From: Lacrimispora sphenoides
GTDB taxonomy: Bacteria > Bacillota > Clostridia > Lachnospirales > Lachnospiraceae
Direction: 5' to 3'
DNA: 64,000 bases
NCBI RefSeq assembly: GCF_900105215.1
Contig: NZ_FOIP01000001.1
Span: forward strand, 620,001 to 684,000
The position numbers and the translations under genes are program-made. Positions 1-64,000 of this stretch are shown piece by piece. The notes beneath the pieces are model-generated. The model saw only the letters and a program-made list of their open reading frames with translations. It did not search any database and was not told the DNA's origin. How positions within the stretch are numbered: position 1 is the stretch's first letter; the number at the start of each line of letters is the position of its first letter.

Positions 1-1124
1 AAATGCCTGATATTTATAAACGGGCCGCATACATTGGAATGTTCAATGACTGGCTCATATTTAAGCTGACCGGGATCATTGCCGTAGAGCCAAGCAATGG
101 ATCAACCACTGGATTGTTTGATTTAAAAAACCGCTGCTGGAATCCGGAGATTGCCGGACGGTGCGGACTCCGGAAAGATATTTTTCCCCTTGTAAAGGAA
201 TGCGGGACCGTAATCGGTAAAACCGCTTCCTGCTGCAAAGACCAGACTGGACTGCCTGAAGGAATTCCCGTCGTCGTTGGCGGAGGAGATGCCCAGCTTG
301 GCTGTATTGGCGTAGGTGTGGTACATGCCGGGGAAGCCGCGGTATTCGGAGGCAGCTTCTGGCAGTACGAGTACAACACTGATAAGCCGGACACGGATCA
401 GGACTGCCGTGTCCGTGTAAACTGTCATGCCATACCAGGTATCTGGCAATTTGAAGCCCTTGCCTTTCAGCCGGGCCTTGTCATGCGATGGTATCGGGAC
501 AGCTTCTGCCATGCAGAAAAAAAGCTGGCAGAGGAAGCAGGTATGAGCATCTATGATTTGATGAATGAGGAAGCAGAGAAAATACCGGCAGGGTGCTATG
601 GAATGATGTGCACTTTTTCGGATGTAATGAACTTTATTAACTGGAAACACGCCGCACCGACCTTCTCCAACTTTGGCCTTGATCCCGGGAAATATAACCA
701 TTATACCTTCTACCGGGCAATTTTAGAGAATGCGGCTCTGGTTACAAAAGGACATCTGGATCTGGTCCAGGATGCCATCGGCCATCTTCCAAAAGAAATC
801 ACTTTTGCCGGCGGAGCCTCTAACAGTTCCCTCTGGGCCCAGATACTGTCTGATGTTCTTGGGCTTCCGGTAAAGGTTCCTAAGGTAAAGGAAGCCACTG
901 CACTGGGCGCTGCGATCCTGGCCGGATATGGAATCGGCATGTATCAGGATATAGCTGAAACTGCAAAAGAGCTGGTAACGATAGAGAGGCAGTTTATGCC
1001 TAACATGGAGAATCATAAGATTTATGGGGAAATCTATGGGAAATGGAGAGAATTTTATCAGGTTCAGCTGGCTCTCTGTGACCGTAAGATCACTAAGAAT
1101 ATGTGGATAGCACCCGGTTTATAA
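1..1124 (+). CDS. LsrK-like FGGY carbohydrate kinase (autoinducer-2 kinase type), 5' end outside window
   Basis: C-terminal two thirds of an FGGY-family sugar kinase; the reading frame runs off the left edge, so the ATG at position 3 is probably internal. FGGY kinases phosphorylate sugars or polyols with ATP. The segment VVVGGGDAQLG near residue 90 and the C-terminal FAGGASNSSLWAQILSDV plus KEATALGAAILAGYG are the family's ATP-binding and hinge signatures, and their wording is closest to LsrK, the autoinducer-2 kinase. About 373 residues are visible against roughly 500-530 for the full family. It is followed 23 bp later by a cupin gene on the same strand, so the two are probably one operon. 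The exact substrate (AI-2, xylulose or another sugar) cannot be settled from this fragment. Confidence 0.8.
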   Translation, partial: MPDIYKRAAYIGMFNDWLIFKLTGIIAVEPSNGSTTGLFDLKNRCWNPEIAGRCGLRKDIFPLVKECGTVIGKTASCCKDQTGLPEGIPVVVGGGDAQLGCIGVGVVHAGEAAVFGGSFWQYEYNTDKPDTDQDCRVRVNCHAIPGIWQFEALAFQPGLVMRWYRDSFCHAEKKLAEEAGMSIYDLMNEEAEKIPAGCYGMMCTFSDVMNFINWKHAAPTFSNFGLDPGKYNHYTFYRAILENAALVTKGHLDLVQDAIGHLPKEITFAGGASNSSLWAQILSDVLGLPVKVPKVKEATALGAAILAGYGIGMYQDIAETAKELVTIERQFMPNMENHKIYGEIYGKWREFYQVQLALCDRKITKNMWIAPGL

Positions 1125-1147
1125 GGGAAGAAAAAGGAGAAGAAAAT

Positions 1148-1498
1148 ATGTTCATTACCAATGAATCAGAAAAAGAATTCCGTTTTGGCGACAGCGGCCC
1201 AAAATATTTGATGAAAGGACCGCGCATGAATTTTGCAGTCGTACAGTTCCAGCCAGGTGAGGATTTCACCGCTCACTATCATAACGTAATGGAAGAAGAT
1301 TTCTTCATTCTGGAGGGAGAGATCAATATTGTTGTAGATGGAGTTGTCCACCATTTAAAACAGGGAGATTTCATTCACATTGAACCTTCCGAAGTTCACT
1401 ACTGCTTTAATCCATACAAGAGCAGAGTAAAGATGATATCCACTCTGGCACCGTATCAGCAGGTAGATAAGGTGGAAGTAGAGGACTATTCGTTTTAG
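1148..1498 (+). CDS. small cupin-domain protein
   Basis: A single-domain cupin of 116 residues. The beta-barrel metal site is visible as HYHNVMEEDFFILEG (two His and a Glu) and a later His in PSEVHYC, with the conserved G-D-F-I-H-I turn between them. The start at 1148 is chosen because GGAGAAGAAAAT sits just upstream; a longer in-frame start at 1103 would overlap the kinase and lacks a ribosome binding site. It directly follows the LsrK-like kinase gene, so it may act on the same sugar as an epimerase, isomerase or sensor; that is inference. A strong stem-loop ends the transcript. Confidence 0.8.
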   Translation: MFITNESEKEFRFGDSGPKYLMKGPRMNFAVVQFQPGEDFTAHYHNVMEEDFFILEGEINIVVDGVVHHLKQGDFIHIEPSEVHYCFNPYKSRVKMISTLAPYQQVDKVEVEDYSF

Positions 1499-1506
1499 AT
1501 TTCGAA

Positions 1507-1536
1507 AATGGTACCCTGAAGAATCAGGGTACCATT
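1507..1536 (+). terminator. bidirectional terminator between convergent operons
   Basis: Perfect 13-bp inverted repeat AATGGTACCCTGA / TCAGGGTACCATT with a 4-nt loop, lying between the stop of the cupin gene and the stop of the convergent DUF4340 gene. T-rich sequence follows on both sides. Confidence 0.85.
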
Positions 1537-1544
1537 TACTATTT

Positions 1545-2525
1545 TTATGAAATGCCTTTGTCTACCGTCAAACACTTATCAATAGAAGCCTTTTCTATTT
1601 CATTAATATTGGAAGATCCTTCCGTACGGGTGTAATAGCAGCTGGAATCGCTGTTTAAGGAACCCACAGACAGGGTAAAGGATTCTTCCGAACCATTCTT
1701 ATCATAAGTATAGGTAATGACCGCAGCAGGCTGATCAAGACCGTAGCCAGCCAGTTCGCTATCCTGTACCTTATAATTGGAGCAGCTCTTTACCTTCAGA
1801 CCGCTTAAGGAATCTGCTAGGACATTCAGGCCGGAATTATCGGAAAGCTTGTTGTCCGGTAAATCCGCAGAGTCCCTGAACCATTCGATCGTCCCATCTT
1901 TCTCATCCAGCTTCTTTTTTACATAATGTTCACTGATGCCTGCCTTTGTTATTGTAATGCTCTTTATGTCAGCTCCGGAAACAGCAGGGAACTCCTCCAG
2001 GGCCATCAGATCATTTAGTCCGTTGCCGGTTTCATTGTACAGGTCAGAGCTGATGAGATACGGGGTATCCTGCCCTTCCAGTGCTGCATAATAATCCCCG
2101 TCACCGGTAGCATTGCCAAGGAGGATTACGGATTTCGTCCCATCCTCCGCTGCTGCAGCGATCTTTCTTATGGGCTTATCCAGACCATAGGCACTTAGAC
2201 TGTCTCCGCCTTCCAGCTTCCGCAGGGCTTCAAGCTTTGAAACCGTGGAAGCAAGGGAATCCATTTCCTCCTGTTTTACCGGAAAAAGATCATCTCCGTC
2301 ATAGCTCCATTTGCTATCCTTTTTTGTAAAGGACAGCTCCTGTCCGTCAATATCATAGGAAAGGCTGGAAACACTTGAAAGGTCGGTGAGATAGACTTTC
2401 TCACCCTCCTCCTTCTCCTTCGCCTGTTCTTTGGAGTGGTTCATATACTGGCCCACCCCCACATAGATCACACACAGGGCCGCCAGAGCGGCCGTTCCAT
2501 ATAAAAGGCCCTTTTTCTTTTTCAT
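1545..2525 (-). CDS. DUF4340 domain-containing membrane-anchored protein
   Basis: 326 residues with one N-terminal membrane segment (about residues 6-25) after MKKKK, so anchored with the bulk outside the cytoplasm. The body contains two similar DUF4340-type repeats, each with a lysine/aspartate-rich strand pattern and a YGLD(K/Q)P turn (about residues 113 and 262). DUF4340 proteins commonly sit at the end of operons for Gld-type ABC systems, as here: ATP-binding subunit, permease, GldG-like protein, then this gene, with spacings of 1 bp overlap, 10 bp and 14 bp. The molecular role is unknown; it may present substrate to, or stabilise, the GldF/GldG complex at the surface. AAAGGAGGCTGAAAC precedes the ATG. 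Confidence 0.8.
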   Translation of the reverse strand: MKKKKGLLYGTAALAALCVIYVGVGQYMNHSKEQAKEKEEGEKVYLTDLSSVSSLSYDIDGQELSFTKKDSKWSYDGDDLFPVKQEEMDSLASTVSKLEALRKLEGGDSLSAYGLDKPIRKIAAAAEDGTKSVILLGNATGDGDYYAALEGQDTPYLISSDLYNETGNGLNDLMALEEFPAVSGADIKSITITKAGISEHYVKKKLDEKDGTIEWFRDSADLPDNKLSDNSGLNVLADSLSGLKVKSCSNYKVQDSELAGYGLDQPAAVITYTYDKNGSEESFTLSVGSLNSDSSCYYTRTEGSSNINEIEKASIDKCLTVDKGIS

Positions 2526-2539
2526 GTTTCAGCCTCCTT

Positions 2540-3910
2540 TTACAGACGTCTGCGCTTCAGCCAGATTACCAGTCCTGCTGCCAGTGTCATTACCGGGATA
2601 ACAAATATAAACAGGATTCCCCACATGCCTCCGTGGGTAACGGTGTTATAGGTCACATCCAGGCTTTTGGCAGGAATGGATACATTGGAAACGTCATCAA
2701 AATTAGCCGTAACTGCATTCATGAAAAGATTTAAATTAGTTAAATTGGTAAAGCTGGTGTTCAGCCCCTCATCGATAAGGGAAGGGGTAGTGAATACGGT
2801 CAAACGTGCCGTTCCGGAGCTTAAAGTCTTCTCTGATACGGCTCCCAGGATATAGGTTCCTTCTGTCTGCTTATCGGCCGTTACCAGCATACCTCCATCA
2901 CTGGTCTCCATAAAAGGAGTTACTTCCACGCCTTCCGGCAAAACCTCTTTCTGGGTCATGGCTGCGGACTGAAGGACAAGGGCTGAGCTTTTTCCATCAA
3001 TGCCGTTCGTCACTTCGCTTCCTGCCTGAATGGTCGGGAAGATATAATAGGGATTGTTCTGATAAAACTTCTTGGTATCTGCTGCAAGTCCGTTTTCCAG
3101 GTTCAGGCCGTAATCGCTCATTAGGGCACTTAAGTTCGGGCGGTCCTTTTCCGCATAGCCGGCGAGGATCAGAACCCTTCCCCCTTTATCCAGGTAATCA
3201 GAAATCATCTTCTTTTCATCATTCGCCAGGTCTGATGTCGGAGCATTGATAAGCAAAAGTTCACAATCCTCAGGAATGCTTCCTCCTGTCAAAAGATTCA
3301 GGGAGTTTACGGTCAGATTGGACTTTTTCAACATATCAGAAGCAGTAGCTCCAAGAGCCGCCTCTCCATGGCCTTCTGTCACGTAAACTGTTTTCTGCAC
3401 ATCGTTAATCACATGGGAGATGGCCCCGGTAAGCTGACCCTCTCCGTCAAATTCGGTCTCCTTAGACTGTCCGTAATAATAGTAGGACATTTCATCCATT
3501 TTAATGATATCGGTCAGGGCGATGGATTCTGTCCTTCCTGTGGAATCGCAGCTTACCAAAAGCGTGTTATCCTGTGCCTTGAGCTTTTGTACCTGGTCCG
3601 GATGAAGAACGGAGTCCACGGTCACGACCTTGATGTGGCCGGATAAATCCTCGTAACGTTTTATAAAGCTTGTGATCCGCTTATCCACCGAGTCCGGATC
3701 TGCCACCACATAAATCGTAACATCCTTATCAAGCGCCTTAAGAAGATCCTTTGTGGTTCCGCCCAGGGTATAGATCTGGCTGCTGCTCATATCCCATTGC
3801 CGTACCTTCTCTGGAAGACGGCCTACGATAAGGTTTAATATTACCACGGCTGCTATGACAATCAACGTTAGGATTGCCGTGTAGCCTCCTTTTTTTAATT
3901 TTCTGGTCAT
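2540..3910 (-). CDS. GldG-like ABC transporter auxiliary protein
   Basis: About 456 residues. An N-terminal membrane segment (roughly 10-30) is followed by a large extracytoplasmic region of the GldG type (ABC_transp_aux fold) and a final C-terminal membrane helix ending KRRRL. GldG proteins associate with GldA/GldF ABC transporters; in Bacteroidetes they are tied to gliding, but in Clostridia the substrate is unknown. The start is placed at the second ATG (3910) because AGGAGG lies six bases upstream, while the first ATG at 3916 directly abuts that ribosome binding site. It follows the permease gene by 10 bp in a four-gene operon. Confidence 0.82.
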   Translation of the reverse strand: MTRKLKKGGYTAILTLIVIAAVVILNLIVGRLPEKVRQWDMSSSQIYTLGGTTKDLLKALDKDVTIYVVADPDSVDKRITSFIKRYEDLSGHIKVVTVDSVLHPDQVQKLKAQDNTLLVSCDSTGRTESIALTDIIKMDEMSYYYYGQSKETEFDGEGQLTGAISHVINDVQKTVYVTEGHGEAALGATASDMLKKSNLTVNSLNLLTGGSIPEDCELLLINAPTSDLANDEKKMISDYLDKGGRVLILAGYAEKDRPNLSALMSDYGLNLENGLAADTKKFYQNNPYYIFPTIQAGSEVTNGIDGKSSALVLQSAAMTQKEVLPEGVEVTPFMETSDGGMLVTADKQTEGTYILGAVSEKTLSSGTARLTVFTTPSLIDEGLNTSFTNLTNLNLFMNAVTANFDDVSNVSIPAKSLDVTYNTVTHGGMWGILFIFVIPVMTLAAGLVIWLKRRRL

Positions 3911-3920
3911 CTCCATCCTC

Positions 3921-4787
3921 CTAACTCCATCTGCGTTTCTCTATGGACTGCACGGTCAAGAATACCAGCAGGAATATGATGCTGATATAGTAAACCAGGC
4001 CGCCTGCATCAAAGATGTCATGACTGGCAAAGTTCTGAAACACATCGGTCACTGCAATCTTTTCCAGAACATTGGTCAGTGCGCGCTCAAAAAGGCCCTT
4101 TTTTACAAGGTACAGCACTGCGATGCAGATGACTCCAGCTGCCTCCAGAACGGCTGCAAGAGGACCATGGCTCGTTATTCGGGATACCGCAAAAACGATC
4201 CCAGACCAAAGAATCAGAAAACCTGCTGCAGAGCCGATCGCCGATGTGGGTAAAAATCCCACAAGGCTGGGCCATAAAAGCAGAAGAAGGATGATTCCAA
4301 AGGTCCCTACCGCAGCAATGATCTGGCTTTCTGTTAAGGAAGAAATAAACATTCCGATGGCAATATAGACACAGCCCAGCAGGAAAAAGGCCAGTAAAGA
4401 AGCATAATCCGCTTTTAAATTTGCATTTCCGTTCAGCTTGATGATGAGAGGACAGATTCCGGAAAGCAGCACCGGGACGGCAAAGACGGTTATCATGGAA
4501 AGATACTTTCCAAGAACCATCTGGGCAACGGATACCGGAGAGGTGAGCAGAAGCTGGTCCGTTTTGGTCTTCCGGTCATCTGCAAAGCTTCTCATGGTAA
4601 GCACTGGTATGCCGATCATGATTATAGTCACCATGCCAGACAGAGTATAGGAAAAGTAGGGGTATCCGCTCATCATGTTATAAGCCATAAAGTAAATTCC
4701 TATGAACAGCACCATAAAGGCGATAAATACATATCCGGTCATGGACTGAAAATAGGCTTTCAGTTCTCTTCTATAAATTGCTGCCAT
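3921..4787 (-). CDS. ABC-2 type permease, GldF-like
   Basis: 288 residues with about six hydrophobic helices, an ABC-2 membrane permease. The N-terminus MAAIYRRELKAYFQSMTGYVF is typical of this family: a cytoplasmic amphipathic stretch before the first helix. It partners the ATPase encoded immediately upstream, whose stop codon overlaps this start by one base (TAATG), which suggests translational coupling. With the GldG-like and DUF4340 genes downstream it forms a complete export-type ABC module. What it moves is not deducible. Confidence 0.85.
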   Translation of the reverse strand: MAAIYRRELKAYFQSMTGYVFIAFMVLFIGIYFMAYNMMSGYPYFSYTLSGMVTIIMIGIPVLTMRSFADDRKTKTDQLLLTSPVSVAQMVLGKYLSMITVFAVPVLLSGICPLIIKLNGNANLKADYASLLAFFLLGCVYIAIGMFISSLTESQIIAAVGTFGIILLLLLWPSLVGFLPTSAIGSAAGFLILWSGIVFAVSRITSHGPLAAVLEAAGVICIAVLYLVKKGLFERALTNVLEKIAVTDVFQNFASHDIFDAGGLVYYISIIFLLVFLTVQSIEKRRWS

Positions 4788-5854
4788 TATTCTTCATCCC
4801 CCTCTCCGTCTTCTGTTTCTTCCTTAAGGTCTGCCTCTGAAGGCTCCCCTTCAAAATCATCTGTTTCAAGGTTTTCACTTGTCTCTATCCCCTCTGCCGT
4901 TCCTTCCCCTGTCAGTTCAAGGAATACCTCTTCCAGGGACGCCCTTATGGTCTGCATGGAAAGAATGGGAATCCTCTGGTCAGCAAATGCAAAGAAAATA
5001 GTTTCCCGGATATCCTCTCCATCTTCTGTCCCTTCCTCTTCTGTGCAGATGCGGAAATCTGCACTGTTTATTCCTTCTTCTCCGCTCTCCCGTACCGACA
5101 CATTGGCTGCCTGGGGAATGGCTTCCAAAATTTTAAGGATTTGTTCTTCTGTCCCTTTTACTAAAAGCTCCATTCCGGCAGTCCCGGCCATCTGGCGTTC
5201 TAGATTCTCCGGCGTATCGCTGGCAATCAGTTTTCCCTTGTCAATGATCATGATATGATCGCATACTGCGCTGACCTCGGAAAGGATATGGGAGCTTAAA
5301 ATAACCGTATGTTTCTGCCCAAGCCTGCGGATGGTATCCCTGATTTCGATGATCTGCTTAGGATCCAGTCCTACCGTAGGCTCATCCAGAATAATAACCG
5401 GCGGAAACCCTAAAACTGCCTGGGCCAGGCCTACACGCTGTCTATAGCCCTTTGATAAGTTGCGGATCAAACGGCCTTTTACATCCACCAGTTTGGCAAG
5501 CTCCATGACCTCATAAACAGCCTCATTCCTCTCCTTTTTCGGTATTTTCTTTAATTCCGCAGCAAACTGCAGCTGCTCTTCCACAGTCATATCCACATAA
5601 AGCGGCGGAAGCTCCGGCAGATACCCAATACATTTCTTTGCTTCCTCCCCGTCTTCCAGTATATTATGGCCATTGATCAGCACATCGCCCTCCGTAGCTC
5701 CGATGTACCCGGTCATAATGTTCATCGTGGTGGATTTTCCGGCCCCGTTTGGTCCTAGAAATCCATAGATCTGTCCATCGTTGATCGTAAAGCTTAAATG
5801 GTCCACAGCCAGATGACCGCCGTAATCCTTTACCAGATTTCTGACTTCAATCAA
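4787..5854 (-). CDS. ABC transporter ATP-binding protein, GldA-like
   Basis: An ABC ATPase with Walker A GPNGAGKST, the Q-loop after GYLPE, signature LSKGYRQRVGLAQA, Walker B VIILDEPTVGLDP and the H-loop ILSSHIL, which energises the neighbouring GldF-like permease. After the roughly 220-residue nucleotide-binding domain comes a 130-residue regulatory tail ending in an acidic stretch. The start is called as TTG at 5854 (LIEVRNLVK) because AGGAGG stands six bases before it; the ATG at 5881 lies upstream of that ribosome binding site and would translate through it. It is the first gene of the four-gene operon. Confidence 0.85.
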   Translation of the reverse strand: MIEVRNLVKDYGGHLAVDHLSFTINDGQIYGFLGPNGAGKSTTMNIMTGYIGATEGDVLINGHNILEDGEEAKKCIGYLPELPPLYVDMTVEEQLQFAAELKKIPKKERNEAVYEVMELAKLVDVKGRLIRNLSKGYRQRVGLAQAVLGFPPVIILDEPTVGLDPKQIIEIRDTIRRLGQKHTVILSSHILSEVSAVCDHIMIIDKGKLIASDTPENLERQMAGTAGMELLVKGTEEQILKILEAIPQAANVSVRESGEEGINSADFRICTEEEGTEDGEDIRETIFFAFADQRIPILSMQTIRASLEEVFLELTGEGTAEGIETSENLETDDFEGEPSEADLKEETEDGEGDEE

Positions 5855-5918
5855 CTCTCTCTCCTCCTGTCTATTATGCATTTTGCATCCTTACTTAGGG
5901 TAAAAGGGAATTGTGAAA

Positions 5919-5951
5919 ATTGTGTGATATATATTTGTTGATTGTGTGATA
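5919..5951. repeat. direct repeat ATTGTGTGATA x2, 22 bp apart, upstream of Gld-like operon
   Basis: ATTGTGTGATA occurs at 5919-5929 and again at 5941-5951, exactly two helical turns apart. A partial copy, ATTGTGAAA, lies just before it. The position between the operon's start and the next gene suggests a regulator binding site; the protein is unknown. Confidence 0.45.
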
Positions 5952-5980
5952 AAAGTATGAAATATTTCGACAATCTCAAA

Positions 5981-6014
5981 AATAAAAAAACCTGGGCAGC
6001 TTTTGCTGCACAGG
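5981..6014 (-). terminator. terminator after OGG-family glycosylase
   Basis: On the minus strand CCTGTGCAGC-AAAA-GCTGCCCAGG (one mismatch) followed by TTTTTTTATTTTT, a rho-independent terminator 16 bp after the glycosylase stop codon. Confidence 0.8.
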
Positions 6015-6030
6015 TAATCAAAATTTCGGG

Positions 6031-6912
6031 TCAAGTTCCCCGCAGTTTGCTGCGAGGTATCTGATTTATCTTATAATAAAACATATACTGCTGGAGGATC
6101 CCGGCGTATCCCTGATACCGCTCCAGGGGAAATCCCTGAGGATAGTGAAGCTCCAAGATCTGCTTTACGTGGGTATCCACAGGAAAAGCCCCCACATGGT
6201 GAAGCCCGAACAGGCAGATACAGTCTGCCACCTTTCTTCCGATCCCATACTGCTCCATCAGTATGCTGTGGGCGCTTTTATAATCTGCTTCCTTTAAGTG
6301 TAAAAGCCATTCCTTTCCTTCTGGACCGCTGCACATTTCCGCGATTGACAGGATGTATTTATCCCGGTAACCCAGACCCAGACCGGACAATCCCTTAAGG
6401 CCCGCCAAAGAAAGGCTCTCCGGCTCCGGAAAGGCATCATAGCTTCTTACTGTTTCTTTCAAACTCCCGTCAGGGGACATGGTAAGGCCCATCCCCTTCC
6501 TTTTGTCTCCGAACCGTTTACACAGCTCCTTAACACTGCCTGTGATGCGGGTGATGTTGTTATTCTGGGAAATCAAAAAGGTCACCAGCATTTCCCATAG
6601 ATCCTGATGAAGGATCCGGACACCCCAGCCCCATTCCATGGCTTCTCTAAGATATACATCTTCAGAGTCCACATGTTTTTTATAGCCGCCGTAATCGGTC
6701 TGTAAGTCAAAATAGCCGGCCCATGTTTCTTTAAACTCCCTCTCTCCGCAGGAAAATAAGAAATAGTCTCCATCTTTGACTGCCTCCACATATTCTCCCG
6801 CAGCTGCGATCGACCAGACTCCGTTTTCGCCCTCCCGGCCTTCCATACGGAAGCACTGGCCGGACCTTGCGATCTGTTCAAAATCCATATCCTTTATCTG
6901 AATCCGGTACAT
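6031..6912 (-). CDS. 8-oxoguanine DNA glycosylase (OGG1-type HhH-GPD)
   Basis: 293 residues of the OGG1 branch of helix-hairpin-helix glycosylases, which excise 8-oxoguanine and nick the abasic site. The hairpin motif with the catalytic lysine is GIGRKVADCICLFGL, and the activating aspartate follows in PVDTHVKQIL. The N-terminal roughly 110 residues form the OGG_N domain. The SQNNNITRI stretch near residue 115 matches the damage-contact region. Length is normal for bacterial OGG1-like enzymes. It stands alone with its own terminator, downstream of the HAD gene on the same strand. Confidence 0.88.
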   Translation of the reverse strand: MYRIQIKDMDFEQIARSGQCFRMEGREGENGVWSIAAAGEYVEAVKDGDYFLFSCGEREFKETWAGYFDLQTDYGGYKKHVDSEDVYLREAMEWGWGVRILHQDLWEMLVTFLISQNNNITRITGSVKELCKRFGDKRKGMGLTMSPDGSLKETVRSYDAFPEPESLSLAGLKGLSGLGLGYRDKYILSIAEMCSGPEGKEWLLHLKEADYKSAHSILMEQYGIGRKVADCICLFGLHHVGAFPVDTHVKQILELHYPQGFPLERYQGYAGILQQYMFYYKINQIPRSKLRGT

Positions 6913-6970
6913 AATAAGCGTTTCTCCATTTCATTGCAAAGCTATAAGACCTAATGTTTCCAGGTCATTC

Positions 6971-7585
6971 TTAGTTATCATTCAAATGGGCCAGAAATTC
7001 TTTCAACCGTTTCACATCTCCGTCCTCAAAACAGTACCCATCCATGCCGCAGGCCCTTGCTCCTTCAATATTCATGGGCAAATCATCGATAAAAAAGCAT
7101 TCCTCCGGCTTTAAGTGAAACCGCTCAAATAAATGGCTGTACATTTCCTTTTGAGGCTTCAAACACTTTACCTCCGCGGAAAATAAGATCCCGTCAAAAT
7201 GTTCAATTCCCGGAATGATTTTATAACACGTCAGCAGACGAAGGGAAGCATTGGAACAAAGATAGATACCATATCCCCTCTCCTTAAGCTGCCCTACCAG
7301 TTCCCCCATCTCCTGATCAGGCCACATATTATATTCATGCCAGTGCTCAAGGCAAAGAGCTGCCATTTCCTTTGCATGGGCAGTATCCAGACGCGCCTGC
7401 ATCTTCTTTAAGGCATCTTCCTCTGAGATCAGACCCATATCCAGAAACAGCCACTCCTGAGACTCGAATACAGCGATTCTTACTGCCTTCCGCTCTGCCT
7501 CATCCTCGATAAAATGCCTGCAGACAATATCTCCATCGTAATGTACCAGCACTCTGCCCATGTCAAATACTATATTTTTAATCAT
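6971..7585 (-). CDS. HAD-family phosphatase, YihX-like
   Basis: 204 residues of the haloacid-dehalogenase superfamily. Motif I is IVFDMGRVLVHYD (nucleophilic Asp; glycine at the second position, as in the YihX sugar-1-phosphatase group), motif II the Ser in LCSNAS, motif III the Lys in CLKPQKEMY, and motif IV FFIDDLPMNIEGA. Expected role is hydrolysis of a small phosphorylated metabolite; the substrate is unknown. The start at 7585 follows CAGGAGAAAAATC and overlaps the stop of the MATE gene by 8 bp, indicating translational coupling; upstream in-frame codons lie inside the MATE gene and are rejected. Confidence 0.85.
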   Translation of the reverse strand: MIKNIVFDMGRVLVHYDGDIVCRHFIEDEAERKAVRIAVFESQEWLFLDMGLISEEDALKKMQARLDTAHAKEMAALCLEHWHEYNMWPDQEMGELVGQLKERGYGIYLCSNASLRLLTCYKIIPGIEHFDGILFSAEVKCLKPQKEMYSHLFERFHLKPEECFFIDDLPMNIEGARACGMDGYCFEDGDVKRLKEFLAHLNDN

Positions 7586-8927
7586 GATTTTTCTCCTGTA
7601 ATAATTCATTTTTCTTTTTAAACCAGAAATAATAAGGAACCTCATAAAGCAGCATACAAGCCCAGCCGGCCAGGCACGCATATGGAACGCCATTCATTCC
7701 CATAGACGGAACCAGCAGGATGACCAATGCCACACGGACGGAAATCTGGATCAGGGTGGAGATTAAGGTGATGGACATATTTCCCATTCCCCGGAAAAAA
7801 CCCTGAATCCCATTGGTAAATGCCGGCAGCAGATAGAAAAAAGCCATAAGGTGTAAATATTCCGCCCCAATCCTTACCATGGTCCCATCCCCATTGGGCA
7901 CAAATAATCTCATAACCGGTTCCTTCACCAGCAGGATGACAATGCATATAATCACCCAATAGCCTGCTTCTATAAAAAGTCCGGTCCGAAAACCTTTCTT
8001 TACCCGTTCTCCATTACCGGCTCCCCGGTTTTGTGCCACAAAGGTCATCATACCGCTGGAAATACTTTGTTCCGGAGTAAAAGCGAAATCATCCACCCGG
8101 TTCACTGCCTGGAACGCGGCTATGGTGCTGACTCCCAGAGGATTTATGACTCCCTGTATCAAAAGCTTGCCAATAGGTTGGCAGGATTGCTGTAATGCCG
8201 TGACCGCTCCCTGCTTAACCGTAAGGCTTAAAAGCTCCCGGTCTATACGGAATTCCTTTGGCTTAAGTTTAAGAAGGGGAACCTTTTTATATATGTAGAA
8301 TATACACAGAAGCGCGGAAACCGCCTCCGCAATGACCGTAGAAAATGCAGCCCCAAAAACTCCCATATGAAACCCTGCCACAAATACCAGATCCAATAAT
8401 GCATTTAAAACCGAGGCCATAGCCAGGAAGTGAACCGGAGTCTTTGAATCGCCCACACTACGGAGGGCAGAAGCCACTCCGTTATAAAAAAAGGTAAAGG
8501 GCGTTCCTATTAATATGACCCTTAAATAAACAGCCGCATCTTCTGAGATTTCCTCCGGTACACGGAGAAGCCTTATGATCCCGCCGGAAAAAAACACCCC
8601 CAGGCCCACAATGACCAGGGAAAAATAAAAGCCAAATAAAAGGGTGGTTGCTATCTCCTGCTTTAACTTTTCATGGCTTCCTGCTCCAAAATACTCACTC
8701 ATCAGCACCGAAGCCCCGATGCAGATCCCTGTAATTCCCAGGATCACAATGTTCATGACCGGGCCTGCGGCACCAACTGCTGCCAGCGCCTCTTCTCCCG
8801 CAAACCGTCCTACCACAATGGAATCTACCGCGTTATAAGTGAGCTGGAATAAATTTCCCAAAACAAGCGGAATGGAAAACCGTATCAATTGAGATGAAAT
8901 ATTTCCTCTTGTCATATCCTTCATCAT
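7578..8927 (-). CDS. MATE-family multidrug/Na+ antiporter
   Basis: 449 residues and about twelve membrane helices, arranged as two similar six-helix halves. The N-terminus (GNISSQLIRFSIPLVLGNLFQLTYNAVDSIVVGRF) carries the MATE signature, and the second half repeats it (LGVSTIAAFQAVNRVDDF). MATE proteins export cationic drugs or metabolites in exchange for Na+ or H+. The stop codon overlaps the start of the HAD phosphatase gene. GGGGCAGG lies five bases before the ATG. The substrate is not predictable from sequence. Confidence 0.9.
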   Translation of the reverse strand: MMKDMTRGNISSQLIRFSIPLVLGNLFQLTYNAVDSIVVGRFAGEEALAAVGAAGPVMNIVILGITGICIGASVLMSEYFGAGSHEKLKQEIATTLLFGFYFSLVIVGLGVFFSGGIIRLLRVPEEISEDAAVYLRVILIGTPFTFFYNGVASALRSVGDSKTPVHFLAMASVLNALLDLVFVAGFHMGVFGAAFSTVIAEAVSALLCIFYIYKKVPLLKLKPKEFRIDRELLSLTVKQGAVTALQQSCQPIGKLLIQGVINPLGVSTIAAFQAVNRVDDFAFTPEQSISSGMMTFVAQNRGAGNGERVKKGFRTGLFIEAGYWVIICIVILLVKEPVMRLFVPNGDGTMVRIGAEYLHLMAFFYLLPAFTNGIQGFFRGMGNMSITLISTLIQISVRVALVILLVPSMGMNGVPYACLAGWACMLLYEVPYYFWFKKKNELLQEKNHD

Positions 8928-8949
8928 ATCATCCTGCCCCTTTGGCGGA

Positions 8950-9453
8950 TCAATAGCTCCTTAGCTTCTCACTGCCATCATCCGTTGTATTTTCCAGGCG
9001 TTTTACCACTACGTAGTAGCCTGTATTGTCATTGACCTTTACATAAACCCGGTCGCCTACCTTATGTCCCATAACAGCCTTTCCCAAAGGAGACTCAGAG
9101 CTGATAAGGCCTTTCATAGAATTTCCTCGGACGGTTGTTACAAGCTTGTAGGTCTCCTCCTCGTCATCATCCTCAAAATACAAGTCAACCGTATTATAGA
9201 GCCCGATCTCATCGTCTTTGGATTCATCGGATATGACCTGGGCCGTCTTTATCATCTTCTCCAGATAACGGATCCTGCTTTCATTCTGGTTCTTATCCTT
9301 TTTTGCGGCATGATATTCAAAGTTTTCACTTAAATCCCCATGAGCTCTTGCTTCTTTTACCGCTTCCAGAGCTTCCTTCCGAACGACCAGCTTCCGGTGG
9401 TCTATTTCTTCCTGCATTTTCTTAATATCAATTTCCGTTAATTTGTCAAACAC
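8950..9453 (-). CDS. greA: transcription elongation factor GreA/GreB family
   Basis: 167 residues. An N-terminal coiled coil (about residues 1-80) with the acidic tip region around ARAHGDLSENFEYHAAKKDK is the GreA signature; a C-terminal FKBP-like domain follows, with SPLGKAVMGHKVGDRV. Gre factors insert the coiled coil into the RNA polymerase secondary channel and stimulate cleavage of backtracked RNA. Translation starts at GTG (9453), preceded by GGAAGGAAC. It lies 22 bp upstream of the MATE gene on the same strand. Confidence 0.9.
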   Translation of the reverse strand: MFDKLTEIDIKKMQEEIDHRKLVVRKEALEAVKEARAHGDLSENFEYHAAKKDKNQNESRIRYLEKMIKTAQVISDESKDDEIGLYNTVDLYFEDDDEEETYKLVTTVRGNSMKGLISSESPLGKAVMGHKVGDRVYVKVNDNTGYYVVVKRLENTTDDGSEKLRSY

Positions 9454-9493
9454 GTTGTTCCTTCCCTCTTTCTACATTCTCCTATAGGATCCG

Positions 9494-10477
9494 TCATTCC
9501 TTCTTCTGGGCAATTACTTCAATACGCCCGGAAGCAGTCCCCACATGACGGTATGATCTTATGGAAAGTCCGCATTTTTCCGCCAGAGCCTCTATGCCGC
9601 TGTCCGTGAGGCAAACCTCTGCCGCTTCTCCCTTCCACATGGAAGCTCCCTTTTTTTCCAGATTTTTAATGGATTTATCGAGATCCGGACCATCAAACCA
9701 GAGAATCCCGTCCTCTGCCAGATACTCCGCCGCCCGGATCAGGATTAGCTTCAAATCCTGAGTACGGGAGATCCGGTCAATGAGGACGATCCGGTACGCC
9801 TCCTTACCGCCTTCTATCTGTTCATCGGCTTCCTCTAAGGACATGGCCTGAGGATTATATCCGGCCTTTCTGGCCTCTTTATATAATGGGCTTTTCTCTT
9901 CTCCGAAAAACAGCATGGTTCCTTCTGCTGCAACTTCTCCGATGTCGGCTAAAAGCCGCTCGCATCTTGCTTTTGTGCGGTGAGAGCCCTTCTTTCTGTT
10001 TACAAACCGGCTTTCTTCCCTTGCAAGATAATAATTCCCGCAATCCATGCACTTCATAAAGACCCTGACAGGCTCCAGCACATATTCATCCGCCTCTCCG
10101 CCTTCCATATAGAGAACTGCACCATAATGGGGGACACCCTTTCCTGAGCAGACGGGGCACCGCTCTACTTCTGCCGTCATTAAGTTCCGAAGTTCTTTTA
10201 ACGCTGAAAAATACCAGCGGTACAGTCTGTTTTTAAATTCCTGGTCGAAAACAAACAGCCGGGTCTTTATGACTTCCGCCATCCATTTCGTTTCATGGAT
10301 CACCGATTTATCTGCCATAAATCCCTTTAAACTCTCCTCCAGAGTGAGAAGCCCTGTGACAGTATCCTCTTTCAGTCGTTCATTTTCCTTATAGGCCATA
10401 AGGTGTTCGATTCCTTCCACAACACTGCTGCATAAATTGACCATTACCAACAGCTGATTCATTCTGCCTGTTGCCAT
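9494..10477 (-). CDS. unrecognised protein: zinc ribbon plus methyltransferase-like C-terminal domain
   Basis: 327 residues that I do not recognise as a named family. The N-terminal 105 residues are helical. A zinc-ribbon-like knuckle follows with CPVC near 112 and CMDC near 147. The last 150 residues alternate strands and helices in the order of a class I SAM-methyltransferase fold (GTMLFFGEE, RIVLIDRI, EYLAEDGILWFDG), but the glycine-rich SAM loop is not evident, so it may bind a ligand without catalysis. AAGGGAAATGAT precedes the ATG. It is upstream of greA on the same strand. No function is assigned. Confidence 0.65.
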   Translation of the reverse strand: MATGRMNQLLVMVNLCSSVVEGIEHLMAYKENERLKEDTVTGLLTLEESLKGFMADKSVIHETKWMAEVIKTRLFVFDQEFKNRLYRWYFSALKELRNLMTAEVERCPVCSGKGVPHYGAVLYMEGGEADEYVLEPVRVFMKCMDCGNYYLAREESRFVNRKKGSHRTKARCERLLADIGEVAAEGTMLFFGEEKSPLYKEARKAGYNPQAMSLEEADEQIEGGKEAYRIVLIDRISRTQDLKLILIRAAEYLAEDGILWFDGPDLDKSIKNLEKKGASMWKGEAAEVCLTDSGIEALAEKCGLSIRSYRHVGTASGRIEVIAQKKE

Positions 10478-10574
10478 ATCATTTCCCTTCTTTCAGTTGC
10501 CTGTCTTGTCCATGCATACTCTTTTATATTATCATTTTTAAGGGGTGAAAAGCAAGATGCAAACAAGAAAACCG

Positions 10575-10624
10575 AAAATCAGTACCCGGGAGCCGCCAGC
10601 CATGGTTCCCAGGTACTGATTTTA
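10575..10624 (-). terminator. terminator-like hairpin after the hydrogenase-like gene
   Basis: Long imperfect inverted repeat: AAATCAGTACC and GGTACTGATTT arms enclose a CCCGGGA/TTCCCAG middle. On the minus strand it is followed by TTTTCGGTTTTCTTG, so it probably ends the transcript coming from 11945. Confidence 0.65.
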
Positions 10625-10633
10625 CTGAAATTA

Positions 10634-10670
10634 TAGTCAATCGGATATTCGCAATCCGCGATCCTGCTTG
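10634..10670. repeat. dispersed 37-bp intergenic repeat, copy A
   Basis: Begins TAGTCAATCGGATATTCGC. It matches 35 of 37 bases at 15158-15194, in the same orientation. It lies between the hydrogenase-like gene and its terminator, so it would be in the 3' untranslated RNA. GGATATTCGCAATCC is an imperfect palindrome at its centre. Confidence 0.7.
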
Positions 10671-10700
10671 CTTAAGTTAAGCTTTTGAAAACAATTTGCC

Positions 10701-11945
10701 TTACGTTATATTTCTGCTGAATAAATCGGTTTCTTCCAGCAGGCTTTCAATGCTGTCCAGATTCAGACGGTGCAGCAGCTCGATCACATATGGATTCTCT
10801 GCCGGATGCAAATAAGTCGCCTTTTCCCCGTAATCATTGACCAGTTCTGTTCCCTGCTCCACTCCTAAAATGGCCCTTGGTCCGCCGACGCAGCCGCCCT
10901 TACAGCCCATGCCTTCGTAAAAGTTTGCTTCTATCTTCCCATCCATAATATCCTGGATCATCTTCCGGCACGCAGGTACCCCATCTGCCTGTTTGGTACG
11001 GATTTCTGTTTTTTTATTGGGATTAATGGCTCTTACCGTACTCTCTACCGCTTCACTGACTCCGCCCTTTCTGGCGTAGATCCTTCCGGCCCTTGAAGAA
11101 TGGTCTTTTTCACTTTCTTCCATGACAGCCGGGTCGATTCCCAGGGCATCAAATATATTCTTTACCTCCTGGAATGTAAGAACAAAGTCAACCGCACCGG
11201 CCAGATCCTTTTCCCTGGCTTCCGCCTTTTTGGCAAGGCATGGTCCAATGAATACGGTCAGAGCATCGGGATGGAGTTCTTTTACGACTCTTGCGCAGGC
11301 TACCATGGGCGATACCGAGCCAGGCACATGAGGAACCAGCTGGTGATAGACTTTACGGATCATACCGATCCACATGGGACAGCAGCAGCTTGTCAGCTGG
11401 TAATCATTGATATCATTGATATTTTTATCAAATTCAAGTGCTTCTTTTAATGTAAGGATGTCCGCAAACAGGGCAACCTCCAGCATTCCATCAAACCCTA
11501 CGGCTTTTAATGCCGACCTAAGCTTTCCGGGAGTAACCTCCTTTGAAAACTGGCCTAAAAATGCGGGAGCTATCATTGCATATACCAGTCCCTTGGAGCT
11601 TCTTATCGCTTTTAAAGCCGGGATAATATCCGTACTGGCTGTCAGCTTTTCCGGTGCGCAACCTTCAATGCAGTTTTCACAACCCAGGCACAGCTCCGGA
11701 TCAACAGTGACCCCATCCTTTCCGATCCCCAATGCCCCGAAAGGACATCGCTTTAAGCATTCCTCCCGTTCCTCTTTGGAACAGGTGCAGGTTCCGGTAC
11801 GGATTACTACCGGGTGCTTCGTAGGATTCAAAAGACAGTCCAGATGATGAGGATCGTACGAGGTTTCCAAATTCATCTCCGGATCCAAATTGTCATTTAG
11901 TACGGACTTTACCAAACTTTCATACAACTGCTTAAATGTCTGCAT
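10701..11945 (-). CDS. [FeFe]-hydrogenase-like protein with two 4Fe-4S sites
   Basis: 414 residues. A ferredoxin-like domain (CTCSKEEREECLKRCPFGAL, then CLGCENCIEGCAPEKL) precedes the hydrogenase large-subunit C-terminal domain. The three H-cluster motifs can be located but deviate from catalytic enzymes: TSCCCPMW instead of TSCCPxW, FIGPCLAKKAE instead of MPCxxKKxE, and EGMGCKGGCVGGPR instead of MACPGGCxxGG. Such variants resemble putative sensory or uncharacterised [FeFe] groups rather than the main hydrogen-evolving enzyme. The start at 11945 follows GGGAGGTATCTT; the frame extends upstream to 12002 without a ribosome binding site. No maturation genes are nearby. Confidence 0.82.
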   Translation of the reverse strand: MQTFKQLYESLVKSVLNDNLDPEMNLETSYDPHHLDCLLNPTKHPVVIRTGTCTCSKEEREECLKRCPFGALGIGKDGVTVDPELCLGCENCIEGCAPEKLTASTDIIPALKAIRSSKGLVYAMIAPAFLGQFSKEVTPGKLRSALKAVGFDGMLEVALFADILTLKEALEFDKNINDINDYQLTSCCCPMWIGMIRKVYHQLVPHVPGSVSPMVACARVVKELHPDALTVFIGPCLAKKAEAREKDLAGAVDFVLTFQEVKNIFDALGIDPAVMEESEKDHSSRAGRIYARKGGVSEAVESTVRAINPNKKTEIRTKQADGVPACRKMIQDIMDGKIEANFYEGMGCKGGCVGGPRAILGVEQGTELVNDYGEKATYLHPAENPYVIELLHRLNLDSIESLLEETDLFSRNIT

Positions 11946-12138
11946 AAGATACCTCCCGCAAGTACGTTTTGATTTTCTTTGTAGTACTGATATTTTTATC
12001 AATTCCGGTGATTCTATGATAGTTATTATTATAATACTTTTTCTTCTTCCTTACCATACCATACATGGGAAAGATGCTAATTCCAGGAAAATTATGGTTT
12101 GGCGGAAAGAATCATTGTTTTATATTCATTTTTTATTT

Positions 12139-12711
12139 TCACAAAAATTCCTTTTTTATATGCAAATGCTCGATTTTATCCGTAAATTCTCCGTCTACAA
12201 AATCAAGCTCTATGATATAAGGCATCCAATCCAGAATCCGCAGGAAAGAATCACAGTCATAGTCTGTATCATAATAATTTAAGATACTGCTAAGTGCTGT
12301 TCCATGGGTTCCAATGACAATATTCCTGCCATCATTGTTTCGAAGAATTTCCTTTAATGCCGCCACATTCCTGCCCTGTACCATGGTAATTGATTCTCCG
12401 CCCTCCTCATGAAAGTCATGATCTTCCCAACGTTTTCGAAACAATTCATGATGATTCCCGTTTCTCCCGCTTTCACGTTCACGGAGACGTTCATCGGTGA
12501 TGATTTCCTTACCATAATGCGCTGCCGTTTCCCCTATGGTGTCCAAACTCCGCTTATAAGGACTGCAATAAAACGATTCAATATTTTTATCCTTCAAAAA
12601 CTCAAGCACCTTCCTGGAGTCTTTTCTGCCTTCCATTGTCAAGGGCCTGGTCCTGTCATCCTCCCAAGCATGGTCCGGCTGTGAGTGACGTACAAAATAT
12701 ACTCTTGTCAT
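12139..12711 (-). CDS. histidine phosphatase family protein
   Basis: 190 residues of the phosphoglycerate-mutase-like histidine phosphatase superfamily. The phospho-accepting histidine is in VYFVRHSQPDH at the N-terminus, and the second catalytic histidine is in IVIGTHGTALS near residue 135, with an Arg in YKRSLDT. These are broad-specificity phosphatases acting on small metabolites. GGAGGATAAAGAATA precedes the ATG. It lies 57 bp after the AspS2 stop on the same strand and may be co-transcribed with it. Confidence 0.85.
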   Translation of the reverse strand: MTRVYFVRHSQPDHAWEDDRTRPLTMEGRKDSRKVLEFLKDKNIESFYCSPYKRSLDTIGETAAHYGKEIITDERLRERESGRNGNHHELFRKRWEDHDFHEEGGESITMVQGRNVAALKEILRNNDGRNIVIGTHGTALSSILNYYDTDYDCDSFLRILDWMPYIIELDFVDGEFTDKIEHLHIKKEFL

Positions 12712-12768
12712 TATTCTTTATCCTCCCCCACTGTCTGTTATTTATCATATAAAATCCATTTCATCATT

Positions 12769-14094
12769 CTATGGAATCAGCCGGTTAATATCTCTTGGAA
12801 ACAAGGTGGAATACCGCACATTCTCCTGTTCAAGCAGCTTGCTTGTAAAACGTTCCAGACCCAGGCCCAGTCCTCCATGTGGCGGCATCCCATATTTATG
12901 CATCATAAGATAACTTTCAAATAATTCAGTATTCATACCTCTGCGTTCCATTTTATCAATCTGTTCCTTATACCCATGAATTCTTTGACCGCCTGTTGTT
13001 ATTTCCAGTCCACGGAATAAAAGGTCAAAGCTTAAGGTTTCATCCTCATTCTCCATGCTATCCATAGCATAAAAGGGTCTCTTTTTGCTTGGATAATGGG
13101 TCACAAATACAAATTCACTTCCTGTTTTCTGCTTTATCAGCTCGCAAAGAAGTTTTTCTTCTTCCGGCTCAAAATCATCAAAATCTTTTATAGGTCTATG
13201 ATACTCCATTGAAATCAATTCTTTTGCTTCTTTAAATTTAATTGCCGGAATCTCTTTGATTACAGGCAGCTTCACTTTTAACAGCCTTATTTCATCTCCA
13301 TATTGTTCATTTAAATATTTCATTACATATTTTAGCATCATCGTTTCCATCTGCATAATGTCTTCAAAACTGCAAATGTACCCCATTTCAAAATCTACGC
13401 TTGTATATTCATTCAAATGCCTGGAGGTATCATGTTTTTCCGCCCGGAAAACCGGAGCAATTTCATACACTCTTTCAAAAACGCCTACCATCATCTGCTT
13501 GTAAAATTGCGGGCTTTGAGCTAAATATGCCTCTCTGCCGAAATAGTCTAAGCGGAAAATATTTGCTCCGCCTTCAGCGCCTGCATAAACGATTTTAGGC
13601 GTACGGATTTCTGTAAATCTTCCCCTTTTTAAGAACTCACGTATTCCATAAGTGATCCCTTCCTGCAGCTTAAAAATAGCACGTTCTTTTTCGTTACGAA
13701 GCGTAACCGGCCTGAAATTAAGCAGAGTTTCCATAGAAGTATCTACACATTTATTATTTATTACAACTGGGCTTTGCTCTTCCGGCTTTGATAATATCTC
13801 TATCTCAATTATCTGAAGGTCATAGCCTGTTCTGGATCTTTCTTCCCCTTTGACACAAGCAGTCACGATTACGCTGCTCTCTTCCTTTATTTCATCAAGA
13901 GAAAACCGGGAAATTTCCTTAGAATAAATGCACTGAACCACGTTACGTTTCGTTCTTAATAGTACAAAAGCAAAATCGCTCATTTTCCTGATTTTGTAGA
14001 TGCTTCCATGAATTCTTATAGTTTCACCAATGTGGTTTATTAATTCCTCCGCCTCAACGGTTATCTCTTTGATTTCTCCAATGATACTCTTCAT
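12769..14094 (-). CDS. aspS: aspartate--tRNA(Asn) ligase, archaeal/AspS2-type class II synthetase
   Basis: 441 residues with an N-terminal OB-fold anticodon-binding domain (about 1-105) and a class II catalytic core. Motif 2 (FRAEKHDTSRHLNEYTSVDFEM) and motif 3 (GGLGLGLERFT) are clear. At this length, and without the bacterial insertion domain, it is the AspS2/AsnS-like type. In bacteria with GatCAB this enzyme is usually non-discriminating and charges tRNA(Asn) as well as tRNA(Asp) with aspartate. AsnS is the main alternative name, but the Asp-rich leader peptide upstream favours AspRS. GGAGGAAAGACA precedes the ATG. Confidence 0.85.
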   Translation of the reverse strand: MKSIIGEIKEITVEAEELINHIGETIRIHGSIYKIRKMSDFAFVLLRTKRNVVQCIYSKEISRFSLDEIKEESSVIVTACVKGEERSRTGYDLQIIEIEILSKPEEQSPVVINNKCVDTSMETLLNFRPVTLRNEKERAIFKLQEGITYGIREFLKRGRFTEIRTPKIVYAGAEGGANIFRLDYFGREAYLAQSPQFYKQMMVGVFERVYEIAPVFRAEKHDTSRHLNEYTSVDFEMGYICSFEDIMQMETMMLKYVMKYLNEQYGDEIRLLKVKLPVIKEIPAIKFKEAKELISMEYHRPIKDFDDFEPEEEKLLCELIKQKTGSEFVFVTHYPSKKRPFYAMDSMENEDETLSFDLLFRGLEITTGGQRIHGYKEQIDKMERRGMNTELFESYLMMHKYGMPPHGGLGLGLERFTSKLLEQENVRYSTLFPRDINRLIP

Positions 14095-14205
14095 TGTCTT
14101 TCCTCCTGGATTATGATTGTTTTATTTTTATTGCTATAAATATATCCATGAGGACATCATCAATATGTCCCATACGATCACAACCTTTCTCTTTCTCGTA
14201 TGGGT

Positions 14206-14322
14206 AAAAAAATAGAACCACACGAGCAAATTAAATTTACCAATGTGGTCCTAAATATTCTATCCACATAGGCGCAACGCTTTTAGCGCTTGCACCTGTG
14301 GTTCGTCACAGATACAAGCGCT
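14206..14322 (-). promoter_or_regulatory. leader-peptide attenuator of aspS: four competing stems ending in a terminator
   Basis: Read on the minus strand after the leader peptide stop. Segment 1 (14322-14307) pairs with segment 2 (14300-14285) as a 16-bp stem around a 6-nt loop. Segment 2 can instead pair with segment 3 (14281-14271; one bulge). Segment 3 (CCTATGTGG, 14272-14264) can pair with segment 4 (CCACATTGG, 14248-14240). Segment 4 (GGACCACA, 14251-14244) can pair with TGTGGTTC (14222-14215) followed by TATTTTTTT, a rho-independent terminator. Stems 1:2 and 3:4 therefore exclude terminator formation, while 2:3 permits it. No T-box consensus (AGGGTGGnACCGCG) is present. Confidence 0.72.
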
Positions 14323-14323
14323 G

Positions 14324-14371
14324 TCAATCGTCGTCCCAATTCAACTTTTTAAGTTGTTGATGTTGATTCAT
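14324..14371 (-). CDS. aspS leader peptide MNQHQQLKKLNWDDD
   Basis: A 15-codon open reading frame with a good ribosome binding site (GGAGG, eight bases before the ATG). It ends in three consecutive aspartate codons (GAC GAC GAT) directly before TGA, and the first attenuator stem begins two bases after the stop. Three Asp codons immediately ahead of an aspartyl-tRNA synthetase gene are the hallmark of ribosome-mediated attenuation. Asn and Trp codons precede them. A small hairpin (CAACTT-AAA-AAGTTG) lies within the coding part and could act as a pause site. Being only 48 bases long, it is easily missed. Confidence 0.72.
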   Translation of the reverse strand: MNQHQQLKKLNWDDD

Positions 14372-14400
14372 AATAGCTGCCTCCATTTATAATTTGATTC

Positions 14401-14429
14401 AGGTTATCACAAAGAGCGTATATTGTCAA
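14401..14429 (-). promoter_or_regulatory. promoter of the aspS leader
   Basis: TTGACA (14429-14424), 17-bp spacer, extended -10 TGaTAACCT (hexamer 14406-14401). Transcription would start near 14394, about 23 bases before the leader peptide. The -35 box contains the TGA stop codon of the upstream C39-like gene. Confidence 0.7.
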
Positions 14430-15046
14430 ATGAAATATTCAATGGTATCTGCCGGTTTCTTCTGTGTCACTCTGTTAAATATGATGACAGCCTCCCTTGT
14501 TTCCTTGGGTCCAAGGGCATAAGTACCCTTTCCCGTGTCATTAAACATTTCCCATGGCACACACCGGTTCCTATGGTAAGGCATATCTGTAATCAGCTCC
14601 AATCCCTTTTGCTTAAAAGGTTTCTTTCTGAAATAAGGATCAAATAAATAAACATTCTCCTCATCGGCCCCTGTTACCAGTACATAGTGCCAGCAGCCTA
14701 ACATCACCCGTGCCACCACAACTCCGTCCTGTTGCAGGCCATACATGATCTTGCTGTTTTCTCCTATAAACACTTCGTCCCCAGTCAGATATTCACTTTG
14801 AACCGGGAATTTTTTCATCTTTCCGAATTGGTTGATCCAGTTGCTAAAAAACATCATAGCCATACGTGAGGTTCCATTTTTCCCGAACTCCCCCTTGGCA
14901 TTATAGGAATCAAGACAAAACAGCATAATATGTTTGATGATATCCGGCGGAATCTGATCCCGGGTGAAGAGATAACTCATTGCATTCAGTAATGTAGTCG
15001 GGCCGCAGTCGTATTCCGTGACCTGATAATTTAGCGGATTTTTCAT
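14426..15046 (-). CDS. C39-like cysteine peptidase family protein
   Basis: About 206 residues of the papain-like/C39 fold. The catalytic Cys is in YDCGPTTLLNAM near the N-terminus, and the His and Asp are in GCWHYVLVTGADEENVYLFDPYF near the middle. There is no signal peptide and no transporter domain, so it is probably a free-standing cytoplasmic peptidase or cross-linker; the substrate is unknown. The start is placed at 15046 (MKNPLNY), where AAGGAAG lies about ten bases upstream; the upstream ATG at 15076 has no ribosome binding site. Its stop codon is embedded in the -35 box of the aspS promoter. Confidence 0.7.
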   Translation of the reverse strand: MKNPLNYQVTEYDCGPTTLLNAMSYLFTRDQIPPDIIKHIMLFCLDSYNAKGEFGKNGTSRMAMMFFSNWINQFGKMKKFPVQSEYLTGDEVFIGENSKIMYGLQQDGVVVARVMLGCWHYVLVTGADEENVYLFDPYFRKKPFKQKGLELITDMPYHRNRCVPWEMFNDTGKGTYALGPKETREAVIIFNRVTQKKPADTIEYFI

Positions 15047-15157
15047 ATTGGATTCACTTCCTTCAAAGATTTTCATACACGGTTACCAGTCATATGTTAA
15101 AAATACCGGTATACCTATAATGGCTTTTTACCACCACAGGAATCAAACGATATTCTT

Positions 15158-15194
15158 TAGTCAATCGGATATTCGCAATCCTCGACCCTGCTTG
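15158..15194. repeat. dispersed 37-bp intergenic repeat, copy B
   Basis: Second copy of the element at 10634-10670, with 2 mismatches in 37 and the same orientation. Here it lies in the 5' untranslated region of the C39-like gene. Confidence 0.7.
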
Positions 15195-15238
15195 ATGAGG
15201 TTAAACTCACATACCATATTTATTTCTTATAAGCATTA

Positions 15239-15267
15239 TTTGTATCATTTTAGTACACTATTGTCAA
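15239..15267 (-). promoter_or_regulatory. promoter for the C39-like peptidase gene
   Basis: TTGACA (15267-15262), 17-bp spacer, TACAAA (15244-15239). It would give a leader of about 185 nt that contains repeat copy B. Confidence 0.5.
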
Positions 15268-15294
15268 TATATTTTCAGATCGTATTATACCTTT

Positions 15295-15511
15295 TATATT
15301 ATGCAGTTACAATACGAAAGTTTATGGCAGCTGATGGTTGTTCATTATTATCGGTTCAGCAAAGGTCTGAATCTTTCCTGGCATATAATCTGGGTGGTTC
15401 ACTATAACATTGTGCCACAAAACTTTAACGTTATTACATAAATTCAATTTAATACGGTGAAATTCGGCATGTAATAAAGACTCCTTGAGAGAAACTCTCA
15501 GGAGTCTTTTT
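15295..15511 (+). ncRNA. candidate small RNA or untranslated transcript
   Basis: The 560-bp gap between the C39-like and cyclase genes has no convincing coding frame. On the plus strand it has a promoter (TTGTCA at 15261-15266, 16-bp spacer, TATTAT at 15283-15288) and, 190 bp later, a strong terminator. The RNA between them would be about 215 nt. No known family is recognised; the call rests only on the signal pair. Confidence 0.3.
15478..15511 (+). terminator. strong hairpin terminator in the 15.1-15.6 kb gap
   Basis: AGACTCCTTGAGAG-AAA-CTCTCAGGAGTCT (one bulged base) followed by TTTTC on the plus strand. A weaker T-run on the other strand makes it possibly bidirectional. Confidence 0.75.
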
Positions 15512-15608
15512 CTATCCTGCAATTTGCAGGCAATTCTTATCTTAATATTTTATCACACAGCTCCAGTTAAACCCATAACGCAACAAGCGAATTCACTCGC
15601 ATTTAAGT

Positions 15609-16181
15609 TTAGAATTCAGTATCCACCACCACTTTGCATTGTAGTCCGGTAGCAACAGGATCATCAAACCAAAGAGTATAGACTATAAAGACATCTATGT
15701 CTAACAATTGATTAAGACCACTTAAGTTCTCGATAACGTATATACCATTCTTCTCCAACAGTCTGTCAGCAGGTTCATGCTCTTTTCCACGGCGTATTCC
15801 TGAGCAGTCAATTCCCAAAAAGCGAAGCGGTTGATTCGTAAGCCACTGTATCAACTCATGGGATAACTGCGGATGATCACGAAAATAATCCGCGGTACCA
15901 TACTTTTCTTTTTCACTTCGACCCGTGTATATGAAAAGAAAAGCATGTTCTGGTATGTGTATATTTTCAATATCAGAGAGGGAGATCTCACGATCTTCTG
16001 CAATATCTGATACATCCAAAAGAATACCCGGGCACGTAATGTAGTCTAGCGGGATAACGCTTTTCTCATAGGTATCCAAATGTGTTCCTACATGTCCTGT
16101 AGCTATATGGCGGTTTTCCTGTGTGGAGAGCCATTGCTCTATTAAGCACTGATCCACTTGTGTTGTCAAATCATATTTCAT
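15609..16181 (-). CDS. cyclase / kynurenine-formamidase-like metal hydrolase
   Basis: 190 residues of the cyclase family (kynurenine formamidase-like amidohydrolases that bind Zn or Mn). The metal-binding signature is ATGHVGTHLDTYEK, followed by later conserved stretches FLFIYTG and FLGIDCSGI. Members hydrolyse N-formylkynurenine or close small-molecule rings; the substrate here is unknown. The start overlaps the stop of the MarR gene by 4 bp (ATGA), so the two are coupled, and the MarR protein probably senses a substrate or product of this enzyme. Confidence 0.8.
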   Translation of the reverse strand: MKYDLTTQVDQCLIEQWLSTQENRHIATGHVGTHLDTYEKSVIPLDYITCPGILLDVSDIAEDREISLSDIENIHIPEHAFLFIYTGRSEKEKYGTADYFRDHPQLSHELIQWLTNQPLRFLGIDCSGIRRGKEHEPADRLLEKNGIYVIENLSGLNQLLDIDVFIVYTLWFDDPVATGLQCKVVVDTEF

Positions 16182-16630
16182 AGCGATTCCTCCTGTACTT
16201 TGACTTTCAGATAGTTATTGAACTTTTGTAAAAAGTCAAGTATTACTTGTTGCTCCTTTATTGGAACAGAATATAAAAAGGCGATATCTCGTTCTTCCCA
16301 TTTCGTATGAGCAACCTCATGTTCTTTATACAGAACCTCTCCTTTAGAGGTCAGCCGATAGTAAATTTCTTTTTTATTATCCGGAAGAACATAACGCTCG
16401 ATAAGACCATCCTGCAGCAAACGCTTAGCCAGCCTTGTAACTGCACCTCGAGTCATAGAAAGAAGCGCAGCGAGTTGCACTCCATTTGGGTGTTCAAGCT
16501 TTCCGATCGCTTCAATACAATGCAATTCTGAATTACTATATCGTGAGTTTAAACCACTATTTATAAGATTGCTAAGTATGTCTTGATTGTTATAAAGCTG
16601 CGTAAATTGTTGAAGTATTTCCCGCTCCAT
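16178..16630 (-). CDS. MarR-family transcriptional regulator
   Basis: 150 residues with a winged helix-turn-helix core: helix-turn-helix LAALLSMTRGAVTRLAKRLLQDGLIER (about 55-80) and wing YVLPDNKKEIYYRLTSKG. MarR proteins act as ligand-responsive dimers on palindromic DNA, and such a palindrome overlaps this gene's own promoter (16682-16707). It is the first gene of a two-gene operon with the cyclase. AAAGGAGATATAAA precedes the ATG. The ligand is unknown. Confidence 0.88.
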   Translation of the reverse strand: MEREILQQFTQLYNNQDILSNLINSGLNSRYSNSELHCIEAIGKLEHPNGVQLAALLSMTRGAVTRLAKRLLQDGLIERYVLPDNKKEIYYRLTSKGEVLYKEHEVAHTKWEERDIAFLYSVPIKEQQVILDFLQKFNNYLKVKVQEESL

Positions 16631-16666
16631 TTTATATCTCCTTTTTGTTTCCTAGTAAGCAATCTT

Positions 16667-16707
16667 ATAATAACATGTTGAATTATTGTTGTCAAGTCAA
16701 CAATAAT
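16667..16707 (-). promoter_or_regulatory. promoter with overlapping MarR-type operator
   Basis: TTGACA (16695-16690), 17-bp spacer, extended -10 TGtTATTAT (hexamer 16672-16667). A perfect inverted repeat ATTATTGTTG-N6-CAACAATAAT (16682-16707) covers the -35 box, a classic arrangement for autorepression. Confidence 0.7.
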
Positions 16708-16735
16708 AAATTTAAATGACAAGAACCGTCAGCGC

Positions 16736-16776
16736 ACAAAAACGGGGAACAGGATAAAATATAATCCTGTTCCCCG
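16736..16776 (-). terminator. terminator of the tdh-kbl operon
   Basis: CGGGGAACAGGAT / ATCCTGTTCCCCG inverted repeat (13 bp) followed by TTTTTGT on the minus strand, 45 bp after the kbl stop. Confidence 0.85.
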
Positions 16777-16821
16777 CTCTCGTCCATTTCATTTTACAAT
16801 AAAAATGATGCCACTATTTTC

Positions 16822-18003
16822 TTAAATCCCCATCTCTTCCTTTACACGTCTAAAGCATTCTACTGCAAAATCCAAATCCTCCCTTGTATGGGCGGCGGAT
16901 ATCTGTGTACGGATTCTGGCCTTTCCTTTTGGCACCACCGGATAGCAGAATCCGATGACGTAAACGCCTCGCTCCAGCATCCTTGCTGCAAATTCCACGG
17001 CCGTCTTTGCATCATACAGCATAATCGCTACAATCGGATGATCAGTTTCAATAATATCAAAACCTACCTCTTTTATTTTCTCCCTGAAATAACGGGTATT
17101 TTCATGAACGCGGTCCCTGTACTCCGTGCTCCGCTCCAGAATTTCAAAAGTCTTTATGGCTCCGCCGGCGATTGCAGGAGCTACGGTATTGGAAAACAGA
17201 TACGGTCTGCTCTTTTGACGGAGCAAATCCACGATTTCCTGTCTGGCGCTGGTATATCCGCCGCTGGCTCCACCCAGAGCCTTGCCCAGTGTACCGGTGA
17301 TGATATCCACCCGGCCCATGACGCCGCAGTGTTCCGGTGTACCCTTACCAAGCATTCCCATAAAGCCTACTGCATGGCTGTCATCTACCATCACCAGTGC
17401 GTCGTATTTGTCAGCCAGATCACAGATTGCTTTTAAATCAGCCACAATGCCATCCATGGAAAATACACCGTCTGTGGCAATCAGACGTATCCTGGCATCC
17501 TGAGAATCCTTTAAGCACTGTTCTAACTCCTCCATATTATTATTGGCATAACGGAAGCGCTTTGCCCTGCATAAACGCACGCCGTCAATGATGCTGGCAT
17601 GATTTAATGCATCGCTGATCACCGCATCCTCCTCTGTCAGCAATGTTTCAAACAGGCCTCCATTAGCATCGAAACAGGAGGAGTACAAAATCGTATCATC
17701 CATGCCCAGGAAGGAAGAGATTTTTGCTTCCAGTTCTTTGTGTATCCCCTGGGTTCCGCAGATGAAACGAACGGAAGACAAGCCGTATCCCCATGTATCA
17801 TAAGTGGCTTTGGCCGCCTCTATAATCTCCTGGTTGTCTGAAAGTCCAAGATAATTGTTGGCACACATATTGATGACATTTTCTGTCTTCGTAGTATTGA
17901 TTCTGCTCCTTTGAGGACTTGTGATAATGCGCTCCTCCTTATAAGTTCCGTCTTCTCTCGCCTGTTCCACCGCTTCTTTATAATAGTTTAATGCATTTTT
18001 CAT
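16822..18003 (-). CDS. kbl: glycine C-acetyltransferase (2-amino-3-ketobutyrate CoA ligase)
   Basis: 393 residues of the PLP-dependent alpha-oxoamine synthase family. The PLP lysine lies in [17 protein letters not shown], and [13 protein letters not shown] supplies the ring-stacking His and the Asp. It converts 2-amino-3-ketobutyrate and CoA to glycine and acetyl-CoA, the second step of threonine catabolism. The start at 18003 follows AGGAGAGAAGTGATAAT; eleven further in-frame codons upstream lack a ribosome binding site. It follows tdh by 83 bp, so the two steps are co-expressed. Confidence 0.9.
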
Positions 18004-18086
18004 ATTATCACTTCTCTCCTGTCGTTCATTTTCCATTGTCTGGCTGAATAACCTTATCTATGTTAATTCGTTCGTCCTATCCTCTA

Positions 18087-19133
18087 TTAAATCTTCGTCC
18101 AGTCCAGAACTACTTTTCCGCACTGTCCGCTGTTCATTACGTCAAAGCCCTTCTGGAACTCCCGGAAATCAAACTTATGAGTGATGATCTTCTCAATTTC
18201 AAGGCCACTGTTTAACATAGCCATCATCTTGTACCAGGTTTCAAATATTTCTCTGCCATAAATTCCCTTTAACTGCAGACAGTTAATCACGATCTTATTC
18301 CATGGCACTACGGTATCGCTTCCCTGAAGGCCCAGCACTGCAATCTTGCCGCCGTTGTACATATGGTCAATCATGGAAGTAAACGCCTGGCCATTGCCGG
18401 ACATCTCTAGTCCGACGTCAAAACCTTCCTCGATATGAAGCTCCCGCATCTTATCATCTAAGTTCTCTCTGGCTACATTGACAGTATGGGCACCGCAGAT
18501 TTCCCGGGCCAGGTTCAACCGGTAATCATTGACATCGGTGATCACCACATGTTTGGCTCCCACGTGGCGGCAGATCGCTGCAGCCATGATGCCGATAGGA
18601 CCGGCACCTGTGATCAGCACATCCTCTCCCACCATATCAAAGGACAAAGCGGTATGTACTGCATTGCCCAGAGGATCGAAAGAAGAACATAATTCCTCAG
18701 GGATTCCCGGCTCACAGATAATCACATTGGTCTGCGGAATCACCAGATACTGTGCAAATGCACCGTCACGGTTTACCCCTACACCGACGGTATTTTTACA
18801 GAGATGACGTTTTCCTGCTTTACAGTTACGGCAGTGTCCACATACGATGTGGCCCTCTCCCGATACGATATCGCCGATTTTATATTCCTTCACAAGACTG
18901 CCCACTTCCACGATTTCACCTACAAATTCGTGTCCGATGGTCATCGGCGGTTTTATCGTTTCCTGAGACCACTTATCCCAGTTATGGATATGTAAATCCG
19001 TACCGCAGATTGATGTGTAGTGAATCTTGATCTTCACATCATTTTCCCCTGTTTCGGGAATGGGGACCTCTCTAAGCGCCAGCCCACGCGCCGCCTCTTC
19101 TTTTACAATTGCATACATCATTCTTTCTTTCAT
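18087..19133 (-). CDS. tdh: L-threonine 3-dehydrogenase
   Basis: 348 residues of the zinc-dependent medium-chain dehydrogenase family. It has a catalytic zinc site ([23 protein letters not shown]), a four-cysteine structural zinc lobe (C-x2-C-x2-C-x7-C in [14 protein letters not shown]) and a Rossmann motif ([22 protein letters not shown]). It oxidises threonine to 2-amino-3-ketobutyrate with NAD+. The start at 19133 is preceded by AGGTGGAGGTTACA; upstream in-frame codons are untranslated leader. It is the first gene of the tdh-kbl operon, controlled from a promoter carrying two palindromes. Confidence 0.9.
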
Positions 19134-19182
19134 TGTAACCTCCACCTTTCTTATTGCTTTATATGTCTTTGTGAGACGAAAA

Positions 19183-19262
19183 ATGTCTTTTATGCGCAGA
19201 CATATTTCCATTTAATGTCTCCCCCTCAGGGACATAATAACATGAATGTCGGTAGATTGCAA
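19183..19262 (-). promoter_or_regulatory. tdh-kbl promoter with two ATGTC-N11-GACAT operators
   Basis: TTGCAA (19262-19257), 17-bp spacer, extended -10 TGtTATTAT (hexamer 19239-19234). Palindrome 1 (19215-19235) covers the end of the -10 box and the start site. Palindrome 2 (19183-19203) lies 32 bp downstream, about three helical turns. Both are ATGTC-N11-GACAT. This placement suggests a repressor; the protein is unknown. Confidence 0.6.
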
Positions 19263-19307
19263 TCCCTTTTCTTATGATTTTCGTTAGGAAATTCAGAGAA
19301 AAAAAAG

Positions 19308-19338
19308 CAAAAAAAATGGCTTCCAAAATGGAAACCAT
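19308..19338 (-). terminator. terminator after the small ORF at 19.35-19.49 kb
   Basis: On the minus strand ATGGTTTCC-ATTTT-GGAAGCCAT (one mismatch) followed by eight T's. Confidence 0.7.
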
Positions 19339-19346
19339 CTCCTTAT

Positions 19347-19493
19347 TTATACGATATCTTTGTACTTATGAGTCATAATCCAGGAAATCTCATGCACATC
19401 CAAATTCCTGATATCCAATAGCTTTAAAACGTTCTCAGAAATTCGAAAATTATCGTTTGGAGAACTTAAAAGGATAATTATGAGACATCTCAT
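19347..19493 (-). CDS. possible small ORF or gene remnant, 48 aa
   Basis: Open frame starting MRCLIIILL and ending WIMTHKYKDIV, directly followed by a good terminator, so the region is probably transcribed. No ribosome binding site precedes the ATG, and the family is not recognised. It may be the C-terminal remnant of a decayed gene rather than a functional one. It lies beside the type I toxin locus. Confidence 0.25.
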   Translation of the reverse strand: MRCLIIILLSSPNDNFRISENVLKLLDIRNLDVHEISWIMTHKYKDIV

Positions 19494-19569
19494 GCATGCT
19501 TGTCAGTTATGTGTTAGTTACCCACAGTTTCTTGCAACAGCCTATAATGCTTCATTGCTCAAATTTCTG

Positions 19570-19600
19570 TTGAATTAAATAAATTCTTATGATATATTAT
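19570..19600 (+). promoter_or_regulatory. promoter of the type I antitoxin RNA
   Basis: TTGAAT (19570-19575), 17-bp spacer, TATATT (19593-19598; TATTAT overlaps it two bases later). It drives transcription toward the 3' end of the toxin gene. Confidence 0.5.
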
Positions 19601-19604
19601 AGAT

Positions 19605-19695
19605 AGAAAAGGAACAACCGCCCACAAGGGGTTGACCGACTATATGAGGAGCAAAGCCACCCTTAACCGTCCAAAGTTTATAGGGTGGTTTTTGC
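19605..19695 (+). ncRNA. putative type I antitoxin RNA
   Basis: A roughly 90-nt plus-strand RNA between its own promoter and the hairpin CCACCCT/AGGGTGG with a TTTTT tail. It is antisense to the 3' untranslated end of the toxin mRNA, the geometry of TxpA/RatA-like and other Firmicutes holin-like toxin systems. Base pairing would block or destabilise the toxin mRNA. Identification rests on position, the terminator shared with the toxin transcript, and the look of the adjacent toxin. Confidence 0.6.
19652..19695. terminator. bidirectional terminator shared by toxin mRNA and antitoxin RNA
   Basis: GCAAAGCCACCCT...AGGGTGGTTTTTGC; the A-rich and T-rich flanks also pair, so it works in either direction. 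Confidence 0.75.
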
Positions 19696-19704
19696 TATGT
19701 ACAG

Positions 19705-19794
19705 CTACTTACAAAACGTAAAAACGAATGTAAGTAATGCCAAAAGGAACAGACCAAAGGTCATTAAATCCTTAAAATCAAAACGATTTTTCAT
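19705..19794 (-). CDS. holin-like type I toxin peptide, 29 aa
   Basis: A 29-codon gene, MKNRFDFKDLMTFGLFLLAL followed by a short hydrophobic tail ending FCK. It has a charged N-terminus and one membrane-spanning helix, as in the putative holin-like toxins of Firmicutes type I systems, which insert in the membrane when antitoxin RNA is missing. An unusually strong ribosome binding site (GGGGGTGAT) precedes the ATG, and a CATTCT-AAA-AGAATG hairpin abuts it, as expected for mRNAs that mask their start. It is too short for standard gene finding. The antisense RNA and terminator lie immediately downstream. Confidence 0.65.
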   Translation of the reverse strand: MKNRFDFKDLMTFGLFLLALLTFVFTFCK

Positions 19795-19859
19795 AGGCAT
19801 CACCCCCATTCTTTTAGAATGAGGTCAACACACCCTGCAACACGATTGTCCTTGTGCAT

Positions 19860-19888
19860 ATTCTATCATACGGATTCCTTCCTTACAA
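19860..19888 (-). promoter_or_regulatory. toxin mRNA promoter
   Basis: TTGTAA (19888-19883), 17-bp spacer, extended -10 TGaTAGAAT (hexamer 19865-19860). It gives a toxin leader of about 60 nt. Confidence 0.5.
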
Positions 19889-20002
19889 TCAATAATTTTT
19901 CTATTTCGTATATCTTTTTGTTTGTTAGTTACCTGTTAGTAACGTGTAAGTTACCTCTAAATTTTGATACCATTTCAAGCATTCCTTGTTATTTCAGCAA
20001 AT

Positions 20003-20037
20003 AAGAAAACCCCGAAAACATAATGTTTTTCGGGGTT
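20003..20037 (-). terminator. terminator of the rplM-rpsI operon
   Basis: CCCCGAAAAACA-TTA-TGTTTTCGGGG followed by TTTTCTTATTT on the minus strand, 27 bp after the rpsI stop. Confidence 0.85.
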
Positions 20038-20063
20038 CTGCTGTAATTCGATTTTCTGTCTGC

Positions 20064-20456
20064 TTATCTCTTTGAGAACTGTGGAGCACGACGAGCTGCT
20101 TTTAAGCCGTACTTCTTTCTTTCTTTCATTCTTGGATCTCTTGTTAAGAAGCCTGCCTTCTTAAGAATCGGGCGATACTCAACATCTGCCTGAAGCAGAG
20201 CTCTTGAAATACCGTGTCTGATTGCACCGGCCTGTCCAGTGAATCCACCGCCGTGAACGTTAACCATAATGTCAAACTTATCAACTGTCTCTGTAGCAAC
20301 TAACGGCTGACGAACAACAAGCTTTAATGTTTCAAGACCTAAATACTGGTCGATATCTCTCTTATTGATAGTGATCTTACCTGTACCTGGTACTAAATAT
20401 ACTCTAGCGATAGACTTTTTTCTTCTACCTGTTCCGTAAAATTTTGCATTAGCCAT
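20064..20456 (-). CDS. rpsI: 30S ribosomal protein S9
   Basis: 130 residues. It has the N-terminal [16 protein letters not shown] and the basic C-terminal tail ending [17 protein letters not shown], whose last Lys-Arg residues reach the ribosomal P site. It is the second gene of the rplM-rpsI pair, 28 bp after rplM, with AAAGGAGGAAGTTATC before the ATG. The family length is 128-132, so it is complete. Confidence 0.97.
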
Positions 20457-20484
20457 GATAACTTCCTCCTTTCAGCACCTCTGA

Positions 20485-20919
20485 TTAAAATTTGAACTCT
20501 AAAACTTCTGGTTTCTGAGCTGCATGACTATGCTCTGCACCTGCATATACGTGAAGTTTTGTTATCATGCTTCTTCCTAAAGGTCCCTTGGGAAGCATAC
20601 CCTTAACAGCCAGTTCAATAACTTTTTCAGGCTTTTTAGCCATCATTTCTCTTAAAGTTGTTTCTCTCATACCACCAACATACTCAGAGTGGTTATAGTA
20701 GATCTTCTGATCTAATTTCTTGCCGGTTACGGCAATCTTATCTGCATTTACAACGATCACATAATCACCGCAATCCATATGCGGTGTGTAGATCGGTTTA
20801 TTCTTACCTCTTAATACTTTAGCTACTTCTGAAGCCAAACGTCCTAATGTATATCCTGTAGCATCAACTACGTACCATTTTCTTTCAATTGTTGCTGGAC
20901 TAGCCATAAAAGTCTTCAT
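20485..20919 (-). CDS. rplM: 50S ribosomal protein L13
   Basis: 144 residues, the normal length. It contains the L13 hallmarks [33 protein letters not shown] and [12 protein letters not shown]. It is first in a two-gene unit with rpsI, with its own consensus promoter and a hairpin leader in the 164-bp gap to truA, so expression is probably autoregulated by L13. GGAGGTTGTCCA precedes the ATG. Confidence 0.97.
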
Positions 20920-21017
20920 TGGACAACCTCCTGTAAATTATGGTTTTTTAAGCATAACTATATTGCAAAATGCTCACTCCGGGGCTTTGGCTGAACATTT
21001 TCGTCTAACGTCACAGT
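20920..21017 (-). ncRNA. L13-type ribosomal protein leader
   Basis: A roughly 97-nt leader of the rplM mRNA. An outer stem ATAACT/AGTTAT (21020-21015 with 20959-20954) encloses an inner stem AAAATGTTCA/TGAGCATTTT (21001-20992 with 20976-20967). Position and form fit the Firmicutes L13 leader idea; I cannot check the family model. Confidence 0.55.
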
Positions 21018-21022
21018 TATAC

Positions 21023-21051
21023 ATTATATTACATTCAGCCGGATGTGTCAA
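21023..21051 (-). promoter_or_regulatory. consensus promoter of rplM-rpsI
   Basis: Perfect TTGACA (21051-21046), 17-bp spacer, perfect TATAAT (21028-21023). Confidence 0.85.
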
Positions 21052-21083
21052 CCTCTTTTCCCATAAAATCAAGGTTTTTCGGC

Positions 21084-22109
21084 CTATTTTTGTGTCACGT
21101 ACCATCCCTTGCTTTCAGGATCAGCCTGAAAAATATAAAATCCATAGGGCTTTCCCAAAATGATCCTTCCATCCATCTCCTCGTCTCGAACAAAAATGGT
21201 TTTTGCACCATTTTGAACTGCCTGATGGACCACACGGATCAAAAGTCTTTCAAAATCCTCTTCCCTGCACCGGTGAATGTGAAGCCAGGCTTTTCCTTCC
21301 GAAACAATCTTATCCTGGGAAAGAGTATAGCTCCATTCCTTATTCTCTCTCTGGATCTGATTTTTAAGTTCTGTTTCATAATCAAGGCTTATCAGGGAAA
21401 GTCCCTTTGCCACAGCCTTTGGCCCTGCCACATTCCGGTCCCTGGCATCAAGAATCTTTTCCACATGTGCCGGCGGATACGCCCCCATGCCGACCTTCAT
21501 TAACGTACCTGCAATGATCCGCACCATGTTATACAGGAAACCGCTGCCCTTAATGCGGATTGTAATGAGATCCCCGGTCTTTTCAATGTCCAGGCTATAA
21601 ATGGTACGTACGGTCTCTTCCGCCTGCCCACGGGCCGTACAGAAGCTTTTAAAATCATGTTCTCCCACCAGATAGGCCCCGCCTTCCCGCATCCGCTCCA
21701 CATCCAGGGGAAAATAGCAGAAATAGCTGTAAAGCCTCATGGTTGGTACTTCAATTTTCCGGTTCATGATTTTATATTCATAAGTTTTAACACAGTTCTG
21801 CTTTCTCGGATGATAATCCGGTGCCACCTCCTCAGACTGTAAGATCCGGATATCATCCGGCAGCCTCTGATTTAAGGCAAAGCATATTTTATCGGCAGGC
21901 ATCCGGTTCTCCGTATCAAAGACCGCCACATTTCCCTCCGAGTGAACCCCGGAATCGGTTCTGCTGGCCCCGATTACGGTTACTGGCTCCTTTAAAAGAT
22001 CCGTCAGTTTCCTGTTAAGTACCTCCTCTATTGTGATCCCGTTATTCTGAATCTGCCAGCCGCAGTAATTGGTGCCGTCATAGGCCACAATCATTTTAAC
22101 CCGTTTCAT
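21084..22109 (-). CDS. truA: tRNA pseudouridine(38-40) synthase TruA with C-terminal extension
   Basis: 341 residues. The first about 245 are a normal TruA: N-terminal YDGTNYCGWQIQ, catalytic Asp in GASRTDSGVHSEGNV, and GSGFLYNMVRIIAGTL near the end. It converts uridines 38-40 in tRNA anticodon arms to pseudouridine. An extra region of about 95 residues follows, with alternating helix and strand (EDFERLLIRVVHQAVQNGAKTIF, then GKPYGFYIFQ), which standard TruA lacks and whose role is unknown. It follows ecfT by 24 bp in the ECF operon. GGAGGATGT precedes the ATG. Confidence 0.9.
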   Translation of the reverse strand: MKRVKMIVAYDGTNYCGWQIQNNGITIEEVLNRKLTDLLKEPVTVIGASRTDSGVHSEGNVAVFDTENRMPADKICFALNQRLPDDIRILQSEEVAPDYHPRKQNCVKTYEYKIMNRKIEVPTMRLYSYFCYFPLDVERMREGGAYLVGEHDFKSFCTARGQAEETVRTIYSLDIEKTGDLITIRIKGSGFLYNMVRIIAGTLMKVGMGAYPPAHVEKILDARDRNVAGPKAVAKGLSLISLDYETELKNQIQRENKEWSYTLSQDKIVSEGKAWLHIHRCREEDFERLLIRVVHQAVQNGAKTIFVRDEEMDGRIILGKPYGFYIFQADPESKGWYVTQK

Positions 22110-22133
22110 ACATCCTCCTATTTTATGGGGGCC

Positions 22134-22934
22134 TTAACCCATGATTCGAAGTCCAGTGATAGCGGCCAGATATACCAGACACACCAGATAGGCGATCCCG
22201 TCCTGTTTTCCATACCGAAGAGGCTTCATTTTAGTCCTTCCTTCTCCGCCCCGGTAGCATCTGGCCTCCATAGCCATTGCCAGGTCCGTAGCACGGCGGA
22301 ATGCGGAAATAAATAAGGGTACCAGAAGAGGAATCATATTCTTTGCCTTCTGAATCAGATTCCCTGTTTCAAAATCAGCACCCCTGGCCATCTGAGCCTT
22401 CATGATCTTATCGGTTTCTTCCACAAGGATCGGAATGAATCTTAAAGCAATGGACATCATCATGGATACCTCATGGACCGGAACTCCCGCCTTCTTTAAA
22501 AACCCAAGGCTCTTTTCCAGACCATCGGTCAGCTGGTTCGGTGTGGTGGTGAGAGTCATGATAGAAGAGCCAACCACCAGGTAAATGAGCCGGACTCCCA
22601 TGAAGGACGCCGTTTTCACACCTTCCCTTGTCAATTTTAAAAATCCCAGCTGGAAGATGGGTTCTCCAGGAGTCAGGAATAAATTAAAGCTGACGCTGAT
22701 GAGCAGAAGAAACACAATCGCCTTTAACCCGCGTACCATGAATTTAAAGGGAACCTGGCTTAAACGGATCGATGTGATCAGAAAAAAAGTGGCGATCAAA
22801 TACGCCCATATGTCATTTGCAATAAAGAGGGATATAATAAAAACCATAGTCCCAAACAGCTTTGTCCGGGGATCCAGCCTATGAAGCTTTGAATCCACCG
22901 GATAATACTGCCCTAAAGTAATATCTTTCAGCAT
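22134..22934 (-). CDS. ecfT: ECF transporter transmembrane subunit EcfT
   Basis: About 266 residues with five or six membrane helices and the cytoplasmic coupling helices carrying the conserved Ala-Arg-Gly motifs (KAQMARGADFE and AMEARCYRGGEGR) that dock on the two ATPases. EcfT is the shared scaffold of energy-coupling-factor vitamin transporters and works with exchangeable substrate-binding S-components encoded elsewhere. The start at 22934 follows GGGAGATATT; the frame extends upstream over the ecfA2 stop. Order ecfA1-ecfA2-ecfT-truA is the usual Firmicutes arrangement. Confidence 0.9.
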   Translation of the reverse strand: MLKDITLGQYYPVDSKLHRLDPRTKLFGTMVFIISLFIANDIWAYLIATFFLITSIRLSQVPFKFMVRGLKAIVFLLLISVSFNLFLTPGEPIFQLGFLKLTREGVKTASFMGVRLIYLVVGSSIMTLTTTPNQLTDGLEKSLGFLKKAGVPVHEVSMMMSIALRFIPILVEETDKIMKAQMARGADFETGNLIQKAKNMIPLLVPLFISAFRRATDLAMAMEARCYRGGEGRTKMKPLRYGKQDGIAYLVCLVYLAAITGLRIMG

Positions 22935-22947
22935 AATATCTCCCGAT

Positions 22948-23796
22948 CTATTTTTCAAGAAGCCGTAAAATCTCATCTCTGGCTTCTTCTACGGTTGTAA
23001 CGTTATCATCAACAGGAACTCCGTGGTCCTGCAGCGAATGGACCACATAGGTGATCTTAGGAGCCGCAAGGCCGATCGCTTCCAGCTCCTTGTAATGCTT
23101 AAATACTTCCTTCGGAGTATCATCAAACACCTTTTCCCCTTGATTCATAACCAGAATCCGGTCCACATACCGGGCAATGTCCTCCATGCTGTGGGAAACC
23201 AGAATGATGGTCATATTCCTTTCCTTATGAAGCCGCGCAATCTGGTCCAGGATTTCGTCTCTTCCCCTTGGATCCAGGCCTGCAGTAGGTTCATCCAGTA
23301 TGAGCACCTCCGGCTCCATGGCCAGAACTCCTGCAATGGCCACCCGCCTTTTCTGCCCTCCGGAAAGTTCAAAAGGCGAACGGGAATAAAAGCTTTCGTC
23401 AAGCCCCACCATTGTGAGTGCTTCCCTTGCCCTTTTCTCGGCATCCTCCCTGGAAAGACCCTGATTCTTTGGACCAAAGCAAACGTCTGTAAACACATTG
23501 ATCTCAAAAAGCTGATGCTCCGGATACTGGAATACAAGTCCAACCTTGCTTCTTAAGGCCCGCATATTGTATCCTTCCTCATAAATGTTTCTTCCATTAT
23601 AATAGATGGTGCCATCAGTGGCTTTCATCAATCCGTTTAAGTGCTGGATCAGGGTCGACTTCCCGGAACCTGTATGCCCGATAAGGCCGACAAATTCCCC
23701 ATCGTTTATTTCCAGATTCACGTCCTTTAGCGCACGCTGCTCAAAGGCTGTTCCAGGCCCATAAACATAATTCAAATGCTCTGCTCTAATTGCCAT
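22948..23796 (-). CDS. ecfA2: ECF transporter ATPase EcfA2
   Basis: 282 residues. It has Walker [14 protein letters not shown]-loop [11 protein letters not shown], signature [16 protein letters not shown], Walker [14 protein letters not shown], and the C-terminal region that dimerises with EcfA1. The YPEHQLF wording marks the A2 subunit. It pairs with EcfA1 to power vitamin uptake through EcfT. Its start lies within the last codons of ecfA1 (11-bp overlap), indicating coupled translation. Confidence 0.92.
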
Positions 23797-24691
23797 CCTT
23801 TACTCCATTCCCTAGTGTCACCTTTCCAGGAAAACGCTCTGCAAATTTTGGCAGAAGGTTTTCCATCAGTTCTTCCAGTGTCAGTATCCCATCCGGTAAG
23901 TCTACCCCATTCTTTTGCAGTTCATAGGCCAGCTCTGTTACCTGGGGAACATCCAGGCGGTAGGATTTAAGCTCCTCGACCCTTGAAAAAATTTCCTTTG
24001 GAGTTCCGTCCATGACCACCTTACCGTTATCCATGACAATGACCCGGTCTGCATCTATGACCTCTTCCATATAATGAGTAATCAGCAGGACCGTGATTCC
24101 TTCCTTCCTATTTAATTCCCTGACCGTCTTCACAACTTCCTTCCGGCCGTTAGGATCCAGCATGGCTGTAGGCTCGTCCAAAACAATGCACTGGGGCCGC
24201 ATTGCCATAACGCCGGCTATGGCAACCCTTTGCTTCTGGCCACCGGAAAGCCGATTAGGGGATTTTAAGCGAAATGCAGCCATTCCAACACTCTCCAGAC
24301 TCTCATTCACCCGCTTCCATATCTCCTCCGTAGGAACTCCCAGATTTTCAGGACCAAACCCTACATCTTCCTCTACGATATTTCCGATAATCTGATTATC
24401 CGGGTTCTGGAATACCATTCCGGTCCTTTTCCGAACTTCCCATAAATTATCTTCCACGGAAGTGTCCATTCCCTGAATCCACACGGTTCCCTCCGTAGGT
24501 AGGAGAATCGCATCTAACTGCTTTGCAAAGGTTGACTTACCGGAACCGTTGTGTCCAAGAATGGCTACAAACTGCCCCGCCTTAATATCCAAACTGACGC
24601 CGTCAATGGCACGTTTAATCTCTTCAATGTTTTCTTCCTCATCTCTTCTGATATAATCAAATATCAGTTTCGAGGTTTTTATTATTCCCAT
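23786..24691 (-). CDS. ecfA1: ECF transporter ATPase EcfA1
   Basis: About 301 residues. It has Walker [14 protein letters not shown]-loop [11 protein letters not shown] (the NPDNQ form is typical of EcfA1), signature [16 protein letters not shown], and Walker [14 protein letters not shown]. It is the first gene of the ecfA1-ecfA2-ecfT-truA operon. The start at 24691 (MGIIKTSK) follows GAAAGGTCTACT; ten upstream in-frame codons lack a ribosome binding site. In relatives this operon usually continues directly from rplQ, but here two secreted-protein genes intervene. Confidence 0.92.
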
Positions 24692-24735
24692 AGTAGACCT
24701 TTCTCTGATAAACTCAAACATACATATGCCACATA

Positions 24736-24764
24736 ATTTTAGATGAATATTTCATAACAGTCAA
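24736..24764 (-). promoter_or_regulatory. promoter of the ecfA1A2T-truA operon
   Basis: TTGACT (24764-24759), 17-bp spacer, TAAAAT (24741-24736), about 45 bp before ecfA1. Confidence 0.65.
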
Positions 24765-24848
24765 GCATAGACGCAAATCTTTTGTAAATTCAGTGGTGAA
24801 AAAGACAGTAAAATGAAGTGATTGAAACCTTTTCTTTATATCCAGAGA

Positions 24849-24888
24849 TAAAAAAATGGCACAGATGCAGTCATCTGTGCCATTTTTT
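24849..24888 (-). terminator. terminator after the secreted repeat protein pair
   Basis: Perfect 17-bp inverted repeat AAAAAATGGCACAGATG / CATCTGTGCCATTTTTT with a 4-nt loop, just after the stop at 24890. It isolates the repeat-protein genes from the ecf operon. Confidence 0.9.
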
Positions 24889-24889
24889 A

Positions 24890-25915
24890 TTACGGAACCC
24901 AAAGTCCGGAAGCGTCAATATGGTAAATACCGTCAACCTTCGTATTCACCGCCAGGCTGCCGTCGCTATAAAGATAATACCACTTTCCAGGCTGCGGCTG
25001 TATCCAGCCGATAGCCATGTCTCCGTCGGAGTTTAAATAATACCACTTACCGTTTATTTGCTGCCAGCCTGTCATCATCTGGGCGTTAGCTCCCATATAA
25101 TACCACTTATCGCCTATTAACTGCCAGCCAACAACTGCGTAGCCATCCTTGTTAAAATAATACCATTTTCCGCTGACCATTTTCCATTGACCGACAACGT
25201 AATTTCCGTCCTCGCCCCGGTATTTTTTTCCGTTCTGATACTCTGCCCAGGTTCCTGAAGTATCACCAAGCTCCTGTACCACGGAATCATCAGAGGTGGT
25301 CACTTCTCCTTCTTTTAAATAATCTTCTTCAGAAGAATCTTTTAGGATCGCCTTTACGGTATAGAAGTATTTATAACCTCCATCCATATACTGCAAAAGA
25401 TCCACAGAAGTAGATGAGGTAGTCAGGCTCTTGACCCAGATTCCGCCTTCCCGGTACAGGATCACCTGGTACCTGGATGCGAAAGGAACCTTTTTCCAGG
25501 AAGCTTTCGTCTTTGCATTGTCGCTCCAACCTGCCTCTTTCGGGCTTTCCAGCATTGCTACCGGAACGTAGGAAACCTTTATTTCGGTTACACCATCTTC
25601 TGCCTTTACAGAAACCAGGCCTCCACCATAAATCGTGCAATCAGATCTGGTAAACGTGCCGTCTACTCTTATGATGCCGGTGATCTTCTTACCTGGAACC
25701 CAATCGTCTACATCCTCCTTGCTCCATTCCGGATTTACTTCAGAATAGTTGACGGTTACAGTCGGAACCTGAGTCCCTTCCGTCCAGCTGCTTTTACTTC
25801 CATTATCCAGGCGGATCTTCAAGCTTCCGGAAGCCGGGACTGTCATCCCAGTTCCCAGAACCATGAAAGCGCATAAAAGCACCAGCCACTTCCTTTTCCC
25901 CTGCATCCACTTCAT
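24890..25915 (-). CDS. secreted protein with cell-wall-binding (choline-binding-type) repeats, 341 aa
   Basis: A signal peptide (WLVLLCAFMVLGTGMTVPASG) is followed by an N-terminal domain of about 80 residues, a fibronectin III-like region (about 115-200: ESPKEAGWSDNAKTKASWKK to EVTTSD), and about five C-terminal repeats of the form GWQxINGKWYYLNSDGxMxxGW. Such aromatic-rich repeats bind teichoic-acid choline or other wall polymers. No catalytic domain is visible, so it is probably a wall-associated or structural protein. It is paralogous in layout to the gene 23 bp upstream (25939-27165), with which it forms an operon ended by a strong terminator. Confidence 0.8.
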   Translation of the reverse strand: MKWMQGKRKWLVLLCAFMVLGTGMTVPASGSLKIRLDNGSKSSWTEGTQVPTVTVNYSEVNPEWSKEDVDDWVPGKKITGIIRVDGTFTRSDCTIYGGGLVSVKAEDGVTEIKVSYVPVAMLESPKEAGWSDNAKTKASWKKVPFASRYQVILYREGGIWVKSLTTSSTSVDLLQYMDGGYKYFYTVKAILKDSSEEDYLKEGEVTTSDDSVVQELGDTSGTWAEYQNGKKYRGEDGNYVVGQWKMVSGKWYYFNKDGYAVVGWQLIGDKWYYMGANAQMMTGWQQINGKWYYLNSDGDMAIGWIQPQPGKWYYLYSDGSLAVNTKVDGIYHIDASGLWVP

Positions 25916-25938
25916 TGTATCTACTTCCTTTCCTGATA

Positions 25939-27165
25939 TTACTTACGCCAGATACCATTGCCGTCTACCGGAAAGCCACTGATGGTAGTATTGACAGCCT
26001 TTGAGCCTTCACCTGGATAGAAGTAGTACCAATTTCCATCTACCTGCCTCCAGCCTTCCTGCATAGCTCCGGTGGAATCCGTATAATACCATTTATTATT
26101 GTAATTAACCCAGCCAGTGATCATGGCTCCCTCTACTCCACTTGTCGTAGATTGATTTAAATAATACCATTTGTTATTGGAAACAACCCAGCCCGTTGTC
26201 ATCGCACCATCGCTGTTTAAGAAATACCATATATTATTCCTCTGCTGCCAGCCGGTGACCATACCTCCGTTTGAATCAAATAAATACCACTTATTATTGA
26301 TTTTAGCCCAGTTGTTCTTCTGATAGGTTCCATCTGGATATCGGTAATACCAGATGTTTCCGGTCTTGATCCAGCCGACTTGGCCGTTTGCTACCGCACT
26401 GTTATCCTGGCCGCTACCATCTGATACCTTTTCCTGGGGCAGGTATACTTCGCCAGATTCCGTCCATTCACTGTTCTTACCATATTTCTGCTCGCTCTCC
26501 GTATAAGGTACGGTACGAACCTTAAAGCTATAGGTGCCTGCCTTTGTCATATAAGGAAAGAAGTTATAAGTGGTAGCCTTCAGCTTCTCCACCTTTTTTA
26601 TAATACTGCTTCCCCGGTATAGATAAACATCATAGGCGCCTGAACTATTATCTACAGAGCTCCACTTGGCAGTGCCGTATCCGGAATCTCTCCAATCAGC
26701 ATCCTGGGGTGATTCATAAGTTCCCTTTACAGGCTTAAAGGTAAATGTGACATACAGAGTATCTGATCCTGAGCGGCTGGAAGAAACATAGGTTCCTCCT
26801 TTAATTGATACATTACTGGACTGATAACCACCCTTAAAAGCATACTCATCGGAGTTTGTTGCCCTTAAAGTCACCTTCATCTTTGGTTCAGAACCAACCT
26901 TCATTTCCTTCGTATCAGATGTGATCCAGTCCAAATCCGTTACTTCGTATCTATCGTTGTTGGCATAAACGTAATTCCCTGTACCTTCGTTAGTCTTAAA
27001 ACTGCTCTCTGATGGCAGCGTATCCCCTGAGGCAAGCTCCTCTAATCCTGCGTAAATGGTCACTGATGTTATGGTCTTTACTGCAGCCAGAGATTCAAAT
27101 GGGATGCTGAGTCCCAGCAGGCTTACCATAGAAGCCATTGCAGCTAACCGTTTAAAAAGTCTCAT
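25939..27165 (-). CDS. secreted protein with cell-wall-binding repeats, 408 aa
   Basis: A signal peptide (MASMVSLLGLSIPFESLAA) is followed by an N-terminal beta-rich domain of about 120 residues, a fibronectin III-like segment starting ESPQDADWRDSGYGTAKW, a short linker (SDGSGQDNSAVANG) and about six C-terminal repeats such as TGWQQRNNIWYFLNSDGAMT. The middle and C-terminal layout matches the downstream gene, so the pair arose by duplication. No enzyme domain is seen. GGGAGG precedes the ATG, and its own promoter lies 65 bp upstream, so expression is separate from the ribosomal operon. Confidence 0.8.
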   Translation of the reverse strand: MRLFKRLAAMASMVSLLGLSIPFESLAAVKTITSVTIYAGLEELASGDTLPSESSFKTNEGTGNYVYANNDRYEVTDLDWITSDTKEMKVGSEPKMKVTLRATNSDEYAFKGGYQSSNVSIKGGTYVSSSRSGSDTLYVTFTFKPVKGTYESPQDADWRDSGYGTAKWSSVDNSSGAYDVYLYRGSSIIKKVEKLKATTYNFFPYMTKAGTYSFKVRTVPYTESEQKYGKNSEWTESGEVYLPQEKVSDGSGQDNSAVANGQVGWIKTGNIWYYRYPDGTYQKNNWAKINNKWYLFDSNGGMVTGWQQRNNIWYFLNSDGAMTTGWVVSNNKWYYLNQSTTSGVEGAMITGWVNYNNKWYYTDSTGAMQEGWRQVDGNWYYFYPGEGSKAVNTTISGFPVDGNGIWRK

Positions 27166-27230
27166 AAAAAAAACCTCCCACTATAAATTAACGTAATTTG
27201 ACAAAACAGTCATCTACTTCTACTACTGAC

Positions 27231-27260
27231 ATTATATCCCTAAAAGCAATTATCCGTCAA
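27231..27260 (-). promoter_or_regulatory. promoter of the secreted repeat protein pair
   Basis: TTGACG (27260-27255), 18-bp spacer, TATAAT (27236-27231). Confidence 0.65.
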
Positions 27261-27313
27261 CTTACGATATTCTTTCTTTATTCTTGCATTTCTGTATGGA
27301 TTAGCAGTAAAAC

Positions 27314-27352
27314 AAAAAAATCCCGATATTGGAGGTGCTCCAATACTGGGTT
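27314..27352 (-). terminator. probable terminator of the alpha ribosomal operon
   Basis: CCCAGTATTGGAG-CAC-CTCCAATATCGGG (one mismatch, one wobble) followed by ATTTTTTT on the minus strand. It is the first T-tailed hairpin after rplQ. Confidence 0.75.
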
Positions 27353-27359
27353 GGGGGGT

Positions 27360-27507
27360 GCAGTGCAAGCTGGCGGGTCGTTGAGTCCGCAGTGCAAGTT
27401 GGCAAAATTTTGGATTTGCCAGCTCACGGGCATTCGCCCTATGAAGAAAGGTTCGATAAGATTTTCTTATGTGCAAGCACAACGAAAATTTTATCGAACC
27501 TTTCTTC
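27360..27507. repeat. structured repeat region downstream of rplQ
   Basis: Contains a 24-bp inverted repeat beginning GAAGAAAGGTTCG (27443-27466 with 27484-27507, one mismatch, 17-nt loop), a 15-bp direct repeat GCAGTGCAAGyTGGC (27360-27374 and 27389-27403, 29-bp period) and a hairpin TGGCAAA/TTTGCCA (27400-27421). No coding frame is convincing. It may be a miniature mobile element or an mRNA-stabilising 3' structure. Confidence 0.6.
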
Positions 27508-27531
27508 AGCACTGCTCATTGCTTTCGTGGA

Positions 27532-28068
27532 TTATACCAGTTCAAGCACGACTGCCATAGCTCCGTCACCCTTACGCTGGCCGATCTTAACGATACGTGT
27601 GTAACCACCGTTGCGGGATACGTACTTTGGTGCAACTTCTTCAAACAGTTTCTTTGGCAGATCAACAGATTTTGTATTTTTCTTTCTTCCAGCAGCCTGT
27701 GCAGGAACTTCTGTTACATCGTAAAGAACCTTTAACATCTGTCTTCTTGCGTGAAGTCTGGAAGGAAGGTCTTTCTTGATCTCTTTCTCTACTTCATCGT
27801 ATACGGTAACTTTCTTGCCGTTAACAACTTCTTTTACTCTCTTGCCGTCTTTATCTTTACGTGCAACCTTTGCAGTAACCTTAACAGTCTCAAAGTTGTC
27901 TTTCTCTTTTACCGCTAAAGCGATGAGGCCTTCAGCCACCTTGCGGATTTCTTTTGCTCTTGCCTCTGTTGTCACGATTTTGCCATTATATAATAATGCA
28001 GTTACCTGGCTTCTGATTAATGCTTTTCTCTGGCTGGAAGTTTTTCCCAGCTTTCTATATCCTGCCAT
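27532..28068 (-). CDS. rplQ: 50S ribosomal protein L17 with internal insertion
   Basis: 178 residues; the normal bacterial protein is about 115-130. The N-terminal MAGYRKLGKTSSQRKALIRS and C-terminal GGYTRIVKIGQRKGDGAMAVVLELV are standard L17. The extra sequence lies in the middle (about residues 62-105), a Lys/Glu/Val-rich stretch, of a kind I associate with Clostridium XIVa relatives. L17 lies near the polypeptide exit tunnel. The start at 28068 follows GGAGGAATATTAAA. It is the last gene of the alpha operon. Confidence 0.93.
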   Translation of the reverse strand: MAGYRKLGKTSSQRKALIRSQVTALLYNGKIVTTEARAKEIRKVAEGLIALAVKEKDNFETVKVTAKVARKDKDGKRVKEVVNGKKVTVYDEVEKEIKKDLPSRLHARRQMLKVLYDVTEVPAQAAGRKKNTKSVDLPKKLFEEVAPKYVSRNGGYTRIVKIGQRKGDGAMAVVLELV

Positions 28069-28166
28069 TTTAATATTCCTCCATTTGTGGAACACAGGTA
28101 CATGCTTCTTCGGACTTACTGTACCGGCGCTTAATCTCCATAAATTACATGCTTCAAGCGGTCCAG

Positions 28167-29135
28167 TTATACACCGGCATCATCGCTTGGGTTAAGCTGC
28201 AAGCCTAACTCTTTTAATTTAGCCAACACTTCTTCTAAAGACTTGCGGCCCAGGTTACGAACCTTCATCATATCCTCAGAGGTACGGTTACACAGTTCTT
28301 CTACTGTATTGATGCCGGCTCTCTTCAGACAGTTGTATGAACGGACGGAAAGCTCCAGTTCATCAATGTTCATTTCCAGAACCTTTTCCTTTTCATTATC
28401 CTCTTTTTCCACCATAACTTCTGCAGTCTTGGCGTTCTCAGATAAATCAATGAACAGGTTTAAGTGCTCGCTGAGCACCTTAGCGGCAAGGCTGACCGCT
28501 TCATCCGGTGCCGAAGTACCGTTTGTAAAAACATCTAATGTCAGCTTATCATAATCGGTAACCTGACCTACTCGGGTGTTTTCTACCGTCATGTTGACGC
28601 GCTCGACTGGTGTATAGATAGAATCAACGGCAATCACGCCAATCGGTAAATCTTCACTCTTATTCTTGTCTGCGCTTACATAGCCACGGCCCTTAGTGAT
28701 AGTAAGTTCCATATAGAACTTGCTGTCCGTGCCGCCGCTGAGAGTTGCAATGATCTGTTCCGGATTCATGACCTCAATATCCGGATCCGCCTGAATGTCC
28801 GCAGCCGTAATAACGCCTTCGCCTTCAAACTCAATGTATGCAACCTTAGCTTCGTTGGTATCGCTATTATTCTTAATAGATAAGCTCTTGATGTTCATGA
28901 TGATCTCAGTCACATCTTCCTTAACTCCTGGAATAGAACTGAATTCATGCAAAACGCCGTCGATTTTTACCTGACTTACTGCAGCGCCCGGTAAGGAAGA
29001 AAGCATGATTCTTCTCAAGGAATTTCCTAAAGTCGTGCCATAACCTCTTTCAAGCGGTTCAACTACAAATTTGCCATATTTCTTGTCTTCTGAGATTTCA
29101 GCAATCTCAATGTTTGGTTTTTCAAAATCGAACAC
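28167..29135 (-). CDS. rpoA: DNA-directed RNA polymerase subunit alpha
   Basis: 322 residues. The N-terminal assembly domain has [23 protein letters not shown], and the C-terminal domain that contacts UP elements and activators has [22 protein letters not shown] and [14 protein letters not shown]. Translation starts at GTG (29135), eight bases after AGGAGGG; the frame is open for another 31 codons upstream, but that region is the intergenic leader. It lies between rpsD and rplQ as in other Firmicutes. Confidence 0.95.
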
Positions 29136-29188
29136 TAATAGCCCCTCCTTTTGGGTATTTTGTATCGAGGGTCTTATACTCAAACCTT

Positions 29189-29209
29189 GCCCAGGGGGAA
29201 CCCCTGGGC
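29189..29209. other. GC-rich perfect hairpin between rpsD and rpoA
   Basis: GCCCAGGGG-GAA-CCCCTGGGC, 9 bp with a 3-nt loop and no T-tract. It would fold in the mRNA about 50 bases before the rpoA start and could be a pause, processing or attenuation element. Confidence 0.5.
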
Positions 29210-29239
29210 GAAAGCCGGCTTCAATCAACAGACTTTCAA

Positions 29240-29833
29240 TTATTTGGAGTACAACTCGACGATAAGCATTTCATTCACCGGAACATCAATCTCATCTCTT
29301 GTTGGTAACTCTTTAACAGTACCACGTAAATTCTCATGGTCAACATCAAGCCATGCCGGAACCATACGTCCAGCGGTTGATTCCTGAACACTTTTGAATC
29401 TTGCATTGGCTTTGCATTTCTCTTTAACTTCGATCACATCTCCAGCCTTAATTAAATAGGAAGGAATGTTTACGCATTTGCCGTTTACAAGAATGCTCTT
29501 GTGGTCAACCATCTGTCTGGTCTCTCTTCTTGTTCTTCCGAATCCCATACGGAATACTACATTGTCAAGTCTTCTCTCAAGAAGGATCATCAGGTTTTCA
29601 CCCACAAGACCATTCATTCTGGAAGCCTTCGCATAGTAGTTACGGAAAGGTTTCTCAAGAACTCCGTAGATGAATTTGGCTTTCTGCTTTTCTCTAAGCT
29701 GAATGCCGTACTCACTCATCTTTCTGTTAGCTCTTTTTAATTCTCTGTTTGATTTTTTATCTATTCCTAAATAGATTGGATCAAGACCAAGGGATCTACA
29801 TCTTTTAAGAACAGGAACTCTATCAACTGCCAC
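29240..29833 (-). CDS. rpsD: 30S ribosomal protein S4
   Basis: 197 residues, a normal length. The S4 RNA-binding core is [33 protein letters not shown]. The N-terminus ([19 protein letters not shown]) lacks the zinc-binding cysteine set found in some S4 proteins, so this is the zinc-free form. S4 nucleates 30S assembly and represses the alpha operon in many bacteria; its place here between rpsK and rpoA fits that. Confidence 0.96.
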
Positions 29834-29849
29834 TGTAATTACCTCCTAA

Positions 29850-30251
29850 TTAGACTCTTCTACGTTTTGGTGGACGACAACCGTTATGTGGAACCGGGGT
29901 TACATCCTTAATGCTGGTTACCTCTAATCCGCATGCCTGAAGTGCGCGAATAGCTGCTTCACGGCCTGAACCAGGACCTTTAACCATAACGTCTACTGAT
30001 TTTAAACCATGTATAAGAGCTGCCTTAGTAGCAGTTTCTGCCGCCATCTGAGCTGCATATGGAGTAGATTTCCTTGAACCTCTGAAGCCAAGACCACCAG
30101 CACTTGCCCAGGATAATGCATTACCCTGTGTATCTGTTAATGTCACGATCGTGTTATTAAAAGATGACTGGATATGTGCTTGTCCGCGTTCAACGTTTTT
30201 CTTTACGCGCTTTTTTGTCACTTTTTTAGTAGTGGACACTTTTTTAGCCAT
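29850..30251 (-). CDS. rpsK: 30S ribosomal protein S11
   Basis: 133 residues. Typical stretches are [48 protein letters not shown] and the conserved end [13 protein letters not shown]. The N-terminus is unusually lysine-rich. S11 sits on the 30S platform at the E-site mRNA. It follows rpsM by 141 bp, a longer gap than usual within this operon, which holds a small GTGAG/CTCAC hairpin. Confidence 0.96.
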
Positions 30252-30392
30252 TTTAAACTAACCTACTTTCTTTTTACTTGCATCTGAATCCTGTTATTCC
30301 TGTTTTTAAAACATGTAACGTGATTCGCTGTTGTTGGATAATGAAGTTCTTTCACACTGATCTGGTGAGATAACTCACTAAATGTTCAATGC

Positions 30393-30761
30393 TTATTTCT
30401 TCTTGTTTGCTACAGTCTTTCTAGGACCCTTACGAGTTCTTGCGTTGGTCTTTGTCTTCTGACCACGAACTGGCAGGCTCTTTCTATGACGGATTCCACG
30501 GTAGCATCCGATTTCCTGAAGTCTCTTGATGTTCATAGCGATCTCTCTACGTAAATCACCTTCAACAATCTGAGAATCAGTAATTACTGATGAAATTCTT
30601 TTTACTTCGTCGTCTGTTAAGTCCTTAACACGAGTATCAGGACTAACGCCAGCCTCTGTCAGGATGCGGTTTGAACTTGTTCTGCCGATACCGTAGATAT
30701 AGGTCAAGCCGATCTCAACACGTTTTTCTCTTGGTAAATCAACACCTGAAATACGAGCCAT
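30393..30761 (-). CDS. rpsM: 30S ribosomal protein S13
   Basis: 122 residues. It starts [26 protein letters not shown] (helix-two-turn-helix region) and ends with the basic tail [18 protein letters not shown] that contacts P-site tRNA. Family length is 118-124. GGAGGTGTAATACACAA precedes the ATG. It follows rpmJ by 27 bp. Confidence 0.96.
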
Positions 30762-30788
30762 TTGTGTATTACACCTCCATTATTTTTT

Positions 30789-30902
30789 TTAACCTTGTCT
30801 CTGCTTATGCTTAGGATTTTCACAGATTACTCTGATACTGCCTTTTCTCTTAATGATTTTGCATTTTTCGCAAATCGGTTTGACTGATGATCTAACCTTC
30901 AC
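30789..30902 (-). CDS. rpmJ: 50S ribosomal protein L36
   Basis: 37 residues, starting at [23 protein letters not shown], then the second half with C and H of the zinc knuckle ([11 protein letters not shown]). The Cys-x2-Cys and Cys/His residues make it the zinc-binding form. AAAGGAGAATTGCT precedes the GTG. At 114 bases it is easy to overlook. It is the first gene after a long structured leader, and leads rpsM-rpsK-rpsD-rpoA-rplQ. Confidence 0.93.
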
Positions 30903-31130
30903 AGCAATTCTCCTTTCCGTTATGCGCCCTTTCACATGAAGCACTTGCCGTCTATTAAAAGACGTTTCCGCGCGAAAGCGCTCCCCCGCACCCGGCCGGC
31001 TCTGTTACGAGCCTGGTGGCGATGGAGCTCTTTTTGGAAAGAGCCTTCTGAGTATACCCGCAGTGTGTTTTATCGTAAAACCAGTGCTGCCCATAAGGGC
31101 ATAATACACCCAGTATTTCAACAAAGTCGC
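30903..31130 (-). ncRNA. long hairpin-rich leader of the rpmJ-rpsM operon
   Basis: The 345-bp gap between infA and rpmJ holds a promoter and a roughly 228-nt leader with six consecutive hairpins: 31088-31101 (TGCCC/GGGCA), 31067-31081 (GTTTTA/TAAAAC), 31027-31044 (GCTCTTT/AAAGAGC), 30998-31013 (GGCTC/GAGCC), 30970-30981 (GCGC/GCGC) and 30949-30964 (CGTCT/AGACG). No open frame explains it. It is probably a ribosomal-protein autoregulatory leader; the binding protein (S4, S13 or other) is not evident. Confidence 0.6.
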
Positions 31131-31136
31131 TATAGC

Positions 31137-31165
31137 ATTATAACACTGTTTATTTTAAAATGCAA
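31137..31165 (-). promoter_or_regulatory. internal promoter of the alpha operon
   Basis: TTGCAT (31165-31160), 17-bp spacer, extended -10 TGtTATAAT (hexamer 31142-31137). Confidence 0.75.
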
Positions 31166-31247
31166 GCACTTTTTCCTATATATTTATTAACCCTTTACCC
31201 TGGTGTGTCGCACTAGGGAAACAGGCAGTGTTTAATAAAACAGCGCC

Positions 31248-31466
31248 TTATTTGTCTCTCCAGATGATCCTTCCCTTGCTTAAATCATAAGGGGACATCT
31301 CAATGGTTACTTTATCTCCCGGTAAAATACGAATGTAGTTCATGCGAAGTTTTCCGCTGATGTGAGCAAGTACCTGATGGCCATTCTCCAGTTCTACCTG
31401 GAACATGGCGTTGGGAAGCTTCTCCACAACGGTTCCTTCAATTTCAATAACATCTGCTTTTGACAT
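31248..31466 (-). CDS. infA: translation initiation factor IF-1
   Basis: 72 residues, exactly the family size. The OB-fold reads [53 protein letters not shown]-1 occupies the 30S A site during initiation. GGAGGTAAGCTTT precedes the ATG. It follows the KOW gene by 5 bp and is the last gene before the gap carrying the alpha-operon promoter. Confidence 0.97.
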
Positions 31467-31471
31467 AAAGC

Positions 31472-31753
31472 TTACCTCCTAACAACCTGTTCTTCTCTTT
31501 TGAAACATCTGATGAAATGTTTGATTTCTTCATCGGTGACTAATTTATTTTCCCGGATCTTTACTCCGGGTGAATGCTTCTCCCATAAAAGGGCTTCCAC
31601 ATGCTTTTTCTTTTTCTTCTTCGGGCAGTTTAAACGTCTGCTTTTTCCGTCCACCAGATATATATATTCGCCTTCCTCCCGCAATATGAAGAAATAACCG
31701 CCTTTATCATGACCCGCCGCAGATTTTACAAATGCTCCGGTAGTTAATTTCAT
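31472..31753 (-). CDS. KOW-domain RNA-binding protein (L14e/L6e-like)
   Basis: 93 residues. The N-terminal KOW-like strand pair ([33 protein letters not shown]) is followed by a lysine run (KKKKKK) and a helical tail. Proteins of this type sit between map and infA in many Clostridia and Bacilli and are thought to bind RNA or the ribosome; their exact role is unknown. The start is placed at 31753, with GAGG eight bases upstream and 10 bp clear of the map stop; an earlier in-frame start would overlap map. Confidence 0.85.
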
Positions 31754-31763
31754 GGGCATTTCC

Positions 31764-32528
31764 TCAGCGGTCACAGGAAACCAGACTAAGAATCTCCGGT
31801 TCACCCTCTGTAATCAGCACGGTATTTTCATAGTGAGCGGAAAGGCTGCCATCCTCTGTTACTACGGTCCAGTCATCATCAAGCCATACGACCTCCGGTG
31901 TTCCCCCATTGATCATGGGTTCGATGGCCAGGGTCATTCCCGGCTTTAATTTGATTCCCCGTCTTTTCTGTGCAAAGTTCGGCACCTCCGGCTCCTCATG
32001 GAGATGAGAACCGATTCCATGGCCTACCAGATCCCGTACAACTCCAAATCCAAATTTTTCTGCATGGATCTGGATTGCAGCAGATATATCATTCAGATGA
32101 TTGCCAGATTTTGCAAATTTAATCCCTTCAAAGAAACATTGTCTTGTCACTTCTATGAGCTGCCCTGCGAAAGGAGTGATCTCCCCGATTCCGTAAGTCC
32201 TTGCCGCATCGGAATGATATCCTTTGTAAATAACCCCGGCATCCAGGCTTACGATATCGCCCTCCATTAAAATCCGTTTCTTACTTGGAATCCCATGAAC
32301 CACTTCATCGTTTACAGAAACGCAGATGGAGGCAGGATATCCGTTATAGTTCAGGAAAGAGGGCTTACAGCCGTAGCTCCTTATGATTTCTTCTCCCAGA
32401 TGATCAATATCCCAGGTTGTCATTCCCGGCTTCAAGGCTTTTGAAAGCTCTTCATGAGTTTTACTAAGAATCTTTCCTGCCTCTCTCATAAGTTCTATCT
32501 CTCTTGCAGATTTAATCGTAACTGACAT
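31764..32528 (-). CDS. map: type I methionine aminopeptidase
   Basis: 254 residues. Metal ligands are visible in order: Asp in VSLDAGVIYKG, Asp in HSDAARTYG, His in LVGHGIGSHLHEEP, Glu in AIEPMINGG and Glu at the end (EDGSLSAHYENTVLITE). It removes the initiator methionine from nascent proteins. It is directly downstream of adk (3 bp) in the spc operon. No SEC-C zinc tail is present. Confidence 0.96.
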   Translation of the reverse strand: MSVTIKSAREIELMREAGKILSKTHEELSKALKPGMTTWDIDHLGEEIIRSYGCKPSFLNYNGYPASICVSVNDEVVHGIPSKKRILMEGDIVSLDAGVIYKGYHSDAARTYGIGEITPFAGQLIEVTRQCFFEGIKFAKSGNHLNDISAAIQIHAEKFGFGVVRDLVGHGIGSHLHEEPEVPNFAQKRRGIKLKPGMTLAIEPMINGGTPEVVWLDDDWTVVTEDGSLSAHYENTVLITEGEPEILSLVSCDR

Positions 32529-32531
32529 AAA

Positions 32532-33176
32532 CTATGCTCCTAATAGGTCAGCGATGTCCGAGAACACCTTGTTTAATTCCTGAGTTCCATCAATATTCAC
32601 CAGCACACCAGCTTCCTTATAATATTCGATCAGAGGCTTTGTCTGATCATGGTAAACCGACAAACGCTTTTTAACAGTTTCCGGCTTATCGTCATCCCGC
32701 AAAACAAGCCCTGCTCCACACACGTTGCATACATCGGGAACCCTGCTTGGATTATACACAATATGATATGTAGCTCCGCAGGCAATGCAAGCACGACGGC
32801 CTGCCATTCTGTCTATAATTATCTCATCCGGTACATCCACATTAATCGCAAAGTCAATCTTCTGTCCCATATCAGAAAGCGCCTTTTTAAGGCTTTCCGC
32901 CTGGGGAATGGTTCTTGGAAAACCATCCAGTACGTATCCGTTTTCACAGTCATCACTTTGAATACGTTCCATCAGCATGCCAATGGTCAGTTCATCCGGC
33001 ACAAGAGTGCCCTGATCCATGTATTCCTTTGCCTTCCTGCCTAACTCTGTTCCCTCTTTAATATTGGAGCGGAAAATATCTCCAGTAGAAATATGGGGAA
33101 TCTGATACTTTTCAGCAATTTTTTTTGCCTGGGTACCTTTGCCGGCACCAGGAGCACCTAACATGATAATTCTCAT
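32532..33176 (-). CDS. adk: adenylate kinase (zinc LID type)
   Basis: 214 residues. It has Walker A LGAPGAGKGTQ, AMP-binding and hinge motifs FRSNIKEGTELGRKAKEYMDQG and GFPRTIPQA, and a LID domain with a four-cysteine zinc site (CIACGATYHI...CNVCG). It interconverts ATP, AMP and ADP. The start at 33176 follows GGGAGGGACTGTTT; upstream in-frame codons belong to the gap to secY. Confidence 0.96.
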   Translation of the reverse strand: MRIIMLGAPGAGKGTQAKKIAEKYQIPHISTGDIFRSNIKEGTELGRKAKEYMDQGTLVPDELTIGMLMERIQSDDCENGYVLDGFPRTIPQAESLKKALSDMGQKIDFAINVDVPDEIIIDRMAGRRACIACGATYHIVYNPSRVPDVCNVCGAGLVLRDDDKPETVKKRLSVYHDQTKPLIEYYKEAGVLVNIDGTQELNKVFSDIADLLGA

Positions 33177-33261
33177 AAACAGTCCCTCCCTTGCTTCCTT
33201 AAGGTTAAATAACACAAATTCCAAGAGAAACACGCCGTGCGTGTTTCTCTTGGTTTGTCCT

Positions 33262-34584
33262 CTAATCGTTTAAAAACCCTTTATAATAGCGCACAAGCAT
33301 CTGAGATTCAATCGCCTTCAACGTCTCTAAGACTACACTGACGATGATGATTAAAGATGTACCTCCAAAGGATAAACGGCTTACATTAAATAAACCGGAA
33401 ACCATGATCGGAATAATACAGATGATCGTCAAGCCGCATGCGCCTATAAATACGATATAGTTCAAAATGGAATTGAGATAATCACTGGTTGGTTTTCCTG
33501 GACGGATGCCCGGGATAAAGCCACCGGACTTTTTCATGTTATTCGCAACTTCAAGCGGGTTAAACGTAATTGATGTATAAAAATAAGCGAACACAATGAT
33601 AAGAGCCACGTAGACGAGCATACCGATGGTATATAACGGTCTTTCCGGTTTAAACCAGCTTGAAGAATTCAGTGCCGATAAAATGTGGCCTCCAATGCTG
33701 TTGTAGTTAATATTGGCCCCAAAGAACTGGGAAATCACTACCGGGAACGACATAATGGAGGAAGCGAAGATAACCGGGATAACGCCGGCTGTATTCACCT
33801 TTAACGGAATGTTGGTGGCTTGACCGCCGACCATCTTCCGTCCCTGCATCTTTTTCGAATACTGAACAGGAATTCTTCTCTCACCATTCTGAAGGATAAC
33901 AACAAATATTACAATCGCTGCGATAACAGCAACGATAATAATGGCTGCAATTGCAGCTACGGCAACCGATTTTCCAGACATGAATCTGGTATATAAGGTT
34001 GACATATCCGAAGGAAAGCTGGAAATGATGTTAAAGGTCAAAACAATGGATATACCATTTCCCACACCTTTTTCCGTAATTCGCTCACCGATCCACATCA
34101 GAAGAGCACTTCCTGCAGTCATAGTTGCAACAGCAATAATAATACTTAATACATTAAATTCTCTTAACAGCCCCTGGCCGCCGAATCCAATCGCCATAGC
34201 GACGGACTCGATTAAAGCCAGACCAACTGTTACGTAACGGGTGTATTCTGCAATCTTCTTTCTGCCATCTTCCCCATCCCGCTGCATTTCCTCAAGCTTT
34301 GGAATCGCTATGGTTAAAAGCTGCATGATGATGGAAGATGTGATGTAAGGGGTAATGCTTAAGGCAAATACGGACATATTGGTAAAAGAGCTACCAGTCA
34401 TTGCGTTGAAAAATCCAAACGCATCGTTATTCTGCCGAGCAAAAAAATCTTTAAAAAAGCTTGTTTCAACTCCTGGAATCGGCAATTGAGAACCGATTCT
34501 AGTAACCACCAGCATCATGAATGTAAAGATAAGTTTCTTTCTTACATCCTTGATCTTGAATGCATTACGGAGTGTTTTTAACAT
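33262..34584 (-). CDS. secY: preprotein translocase subunit SecY
   Basis: 440 residues with ten membrane helices, the channel-forming subunit of the Sec translocon. It starts LRNAFKIKDVRKKLIFTFMMLVVTRIGSQLPIPGV and has the plug region (FFNAMTGSSFTNMSVFALSITPYIT) and the conserved cytoplasmic loops that bind SecA and the ribosome (QNGERRIPVQYSKK, and NPLEVANNMKKSGGFIPGIRPGKPT). It follows rplO by one base, with GCGAGGTGATCTAAT before the ATG. Confidence 0.97.
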   Translation of the reverse strand: MLKTLRNAFKIKDVRKKLIFTFMMLVVTRIGSQLPIPGVETSFFKDFFARQNNDAFGFFNAMTGSSFTNMSVFALSITPYITSSIIMQLLTIAIPKLEEMQRDGEDGRKKIAEYTRYVTVGLALIESVAMAIGFGGQGLLREFNVLSIIIAVATMTAGSALLMWIGERITEKGVGNGISIVLTFNIISSFPSDMSTLYTRFMSGKSVAVAAIAAIIIVAVIAAIVIFVVILQNGERRIPVQYSKKMQGRKMVGGQATNIPLKVNTAGVIPVIFASSIMSFPVVISQFFGANINYNSIGGHILSALNSSSWFKPERPLYTIGMLVYVALIIVFAYFYTSITFNPLEVANNMKKSGGFIPGIRPGKPTSDYLNSILNYIVFIGACGLTIICIIPIMVSGLFNVSRLSFGGTSLIIIVSVVLETLKAIESQMLVRYYKGFLND

Positions 34585-34585
34585 A

Positions 34586-35026
34586 TTAGATCACCTCGCA
34601 GGTTCCACCTAAAGCCTCGATTTTGGTTTTTGCGCCTTCGCTGAAAGCATCTACCTTTACTGTAAGCTTTTTGGTTAATTCTCCATTTCCAAGGATCTTA
34701 ACACCGTCACGCGGATTCTTAACGATACCGCTCTCTAACAAAGTTTCAACAGTAACAACTGTACCATTGTCAAAACACTCTAAAGCGCCTACATTGATAC
34801 CGATAATAATTTTAGTATTTCTATTGGTAAAGCCTCTCTTAGGAATACGTCTGTATAAAGGCATCTGACCACCTTCAAAACCTGGTCTAGTTGCACCGGA
34901 ACGTGCTTTCTGTCCTTTATGACCCTTACCTGCTGTCTTGCCGTTTCCTGAACCATGACCGCGGCCTCTTCTGAAGTTGTCGCTGTGTTTGGAACCTAAC
35001 GCAGGCTGTAAATTTGATAAATCCAT
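34586..35026 (-). CDS. rplO: 50S ribosomal protein L15
   Basis: 146 residues. The glycine- and arginine-rich N-terminal part ([25 protein letters not shown]) and the C-terminal globular part are standard. L15 is a late 50S assembly protein. The start at 35026 (MDLSNLQPA) is eight bases after AGGAGG; a GTG at 35035 abuts the ribosome binding site and is unlikely to be used. Confidence 0.96.
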
Positions 35027-35052
35027 CGCTTGCACCTCCTTACTGTATTCTC

Positions 35053-35235
35053 TTAAATCTCTTCAACTTTTACTAAATGACGCACGTTTGCGATCATACC
35101 TCTAACCGCGTTATTATCCGGCATCTCAACTGTTTTATGAAGCTTCTTTAAGCCTAATGCTAAAACGGTTGCTTTATGCTTCGGAACTGCGCCGATCGGG
35201 GATTTCACCAATGTGATTTTTAATTTATCTGCCAT
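35053..35235 (-). CDS. rpmD: 50S ribosomal protein L30
   Basis: 60 residues: [30 protein letters not shown] and the ending [10 protein letters not shown] are the family pattern. The second ATG (35235) is chosen because GGAGG is eight bases upstream; the first ATG is only two bases from it. It sits between rpsE and rplO as usual. Confidence 0.95.
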
Positions 35236-35248
35236 TTTCATATCCTCC

Positions 35249-35758
35249 TTAGCCTAAAATCTCTTCTACAGATTTACCGCGAAGCTTTGCAACTTCCTCA
35301 GGAGTTTTTAAACGGGTTAATCCCTCAATTGTAGCTAAAACTACATTGGTCTTATTATTAGAACCTAAGGACTTAGAATGGATATTCTTAATACCTGCAA
35401 GTTCTAAAACCGCACGTGCAGGACCTCCTGCAATAACTCCTGTACCTTCATTAGCTCTCTTAAGAAGTACAGATGCACTTCCGAATTTTCCGATTAAGTC
35501 ATGAGGAATACTTTTGTTCTCATCGATAGGAATAGCAACCATATTCTTAACAGCAGCCTCTTTTCCTTTACGGATTGCTTCTGGAACTTCACCGGCTTTG
35601 CCAAGACCCGCACCTACGTGGCCATTGCCATCACCTACGACTACTAAAGCAGAGAATCTCATGGTACGTCCACCCTTAACGGTTTTAGATACGCGCTTGA
35701 TAGCAACTACTCTGTCGTTTAATTCTAACTGATTTGCATCAAAAATTGTACGTTTCAC
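35249..35758 (-). CDS. rpsE: 30S ribosomal protein S5
   Basis: 169 residues. The N-terminal RNA-binding domain has [41 protein letters not shown], and the C-terminal domain ends in [17 protein letters not shown]5 acts in decoding accuracy. Translation begins at GTG (35758), preceded by GAGGAGAATGACAGC. Confidence 0.97.
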
Positions 35759-35778
35759 GCTGTCATTCTCCTCTCTAC

Positions 35779-36147
35779 TTAGAATTCCAGACCAGCTTCT
35801 CTGGCTGCGTCTGCTAATGCCTGAATCTTACCATGATATATAAAACCGCCTCTGTCAAAGACAACTCCCTTAATTCCTTTTTCAAGGGCTCTCTTTGCTA
35901 CTACGGTACCTACATATGCTGCAGCATCAACGTTGTTAGTTTTCTCTAATTCTGCCTTTACTTCTTTTTCTACTGTAGAAGCAGCGACTAAAGTCTTACC
36001 AACTGTATCGTCAATAATTTGAGCATACACATGATTATTGCTTCTAAACACAGCTAAACGCGGTCTTTCTGCAGTGCCTGCAAAACGGTTACGTATTCTG
36101 TTGTGCTTTTTAACGCGAACTTCGCTTCTTGACTGTTTGCTAACCAT
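35779..36147 (-). CDS. rplR: 50S ribosomal protein L18
   Basis: 122 residues. A basic N-terminus ([35 protein letters not shown]) binds 5S rRNA, and the tail [29 protein letters not shown] is the family ending. It lies between rplF and rpsE in the standard spc order. Confidence 0.97.
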
Positions 36148-36164
36148 CTTTACACTCTCCTTAA

Positions 36165-36707
36165 TTATTTCTTACCAGTCTTACCAACTTTACGTCTGAT
36201 AACTTCGTCAGCATACTTGATACCCTTGCCCTTATACGGTTCAGGTCTTCTCTTATCTCTGATTTCAGCAGCGTACTGGCCAACTTTTTCTTTATCGATA
36301 CCTTTAATAATGATGACGTTCTGGCCTTCCATGGTAGCTTCGATACCTTCAGGATCTTCCATTTCTACCGGGTGGGAATAGCCAAGAGAAAGAACCAGCT
36401 TCTTGCCCTGCTTCTGTGCTCTGTAACCAACACCATTGATTTCCAGCTTCTTCTCATAGCCGTTAGTAACACCAACAACCATGTTGTTTACTAATGTTCT
36501 TGTCAGACCGTGTAAAGATTTCATCTTCTTTAAATCGTTCGGTCTTGAAACAACGATATGACCATCTTCTTCTTTGATTGTCATCTCAGATGGTAACACT
36601 CTTTCAAGAGTTCCCTTAGGACCTTTTACAGTCACTTTATTATTTTCTGCGATTGTAACAGTTACGCCTGCCGGAATCGCGATAGGCATTCTTCCTATAC
36701 GTGACAT
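36165..36707 (-). CDS. rplF: 50S ribosomal protein L6
   Basis: 180 residues with two repeated beta-alpha domains; the second carries the conserved [24 protein letters not shown] end near the sarcin-ricin loop. The N-terminus [19 protein letters not shown] is standard. GGAGGTAAACGGC precedes the ATG. Confidence 0.97.
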
Positions 36708-36774
36708 GCCGTTTACCTCCTTAAATTTTCGGAAGAAGCTCTGCGCTTCTTCTGTTTTCAGATGCTTCTCTTAA

Positions 36775-37176
36775 TTACCAAACAAATGCCAGTACTTCTC
36801 CGCCGATGCCAATGGTACGTGCATCTTTATCGGTAATAACGCCCTGGTTTGTGGAGATGATAGCAGTTCCTAAACCGCCAAGTACTTTTGGTAACTCTTC
36901 CTTGTTTGCGTATACACGTAAACCAGGCTTGGAGATTCTCTTAATTCCTGTAATGATTTTCTCATTTTTATCTTTACCGTATTTTAAGGTGATCCGGATT
37001 GTCTGGAATGCACCGTCTTCTACGAGATCGTATTTCTTAATGTAGCCCTCTTTTACAAGGATATCAGCAATAGCTAATTTCATCTTAGATGAAGGTACAT
37101 CTACTGTATCATGTTTTGCAGTATTTGCATTACGGATTCTTGTAAGCATATCTGCGATTGGATCGCTCATAGTCAT
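36775..37176 (-). CDS. rpsH: 30S ribosomal protein S8
   Basis: 133 residues. It starts [18 protein letters not shown] and has the C-terminal 16S-binding loop [27 protein letters not shown]8 binds helix 21 of 16S rRNA and regulates the spc operon in many bacteria. GGAGGCAATTTCAAA precedes the first ATG; a second ATG two codons on is also possible. Confidence 0.97.
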
Positions 37177-37200
37177 TTTGAAATTGCCTCCTTCCTTATT

Positions 37201-37386
37201 TTACCAGCTTGCTTTTTTAACGCCTGGGATCTGGCCCTTGTATGCTAATTCACGGAAGCAGATTCTGCAGATTCCGTATTTTCTCAAATAAGCATGTGGA
37301 CGACCACAGATTCTGCAACGATTGTATTCTCTTGAGGAGAACTTTGCAGGTCTCTGCTGTTTGATCTTCATTGAAGTCTTAGCCAT
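37201..37386 (-). CDS. rpsN: 30S ribosomal protein S14, zinc (type Z) form
   Basis: 61 residues, the short zinc-dependent form. Four cysteines in two CxxC knuckles ([20 protein letters not shown]) bind zinc. Zinc-free relatives are about 90-100 residues. It sits between rplE and rpsH, with GGAGGAATAATCC before the ATG. Confidence 0.97.
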
Positions 37387-37401
37387 GGATTATTCCTCCT
37401 A

Positions 37402-37941
37402 CTATTTTGCAAATGGCATATTGAATAATGTCAAAAGTTCACGGGCTTCTTCGTCTGTCTTAGCGGTAGTAACGAAAATAACGTCCATACCTCTTACCTT
37501 GTCAACTTTATCGTACTCAATTTCAGGGAAAATAAGCTGTTCCTTGATACCAAGAGCATAGTTCCCTCTGCCGTCAAATGCATTAGGATTTACTCCTCTG
37601 AAGTCACGTACACGAGGAAGTGCAAGGTTGATCAGGCGGTCAGCAAATTCATACATTCTCTCACCGCGTAAAGTTACTTTACATCCGATCGCCATACCTT
37701 CTCTGAGCTTGAAGTTAGCAATTGATTTTTTAGCCTTTGTTAAAACTGCCTTCTGACCGGAGATGATTTCTAAATCTCTTACTGCAGAGTCTAAAATCTT
37801 GGCATTTTCCTTTGCTTCACCAATACCCATATTGATGACAATCTTATTTAACTTTGGCACTTCCATGTTGTTCTTATATCCAAATTTCTTGACCATACCT
37901 TCTACGATCTCTGTCTGGTATATCTCTTTTAATCTAGCCAA
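37402..37941 (-). CDS. rplE: 50S ribosomal protein L5
   Basis: 179 residues. Contains [39 protein letters not shown] and [35 protein letters not shown]5 contacts 5S rRNA and P-site tRNA. Translation starts at TTG (37941), with GGAGGAATAAAAA immediately upstream. Confidence 0.97.
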
Positions 37942-37962
37942 TTTTTATTCCTCCTCTCCGAA

Positions 37963-38268
37963 TTAGTCAATTACTTTACCGGTTGCCTTTGCAACACGGA
38001 CCTTTTTGCCGTCTTTAACTTCAAAGCCAACTCTGGTTGCTTTTCCGTCAACAACAAGCATAATGTTGGAGATATCAAGTGCAGCTTCTTTCTGTACGAT
38101 ACCACCCTGTGGATTGCCTGCGCCTGGTTTCACATGCTTTGTAATCATGTTAACGCCTTCCACTACCACTTTGCTGTTCTTCGTATCTACGTGAAGAACT
38201 TTGCCCTGTTTGTCTTTATCTTTTCCTGCGATAACCTTTACCAGGTCGTCTCTTTTAATTTTATGCAC
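37963..38268 (-). CDS. rplX: 50S ribosomal protein L24
   Basis: 101 residues with the N-terminal KOW motif (KIKRDDLVKVIAGKDKDKQGKVLHVD), followed by NMITKHVKPGAGNPQGGIVQKEAALDISN. L24 starts 50S assembly near the tunnel exit. The start codon is GTG (38268), preceded by GGAGGTGTCGGACT. Confidence 0.96.
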   Translation of the reverse strand: MHKIKRDDLVKVIAGKDKDKQGKVLHVDTKNSKVVVEGVNMITKHVKPGAGNPQGGIVQKEAALDISNIMLVVDGKATRVGFEVKDGKKVRVAKATGKVID

Positions 38269-38282
38269 AGTCCGACACCTCC

Positions 38283-38651
38283 TTATAATACTTCGGGAGC
38301 TAAGGAAACAATTTTCATGAACTGTTTCTCTCTTAACTCTCTGGCAACCGGCCCAAAGATACGAGTTCCTTTTGGAGTCTTGTCATCTTTGATAATTACG
38401 GCAGCATTCTCATCGAACTTGATATAAGAACCGTCTTTGCGGCGTGCGCCCTTAACGGTGCGTACAACTACGGCCTTAACAACGTCGCCTTTCTTCACAA
38501 CACCACCAGGCGTTGCATCTTTTACGCTGGCAACGATAACATCACCAATATTAGCATATCTTCTTGTAGAGCCGCCCATAACACGGATACAAAGAATCTC
38601 TTTTGCACCGGTATTGTCGGCAACCCTTAATCTGGTTTCCTGCTGAATCAT
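38283..38651 (-). CDS. rplN: 50S ribosomal protein L14
   Basis: 122 residues. [28 protein letters not shown] and the ending [18 protein letters not shown] are the exact family pattern. L14 forms an intersubunit bridge and binds the silencing factor RsfS. GGAAGGAGTAACAGGT precedes the ATG. Confidence 0.97.
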
Positions 38652-38677
38652 ACCTGTTACTCCTTCCTGGAAATAAA

Positions 38678-38932
38678 TTATTTCGCTCTTTCGATAACCT
38701 CAACAAGTCTCCATCTCTTGTCTTTGGACAGCGGTCTTGTTTCCATTACTCTTACTGTATCGCCCATGTTGCAGTCGTTGTTCTCGTCATGAGCTTTTAA
38801 TTTATACGTTCTTTTTACGATCTTGCCGTATAAAGGATGTTCTACATGGTCTTCAATAGCCACAACGATGGTCTTATCCATCTTGCTGCTTACAACCTTA
38901 CCAGTACGGGTTTTTCTTAAATTTCTATCCAC
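38678..38932 (-). CDS. rpsQ: 30S ribosomal protein S17
   Basis: 84 residues with an OB-fold: [33 protein letters not shown], then [28 protein letters not shown]. It starts at GTG (38932), with GGAGAATACCGAAC upstream. The 93-bp gap to rpmC carries an ACACAC-GAG-TGTGTG-type hairpin. Confidence 0.96.
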
Positions 38933-39025
38933 GTTCGGTATTCTCCTTTCGAGTTTTGGCCCTGGCGGCCCAATCTATAAGTTTACACACACTCGTGTGT
39001 GTCATGCTTTTTAAAAAACTGCAAC

Positions 39026-39238
39026 TTAAGCTAATTTAGCCTTCTCAGTTATAACAGTCTGAATTCTGGCAATGTTCTTGCGAACCTCTTTGATCCTGCT
39101 TGTGTTATCAAGCTGGTTGGTCGCGTTCTGGAACCTTAAGTTGAAAAGTTCTTTCTTTGCAGCTACTAATTCTACATTCAGTTCTGCAGCTGATTTTCCT
39201 TTTAATTCTTCAACATACTTATCAATTTTCACTGTCAT
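39026..39238 (-). CDS. rpmC: 50S ribosomal protein L29
   Basis: 70 residues forming the two-helix hairpin typical of L29: [30 protein letters not shown], then [18 protein letters not shown]. The ATG overlaps the rplP stop (ATGA). A GTG two codons later (MKIDKY-like start) has better ribosome-binding-site spacing and is an alternative. Confidence 0.95.
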
Positions 39239-39660
39239 TCACCGCCTTCTAAATCTGCTTTAGCAGCAATCTTACACTTGCACGGTAACTTATGCATAGC
39301 AAGGCGTAAAGCTTCACGTGCTAATTCTTCAGGTACTCCAGCGATTTCGAATAATACACGGCCTGGTTTTACTACTGCTACCCAGTATTCCAGAGCGCCC
39401 TTACCGGAACCCATACGGGTTTCTGCTGGCTTTGCTGTTACAGGTTTATCCGGAAAAATCTTGATCCAGACTTTACCGCCACGCTTGATGTAACGGGTCA
39501 TGGCAACACGGGCTGCCTCGATCTGGTTGGATTTAATCCAGCATGGTTCCATGGAAACTAAACCAAACTCGCCGTTGCTGATAGTATTGCCTCTTAACGC
39601 TTTACCAGCCATGGATCCACGGAACTGTTTACGACGTTTAACTCTTTTAGGCATTAACAT
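39235..39660 (-). CDS. rplP: 50S ribosomal protein L16
   Basis: 141 residues. It starts with the family's canonical [15 protein letters not shown] and contains [17 protein letters not shown] sequence ([28 protein letters not shown]). L16 organises the A-site tRNA elbow region. The stop of rpsC overlaps the start (TAATG), so translation is coupled. Confidence 0.97.
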
Positions 39661-40316
39661 TATTTTCCGCTCCCTTCCTTGTTTCCTTTAGTTGGAAGTA
39701 TTTCGCCATTGTAGATCCATACCTTAACACCGATCTTACCGAAGGTTGTATCTGCTTCAGCGAAACCATAGTCAATATCTGCTCTGAGTGTCTGTAACGG
39801 AATGGTTCCTTCGCTATAGAACTCGGTACGAGCCATATCAGCACCGCCAAGACGTCCTGCAACTGCAGTTTTGATGCCCTTTATTCCAGACTTCATGGAA
39901 CGACCCATGGTGGACTTCATAGCCCGGCGGAAGGATACACGGTTCTCTAACTGCTGTGCGATGGATTCAGCTACTAACTGAGCATCTTTATCAGGTCTTT
40001 TGATTTCCTTGATGTCAACAAATAACTTTTTATCTGTAAGCTTTTGAGCTTCAGCTTTTAATTTCTCGATCTCAGATCCACCCTTACCGATAACAACACC
40101 TGGCTTCGCTGTATGAATCGTAATTTTCACGCGGTCAGATGCTCTCTCAATTTCTATATCAGAAATGCCGGCGCTGTATAATCTTTTCTTAAGGAACTTT
40201 CTGATCGCATAATCTTCTACCAGGTTATCTGCGAAATCAGCTTCAGCATACCATTTTGAGTTCCAGTCTTTAATAACACCGACTCTTAAGCCGTGTGGAT
40301 TAACTTTCTGTCCCAT
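39660..40316 (-). CDS. rpsC: 30S ribosomal protein S3
   Basis: 218 residues: N-terminal [24 protein letters not shown], the KH domain with [17 protein letters not shown] (GxxG loop), and the C-terminal S3 domain with [33 protein letters not shown]. It helps form the mRNA entry tunnel and helicase. GGAGGCAAATA precedes the ATG. Confidence 0.97.
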
Positions 40317-40327
40317 TATTTGCCTCC

Positions 40328-40714
40328 TTATCTTTCATTAAGCACGACGGTGATGTGGCTCATTCTCTTCTCGATCCTGTAAGCGCGGCCCTGTGCTCTC
40401 GGTTTTACTCTTTTCATTGTCGGTCCCTTGTTTGCAAAACATTCCTCTACATAAAGTTTTGCAGGGTCCATACCGTTGTTATTCTCAGCGTTAGCAAGTG
40501 CTGATTTTAATAACTTCTCTATTAAAGAAGAAGCATATCTGGGATTGTAAGTCACAATACCAAGTGCTGTCATAACATCTTTGCCTCTGATGGCATCTAA
40601 TACGAAGCATGCTTTCTGAACAGAAACCCTAGCATAGGATAACTTTGCTGATGGTCTGGTGTCCTTCACGGCATTTCTTTCTCTTTTAATCTGGCTTCTA
40701 TGTCCCTTAGCCAT
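40328..40714 (-). CDS. rplV: 50S ribosomal protein L22
   Basis: 128 residues. The family core is [25 protein letters not shown], and the extended beta-hairpin region [29 protein letters not shown] lines the exit tunnel, where macrolide-resistance changes arise. It lies between rpsS and rpsC in standard order. Confidence 0.97.
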
Positions 40715-40784
40715 TGGTGAATCCTCCTTTCAACTTAAACGCCCCTGGGAATCCGGAAGAATGCCCGGAGGAGTTTGTTTCTAT

Positions 40785-41066
40785 CTACTTACGGCCTGAT
40801 TTTTTCTCGTCCTTACCATGTCCTCTGTAGGTTCTTGTGGCAACGAATTCACCCAGTTTATGTCCAACCATATCTTCTGTAACATATACCGGAACGTGCT
40901 TTCTGCCATCGTGAACTGCAATTGTATGTCCAACCATCTGCGGGAAGATTGTAGAACGGCGAGACCAGGTCTTAATTACCTGTTTCTGTCCTGCTGCGTT
41001 CATAACATCTACTTTTTTCAGTAAATGAGCATCTGCAAATGGTCCTTTTTTAAGTGAGCGAGCCAT
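40785..41066 (-). CDS. rpsS: 30S ribosomal protein S19
   Basis: 93 residues: [62 protein letters not shown] and RTYRGH. S19 lies at the head of the 30S near S13. GGAGGTTAGAATCT precedes the ATG. Confidence 0.97.
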
Positions 41067-41085
41067 AGATTCTAACCTCCTTTAA

Positions 41086-41934
41086 TTATTTAACGGTCTT
41101 TCCATCTCTACTTCTAACGATCAGTCTGTTAGACTGTTTGTTTTTCTTTCTGGTCTTTAAGCCAAGTGCCGGTTTGCCCCATGGTGTACTTGGACCTGGG
41201 CGTCCGATACCGGTCTTGCCTTCACCACCGCCGTGAGGATGGTCATTCGGGTTCATAACAGAACCACGTACAGTGGGTCTGAAGCCCATGTGACGTTTTC
41301 TACCAGCTTTACCGATATTGATTAAGTTGTGATCTCCGTTGCCTACAACGCCGATGGTTGCTCTGCAGTTGATCGGAACCATTCTCATCTCACCGGAAGG
41401 TAAACGAAGAGTAGCATATTTGCCTTCTTTTGCCATTAACTGAGCAGAGTTTCCTGCGGAACGAACTAACTGTCCGCCTTTTCCTGGATAAAGCTCAATG
41501 TTATGAACCTGAGTACCAACCGGAATCTGGCTTAATGGTAAGCAGTTGCCGACTTTAGCTTCTGCCATCGCTCCGCTCATAACCTTCATGCCGTCTGTTA
41601 AACCAGCCGGAGCAAGGATATAAGCCTTTGTACCGTCTTCGTAGCAGATCAGCGCGATGTTGGAAGTTCTGTTTGGATCGTACTCGATACCGATAACAGT
41701 TGCTGCAATGCCGTCTTTGCTGTTTCTCTTAAAATCAATGATTCTATATTTTCTCTTAACGCCGCCTCCGCGATGTCTTACCGTGATCTTACCCTGGTTA
41801 TTACGGCCGGCTGTTTTATTGATTGTTTTGCTGATTAAGGACTTCTCAGGAGTTGACTTTGTGACTTCGCTGAAATCAGAACCAGTCATGTGTCTTCTGG
41901 AAGGGGTATATGGGTTATACTTTTTAATTCCCAT
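41086..41934 (-). CDS. rplB: 50S ribosomal protein L2
   Basis: 282 residues, slightly longer than the usual 275. It starts [18 protein letters not shown]. The C-terminal [22 protein letters not shown] contains the conserved His near the peptidyl transferase centre. The 168-bp gap to rplW upstream is longer than usual and carries two hairpins (a GCC-rich one and GTCCAAA-GAG-TTTGGAC). Confidence 0.97.
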
Positions 41935-42102
41935 TATATTTCTCCTTTCTTCTTAATTGTCCAAACTCTTTGGACATAAAGGTATGCCAGTGCTTCAACG
42001 CCGCCTGGCGTATCTTAATTATCGTGATATAATGTTCATCACATAGGAAACTGAAAACCGTTTACGCCGGGTTTGAATAAATTCTCACCAAGCGTCCCGA
42101 TC

Positions 42103-42402
42103 TTACAGTCCTTCGAAGATTTCGATGTCTTTGCTGTCAGCTGTCAGTTGAACGATAGCTTTCTTTGTCTTAGAGGTCTTTCCAAAAGTCGTTCCTCTTC
42201 TTTTAGTCTTTCCATCTAAGTTCATGGTGTTCACGCTGGCAACCTTTGCACCTGGGAACATCTTTTCAACAGCTTCTTTGATCATAGCCTTATTAGCATC
42301 TGTGTGCACAATAAATGTGTACTTCTTGGACGCCATAGCGTTCATGCTCTTCTCAGTTACTACAGGCTTCTGGATTACGTCGTAATACTTAATATCTGCC
42401 AT
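42103..42402 (-). CDS. rplW: 50S ribosomal protein L23
   Basis: 99 residues: [44 protein letters not shown], then the tunnel loop [19 protein letters not shown]23 is the docking site for trigger factor and SRP. Its ATG overlaps the rplD stop (TAATG). Confidence 0.97.
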
Positions 42403-43022
42403 TATGCGTACACCTCCTCGATTGCTGCAACAGCAGTCTTGGTAGCAACAACTGTGTTGTACTTTAAGATATCGTATACGTTGATGGTGTTAGCAGAAGC
42501 AGTCTTAACAGCAGCGATGTTTCTTGCGCTCATTACTGCGTTAGCACTGTCGTCGCCAACAACTACAAGAGCTTTGGATACCTTTAAGTTATTTAAAACA
42601 GTCTGGAATTTCTTTGTCTTGATCTCATCAAACTTTAAGTCGTCAACAACAATGAACTTATTTTCATTCACTCTGCTGGTCAGAGCGGACTTAAGAGCAA
42701 GTCTTCTTTCCTTCTTGTTAAGTTTAATTGTATAGTCTCTTGGTGTAGGAGCAAATACAACTCCACCGCCTGTCCACTGAGGAGATCTTGTTGAACCCTG
42801 TCTTGCATGACCGGTTCCTTTCTGCTTCCACGGTTTTCTTCCGCCGCCAGATACTTCTGCACGTGTCTTTGCTTTCTGTGTGCCCTGGCGCTTATTTGCA
42901 AGCTGGCTTACGACTGCCATGTGAACGAGATGCTCATTTACATCTACACCGAACACTGCATCGTTTAACTCTACTGTGCCAACTTCTTTACCTTCCATAT
43001 TGTAAACAGATACGTTTGCCAT
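42402..43022 (-). CDS. rplD: 50S ribosomal protein L4
   Basis: 206 residues. It has the extended loop [39 protein letters not shown] that reaches the exit tunnel, and an alpha/beta core. In other bacteria L4 represses the S10 operon by binding the leader; a structured leader is present upstream of rpsJ here. The start at 43022 follows GGAGGATCACACAG; upstream in-frame codons have no ribosome binding site. Confidence 0.97.
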
Positions 43023-43051
43023 CTGTGTGATCCTCCTTTCTGATAAAAGCA

Positions 43052-43687
43052 TTAGTTAGATGCTTTTACTGTTTCCTTGATTGTTACTAAAGACTTCTTA
43101 GGTCCTGGTATAGCACCCTTAACTAAAATCAGGTTGTTTTCTGCATCAACCTTAACGATTTCAAGATTCTGGATTGTTACCTTCTTGTTACCCATCTGGC
43201 CAGGCATCTTTTTGCCCTTGAATACCTTGCTAGGGTCAGAAGCTGCACCGTTGGAACCAGCATGGCGGTGGAACTTGGAACCATGAGCCATAGGTCCTCT
43301 GGACTGTCCGTGTCTCTTAATAGCACCCTGGAAACCTTTACCTTTGGAGATTGCGGTTGCATCGATCTTGTCGCCTGCAGCGAAGATCTCAGCTTTGATT
43401 TCATCTTTTACAGAATACTGGTCAGCATTCTCAAGCTTAAACTCTCTTACGTATCTCTTGTAAGATACACCGGCCTTATCAAAATGGCCCTTAATTGGCT
43501 TGCTGACAAGCTTTTCTCTCTTATCAACGTAACCAACCTGTACTGCACTGTAACCATCGTTCTCAATAGTCTTAACCTGTGTTACTACACAAGGTCCTGC
43601 CTGAAGAACTGTTACCGGAGTTAAGACTCCGTTCTCATTGAAGATCTGTGTCATTCCGACTTTGGTAGCTAAAATACCCTTCTTCAT
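43052..43687 (-). CDS. rplC: 50S ribosomal protein L3
   Basis: 211 residues: [20 protein letters not shown] and [34 protein letters not shown], the loop near the peptidyl transferase centre that carries the methylated Gln in some species. CAGGAGGTAAAAAC precedes the ATG. A 190-bp gap separates it from rpsJ. Confidence 0.97.
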
Positions 43688-43877
43688 GTTTTTACCTCCT
43701 GTTTGTTAATTCTACAGCGGATTGCTTTCGCAATCATCCTAGAACAGTCCAATATACATGGAACACTATGACTCCGCCTGGCGGAGATGTTGATTCCTTA
43801 CAGGAAAAAGTGTTGCTTCTATATTAAAACCCTTCAGGACATGCATGGAACAATTTCCATAATGGTTCTGATGAAGA

Positions 43878-44195
43878 TTATTTATTCTTCATCTTGATAT
43901 CGATGTACACACCTGCCGGCATTTCCAGTCTGGACAATGCATCAACAGTCTTCTGGCTGGGTGTAATGATATCAATGAGTCTCTTATGCGTTCTCTGCTC
44001 GAACTGCTCTCTGGAATCTTTGTACTTATGAACCGCTCTTAAGATGGTTACCACTTCCTTCTTGGTTGGTAACGGCACCGGTCCACTCACTTTTGATCCT
44101 GTCTTTTTTACAGTGTCGATGATTTTGCCCGCAGACTGATCGACCAACTGATGATCATACGCTTTTAATGTGATTCTCATTACTTGACTTGCCAT
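43878..44195 (-). CDS. rpsJ: 30S ribosomal protein S10
   Basis: 105 residues ([19 protein letters not shown] onward, ending [14 protein letters not shown]), first gene of the S10 operon. S10 (NusE) also acts in antitermination. The start at 44195 follows GGAGGCGACTTTTTT; the open frame upstream lies in the structured leader and is rejected. It is not preceded by tuf or fusA as in many bacteria but by a secreted-protein gene. Confidence 0.96.
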
Positions 44196-44419
44196 AAAAA
44201 AAGTCGCCTCCTTTTCGCACTTAGTAGAAGTACGACAAGCGGTGACTGTACACGTTCCCGTGTGTGTCATTAAAGACCCCACACTGACTTCCCATTTAAA
44301 TAAACAGGATTTTAAATTGTACAGTGACTTGTCGCCAGTTTCCTAACTTGACATTCGCTCCACGGAAAACCTGCTTATATAAGCAGCAACCTCACGCTTC
44401 ACAGCTATCATGCCACAGC
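44196..44419 (-). ncRNA. structured leader of the S10 operon
   Basis: A roughly 224-nt 5' leader. A long-range two-part stem CGACAAG/CTTGTCG (44344-44338 with 44239-44233) and CTGTAC/GTACAG (44334-44329 with 44251-44246) encloses an ACACG/CGTGT tetraloop-type hairpin (44250-44263). This is a likely autoregulatory site, for example for L4, as in other S10 operons; the ligand is inferred. Confidence 0.5.
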
Positions 44420-44425
44420 CTTTGT

Positions 44426-44454
44426 ATAATAACATATTTTTTTTTACATTGCAA
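44426..44454 (-). promoter_or_regulatory. promoter of the S10 operon
   Basis: TTGCAA (44454-44449), 17-bp A-rich spacer, extended -10 TGtTATTAT (hexamer 44431-44426). Confidence 0.75.
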
Positions 44455-44465
44455 GCATTTTTTTC

Positions 44466-44505
44466 AAAAAAATGGCGCAAAATCTGATTTTCCAGGTTTT
44501 GCGCC
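44466..44505 (-). terminator. terminator of the 450-aa repeat protein gene
   Basis: GGCGCAAAA...TTTTGCGCC followed by ATTTTTTT on the minus strand, 17 bp after the stop and only about 12 bp before the rpsJ -35 box. Confidence 0.85.
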
Positions 44506-44521
44506 TTTGGTCACTCTTTTC

Positions 44522-45874
44522 TTAATTCCAGGCCGGTTCTGTAGGGGTTCTGCCTTCTCCGCTTGGATCGTCATCATTCACCTTTAATAAATTTCCATTG
44601 CTTCCAGTCTTGTATCTTGTACCATCAGAGTTCTTTACCGTCGTATTTTTGGATACCTTGCCGGAAGTGTTCACCACATAGGTTGTTTTGGTGCTTCCTG
44701 TAGGAATGGCAATGGCTTCATACTTCGTTCCTTCATCCGCACATTGAAGCTTTCCCATATAATAAAGGTAACTGTCCTTAACTCCGGTATAACCACGGCC
44801 ACTGTCACTGAAGTAATAGGTAGCTTCGTCGCCATCTCCTTCAATCACCTTTATCCTGCCCTTCTGCATGGTGCTGGTCTTCTTATCTCCAAAATAGAAT
44901 GCCGTATATTCCGATGTACTTCCAATCATCACCTTCTGTAGCCCATATACAGGATTGCCCAGGTTATTAAACAGATAGGTCTTGTCATTAATTTTAGTTA
45001 TATTCTGAGTGGTGGCATCTCCATCCTTCGGACCGGTCTTTGGAATTCCTGAACTTGAGAAATAAAACCATTCTACACTCTCTTCATAGCCAGATAAATC
45101 CTGTGGCGGTTCCACAGAATACCAGCCCACTCTCAGCTTGCCATTGCTGTCATAATATTTATAGTTCTGGATGTCGTACTCCGCGTTATCAACTCCAACG
45201 TTCTTCCATCCGGTCTGAAGCGCTCCATCTGAGTCAAAGCAGTAAGCGACACCGTCAATCTTATAGGTCGCGTAATCTCCGGAAATGTTCTTTGGAACAT
45301 ACTTTTTACCGTTGTCGTTAAAATAGTACCAGAACTTTCCGTCATCATTATCCCCCGGAGTAACACGGTCCCCGTCGTTATTGCTGTTTGGTGAGAAAAG
45401 CTTCTGCCAGCCGGTACGCATGGCTCCGTCCGTTCCGCAATAATACATGTCATCAAGGACCCAGCCGGTCTGCATCTCACCATTAGGATCAAAATAATAC
45501 CATTTGTTATTGATCTTGGACCAGTTATCCATAATGGCCTTTCCGCTGCTGCCGAAATAATACCACTTGTACTGGGAACTACTTGAATCCTGAAACTTCA
45601 TCCATTTATCCGTAACCAGAATTCCGTTGGAGTCCATATAATAAGTATTTTCCACCCAGGTATTAACGGACATATCGCCATTGGTGTTTAAATAACGCCA
45701 AAGGTTGTCCGCTCCCTTTTTCCAGGTGTTCGTCACCTTATTTCCGCTTGTATCATAATAAACCCAGGTGCTTCCAGACTGAGCCCAACCTTCTGCGGCA
45801 TAAGACTCTACAGACACGGCACCAACCGTCAGCATGGCGGTAACAGCCAGCATGATGAGACCTTTTCTTTTCAT
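44522..45874 (-). CDS. secreted protein made almost entirely of cell-wall-binding repeats, 450 aa
   Basis: A signal peptide (MKRKGLIMLAVTAMLTVGAVSVESYAA) runs directly into about fifteen aromatic repeats of the type NNKWYYFDPNGEMQTGW that continue to near the C-terminus. The last about 20 residues are Asp/Gly/Pro-rich (NDDDPSGEGRTPTEPAW). There is no enzymatic or N-terminal adhesion domain. Such repeats normally anchor a protein to wall polymers, so an all-repeat protein may be a surface coat or scaffold. It is upstream of rpsJ with its own promoter and terminator and resembles the two genes at 24.9-27.2 kb. Confidence 0.8.
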   Translation of the reverse strand: MKRKGLIMLAVTAMLTVGAVSVESYAAEGWAQSGSTWVYYDTSGNKVTNTWKKGADNLWRYLNTNGDMSVNTWVENTYYMDSNGILVTDKWMKFQDSSSSQYKWYYFGSSGKAIMDNWSKINNKWYYFDPNGEMQTGWVLDDMYYCGTDGAMRTGWQKLFSPNSNNDGDRVTPGDNDDGKFWYYFNDNGKKYVPKNISGDYATYKIDGVAYCFDSDGALQTGWKNVGVDNAEYDIQNYKYYDSNGKLRVGWYSVEPPQDLSGYEESVEWFYFSSSGIPKTGPKDGDATTQNITKINDKTYLFNNLGNPVYGLQKVMIGSTSEYTAFYFGDKKTSTMQKGRIKVIEGDGDEATYYFSDSGRGYTGVKDSYLYYMGKLQCADEGTKYEAIAIPTGSTKTTYVVNTSGKVSKNTTVKNSDGTRYKTGSNGNLLKVNDDDPSGEGRTPTEPAWN

Positions 45875-45915
45875 ATCTTCACTCCTTACAAGGATTTCCT
45901 TTTTTGCTATAATTT

Positions 45916-45944
45916 ATTTTAACAATTAATCGCAGATTATTCAA
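45916..45944 (-). promoter_or_regulatory. promoter of the 450-aa repeat protein gene
   Basis: TTGAAT (45944-45939), 17-bp spacer, extended -10 TGtTAAAAT (hexamer 45921-45916). Confidence 0.6.
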
Positions 45945-46083
45945 CTGTTTTAATCTTTCAATTCTATTACGAAATTATTTCCCTTGTCTTTTCTGGGTCT
46001 TTATCTAAAAATACATTGCTATAAATATAACAAAATGAGATTAACTATTATATCATTTCGAATGAAAAATAGGCAGACAAACA

Positions 46084-46115
46084 GGACTGAATCCTGTTAA
46101 TACAGAATTCAGTCC
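46084..46115 (-). terminator. hairpin after the Cys-rich protein gene
   Basis: GGACTGAAT...ATTCAGTCC (9 bp, 14-nt loop) followed by TGTTTGTCTG on the minus strand; the T-tract is weak. Confidence 0.5.
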
Positions 46116-46153
46116 CAATAAATTCCTTAAGTTTAAAGATTCAGCCATTCTTT

Positions 46154-46360
46154 TTAAAACCAATTGCAGCGATTGTTACAGCCCCAGTTACCGCAGCATC
46201 TATTGCAACGGTTGCAGCAGCCCCGATTGCAGCAACCCTGATTACAGCCATTCGTCCAGCCCCAGTTACAGCCGTTGTTACAGCCCCTATTACATCGATT
46301 GCAGCATCCATTATTCCAGCCGCATCCGCAGGCAGAAAAGCCTATATTAAAACAACACAT
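46154..46360 (-). CDS. Cys/Asn/Gly-rich repetitive small protein, 68 aa
   Basis: Unrecognised protein in which about 19 of 68 residues are cysteine, set in short repeats such as NRCNRGCNNGCNWG, NGCNQGCCNRGCC and NRCNRCCGNWGCNN. After MCCFNIGFSACGCG there is no signal peptide or hydrophobic helix. Such composition suggests a disulfide-cross-linked structural protein (for example spore coat) or a metal-binding protein; neither is shown. The start at 46360 follows GAGGTGCAAATTT; an ATG five codons upstream would include the ribosome binding site. DNA repeats (TTGCAGC, CAGCCCC) underlie the protein repeats. Confidence 0.7.
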   Translation of the reverse strand: MCCFNIGFSACGCGWNNGCCNRCNRGCNNGCNWGWTNGCNQGCCNRGCCNRCNRCCGNWGCNNRCNWF

Positions 46361-46453
46361 AAATTTGCACCTCATTCTATTAATTTATACTATATTATAT
46401 AGGACAAAAGACAAGGTGTGAATATGGGCTCTTTTCCATCAATTCTCCCGTAC

Positions 46454-46482
46454 TTGACGCTCCCGGCTCTATCCAGTATAAT
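46454..46482 (+). promoter_or_regulatory. promoter of the rRNA methyltransferase gene
   Basis: TTGACG (46454-46459), 17-bp spacer, TATAAT (46477-46482). Confidence 0.75.
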
Positions 46483-46569
46483 CAAGGAAGTTCAAATTTG
46501 TCTTTGGCTATTGAACGGATTATTTGAGAAAACTACTATTAACTATTTATGGAAAGGGCGGCACCAATT

Positions 46570-47430
46570 ATGTGGATTGCAGACGGCTGGAAAGATTATG
46601 AAGTGATAGACTGTTCAGAAGGAGAAAAACTTGAACGCTGGGGAAATTATCTCCTTGTACGTCCTGACCCACAGGTTATCTGGTCCACTCCCAAGACGGA
46701 AAAAGGCTGGAAAAGGATGAACGGCCACTATCATCGCAGCGCCAAGGGCGGCGGTGAGTGGGAATTTTTTGACCTTCCGGAACAATGGACAATCAGTTAT
46801 AAGGATTTAACCTTTCAATTAAAGCCCTTCAGCTTTAAACATACAGGACTCTTTCCGGAACAGGCGGCAAACTGGGATTGGTTCAGTGAAAAAATAAAAC
46901 AGGCCGGACGGCCTGTAAAAGTGCTTAACTTATTTGCCTATACCGGAGGTGCTACCCTGGCAGCCGCAAAAGCCGGGGCTTCTGTCACTCATGTAGATGC
47001 ATCCAAGGGTATGGTCGGCTGGGCCAAGGAAAACGCCCACTCTTCCAATCTGGATTCCGCCTCCATCCGCTGGATCGTGGATGACTGCGTAAAATTCGTT
47101 GAAAGAGAGATCAGAAGGGGAAACCATTACGATGCAATCATTATGGATCCTCCTTCCTATGGAAGAGGGCCAAAGGGGGAAATCTGGAAAATAGAGGACG
47201 CCATTTATCCTTTGGTGAAGCTTTGCGCTCAGCTTCTGTCTGATCAGCCTCTGTTCTTCCTAATCAATTCCTATACCACTGGACTGGCTCCTTCTGTACT
47301 TTCCTATATGATGTCTACCGAAATTGGCGTAAAATTCGGAGGTACCGTAAAGTCAGAAGAAGTGGGTCTGCCTGTAACCCGGACCGGACTGGTTCTTCCC
47401 TGCGGTGCTTCAGGCAGATGGTGGGCTTAA
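46570..47430 (+). CDS. class I SAM-dependent (RlmI-like) RNA methyltransferase
   Basis: 286 residues. An N-terminal substrate-recognition region (MWIADGWKDYEVIDCSEGEKLERWGNYLL) is followed by a Rossmann methyltransferase domain: SAM loop VLNLFAYTGGATLAAAKAGA, acidic ribose-binding VTHVDASKGM and catalytic DPPSYGRG. The NLFAYTGG and DPPSY wording is that of the RlmI/YccW 23S rRNA cytosine-5 group, although the PUA domain of RlmI is absent, so the RNA target is uncertain. The start at 46570 follows AAAGGGCGG; an ATG seven codons upstream lacks good spacing. It converges with the acyltransferase gene, with stops 6 bp apart. Confidence 0.82.
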   Translation: MWIADGWKDYEVIDCSEGEKLERWGNYLLVRPDPQVIWSTPKTEKGWKRMNGHYHRSAKGGGEWEFFDLPEQWTISYKDLTFQLKPFSFKHTGLFPEQAANWDWFSEKIKQAGRPVKVLNLFAYTGGATLAAAKAGASVTHVDASKGMVGWAKENAHSSNLDSASIRWIVDDCVKFVEREIRRGNHYDAIIMDPPSYGRGPKGEIWKIEDAIYPLVKLCAQLLSDQPLFFLINSYTTGLAPSVLSYMMSTEIGVKFGGTVKSEEVGLPVTRTGLVLPCGASGRWWA

Positions 47431-47436
47431 ATATGT

Positions 47437-48474
47437 TCATCGCCCTCCGTTGAGCAGATTCCACAAAACCGGAAGGTAACGGCGCAGAAAGAGACCGGCC
47501 CAGTAACTGAATATCACACATAAAACCGGCATAAACAGGAAAATTCCAAGTGGCAGTGGCGGAAAAGCAGGGAGCAGCAATGCTCCCGTTTTATTTATCA
47601 GCCGTACCATGGCGAAATGGACGGCATATAAAAAGAAATTCTGTTTCATCCAATCTTTTGTGTTCTCCAAATGCTGCTCTGGAACCAGAAACCATAAACC
47701 CACCGGAATAAATAGCCGGTAGATTACAGTAGTAGCAGCAACCTCTCCCTTAATGCTTCCTGGAAGATCCAGGTCCTTTATGAGAAGCCCTGCAGCTACA
47801 ATAATAAGACCTGCCAGAAAGCGTCTCCTGTTCCAGGACTTTTCGGCGATCGTTCTTCCTAAAACTGCAGCAAAAGCGCCAAAGCTGTAATAAAACAGGG
47901 CATCCAGATTGAGAAGAGGCAAAGAAGCACCGATGTAAATTGCAGCAAGCGTTACGGTCAGAAGCAAAACACCCGTAAGCCACTGCCTGACAAAGAGATA
48001 AATTACCGGCGCCAGAACAATCAAAATAATGAGCTGGTTCAAATACCAGAACACATAATTATAGGTATAATAAAGGACCGCATCTGCTGCAACCGTAAAG
48101 TGAAAGGGGATTTTTCCCTTTCCAATAATATCAGAAGCCACTGGAAGCCGGCTTCCTATAACATACCCAAGGTAATATAAAAGATTCCATACGATATAGG
48201 GAACCAACACACTTCTGATCCTGGAATTCCATTTGATCCAAAGGCGGTCCATGGTAAAATTCCGGAAGAAAAGATAAGAGGATATGAGAAAAAATCCAGG
48301 AACGGCGATCTGAGCCACCTGATCACCAAAAAATCGCTCCAGAGCATCAACTTCATAAGCAGTCCTAGTGTTGCCCAGAAAAAGGACTGCATTGTAGGAA
48401 TGGACCCATATGACCAAAACGCTGAAAAAGAATGTAAACCAGGTTATCTTATTACGGAATCTCCTTTCTTCCAT
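47437..48474 (-). CDS. acyltransferase 3 family membrane protein
   Basis: 345 residues, about ten membrane helices, of the acyltransferase 3 family (OafA/WecH-like) that O-acetylates surface polysaccharides or lipids. The N-terminal helix carries the family's conserved His (VIWVHSYNAV) and a following Arg. LVPYIVWNLLYYLG and FLISSYLFFRNF are typical. AAAGGAGGGCCCT precedes the ATG. It is a single gene; the acceptor is unknown, perhaps a wall polymer given the neighbouring envelope genes. Confidence 0.78.
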   Translation of the reverse strand: MEERRFRNKITWFTFFFSVLVIWVHSYNAVLFLGNTRTAYEVDALERFFGDQVAQIAVPGFFLISSYLFFRNFTMDRLWIKWNSRIRSVLVPYIVWNLLYYLGYVIGSRLPVASDIIGKGKIPFHFTVAADAVLYYTYNYVFWYLNQLIILIVLAPVIYLFVRQWLTGVLLLTVTLAAIYIGASLPLLNLDALFYYSFGAFAAVLGRTIAEKSWNRRRFLAGLIIVAAGLLIKDLDLPGSIKGEVAATTVIYRLFIPVGLWFLVPEQHLENTKDWMKQNFFLYAVHFAMVRLINKTGALLLPAFPPLPLGIFLFMPVLCVIFSYWAGLFLRRYLPVLWNLLNGGR

Positions 48475-48653
48475 AGGGCCCTCCTTTCTGCGCCTTTACC
48501 ATCGGAGGCAAAAACGGATATATAGAATTATATTATCATTTGATGTCCAAAATGGCAACTGCTGCTAAAAAGTACCTGCTGATTCCCTGACTGCCTTCAG
48601 ACTAATTTCAGTAAATAGTGCTATTCTTTTCTTATAAAATTATTTTTATTCAT

Positions 48654-48706
48654 ATAACAAAAGGCATCCAACTAAGGGGGTTAGGTAATTACCAAATGCC
48701 TGTTAT
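48654..48706 (+). promoter_or_regulatory. stem-loop in the 5' leader of the 155-aa protein gene
   Basis: ATAAC / GTTAT and AGGCAT / ATGCCT arms form a two-step stem, with a GGGGGTTAGG and GGTAATTACC loop region inside, ending 9 bp before the GGAGG ribosome binding site. No terminator T-run. Possibly regulatory. Confidence 0.4.
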
Positions 48707-48730
48707 ATAATTACAAAGGAGGAAACAATC

Positions 48731-49198
48731 ATGGGAATCTCAGGAATTTCAAATCCTTCATCCTATGAAGAATGGCAGCTCCTTCAAGACCAGAAGGAAA
48801 AAGCACAAGCAGCCTCTGCAAAAAGTGGAGCAGCAGAAGCCGCACAGATCGAAGCAATCGGAAATGAAGTCAATGGGCTGATCCAGGAAACCCGTTCCGT
48901 AAGCTCAGATCGTATGGATACCATTGAAATCAGCAGCGAAGGCAGAGCCTTCCAGGAAAACCAGGCAGTTTCTGAAAACATACCTGCTCCTTTCGCAAAG
49001 CCTGTTTCCGAGGTGAAAGAAACAGAAAACGGTAACAGCAACAATGATCTCACGACTCTGACCGAGGAAGAAATCCAGAAGCTGGTAGATAATGGAACCA
49101 TCACACAGGCCGAAGCCAATGCAGAACTAGCCAGAAGAGAAGAAAGTAGACCCGAAGAGGCAGAGATGGAAAAAAAATCACAGGAATTAGTTGAATAG
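48731..49198 (+). CDS. unrecognised small hydrophilic protein, 155 aa
   Basis: I do not recognise this protein. It is hydrophilic and rich in Glu, Ala and Ser, with no membrane or signal segment: an N-terminal GISGISNPSSYEEWQLLQDQKEKAQA, a likely coiled or disordered middle, and a C-terminal helical pair (TLTEEEIQKLVDNGTITQAEANAELARREE). GGAGGAAACAATC is an excellent ribosome binding site and a clean terminator follows, so it is a real, single-gene transcript. It sits between envelope genes, which says little about its job. Confidence 0.7.
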   Translation: MGISGISNPSSYEEWQLLQDQKEKAQAASAKSGAAEAAQIEAIGNEVNGLIQETRSVSSDRMDTIEISSEGRAFQENQAVSENIPAPFAKPVSEVKETENGNSNNDLTTLTEEEIQKLVDNGTITQAEANAELARREESRPEEAEMEKKSQELVE

Positions 49199-49207
49199 CA
49201 GCAGATC

Positions 49208-49235
49208 ATGCCCGGTTCCCACCGGGCATTTCTTA
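49208..49235 (+). terminator. terminator of the 155-aa protein gene
   Basis: ATGCCCGGT-TCCC-ACCGGGCAT followed by TTCTTATAT. Confidence 0.8.
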
Positions 49236-49407
49236 TATATAAATGTAAAATTTTTCATATTTTATTATCTTATAGCGTAGAGTTTATGATATAATGCTTT
49301 AGCGAAGTATCAAATAGGGTGTGGACAAACTTTTGCTGCTCTTGATGGAATTATTCAAATGTATCATGATAAAAAACAGGATATGAAGTGTTAAATGAAA
49401 ATGTATT

Positions 49408-49448
49408 AAAGTGCAGGACTAGCCAGTGAGCCCGCACTTTGATATAAT
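49408..49448 (+). promoter_or_regulatory. promoter with inverted repeat upstream of the subtilase
   Basis: Weak -35 TAGCCA (49420-49425), 17-bp spacer, TATAAT (49443-49448). An inverted repeat AAAGTGC...GCACTTT (49408-49440) brackets the -35 region, and a GGAACAA/TTGTTCC hairpin follows in the leader. Confidence 0.45.
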
Positions 49449-49493
49449 AGGAACAATTTCAATGATTGTTCCATATATAAGGAGATAGAAACT

Positions 49494-50795
49494 ATGAAAA
49501 AAATAACTCGTGCTGCCTGTCTGATCTTAACCCTCCTTCTTGCAGGCCTGCCCCTTTTTAGCGGCCCGGCTCCCGGAAATGGTACTGAAACGACCTTGAC
49601 AAGCGCACTTATGGCACAGTCTTCAGACAGTGGACAAGCACTGCAGACTATGGCCCTCGGACCTGGTCTTATTAACTTATCCCCCGCGGATGAATTTTCC
49701 ACTTATCAGTGGGGGTTAAAAAATGACGGGGAATTCCGCCTTATAGAGTTAAAATCCAAATTTAAATCCATTGATAATATTTACGATGGACGGAAATCAA
49801 AAGACGGTACGGCAAAGCCCGGTCCCGGAGACTATGAATCTACAGTGATCGGTGCTGTCACCGGAATCGATATTAATGTACAGCCAGCATGGAAGCTTTA
49901 CGATCAGGCTGAGAATAAGCGCTCTGTCATTGTCGCCATCATCGATACCGGCATTGATATCAATCACCTGGAGCTTAAAAATGCCATATGGACCAATCCC
50001 GGCGAGATTGACGGGGATGGAATCGATAACGACGGCAACGGATATGTGGATGATATTCACGGCTGGAATTTTTACTCCGGTAATAACCAGGTCTTTACCG
50101 GCAGCGAGGACAGCCATGGTACCCATGCGGCAGGAACCATCAGCGCCGCCCGGGGAGCCTACGGCATAGCCGGAATCACGGACAATAACTACGTAAAGAT
50201 CATGCCTTTAAAGGCCCTGGGAGGCGAAGACGGGCTGGGATCCCCGGAAGCGGTGATCCAGGCGATCCATTACGCCGAAGCACACGGTGCTTCCATCTGC
50301 AACTTAAGCATGGGCACCACTGCCTACAGCGAAGAGCTGGCTCAGACCATGAAAAATTCCAGCATGCTGTTTGTGGTATCCTGCGGTAACGGCGGAATCT
50401 CCGGACTTGGATACGATACAGATATCTACCCTGTTTATCCTGCTTCCCTGCCATATGACAACATAATCTCCGTGGCAAACCTTTTGTTTGACGGAACCTT
50501 AAGCAAGGATTCTAACTACGGCGCAACGAGCGTTGATATAGCCGCCCCCGGCAGCTACATATTAAGCACTGTTCCAGGTAATGCCTATGGTTTTATGAGC
50601 GGTACTTCCATGGCAGCTCCCATGGTAACAGGTGTGGCTGCTATGCTCTATTCCTACAGGCAGGACATTTCCCTGTCAGATGTAAAAACTATCCTTTTAA
50701 ATTCCAGCAGGAAACTGGATACCCTTACAGGGAAGATGGTAAGCGGAGGTCTTCTAGATGCCTACGAAGCCCTAACCTGGAATCATACACGATAG
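49494..50795 (+). CDS. secreted S8 (subtilisin-like) serine peptidase
   Basis: 433 residues. A signal peptide (ITRAACLILTLLLAGLPLFSGPAPG) is followed by a short pro-region of about 85 residues and a complete S8 domain with Asp in VAIIDTGIDINH, His in SHGTHAAGTISA and Ser in FMSGTSMAAPMVTGVAAML; the oxyanion Asn lies in VSCGNGG. It is expected to be exported and cleave proteins outside the cell. There is no C-terminal wall anchor. A promoter with a dyad element lies upstream, and a bidirectional terminator separates it from the MurNAc cluster. Confidence 0.92.
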   Translation: MKKITRAACLILTLLLAGLPLFSGPAPGNGTETTLTSALMAQSSDSGQALQTMALGPGLINLSPADEFSTYQWGLKNDGEFRLIELKSKFKSIDNIYDGRKSKDGTAKPGPGDYESTVIGAVTGIDINVQPAWKLYDQAENKRSVIVAIIDTGIDINHLELKNAIWTNPGEIDGDGIDNDGNGYVDDIHGWNFYSGNNQVFTGSEDSHGTHAAGTISAARGAYGIAGITDNNYVKIMPLKALGGEDGLGSPEAVIQAIHYAEAHGASICNLSMGTTAYSEELAQTMKNSSMLFVVSCGNGGISGLGYDTDIYPVYPASLPYDNIISVANLLFDGTLSKDSNYGATSVDIAAPGSYILSTVPGNAYGFMSGTSMAAPMVTGVAAMLYSYRQDISLSDVKTILLNSSRKLDTLTGKMVSGGLLDAYEALTWNHTR

Positions 50796-50871
50796 CAATG
50801 AGCAGTGCGGACTTATACTACAATATAACAAAACGTTGATTTCTACATTCGCAAATAATAATTCTTCCATA

Positions 50872-50917
50872 AAAAAAGTCTGTAACCCCGGTCTTACCAA
50901 AGGTTACAGACTTTTTT
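50872..50917. terminator. bidirectional terminator between the subtilase and mupG
   Basis: AAAAAAGTCTGTAACC / GGTTACAGACTTTTTT perfect 16-bp inverted repeat between two convergent genes. Confidence 0.9.
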
Positions 50918-50927
50918 AACAGAAGAA

Positions 50928-51977
50928 TTATATCAGTTTCACTCCAAGCCCTTTCTGAATATATGGCAAATATTTCATACAAGAGTCATGTACCTGCCCA
51001 ATAATATTTACCCTATCCTCTCCAGGCAGATCAACTCTGGCAATTTCAAGTTCTCCCATATACCGTAAATAATTTTCATTGGAAATGCTGATACTTCCCT
51101 GCTTCCTTACTTGTGAATGATTCTCATGATCAGGCTTAATTTCCTGCTTATACTGCCTTGATTCCTGGGAACGAATAACGTATTCGCTGGAATCCGGCCT
51201 GTCATGATGAATGATATCTCTTACAAATTCATAGGGAGAAAGTATGTCTGCCTTAAGTTCCACATAATCCTGGCTTAAGCATTGGATATCCTTCCAGTCC
51301 CTTTCTTCTACATCCACATCGCCGATTAACACCACATCGCAGGAACCATCATAGAAGAGTTCCAGCATGTTCAAAAGTACCTGGTCTTTCCTCCCCCGGT
51401 GCTCTTCCACCGTTGGAAGACCTTCAAACAAGGGGCCTCTCAATTCCAGATTCCCAGGCACAAAAGCCATGGTAGTAAAGCCAAGATATTGAAGCCTCAG
51501 ATTCATTTCCTTTGTTTGTTTCAGTGACAGGGCTGTGAACTGCTTGGGATAAAAGTTATGGCATGCAGTAAATCTGGTAAAATCAGCCCCATACTTTTTC
51601 CATTCCATTAGTTCCTCCTCCATAATGGTGGAGGCATTAAATACCACATAAAAATCCTTGGAAATCTCTACCGTCTCTTTTGCATCAAAACCATAATCAA
51701 GGCGAACATGGGTGATTCCCAGCTCCTTAAGCTCTGCTATGCTGTCTGTTTCAAACTTTTCCAGGGTTTCCGGGCCCACATCCACAATGAGATTTAACCC
51801 GCCTTCCCTGCACATGCTCAGAAGTTTAAGTACATCAGAACGGTAATCGATTCCAGTTTCCTCTGGAATGTGGAGTGAAGTAAACGCATACTTCACTCCG
51901 CTCTTTATCGCTTTCTTTATTAAGCGTTCATTCTTTTCCATTCCACTTGAAAAATAGATTGAAATTCCTGTATTCAT
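50928..51977 (-). CDS. mupG: MupG-type 6-phospho-N-acetylmuramidase (DUF871 TIM barrel)
   Basis: 349 residues of the DUF871/MupG family: N-terminal TIM-barrel (MNTGISIYFSSGMEKNERLIKKA, LNLIVDVGPETLEKF, ITHVRLDYGF) and a C-terminal cyclophilin-like beta domain starting about residue 260. In Staphylococcus, MupG cleaves MurNAc-6-phosphate-containing disaccharide imported by MurP. The position directly after murP (one base apart) and with murQ and murR supports the same role here, feeding wall-turnover sugars into glycolysis. GGAGAATAA precedes the ATG. It is the last gene of the operon. Confidence 0.85.
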   Translation of the reverse strand: MNTGISIYFSSGMEKNERLIKKAIKSGVKYAFTSLHIPEETGIDYRSDVLKLLSMCREGGLNLIVDVGPETLEKFETDSIAELKELGITHVRLDYGFDAKETVEISKDFYVVFNASTIMEEELMEWKKYGADFTRFTACHNFYPKQFTALSLKQTKEMNLRLQYLGFTTMAFVPGNLELRGPLFEGLPTVEEHRGRKDQVLLNMLELFYDGSCDVVLIGDVDVEERDWKDIQCLSQDYVELKADILSPYEFVRDIIHHDRPDSSEYVIRSQESRQYKQEIKPDHENHSQVRKQGSISISNENYLRYMGELEIARVDLPGEDRVNIIGQVHDSCMKYLPYIQKGLGVKLI

Positions 51978-53408
51978 TTATTCTCCATATACCTCATTGA
52001 TTCTGTCCTCATCTACCCCGAAGAAATAGGTTACCAGGAATCCTCCTGCATAAGCAATGAGCATTGCAATTATGTAACCAATCTGCTGTCCGGGCTGGAC
52101 AATCAATAAACCAAACAAACCGGATACACCCTGAGAAACGGTACCGATGTGCATAAGAGCTGCAACAGCTCCTCCGAATCCGGCACCGATGCAGGCGGTG
52201 ATAAAGGATCTGCCAAGAGGCAGGGTCACAGCATACATCATAGGCTCTCCGATTCCAAGAATACCTACTGGTATGGAATCACGGATATATCTTTTTAATT
52301 TTGCGTTCTTTGTCTTTACATACAGTGCAATACCGGCGCCTACCTGTCCGCCGCCAGCCATCATAAGGATTGGAAGAAGGTAGTTGATTCCCTTTGTTGC
52401 ACCATCTGGGTCATTTAGCAGGGCATGGATCGGGGTCAATGCCTGATGTAAGCCTACTGCTACCAGAGGAAGGAAGCCTGCCGATAAAATATATCCTCCT
52501 ACAACGCCCATCTTTTCATATACAAAGCTTAAAAGAGCAAAGATCACCTTTGTTAAGCCTGCGCCCAAAGGCTGAATAACCAGCAGGGCAACAATGCCGC
52601 CAACAATAAGTACTAAAAGAGGACTTACAAATGTATCAATTAAGTCAGGCATACGCTTTCTGATATTCTTTTCTAGAAAAGCAAAGAATGCGCCTGCGAT
52701 CAGAGCTGCCAAAAGGCCGCCGGAAGCCGGATTAAAAGCTGTATTAGTAATAGGAAGAAGAATCTGAGCATCCTTTACCGTTGCAAGGAGAGGCATACCC
52801 GGGTTGGAAATTGACATGGCACCTGCAATCGCACCAAGTACTCCTGAACCGCCGAACTCCTTTGCAGCATTGTATCCAACCAGGATAGGCAGGTAAGCAA
52901 ACAGTGCCCAGCCCATGGTCCGGATGCATTGATACCACCATACTCCTAAAAGTGATCCGCCGGTAGAAACATTAATAACATTACAGATACCATTGATCAA
53001 ACCTGCTGCAATAATGCCTGGAAGCAGCGCTACGAAAATATTGGAGATCTTCTTTAAAAATCTCTGTACCGGTTTATCATATTTTGCCTTTTGAAGCGCT
53101 TTGTTTTCCTTTGCAACTTTATTAATGTCCTGATCCGGTCCATTCTCAGCCTGGCCTTTTGCAAGCCCTGTAAGCTTATAAAATTCGTCCAATACCTTAT
53201 TTACTTTCCCCGGTCCAAATACAATCTGGAGCGTGTCACTCTCAACAACCCCAAGAACTCCCTCTACCTTTTTCACGCCTTCAATATCAGCCTTTGATGT
53301 ATCCCTTAAGCCGACACGAAGCCTTGTCATGCAGGCAGCATTGGAAGTTATGTTCGCTTTTCCCCCAAGCAGCGTTAATAATTGTTCACTGATTTGCTTG
53401 TAATTCAC
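51978..53408 (-). CDS. murP: MurNAc-type PTS transporter, EIIBC
   Basis: 476 residues. An N-terminal EIIB domain (phosphorylated Cys in NAACMTRLRVGLRD) is joined by a charged linker to an EIIC domain of about ten membrane helices (IGEPMMYAVTLPLGRSFI near the end). No EIIA domain is present, as in MurP, so a partner EIIA must come from elsewhere. It imports and phosphorylates MurNAc or MurNAc-GlcNAc. Substrate assignment rests on the murQ-murR-mupG context, since glucoside or sucrose PTS proteins look alike. The start codon is GTG after AAAGGAGGATTATC. Confidence 0.85.
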   Translation of the reverse strand: MNYKQISEQLLTLLGGKANITSNAACMTRLRVGLRDTSKADIEGVKKVEGVLGVVESDTLQIVFGPGKVNKVLDEFYKLTGLAKGQAENGPDQDINKVAKENKALQKAKYDKPVQRFLKKISNIFVALLPGIIAAGLINGICNVINVSTGGSLLGVWWYQCIRTMGWALFAYLPILVGYNAAKEFGGSGVLGAIAGAMSISNPGMPLLATVKDAQILLPITNTAFNPASGGLLAALIAGAFFAFLEKNIRKRMPDLIDTFVSPLLVLIVGGIVALLVIQPLGAGLTKVIFALLSFVYEKMGVVGGYILSAGFLPLVAVGLHQALTPIHALLNDPDGATKGINYLLPILMMAGGGQVGAGIALYVKTKNAKLKRYIRDSIPVGILGIGEPMMYAVTLPLGRSFITACIGAGFGGAVAALMHIGTVSQGVSGLFGLLIVQPGQQIGYIIAMLIAYAGGFLVTYFFGVDEDRINEVYGE

Positions 53409-53466
53409 GATAATCCTCCTTTGAAAATATAATTAAGTTATTAAAAAACTTTAAAACTCCTTTCTT

Positions 53467-54360
53467 TTATTTCAAAGCCTTGCGGATCTTCCCTCCGGCT
53501 TGTGATAACTTTTGTCTTGCATCCTCTGGATCACAGTCCAGCAATATCATTGTAATAGCAGTTTTAACATGTCCTTCTGCCTGTTTTAATACCGTTTCGG
53601 CTTCTTCTCTGGTACAGCCTGTTGCTGTCATCACAATATTCTGTGATCTTACTACCAGCTTTTCGTTGCTCTGCTTTACATCAACCATAAGATTTTCGTA
53701 GGCTTTCCCGATTCCAACCATGCTTCCTGTTGAAATCATATTGAGGATCATCTTTTGTGCTGTTCCTGCCTTTAATCTGGTTGATCCGGTCAATACCTCA
53801 GGTCCTGTCACCGGTTCAATGGCCAGCTTTGCTTTTTTTCCTACATCAGATCCTTTATTACATGCAATGGCTACGGTATGGCAGCCTGTTTTATTTGCAA
53901 AATCAAGGCCGTAGATTACATAAGGTGTTCGGCCGGACGCCGCCAGTCCGATTACAATATCCTTTGAGGTAAGACCAATCTCCTTTAACTCTGCCTCACA
54001 TAAGGTCTCACTATCCTCGGCTCCTTCTACTGCCTCTACAAACGCTTTATCTCCGCCTGCGATCAGGCCTACTACCAGTTCCCTGGGAACGCCGAAGGTG
54101 GGCGGACATTCTACCGCATCCAGTACTCCAAGACGACCGGATGTTCCTGCGCCAATATATATGATACGGCCTCCTGCTTTCAGGCTGTCTGTTGCCCATT
54201 CGATTGCTGTGGCAATCTGTGGGAGCACTTCCTCCACGGCTTTTACGGCCTTTTCATCTTCCTGGTTCATGATAGCCGCAATTTGAAGCGGTGTCATTTC
54301 ATCCAGGTTCATGGTATCCGGATTGCGGGACTCTGTTGTCAGCACTGACAAATCAATCAT
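53467..54360 (-). CDS. murQ: N-acetylmuramic acid 6-phosphate etherase
   Basis: 297 residues of the SIS-fold etherase family, which splits MurNAc-6-phosphate into GlcNAc-6-phosphate and D-lactate. The catalytic region is RIIYIGAGTSGRLGVLDAVECPPTFGV, with ASGRTPYVIYGLDFA and LKAGTAQKMILNMISTGSM as further signatures. It overlaps the murR stop by 8 bp, so the two are translationally coupled, and is followed 58 bp later by murP. Confidence 0.95.
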   Translation of the reverse strand: MIDLSVLTTESRNPDTMNLDEMTPLQIAAIMNQEDEKAVKAVEEVLPQIATAIEWATDSLKAGGRIIYIGAGTSGRLGVLDAVECPPTFGVPRELVVGLIAGGDKAFVEAVEGAEDSETLCEAELKEIGLTSKDIVIGLAASGRTPYVIYGLDFANKTGCHTVAIACNKGSDVGKKAKLAIEPVTGPEVLTGSTRLKAGTAQKMILNMISTGSMVGIGKAYENLMVDVKQSNEKLVVRSQNIVMTATGCTREEAETVLKQAEGHVKTAITMILLDCDPEDARQKLSQAGGKIRKALK

Positions 54361-55210
54361 GCTCTGTACTTCCTTTCTTCTGTATATAATTTTTCGTAAA
54401 TTTACTCATACACACATCATAATTTCTATTGACATAAGCAGTAAAAAAAATGTCTATTACATTTAATTGTGAAATTCGGGAAGACATGGCACCGCTTCGG
54501 TGTATCAGCTCTGTTGCCGCAACAGGAAGGACGAAATCAGCTTCAGAAGCCAGTTCCGATTCCACTGCCCTTGTTATAGCGATCACCTTTGCCCCATTTC
54601 CTTTTGCTTCCTTTACGCACTGAAGTATTTCTTCCGTAAGTCCTGAATAGCTGATGGCGATAGCAAGATCACCTTTTCTTAAATTTCTGGCAGCCAGTAA
54701 CTGTGTATGCCAGTCGTCGCAGACATTGCATATCACATCAGCCCTAAGGAGCTTTAAGTACAAATCTCTTGCAGCCAGAAGGGAGGTTCCCAGTCCAAAC
54801 AAGGTGACGGTTCTGCTATTTTCCAACAGCTTCACACATTCTGCTACTACCTTAGGTTCTATCAGCTTTTGAGTAGTTTCCAGGGATTCGATATTTTTCT
54901 TTGTAACCTTATAAATAATGTCCTCCATGGAATCTTCCCGTGTGATCTTCTGAAACGCAATGTCCCTGCTCTCCTGGAATAAAGCCACTTCATAAGCAAG
55001 GGTATTCTGAAAATCCTTATATCCTTTACAGCCCAGTTTCTTGCAAAGCCTTACGACCGTTGCCGGAGAGGTATAAGTTTCTTTGGCAATCTCTTTAATA
55101 CTCTTTCGGAGGACTGATTCCGGATTTTTGTGCAGTCTTTTTATCAGCTCTTTTTCCGCTTCTCCGGCATCCTGAAGATAACTATCAATCCTTACAAGTA
55201 GACCTTTCAT
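54353..55210 (-). CDS. murR: RpiR/MurR-family transcriptional regulator
   Basis: 285 residues: N-terminal RpiR helix-turn-helix (KSIKEIAKETYTSPATVVRLCKKLGCKGYKDFQ) and a C-terminal SIS sugar-phosphate-binding domain (VTLFGLGTSLLAARDLYLKL, AIAISYSGLTEEILQC). In this context it should sense MurNAc-6-phosphate and control the murQ-murP-mupG genes. A palindrome TATGAAA-N5-TTTCATA lies just upstream of the operon promoter. AAAGGAGAAGAA precedes the ATG region. Confidence 0.88.
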   Translation of the reverse strand: MKGLLVRIDSYLQDAGEAEKELIKRLHKNPESVLRKSIKEIAKETYTSPATVVRLCKKLGCKGYKDFQNTLAYEVALFQESRDIAFQKITREDSMEDIIYKVTKKNIESLETTQKLIEPKVVAECVKLLENSRTVTLFGLGTSLLAARDLYLKLLRADVICNVCDDWHTQLLAARNLRKGDLAIAISYSGLTEEILQCVKEAKGNGAKVIAITRAVESELASEADFVLPVAATELIHRSGAMSSRISQLNVIDIFFTAYVNRNYDVCMSKFTKNYIQKKGSTEHD

Positions 55211-55269
55211 GCATTTCTTCTCCTTTCTTTAAAGCCAGAAGAAATTCTACAATTTTTTAACCTGATACC

Positions 55270-55331
55270 ATTCTAGCTTTGTTGTATTATTTTTTCAAGA
55301 TATTCGATGATTTATGAAACTTTTTTTCATA
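55270..55331 (-). promoter_or_regulatory. murR-murQ-murP-mupG promoter and candidate operator
   Basis: TTGAAA (55298-55293), 17-bp spacer, TAGAAT (55275-55270). A perfect palindrome TATGAAA-N5-TTTCATA (55313-55331) lies about 15 bp upstream of the -35 box, the likely MurR site. Confidence 0.6.
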
Positions 55332-55363
55332 CTATGATATTTTAAAAGGAATTTAACATACAA

Positions 55364-55398
55364 AGAACCGCCTTCAAAATTATTTTAAAGGCGGTTCT
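55364..55398 (-). terminator. terminator of the DUF5722 gene
   Basis: AGAACCGCCTT...AAGGCGGTTCT with a TTTGTATGTT tail on the minus strand, 43 bp after the stop. Confidence 0.8.
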
Positions 55399-55440
55399 CA
55401 TACTTAAAAAGTTAAATATTTATTGTTCTATTGTCGGTTT

Positions 55441-57114
55441 TTATTTCTCCAGAGATCTCCACCGGAAATTTGGAACGACATCAGACCATTTCTCAATTCC
55501 TATAATGGATTTGGCAAACTCCGTTGACTCCAGGGTGTATTTCTTTTTATCAATATCTCTGAATACCTGCCAGATCTTACGGCGCCTTGTGGCTACAATG
55601 TCGTCTCCCCGGTCCATGGAACATTCCCAAAGTCCGAAGGATAAACCGCTCCTCACTTCCAGAGGGGCATCCACCTGACGGCTTAAGATATAAGCATCAA
55701 TATGAGGATTGCTGTCAACCATGTAATAGGAATACGCATAAGCGGCAGCCTGAATCTGAGCAACATTACCTCTTGTCTGGCTTGTTGCTGTAAATCCCTG
55801 TTCTGTCAGAATGATGTGACGCACCTGGCCGGTTGGGGATTTTAAAGAATCCTGAGCCATGTAATCCGTCAGAGTGGTAAGGTTCTTAAAGTTAATAACC
55901 GGAGAGTTAAAATCATTGGTGATTAATCCAGTCTGCTCATCATCCCAGAATTCCGGTTCTGTCATCGGACAGGGATATGGATGATAGGATAGTCCCCAAT
56001 CCATCTGCCCCTGTTCATTGGCAATGGCATTAAAGGTATCTACAATCGCTCTTCCGCCATATTTCAGCTTGTTATCAATCTCATTGTTCCAGTTATAATC
56101 CAGGGAGTAATATACACGGTCATTGGCACTGGTACTCTTAATAGCTGTGTAGAAAATCCGGAAGGCATCCTGGTAAGCCTGGACGTAACTGTTAATATCC
56201 CTTTCCCCCAGATGATTCCACTGCTGGTTGTTGATCTCATTCCCAATGATCCAGTTTGATATCTTTCCATAGTTTGGATTGGAACCGCTGTACCTCTCTG
56301 CCAGGAAAGCAGCAATAGCTCTGGTCTGGTCCAGCCCTTCCTGGGTCGCCGGATTGAACATGTAGTAAAATGCATTGGCATTTTTCTTTGTTCCAGGATA
56401 GATCAGATTCGGTTCGGCGTCATTCCAGCCATTTAATATAATGGCGGTTACCGTCATCCCTTTCCCGGATAAAGCACTGATCGTCTCATCATAGCTTGTA
56501 ATGGCATTCTTATCAAAATGATAGGTCTTTCCATCGTACTGGTAGTCAATTCCCTGGCCCAGGATCTGATGAAAAGAGATATTGGTGGCTACGTGCTTCA
56601 CACCTAATTCAAAGGCATCCCCCAGCATATTAAGCTGAATGTTTAAGCCCTTCTTGGTAAGAGGATCATTAAATGGCTGGGTATTTGCCGCAACCATTTC
56701 AGGGTTTGTAATATAATGAGGTTTGCTGATTTCAATATACTTTGTTCCATCCCAGACAGCAATGACGAATTTGCTGTAAAGTCTGTCCTGGACCGTATTA
56801 CGGTTCAATGGAAATGTAAAGGTAACTTTGTTTCCCGGCGCCGCGGAAGCCGCATAATCCGTCCTGCCGTCAAGATTTTTCTGGTAAGGCTGAAGCTCCA
56901 CCAGGTAGAGGACACCATCCGTTCCTCCCATATTAGCATTGCTTTCTGCCTGAACCGTCACGCTGTTCTTATCAGAATTGACCAGACAGGACTGAATTGT
57001 TGCCTGTACACCGGCCGCGCCTACATCTGCCAGCGCAACAAAGGCAGAGGCACAGCATAAAAATGCAGCGGTAAAAAATCCAGTCATGACCCTGCCTATA
57101 TTTATTTCCTTCAT
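55441..57114 (-). CDS. secreted DUF5722 glycoside-hydrolase-like protein
   Basis: 557 residues. A signal peptide (GRVMTGFFTAAFLCCASAFVALA) is followed by an N-terminal beta domain of about 120 residues and a TIM-barrel of the DUF5722 type related to clan GH-A hydrolases. The likely acid/base Glu is in IIGNEINNQQW, and the likely nucleophile Glu is in IILTEQGFTA at a later strand, the spacing expected for GH-A. The polysaccharide substrate is unknown. The start at 57114 follows GGAGGGATGCGAAG; seventeen further in-frame codons upstream are not convincing. It is a single-gene unit downstream of the LtaS-like gene. Confidence 0.8.
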   Translation of the reverse strand: MKEINIGRVMTGFFTAAFLCCASAFVALADVGAAGVQATIQSCLVNSDKNSVTVQAESNANMGGTDGVLYLVELQPYQKNLDGRTDYAASAAPGNKVTFTFPLNRNTVQDRLYSKFVIAVWDGTKYIEISKPHYITNPEMVAANTQPFNDPLTKKGLNIQLNMLGDAFELGVKHVATNISFHQILGQGIDYQYDGKTYHFDKNAITSYDETISALSGKGMTVTAIILNGWNDAEPNLIYPGTKKNANAFYYMFNPATQEGLDQTRAIAAFLAERYSGSNPNYGKISNWIIGNEINNQQWNHLGERDINSYVQAYQDAFRIFYTAIKSTSANDRVYYSLDYNWNNEIDNKLKYGGRAIVDTFNAIANEQGQMDWGLSYHPYPCPMTEPEFWDDEQTGLITNDFNSPVINFKNLTTLTDYMAQDSLKSPTGQVRHIILTEQGFTATSQTRGNVAQIQAAAYAYSYYMVDSNPHIDAYILSRQVDAPLEVRSGLSFGLWECSMDRGDDIVATRRRKIWQVFRDIDKKKYTLESTEFAKSIIGIEKWSDVVPNFRWRSLEK

Positions 57115-57267
57115 CTTCGCATCCCTCCATGTTGTCTTAATCAGGTTCCATACAATAATAACCAATTTCCCTGCTTTTTACAATAACGTTTTTATTACGT
57201 ATTCGTAAAAAAACCGTAAGGACCGGGAGACTTCTTTAATAATGTTGCTTTTAAGCTAATTTAAAAA

Positions 57268-57310
57268 GGCGAATGCGGCATCTTCCTGCCACATCCGCCT
57301 TTTTTATTTT
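57268..57310. terminator. bidirectional terminator between the LtaS-like and DUF5722 genes
   Basis: GGCGAATGCGGCA / TGCCACATCCGCC (13 bp, one mismatch) with T-runs on both sides; on the minus strand it ends the LtaS-like transcript. Confidence 0.85.
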
Positions 57311-57338
57311 TTTTATTTTTTGGTAACAGTCACCAGGG

Positions 57339-59207
57339 CTAATTATCGGTTTCTAAGGAAAACATCTCCTTAAGCTTTTTCCCGTCAAAAATGTGGTTAT
57401 ATACCAGATACTCATAGTTCTTAATCAGTTCACTGTATGGATTCTCCGGATTATTTAAGGCCTCCCAGGAATAGTAGTTTCCCTCCTGATCTAAGCATCC
57501 AATAGGGTGTACTACAGGGAATGTCTCTTCCATCTTAAGGAGAAACTGCTGATAAGGTGTCATAGTGACCCCGGCTCTCTTTAACACCTCTGAGGAAAGA
57601 TAAATGGCTCCCATTTCCCCTTTTTCCTCTGCCTGCGTCTCATAATTGGTCCAGATCAAAAACGGGGTCTGGTACCACATCATCCGGTCCTCATTCTTCA
57701 CAAGGCTACTGGGAGTTCCTGAAATATCATCAAAGAATTCATCTTCCACACTTGGCTGATGATCCCCAAAAAGAACGATCATGGTAGGCTCCGAGCTTTG
57801 TTCAAAATAAGAGATCAAATATTCCAGTGCTTCATCTGACCTCTTCATAAGAGACAAGTACTGGTCAGCCTTTGGGTATTTTCCCTTAAGACTTCCGGTC
57901 AGCCATACATCCTGATCAAAATCATCAAACAGGGTGTCATAGCCTCCATGGTTCTGCATAGTCACATTAAAAAGAAACAGTTTTTCCTCCGGATTCTCCT
58001 TGGATTCCACCCTTTCTATCAGCTTCTCGTAATCTGCGTGGTCACTGATATAGTTTCTAAGCAGCTCACTGCCTTCATAATCTTCTATATCCAGAAATTC
58101 ATCAAACCCCAAGTTCCGGTAGCACTCCTGACGGTTCCAATTCTCTTTTGGATACGGGTGCATGGCAACGGTATCATAACCCTGGGATTTTAATGTACTT
58201 ACAAGGCTGTATGTATTGGGCTTAACATTAAACTGGTAGGCAATGCTGTTAGCCGGAAGCTGGGAGATCGAATCTCCTGTCAGAAATTCAAACTCAGAAT
58301 TACTGGTCAAAGAACCAAACACAGGAACAGTAAGGCTTCCTTTCACCGTATTTTCCTTTAAGCTGTTTAAAAAAGGAAAGTACTCCTGGTTCGTTTTAAA
58401 ATTTCCTCCTACTTTTAAGTCGGAAAAACTTTCATTCATAATGCATATGATATTGACCGGCGTTATCTTATCTTCGCTTTCCACGTCGACATCTCCGGCA
58501 GAAGCCAGAAGAACCTGATTGTCCGCTTTTACAGTATCATAAATCTGTTTTACCTTTGCAAAGCTGTAACCCTTTGGTTTTTTCTTCACTGCATAATTAA
58601 AAGAGACAGCCGTAGAAAGCACATATCCATATTCCTGATAGGTCTCATTGACTTCCCACATATTAATTTCCAGGCCTTTATACGGGATCAGGCATGAATA
58701 AAACCATAAAATAAAGCTTAGGACAACACCGGTACCTCCTCCGGCAAAGACCAGACGTTTGTTCCTGCCCTTTACCCTTATAGGAAACAGCAAGGCAAAG
58801 AGGCAGATTACCTGGACTCCCAGACAAGCAAGGTACATTTCCTTTGTGAAGACAAATTCATAATTTCCTGCCACACTCATAGCAGTCCGCAAAGCCAAAA
58901 CATCCCATATCATAATAGGCCTTCCTCGAAAGCCTGTAACCAGGTATTCTGCTACGGAAACAATATAAAGAAAAACCGTTGTGAGCGGGATCCCTATCCT
59001 GGTGCTGCCGCTGACGGCAAACACTGCAAGATATATTAAGTAGATCCAGCCTATATTTAAAACAGCCATGGACAGGGGAATGGTCAGCAGATTGCCAGTC
59101 ACATATTCAAATAGAATATAAGATGCGCAGGGAATCAAAAGCATAATGACAGTGGTTATAAACATCCCTGCGATTTTACACCACTTTTGTAGTCGTTCTC
59201 TTATCAC
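57339..59207 (-). CDS. LTA synthase family phosphoglycerol transferase (LtaS/MdoB-like sulfatase fold)
   Basis: 622 residues. Four or five N-terminal membrane helices (about 1-180) are followed by a large extracellular sulfatase-fold domain. Metal and catalytic residues can be placed: Glu in IICIMNESFSDLKVG, the nucleophilic Thr in FGSLTSNSEFEFLTG, and Asp-His in VLFGDHQPSVED. Such enzymes move glycerol phosphate from phosphatidylglycerol onto lipoteichoic acid or glycans. Translation starts at GTG (59207) after GAGGATGTTTTAA. It is a lone gene, so which polymer it decorates is uncertain. Confidence 0.85.
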   Translation of the reverse strand: MIRERLQKWCKIAGMFITTVIMLLIPCASYILFEYVTGNLLTIPLSMAVLNIGWIYLIYLAVFAVSGSTRIGIPLTTVFLYIVSVAEYLVTGFRGRPIMIWDVLALRTAMSVAGNYEFVFTKEMYLACLGVQVICLFALLFPIRVKGRNKRLVFAGGGTGVVLSFILWFYSCLIPYKGLEINMWEVNETYQEYGYVLSTAVSFNYAVKKKPKGYSFAKVKQIYDTVKADNQVLLASAGDVDVESEDKITPVNIICIMNESFSDLKVGGNFKTNQEYFPFLNSLKENTVKGSLTVPVFGSLTSNSEFEFLTGDSISQLPANSIAYQFNVKPNTYSLVSTLKSQGYDTVAMHPYPKENWNRQECYRNLGFDEFLDIEDYEGSELLRNYISDHADYEKLIERVESKENPEEKLFLFNVTMQNHGGYDTLFDDFDQDVWLTGSLKGKYPKADQYLSLMKRSDEALEYLISYFEQSSEPTMIVLFGDHQPSVEDEFFDDISGTPSSLVKNEDRMMWYQTPFLIWTNYETQAEEKGEMGAIYLSSEVLKRAGVTMTPYQQFLLKMEETFPVVHPIGCLDQEGNYYSWEALNNPENPYSELIKNYEYLVYNHIFDGKKLKEMFSLETDN

Positions 59208-59375
59208 TTAAAACATCCTCTTTTTCCATTTTTAGATTAATTAAATGGTACCACAAAGAAGCTTTGACAGCAATATACAATTTATGACATTCGTTCTATA
59301 TTGTACCGTCTATCCTTGCGGGAAGCACTTTTTAACGTAATTATAACAGACCATAATACAGATGGGGGAACTTTA

Positions 59376-59777
59376 TTATAATTTTAATAAATGATACATG
59401 TCATCGAGAGTACTTTCTCTTTCCTTCAGATCAGGCCACGCATGAATACCATCGTCGTTTTTTCTTGGAATTATATGAAAATGAAGATGAGGCACAGACT
59501 GCTCTGCATCCGTTCCGCTGGCATTTAACAAGTTCACTGCTGTATAGCTACAATGGTCAACATAGTGGTTTGAGATTCGTTTAACAGCGCTCATAACATG
59601 TCCAAGAGTTTCATCATCGCAGTCAAGAATATTAACTATATGGGTTTTCGGAATGACAATTGTATGTCCGTCGACTTCTTTTCCGATATCCAGAAACGCC
59701 AGCGTATGATCGTCCTCATATATTTTATAGCATGGCAGTTCCCCGTTAATTATTTGACAGAAAATACATCCTTTCAT
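59376..59777 (-). CDS. HIT-family hydrolase
   Basis: 133 residues. The histidine triad is PHLHFHIIPRK near residue 100, with the N-terminal CIFCQIINGELPCYKIYEDDHTLAFLDI typical of the Hint/PKCI group. It probably hydrolyses adenosine 5'-monophosphoramidate-type nucleotides. GGGGGAATATC precedes the ATG, and its own promoter lies 30 bp upstream. It stands alone just downstream of cdd. Confidence 0.9.
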   Translation of the reverse strand: MKGCIFCQIINGELPCYKIYEDDHTLAFLDIGKEVDGHTIVIPKTHIVNILDCDDETLGHVMSAVKRISNHYVDHCSYTAVNLLNASGTDAEQSVPHLHFHIIPRKNDDGIHAWPDLKERESTLDDMYHLLKL

Positions 59778-59807
59778 GATATTCCCCCAATTGTTTTTTA
59801 TTACATG

Positions 59808-59836
59808 ATTCTAACAAAAATGCTGCCAGTTATCAA
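59808..59836 (-). promoter_or_regulatory. promoter of the HIT gene
   Basis: TTGATA (59836-59831), 17-bp spacer, extended -10 TGtTAGAAT (hexamer 59813-59808). Confidence 0.6.
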
Positions 59837-59931
59837 TTCATTTATTTTATAAATCATCCGGATAACAACAGTAAGAGCCAAACCCTTATTAATAAAGTGC
59901 TTAGCTCTCAGTTGTAAAGTGATTTTGTATT

Positions 59932-60396
59932 CTATAAATTTTTCGGCCCAAAGCCCATGGGCAGCAGTTCCTTTAAATAAAATATCTTATATTCTTCTCT
60001 TCCTGCCGCTAATATGATCTGAAATGTTTCCGGGTCGCAAAACTCCATCATTACCTGACGGCAGACTCCGCAAGGGGCTGTAAGCCCAGTAGGGATTCCC
60101 TCTTTTCCTCCAACAATACAGATTGCCTTAAATTCCTTTTCCCCTTGGCTGACCGCCTTAAAAAATGCCGTGCGTTCCGCGCAGTTGCTTGGAGTATAGG
60201 CTGCATTTTCGATGTTGCAGCCCTGATACAAAGTGCCGTCAGCTGATAAAAGCGCCGCTCCCACCTTAAATCCTGAATATGGAGTATACGCTTTTCCCAT
60301 AGCCTCAAAAGCCTGATCAATCATTTCCTTTACAGGAAGCTCTGTTCCGGCCAAAGCTTCACCCTGACAAACACCTTTCATCGTTTCTTCTTTCAT
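59932..60396 (-). CDS. cdd: cytidine deaminase
   Basis: 154 residues. The zinc site has Cys and catalytic Glu in PSNCAERTAFFKAV and the pair of Cys in TAPCGVCRQVMMEF. YTPYSGFKVGAALLSADG and GCNIENAAY bind the nucleoside. It deaminates cytidine and deoxycytidine to uridine forms, which the neighbouring uridine phosphorylase can split. The start at 60396 follows AGGAGGTTGGAA; upstream in-frame codons are in the gap to deoD. It is the last gene of the salvage operon. Confidence 0.95.
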   Translation of the reverse strand: MKEETMKGVCQGEALAGTELPVKEMIDQAFEAMGKAYTPYSGFKVGAALLSADGTLYQGCNIENAAYTPSNCAERTAFFKAVSQGEKEFKAICIVGGKEGIPTGLTAPCGVCRQVMMEFCDPETFQIILAAGREEYKIFYLKELLPMGFGPKNL

Positions 60397-60452
60397 TTCC
60401 AACCTCCTGGCTACCACCCTTTCCAAAAACCGGAGCCATGTTTTTCTGTAAT

Positions 60453-61160
60453 CTACAATTCCAGGGCGATTTCTATCATTTTTCCAAATCCAAGCTGCCT
60501 CTCCTCTGCGCTCAGTTTTTCCTCTCCAAATACAAGATCGGAAACCGTCAGCAAGCAGAGAGCCTTTTTACCGGCCGCAGCCGCATTCATATATAAAGCC
60601 GCTGTTTCCATCTCAACAGCCAGAACTCCCATATTGCGCCACTTGTCATTAACCCCGCTGTCAGCATTATAAAAAATATCGCTGGACAGCACATTGCCCA
60701 CAACCGCTTTCGTCCCCAACTTTCCGGCCGCTTCTGCCGCTCTGGCCAGGAGCTCATAATCGGCAATAGGCGCAAAGGTACCCGGAAGTCCATACTGGTA
60801 AGCATAATTGGAATCCGTACAGGCTCCCATGGCGATCACTACATCCATAAGCTCTACCTTATCCTGCAGGGAACCGGCGGAACCGATGCGGATAATCTGG
60901 TCCACATCATAAAAATGGTACAGCTCATAGGAATAAATCCCCATGGACGGCATTCCCATTCCGCCTCCCATAACCGTAATTTCCTTCCCCTTATAGGTTC
61001 CGGTAAAACCAAGCATGTTCCGGACCGACGTTACCTGAACCGGATTTTCCAGATACGTTTCCGCAATATACTTTGCCCGTAAAGGATCCCCCGGCATCAA
61101 AACTGTTTTTGCTATTTCACCTTTTTTTGCCCCATTATGGGGAGTTGGTGTCATCTCCAT
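60453..61160 (-). CDS. deoD: purine-nucleoside phosphorylase (DeoD type)
   Basis: 235 residues of the trimer/hexamer nucleoside phosphorylase family. Phosphate site MPGDPLRAKYIAETYL, GGGMGMPSMGIYSYEL, IIRIGSAGSLQ and the base-binding VEMETAALYMNA with Asp in TVSDLVF mark the DeoD branch. It cleaves purine (deoxy)nucleosides to base and ribose-1-phosphate. The start at 61160 follows GAGGAGGAGTTCAA. The gene lies 16 bp after udp. Confidence 0.95.
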   Translation of the reverse strand: MEMTPTPHNGAKKGEIAKTVLMPGDPLRAKYIAETYLENPVQVTSVRNMLGFTGTYKGKEITVMGGGMGMPSMGIYSYELYHFYDVDQIIRIGSAGSLQDKVELMDVVIAMGACTDSNYAYQYGLPGTFAPIADYELLARAAEAAGKLGTKAVVGNVLSSDIFYNADSGVNDKWRNMGVLAVEMETAALYMNAAAAGKKALCLLTVSDLVFGEEKLSAEERQLGFGKMIEIALEL

Positions 61161-61176
61161 TTGAACTCCTCCTCTT

Positions 61177-61953
61177 TTATGATTCATCCTGCTGTATCAT
61201 GAGACGAATGGCTTCTACTGCCGTTCGTATGGCCCCATCCGTATCATGGACGATGGGATTTTCAAGACCAAGTCTTGCCCGTTCCTGGTTCGCTAATACA
61301 AGGAATATGGAACCGACCCTCACCTTAAGCGCACTGGCTGCAACAAACAGAGCCGCAGACTCCATCTCCGAAGCCTTGCACCCCAGCTTCATCCAGGCTT
61401 CCCATTTGTTTAACAATTCATAGGATACCGGCTTTGTTTCCGGAGAGTGCTGCCCATAAAAGGAATCCTTACATTGGACAACTCCTACATGATAGGACTT
61501 ATTCAGGGCCTTTGCAGCAGCAGCCAATGCACCTGTTACATTAAAATCCGGGACTGCCGGAAACTCAATGGGGGCGTACTCCCGGCTGGTTCCTTCCATG
61601 CGGATGGCTCCGTTCGCAATGACTAAATCCCCGCTTTTTACCTCCACATCCATTCCGCCGCAGGTACCCACGCGGATGAAGGTGTCTGCACCGGACATCA
61701 CCAGTTCCTCCAGGGCAATAGCCGCAGATGGTCCGCCGATTCCAGTAGATGTAACGCTGACTAACTTACCGTCTAACGTACCGGTATAGGTCACGTACTC
61801 CCTGCTGTCCGCGATCAGTCTGGGATTGTCAAAATACTTCGCAATAAGGGCACAGCGCTTGGGATCACCTGGCAGAATAACATATCTGCCCACGTCCCCT
61901 TTCCCAACCTGGATGTGATACTGCTTTCCTTCTGTTTCTGAATAATTTGTCAT
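61177..61953 (-). CDS. udp: uridine phosphorylase-type nucleoside phosphorylase
   Basis: 258 residues of the same fold as Deo[48 protein letters not shown] and [16 protein letters not shown]. The TSTGIGGPS and GTCGGM wording is of the uridine phosphorylase branch. It cleaves uridine, and possibly thymidine or other pyrimidine nucleosides, to base and sugar-1-phosphate. GGGTGGATTAAGT precedes the ATG. Its neighbours cdd, deoD and the Nup permeases complete a nucleoside uptake and salvage unit. Confidence 0.9.
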
Positions 61954-61970
61954 ACTTAATCCACCCTTCT

Positions 61971-62690
61971 TTATATCTCATTCTCATCAATCTTTTCTGC
62001 AACCACCGCCTTAATCCGCCGGTACTGCTCTTCATCGATAATAATGGTCCTTCCTTCCCGGGAAATATACCCTTTCTCCTCCATTTGGCTGACACACCGG
62101 TTCACGGTCTTTATGCAAAGACCGGTGCTGTTTGATAAATCTTTTCTTGCAAGCTGTATGCGGCAGGTCCCCCGATGGGATGATTTCCGGTAAATCTCCA
62201 TAAAGAGCAGGAACAGCCTGTCACTTCCCTGTAAAAACAAAAACAGACGTTCCTTTCTGACCTGCTCTAAAAGATAGACGCCCATGGCCTTAACCTGTTC
62301 TAAAACCGCATGGATATCCGAAAGCATCCAGCGGCTGAACTGATCCTTGGATACACAGAGGAACCGGCAGTCTGTTTCTGTCACCAGAGTCGTCCGGTAA
62401 AGCTCAAAGCCCATAAGAAATTCCATAGCTCCAAACACCTCCACCGGATAGAATCTGGTATAGTCGTAGGCGATTTCCTGAACCCGGTAATCCGTAGCTT
62501 TAACAACACCTTCTACCAGAATATAAATGGTATCCACGGTTTCATTTTCGTGAATAAAGGTGGTGCCCTTTTTTAGGTTTACTATCTTAAAGGCTTCCAG
62601 GAGCCATTTAGGCGCATTGGCCAGATAATTATTTAAGTATTCCCGCGGCTCACTGTGAAGTTCATTGATTAAAGACATAGCATCGTTCAC
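61971..62690 (-). CDS. Crp/Fnr-family transcriptional regulator
   Basis: 239 residues: a cyclic-nucleotide-binding-like beta roll (about 25-140: [27 protein letters not shown]) and a C-terminal winged helix with recognition helix in [39 protein letters not shown]. No four-cysteine Fnr cluster is seen, so the effector may be a nucleotide, nucleoside or none. It is coded between nupQ and udp in the same direction, so it probably regulates this salvage operon. The start codon is GTG after AAGGAGCAAGATC. Confidence 0.88.
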
Positions 62691-62776
62691 GATCTTGCTC
62701 CTTTTCGTTTCTTTCTCTTTGATTTCATCATATCATATTTATGATCCGCCGGGAATCATTACTTGCATCTAAGCAC

Positions 62777-63694
62777 TTACCTCGCATCCTTTTCGTATGG
62801 CTGCCCGCTGGCTTTCGGCGCAGAGGATTTTCCCACAAACAGGATCAGGATCACGATAGTAATGAGATACGGAAGCATTGCCAGAATGGACGAAGGAACC
62901 GCAAATCTTCCCCCTCCCAGAGTAACGGTAAGGGCCTGGGCTGCTCCGAATAACAGACAGGCACCATAAGCCCCGTGAGGAGTCCATTTTCCAAAAATAA
63001 CAGCTGCCAGTGCAATAAATCCCTGTCCGCTGATCGCGGTAGGCGTAAACTGAGGGATAATGGCCAGGGTCATGGACGCACCGCCCAGTCCTGCTAAAAT
63101 GCCGGAAACCAGCACACAGATATACCTGATTTTATAAACGTTAAGTCCCATGGTATCCGCTGCTGCCGGATGCTCTCCTACTGCCCGGATATGAAGCCCC
63201 CACTTTGTTTTATAAAGAAAGAACCAGATAAACACAGCCAGTACAAACGCGATGACAACGGTTACATCCACATTTAAATTCTGAAAAGCCTTTGAGTTTA
63301 AGCTCCCAAACACCTTTGGAATCTTATGAGGTACCGGGAGCGACATGGTAGCACCGTCAAAAAGCAGGCGGCAGACAAACAGAGCCACACCGGGACCGAT
63401 CAAATTGATGGCAATACCGGATATCGTCTGGTCCGCCTTGCATGTAATCGACGCAAAGGCATGGAGAAGGGCAATAACGCCTCCTGCCAGACCGGCTGCA
63501 AAAAATCCTACCCAGGCACTTCCTGAATAGTAACCCACAGTAGCCCCTGTAACTGCTCCGATGGTCATCATTCCTTCGATGCCGATATTGGTAACGCCGG
63601 ACCGCTCCGACACCACTCCCCCTAATGCTGCAAATACCAAAGGAGTGGAATACATAAGTGTAATGCCTACAAATAGCATCAGACTGTTAAGCAT
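62777..63694 (-). CDS. nupQ: nucleoside ABC transporter permease NupQ-like
   Basis: 305 residues, about eight membrane helices, of the BPD_transp_2 (ribose/nucleoside) permease family. ALGGVVSERSGVTNIGIEGMMTIGAVTGA is the signature of the RnsC/NupQ type. It forms the channel with NupP, encoded just upstream. GGGAGGTAAGAAAC precedes the ATG, and its start overlaps the nupP stop by 8 bp. The nucleoside identity comes from the adjoining cdd, deoD and udp genes. Confidence 0.9.
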   Translation of the reverse strand: MLNSLMLFVGITLMYSTPLVFAALGGVVSERSGVTNIGIEGMMTIGAVTGATVGYYSGSAWVGFFAAGLAGGVIALLHAFASITCKADQTISGIAINLIGPGVALFVCRLLFDGATMSLPVPHKIPKVFGSLNSKAFQNLNVDVTVVIAFVLAVFIWFFLYKTKWGLHIRAVGEHPAAADTMGLNVYKIRYICVLVSGILAGLGGASMTLAIIPQFTPTAISGQGFIALAAVIFGKWTPHGAYGACLLFGAAQALTVTLGGGRFAVPSSILAMLPYLITIVILILFVGKSSAPKASGQPYEKDAR

Positions 63695-64000
63695 GTTTCT
63701 TACCTCCCTTCGAAAAACGGTCCACCAGCGGCGGAATGATACGGGTCAGCGCCACAAAAAATACGATGACACCAATAACGATGTTGATAATTTCTGATGG
63801 AGCTCCCACCTCGTACTGCAAAGACTGGCCGCCATAGATCAAACCGCCAAACAGCAGTCCTGCAAAAATACAGCCGATTGGTGAACTGGCCGCAATCAGA
63901 CAAACGGATAATCCGTTAAAGCCCGTGTTTTCAAAGGCTGCTAATGTAGCAATGCCATGAGGAGAATTCCCGGTGATATAAAGAGACGCAGCCAGCCCGC
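63687..64000 (-). CDS. nupP: nucleoside ABC transporter permease NupP-like, 5' part outside window
   Basis: Last about 104 codons of a second permease, read from the right edge: GLAASLYITGNSPHGIATLA, then NTGFNGLSVCLIAASSPIGC, LLFGGLIYGGQSLQYEVGA, and a final helix ending RIIPPLVDRFSKGGKKHA. The pattern is that of the NupP/RnsB partner of NupQ. Its stop codon overlaps the nupQ start (ATGCTTAA). No open ATG is seen inside the window, so the gene starts further right. Confidence 0.85.
   Translation of the reverse strand, partial: GLAASLYITGNSPHGIATLAAFENTGFNGLSVCLIAASSPIGCIFAGLLFGGLIYGGQSLQYEVGAPSEIINIVIGVIVFFVALTRIIPPLVDRFSKGGKKHA

Follow-up and report, generated by a model that had tools for sequence, protein, structure and literature searches.

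Which signal controls the archaeal-type aspartyl-tRNA synthetase (AspRS) gene in the 64,000-nucleotide stretch of Lacrimispora sphenoides DNA analysed here (the window), and do the tandem Asp codons of a short reading frame ahead of this gene take part in it? Our analysis argues for a leader (14429-14206, minus strand) that is very probably a ribosome-mediated transcription attenuator, which would sense charged tRNA-Asp and control an auxiliary AspRS.

The coordinates of all features are given in Table 1. ORF1, equipped with a predicted ribosome-binding site, is placed between promoter and terminator, as expected of an attenuator. The original prediction, made from the letters of the window, had described the promoter as a consensus one. 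TTGACA and an extended -10 (TAACCT at 14406-14401, preceded by TG) are present, and TGnTAnnnT stands at the -10 in those alignment rows that were inspected, but the term is slightly overstated, as a consensus promoter scan returned no score for the leader promoter. Also, the 16-bp stem said to begin two bases after the stop is separated from it by one base instead. On the minus strand the leader folds with -69.9 kcal/mol (z = -7.2), and none of 200 shuffles was equally stable; the plus-strand fold of about the same stretch reached a z of only -2.0 and was rejected as the feature. Upstream of the leader an ORF at 14426-15076 (minus strand) shows weak C39-like peptidase similarity below the Pfam cut-offs, and an ordinary S10-Clostridia ribosomal protein leader (RF03136, 94.9 bits) is found at 44329-44410 of the window, minus strand.

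Table 1. Positions of leader, second reading frame and synthetase gene in the window.
Feature	Position	Strand	Basis
Promoter: TTGACA 14429-14424, 17-nt spacer, extended -10 TGATAACCT	14401..14429	-	TTGACA invariant in 17 aligned loci
ORF1 Shine-Dalgarno GGAGG	14380..14384	-	AGG core kept in alignment
Leader ORF1 MNQHQQLKKLNWDDD-stop, 15 codons, ATG 14371, TGA 14326-14324	14324..14371	-	sequence and alignment
Control codons GAC GAC GAT (three tandem Asp)	14327..14335	-	sequence and alignment
Segment 1 (AGCGCTTGTATCTGTG), partner segment 2	14307..14322	-	96.2% of cells paired
Segment 2, partner 1 or 3	14285..14300	-	96.3% of cells paired with segment 3
Segment 3, partner 2 or 4	14264..14280	-	alignment pairing
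Segment 4 (terminator 5' arm), partner 3 (antiterminator, 92.8% of cells) or 5 (90.0%)	14240..14253	-	
Segment 5 and U-run: intrinsic terminator 3' arm 14223-14213, U7 14212-14206	14206..14223	-	sequence and pairing
ORF2 extended Shine-Dalgarno (AAAGGTTGTGATC)	14176..14188	-	sequence
ORF2 MGHIDDVLMDIFIAIKIKQS-stop; Asp5 14161-14159, Asp6 14158-14156, Asp10 14146-14144	14111..14173	-	sequence and relatives
Hairpin right behind ORF2 start codon (GGACAT / ATGTCC)	14152..14170	-	alignment pairing
Possible anti-Shine-Dalgarno GTCCTCATGGAT, partner ATCCAGGAGGA at 14111-14101	14144..14155	-	MFE; inference
Archaeal-type aspartyl-tRNA synthetase, extra copy	12769..14094	-	protein family scores and paralogue count

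Conservation of the leader and the synthetase behind it

An AspRS protein search of 41 genomes returned 30 loci, 18 of them at 69% identity or more (L001-L018, with L001 the window itself). L007 was left out, as only 77 bases of its contig lie upstream of the gene. Promoter, ORF1, segments and terminator are present in all 17 readable loci (the window and 16 relatives), which had been retrieved by protein alone. Their control codons read DDD in 16 and DED in one (L018, from another family), while ORF1 outside the control codons is variable. These codons, together with the conserved pairings described below, uphold the earlier claim of an Asp leader-peptide attenuator before aspS. On both strands of the 12 loci at 51-59% identity (L019-L030) the leader pattern is absent, and a T-box motif stands in L019-L026.

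A pattern that joined the Asp codons to the first part of segment 1, with as many as 2 mismatches allowed, matched in 13 of 200 Lachnospiraceae genomes, and a reversed control pattern in none. Twelve of the 13 matches have an AspRS downstream, namely the window (L039 in this search) and 11 others at 63-74% identity over the aligned part; L033, with no AspRS downstream, was dropped as a chance match. In a named collection 83 stretches matched the Asp pattern, three of them from Paenibacillaceae; 80 were read (L045-L124) and L125-L127 were left out. Most matches are named either as Lachnospiraceae or by a genus that we assign to this family, including Lacrimispora, Kineothrix, Anaerocolumna, Acetatifactor, Fusicatenibacter and Mobilitalea. 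The 80 loci comprise 77 distinct leaders, 61 of them new relative to L001-L043. Since the pattern fixed the Asp codons, these loci were not counted for codon conservation. The gene downstream is an archaeal-type AspRS at 65 loci, a bacterial-type AspRS at six (L046, L061, L071, L091, L108, L110) and unassigned at nine, each with less than 900 bases of downstream sequence. NCBIfam agrees with the bacterial type for the three scanned of the six (L046, L091, L108). The bacterial-type aspS of L110 carries an internal deletion.

The AspRS of the window scores 556 bits against NF003483 (aspartate--tRNA(Asn) ligase, non-discriminating; cut-off 353) and 368.5 bits against TIGR00458 (cut-off 368.4). 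The leader-controlled enzyme is an extra copy in all nine genomes checked (seven with Asp leaders, two with Asn-like ones), each of which also encodes a full-length bacterial AspRS (789-825 bits). In three of them (G757, G684, G566) the copy under the leader is likewise a bacterial AspRS, the second of its genome and diverged (561-589 bits).

Many Firmicutes synthetases are under T-box control, and a divergent T-box, i.e. a tRNA-binding riboswitch in place of a translated leader, therefore deserves consideration, all the more as the genome of the window contains one before its other archaeal-type AspRS (L205, G000:C1:2585600-2588400; E 5e-12, 64.7 bits, under the gathering score of 93, with the GGGTGGTACCGCGG motif present). 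Searched with the same tool and mode, 14050-14500 gave no T-box match even at E 10; at the leader neither a covariance match to RF00230 nor the GGGTGGTACCGCG motif was found, and a GGGTGGNCCGCG-type motif is absent in L001-L018. The E-value mode recovered the T-box in all six loci given (L020, L022, L024, L026, L027, L029). With a good ORF, a Shine-Dalgarno sequence and codons matched to the gene also standing against it, a T-box at the leader is extremely improbable. The original prediction had likewise seen no T-box motif, and had named a T-box match, or a lack of conserved Asp codons and pairing in relatives, as grounds for giving up the attenuator; neither came out against it.

T-box control of an archaeal-type AspRS has a precedent in C. 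acetobutylicum. The T-box of L205 resembles the leader in that it serves a related enzyme in the same genome and senses charged tRNA; unlike the leader, it makes direct contact with tRNA and works without a leader ORF. The genome of the window thus appears to have two means of sensing how well tRNA is charged with Asp or Asn, a T-box and a leader peptide.

Alternative pairings and the position of the ribosome

Pairings 1:2, 2:3, 3:4 and 4:5 are all present and form mutually exclusive hairpins, one of which (4:5) is the intrinsic terminator. In an alignment of 32 leaders, window included, 96.2% of the cells are paired for 1:2, 96.3% for 2:3, 92.8% for 3:4 and 90.0% for 4:5, compared with 15-59% in a control in which the partner was shifted by 1-3 columns. 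Segment 3 of L054 and L104 is out of register; both were retained in every count. The four alternative pairings that had been predicted for the window are hence all real features of the alignment (90-96% of cells). Compensatory changes, which the prediction had asked for, occur on both sides of pairs in all four helices (four pairs in 1:2, four in 2:3, one in 3:4 and eleven in 4:5). The single pair of 3:4 is no better than shuffles by pair count, which 462 of 500 reach; counted by cells, 3:4 shows 10 with two-sided changes against a shuffle mean of 4.5, which none of 500 shuffles reach. The best single sign of the alternative pairings is a three-way co-change, in which column 88 of segment 3 varies both with column 58 of segment 2 (UA 16, CG 13) and with column 146 of segment 4 (AU 16, GC 10).

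The effect of the ribosome was modelled by folding the 32 nascent leaders, each ending before the 3' arm of the terminator, with the stretch under the ribosome kept single-stranded; the footprint was assumed to span 12 bases and to begin with the A-site codon. When the ribosome occupies the first Asp codon, 3:4 is more probable than 2:3 in 30 of 32 leaders (medians 0.75 and 0.00), and falls below a probability of 0.1 in three (L034, L062, L064). At the second Asp codon 3:4 prevails in 24 of 32 and at the third in no more than 13. Once the stop codon is reached, 2:3 prevails in 30 of 32 (median 0.81) and 3:4 in the other two; folding without a ribosome favours 3:4 in 23 of 32. From these counts the geometry gives read-through upon a stall at the first codons and termination at the stop. 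This agrees with the ribosome logic proposed originally (Asp stall for read-through, stop codon for termination), to 30 of 32 leaders each way, with the third Asp codon following it in just those 13.

With the ORF, its codons, the conserved alternative pairings and the terminator directly visible in the DNA, stalling and read-through at the leader would proceed as follows. If Asp-tRNA is scarce, the ribosome would wait at the Asp codons and leave segment 1 free, so that 1:2 forms, 3:4 pairs, the terminator 4:5 is blocked and the spare AspRS is transcribed. If Asp-tRNA is ample, the ribosome would reach the stop and cover segment 1, whereupon 2:3 would pair, segment 4 would be free for segment 5 and transcription would end. 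The controlled copy would presumably stand in for the housekeeping AspRS whenever that enzyme fails, e.g. under an AspRS inhibitor.

One fold with other control codons

A covariance model of the Asp leaders, run on 116 genomes of the order, matched in eight, of which four are real: the window, the genome of L018 and two leaders with His codons (MFTTLIAIQQLHHRHKQRL in L138 and MLFTMHHHHTFSDCNL in L139), both before HisRS. The matches L140-L143 are weak and were read as chance. A second model, built without the codon columns from 29 Asp and 2 His leaders, had matches in 28 of the 391 class genomes and 28 of the 299 family genomes searched; in a sample of 398 genomes of the phylum only the window matched (E 1e-4, strict filters). 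Loci on the sense strand were read, and one class hit without a locus (G564:C85) was left out.

In the class 30 loci comprise 2 Asp leaders (window, L160), 3 Asn-like, 17 His and 8 chance matches, all weak (L165, L167-L173). Three His leaders precede HisRS (L152, L154, L158), 11 precede HisZ or a HisZ-like protein (those of L162, L164, L166 and L175 being below the family cut-off) and one precedes hisD (L163); behind L150 and L151 lies a 67-residue ORF, which in L150 matches a synthetase anticodon-binding domain (PF03129). In the family the 28 genomes hold 16 Asp leaders, 2 Arg, 1 His (L194, before hisG), 1 Asn and 8 weak matches read as chance (L195-L202). Both Arg leaders, MNTFYVNSLRRRERRRKLL (L192) and MNMYLTNSLRRRQRRHKFL (L193), stand before ArgRS. 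The 16 Asp loci are made up of ten that coincide by coordinates with the earlier pattern-search loci, the window, L177, which is the same leader as the seed L099 and was excluded as an independent case, and four new ones (L178, L186, L188, L189); an earlier pattern match, L036, was missed by this model in the family search.

Codon identity follows the downstream gene in most leaders read. The codon-blind model yielded five new AspRS leaders (L160, L178, L186, L188, L189), all with DDD; among the eight further AspRS loci found in this way these are the five with Asp control codons. The exceptions, L147-L149, belong to one genus outside the order and carry the codons NNGYN, without Asp, before an AspRS that was typed as bacterial through NCBIfam in L147 and by reading in L148 and L149, and that is an extra copy in the two genomes checked. 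In L187 an Asn leader of this fold (LNGNNN) precedes an MTA/SAH nucleosidase (also L208), a combination for which we have no explanation. Codon and gene thus disagree in four leaders.

These four leaders speak for a general sensor of translation speed (ermC-like), in which any slow ribosome on ORF1 would cause read-through regardless of the amino acid, as they have few or non-matching codons. We consider such a sensor improbable, because control codons match the gene in the majority of leaders and the rest of ORF1 is variable. Less probable still is autoregulation by AspRS, with the Asp codons being incidental. Some synthetases do bind their own leader RNA, and the strongly conserved structure, in which AGCGCTTGTA of segment 1 is nearly invariant in the alignment (though partly contained in the search patterns), would suit such binding. 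However, Asp leaders occur ahead of both the archaeal and the bacterial type of AspRS, which are only distantly related, and leaders of this fold with His or Arg codons occur ahead of HisRS, HisZ, HisG, HisD or ArgRS.

Duplicate synthetases recur behind the other versions as well. Both genomes with an Arg leader have two ArgRS, compared with one in that of the window (G000), and HisRS is doubled in three of five leader genomes, the two single cases being 77% and 94% complete. In Rfam (release 15, gathering mode) no leader-peptide family was found in the window, in 14 loci sharing the fold or in 17 loci (six with Asp leaders); these negatives are weak, because known T-boxes are also missed in gathering mode.

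The second reading frame and related systems

On the 3' side of the terminator follows a second ORF with Asp codons (ORF2; motif M-x-H-x-D-[DY]-x-x-x-D). The criteria were a start codon preceded by a stretch that agrees with AAGGAGGTGATC at 8 or more of 12 positions and directly followed by a hairpin with a 7-base loop and no fewer than 5 of its 6 pairs, the Asp codons being left free. This test was passed at 84 of 109 loci (89 distinct leaders), against a background of 191 of 61,251 start codons in all loci collected, leaders included. By the same test ORF2 was not found in the six bacterial-AspRS loci nor in some others (L034, L038, L040, L043, L064 and more); L147-L149 largely keep a similar hairpin, and their ORF2 start codon reads ATT. 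Of 49 distinct ORF2 sequences, 48 have Asp at codon 5 and 48 at codon 10, with codons 4, 8 and 9 varying widely; the exception (L072) is a miscall of the finder, its true ORF2 being MWQKDDARMD.

Another set of 45 distinct sequences was chosen with Asn, Asp or similar allowed at codon 5, codon 10 free and pairing not required. Here both Asp codons are used (GAT/GAC 18/27 at codon 5 and 40/5 at codon 10), and the two variable pairs of the hairpin are kept in 39 (GC 28, AU 6, CG 2, UG 2, GU 1) and 40 (AU 28, GC 11, GU 1) of the 45. In the set preselected for at least 5 of 6 pairs, 95.1% of the hairpin cells are paired and four of the six pairs show two-sided changes. ORF2 is thus a strongly conserved element. 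Its use as a module elsewhere was rejected, since seven of eight matches in 200 Lachnospiraceae genomes lie at aspS leaders and the eighth (L135) lies within an unrelated coding sequence.

In MFE structures of 55 distinct loci, the end of ORF2 pairs with the Shine-Dalgarno sequence of the synthetase by at least 4 pairs in 16 and at least 8 in 11, nine of the latter being among L001-L017 (the genus of the window). Sequestration as a universal mechanism was accordingly rejected as not general (11 of 55). Where this pairing exists, ORF2 would be a second, translational attenuator of ermC type; outside those loci an effect on mRNA stability or on reinitiation is as likely. Probably ORF2 provides one more control by Asp, at the level of translation or stability, a role far less certain than that of the attenuator itself. 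A wider scheme is tentative, and in our opinion rather doubtful: a portable Clostridia module, re-coded for Asp, Asn, His or Arg, that guards duplicate synthetases and turns on the spare upon failure of the housekeeping enzyme, with the Asp version working in two stages by means of an Asp-dependent ORF2 checkpoint, on translation or stability, after read-through.

In the classical trp, his, leu and pheST attenuators of Proteobacteria, the choice between antiterminator and terminator depends on whether the ribosome stalls at control codons. The present leader would share this dependence. In contrast to them it has five segments, by virtue of which a free segment 1 leads to read-through, a second Asp ORF downstream and no match to an Rfam leader family. 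In Streptomyces an auxiliary, indolmycin-resistant TrpRS is under attenuation by a leader peptide; there, too, a leader peptide controls a duplicate synthetase, the amino acid and the phylum being different.

Ribosome-mediated control had been called unusual for Firmicutes, which is fair, but it is not unprecedented. His leader peptides were predicted in 2010 before hisZ and a hisS paralogue in bacilli (PMC2965389), and in 2022 before his operons of the B. cereus group, Peptostreptococcaceae/Lutispora and Erysipelotrichales (PMC9413887). Going by the parts of these descriptions available to us, the likeness comprises ribosome-mediated attenuation, tandem control codons and, in one case, a duplicated synthetase; the differences are His in place of Asp and a second ORF not being described in those parts. 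A predicted 5'-UTR element of Shewanella aspS, named 'tRNA synthetase leader', is likewise an aspS leader with a predicted terminator; it is from Proteobacteria, and the portion of the description seen has no Asp leader peptide (PMC2659441). PMC4833913 cites a survey of 2010 by Lopatovskaya and others. In our literature search on leader peptides and synthetase attenuation, from which subscription papers mostly fell outside, no Asp (aspS) or Arg (argS) leader peptide was among the matches listed.

By those features of the class that can be tested by sequence, the leader falls under ribosome-mediated attenuation, a type of control already known. Its novelty lies in the specificity for Asp, in a single fold being re-coded for more than one amino acid, in the link to duplicate synthetases and in the second ORF with Asp codons. 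If this reading is right, Asp, Arg and probably Asn would be added to the specificities of leader-peptide control in Firmicutes, and one fold would have been re-coded between genes. The leader would also mark which synthetase duplicates are emergency copies, and would offer a direct route to the natural inhibitors of AspRS, HisRS and ArgRS that gut bacteria meet.
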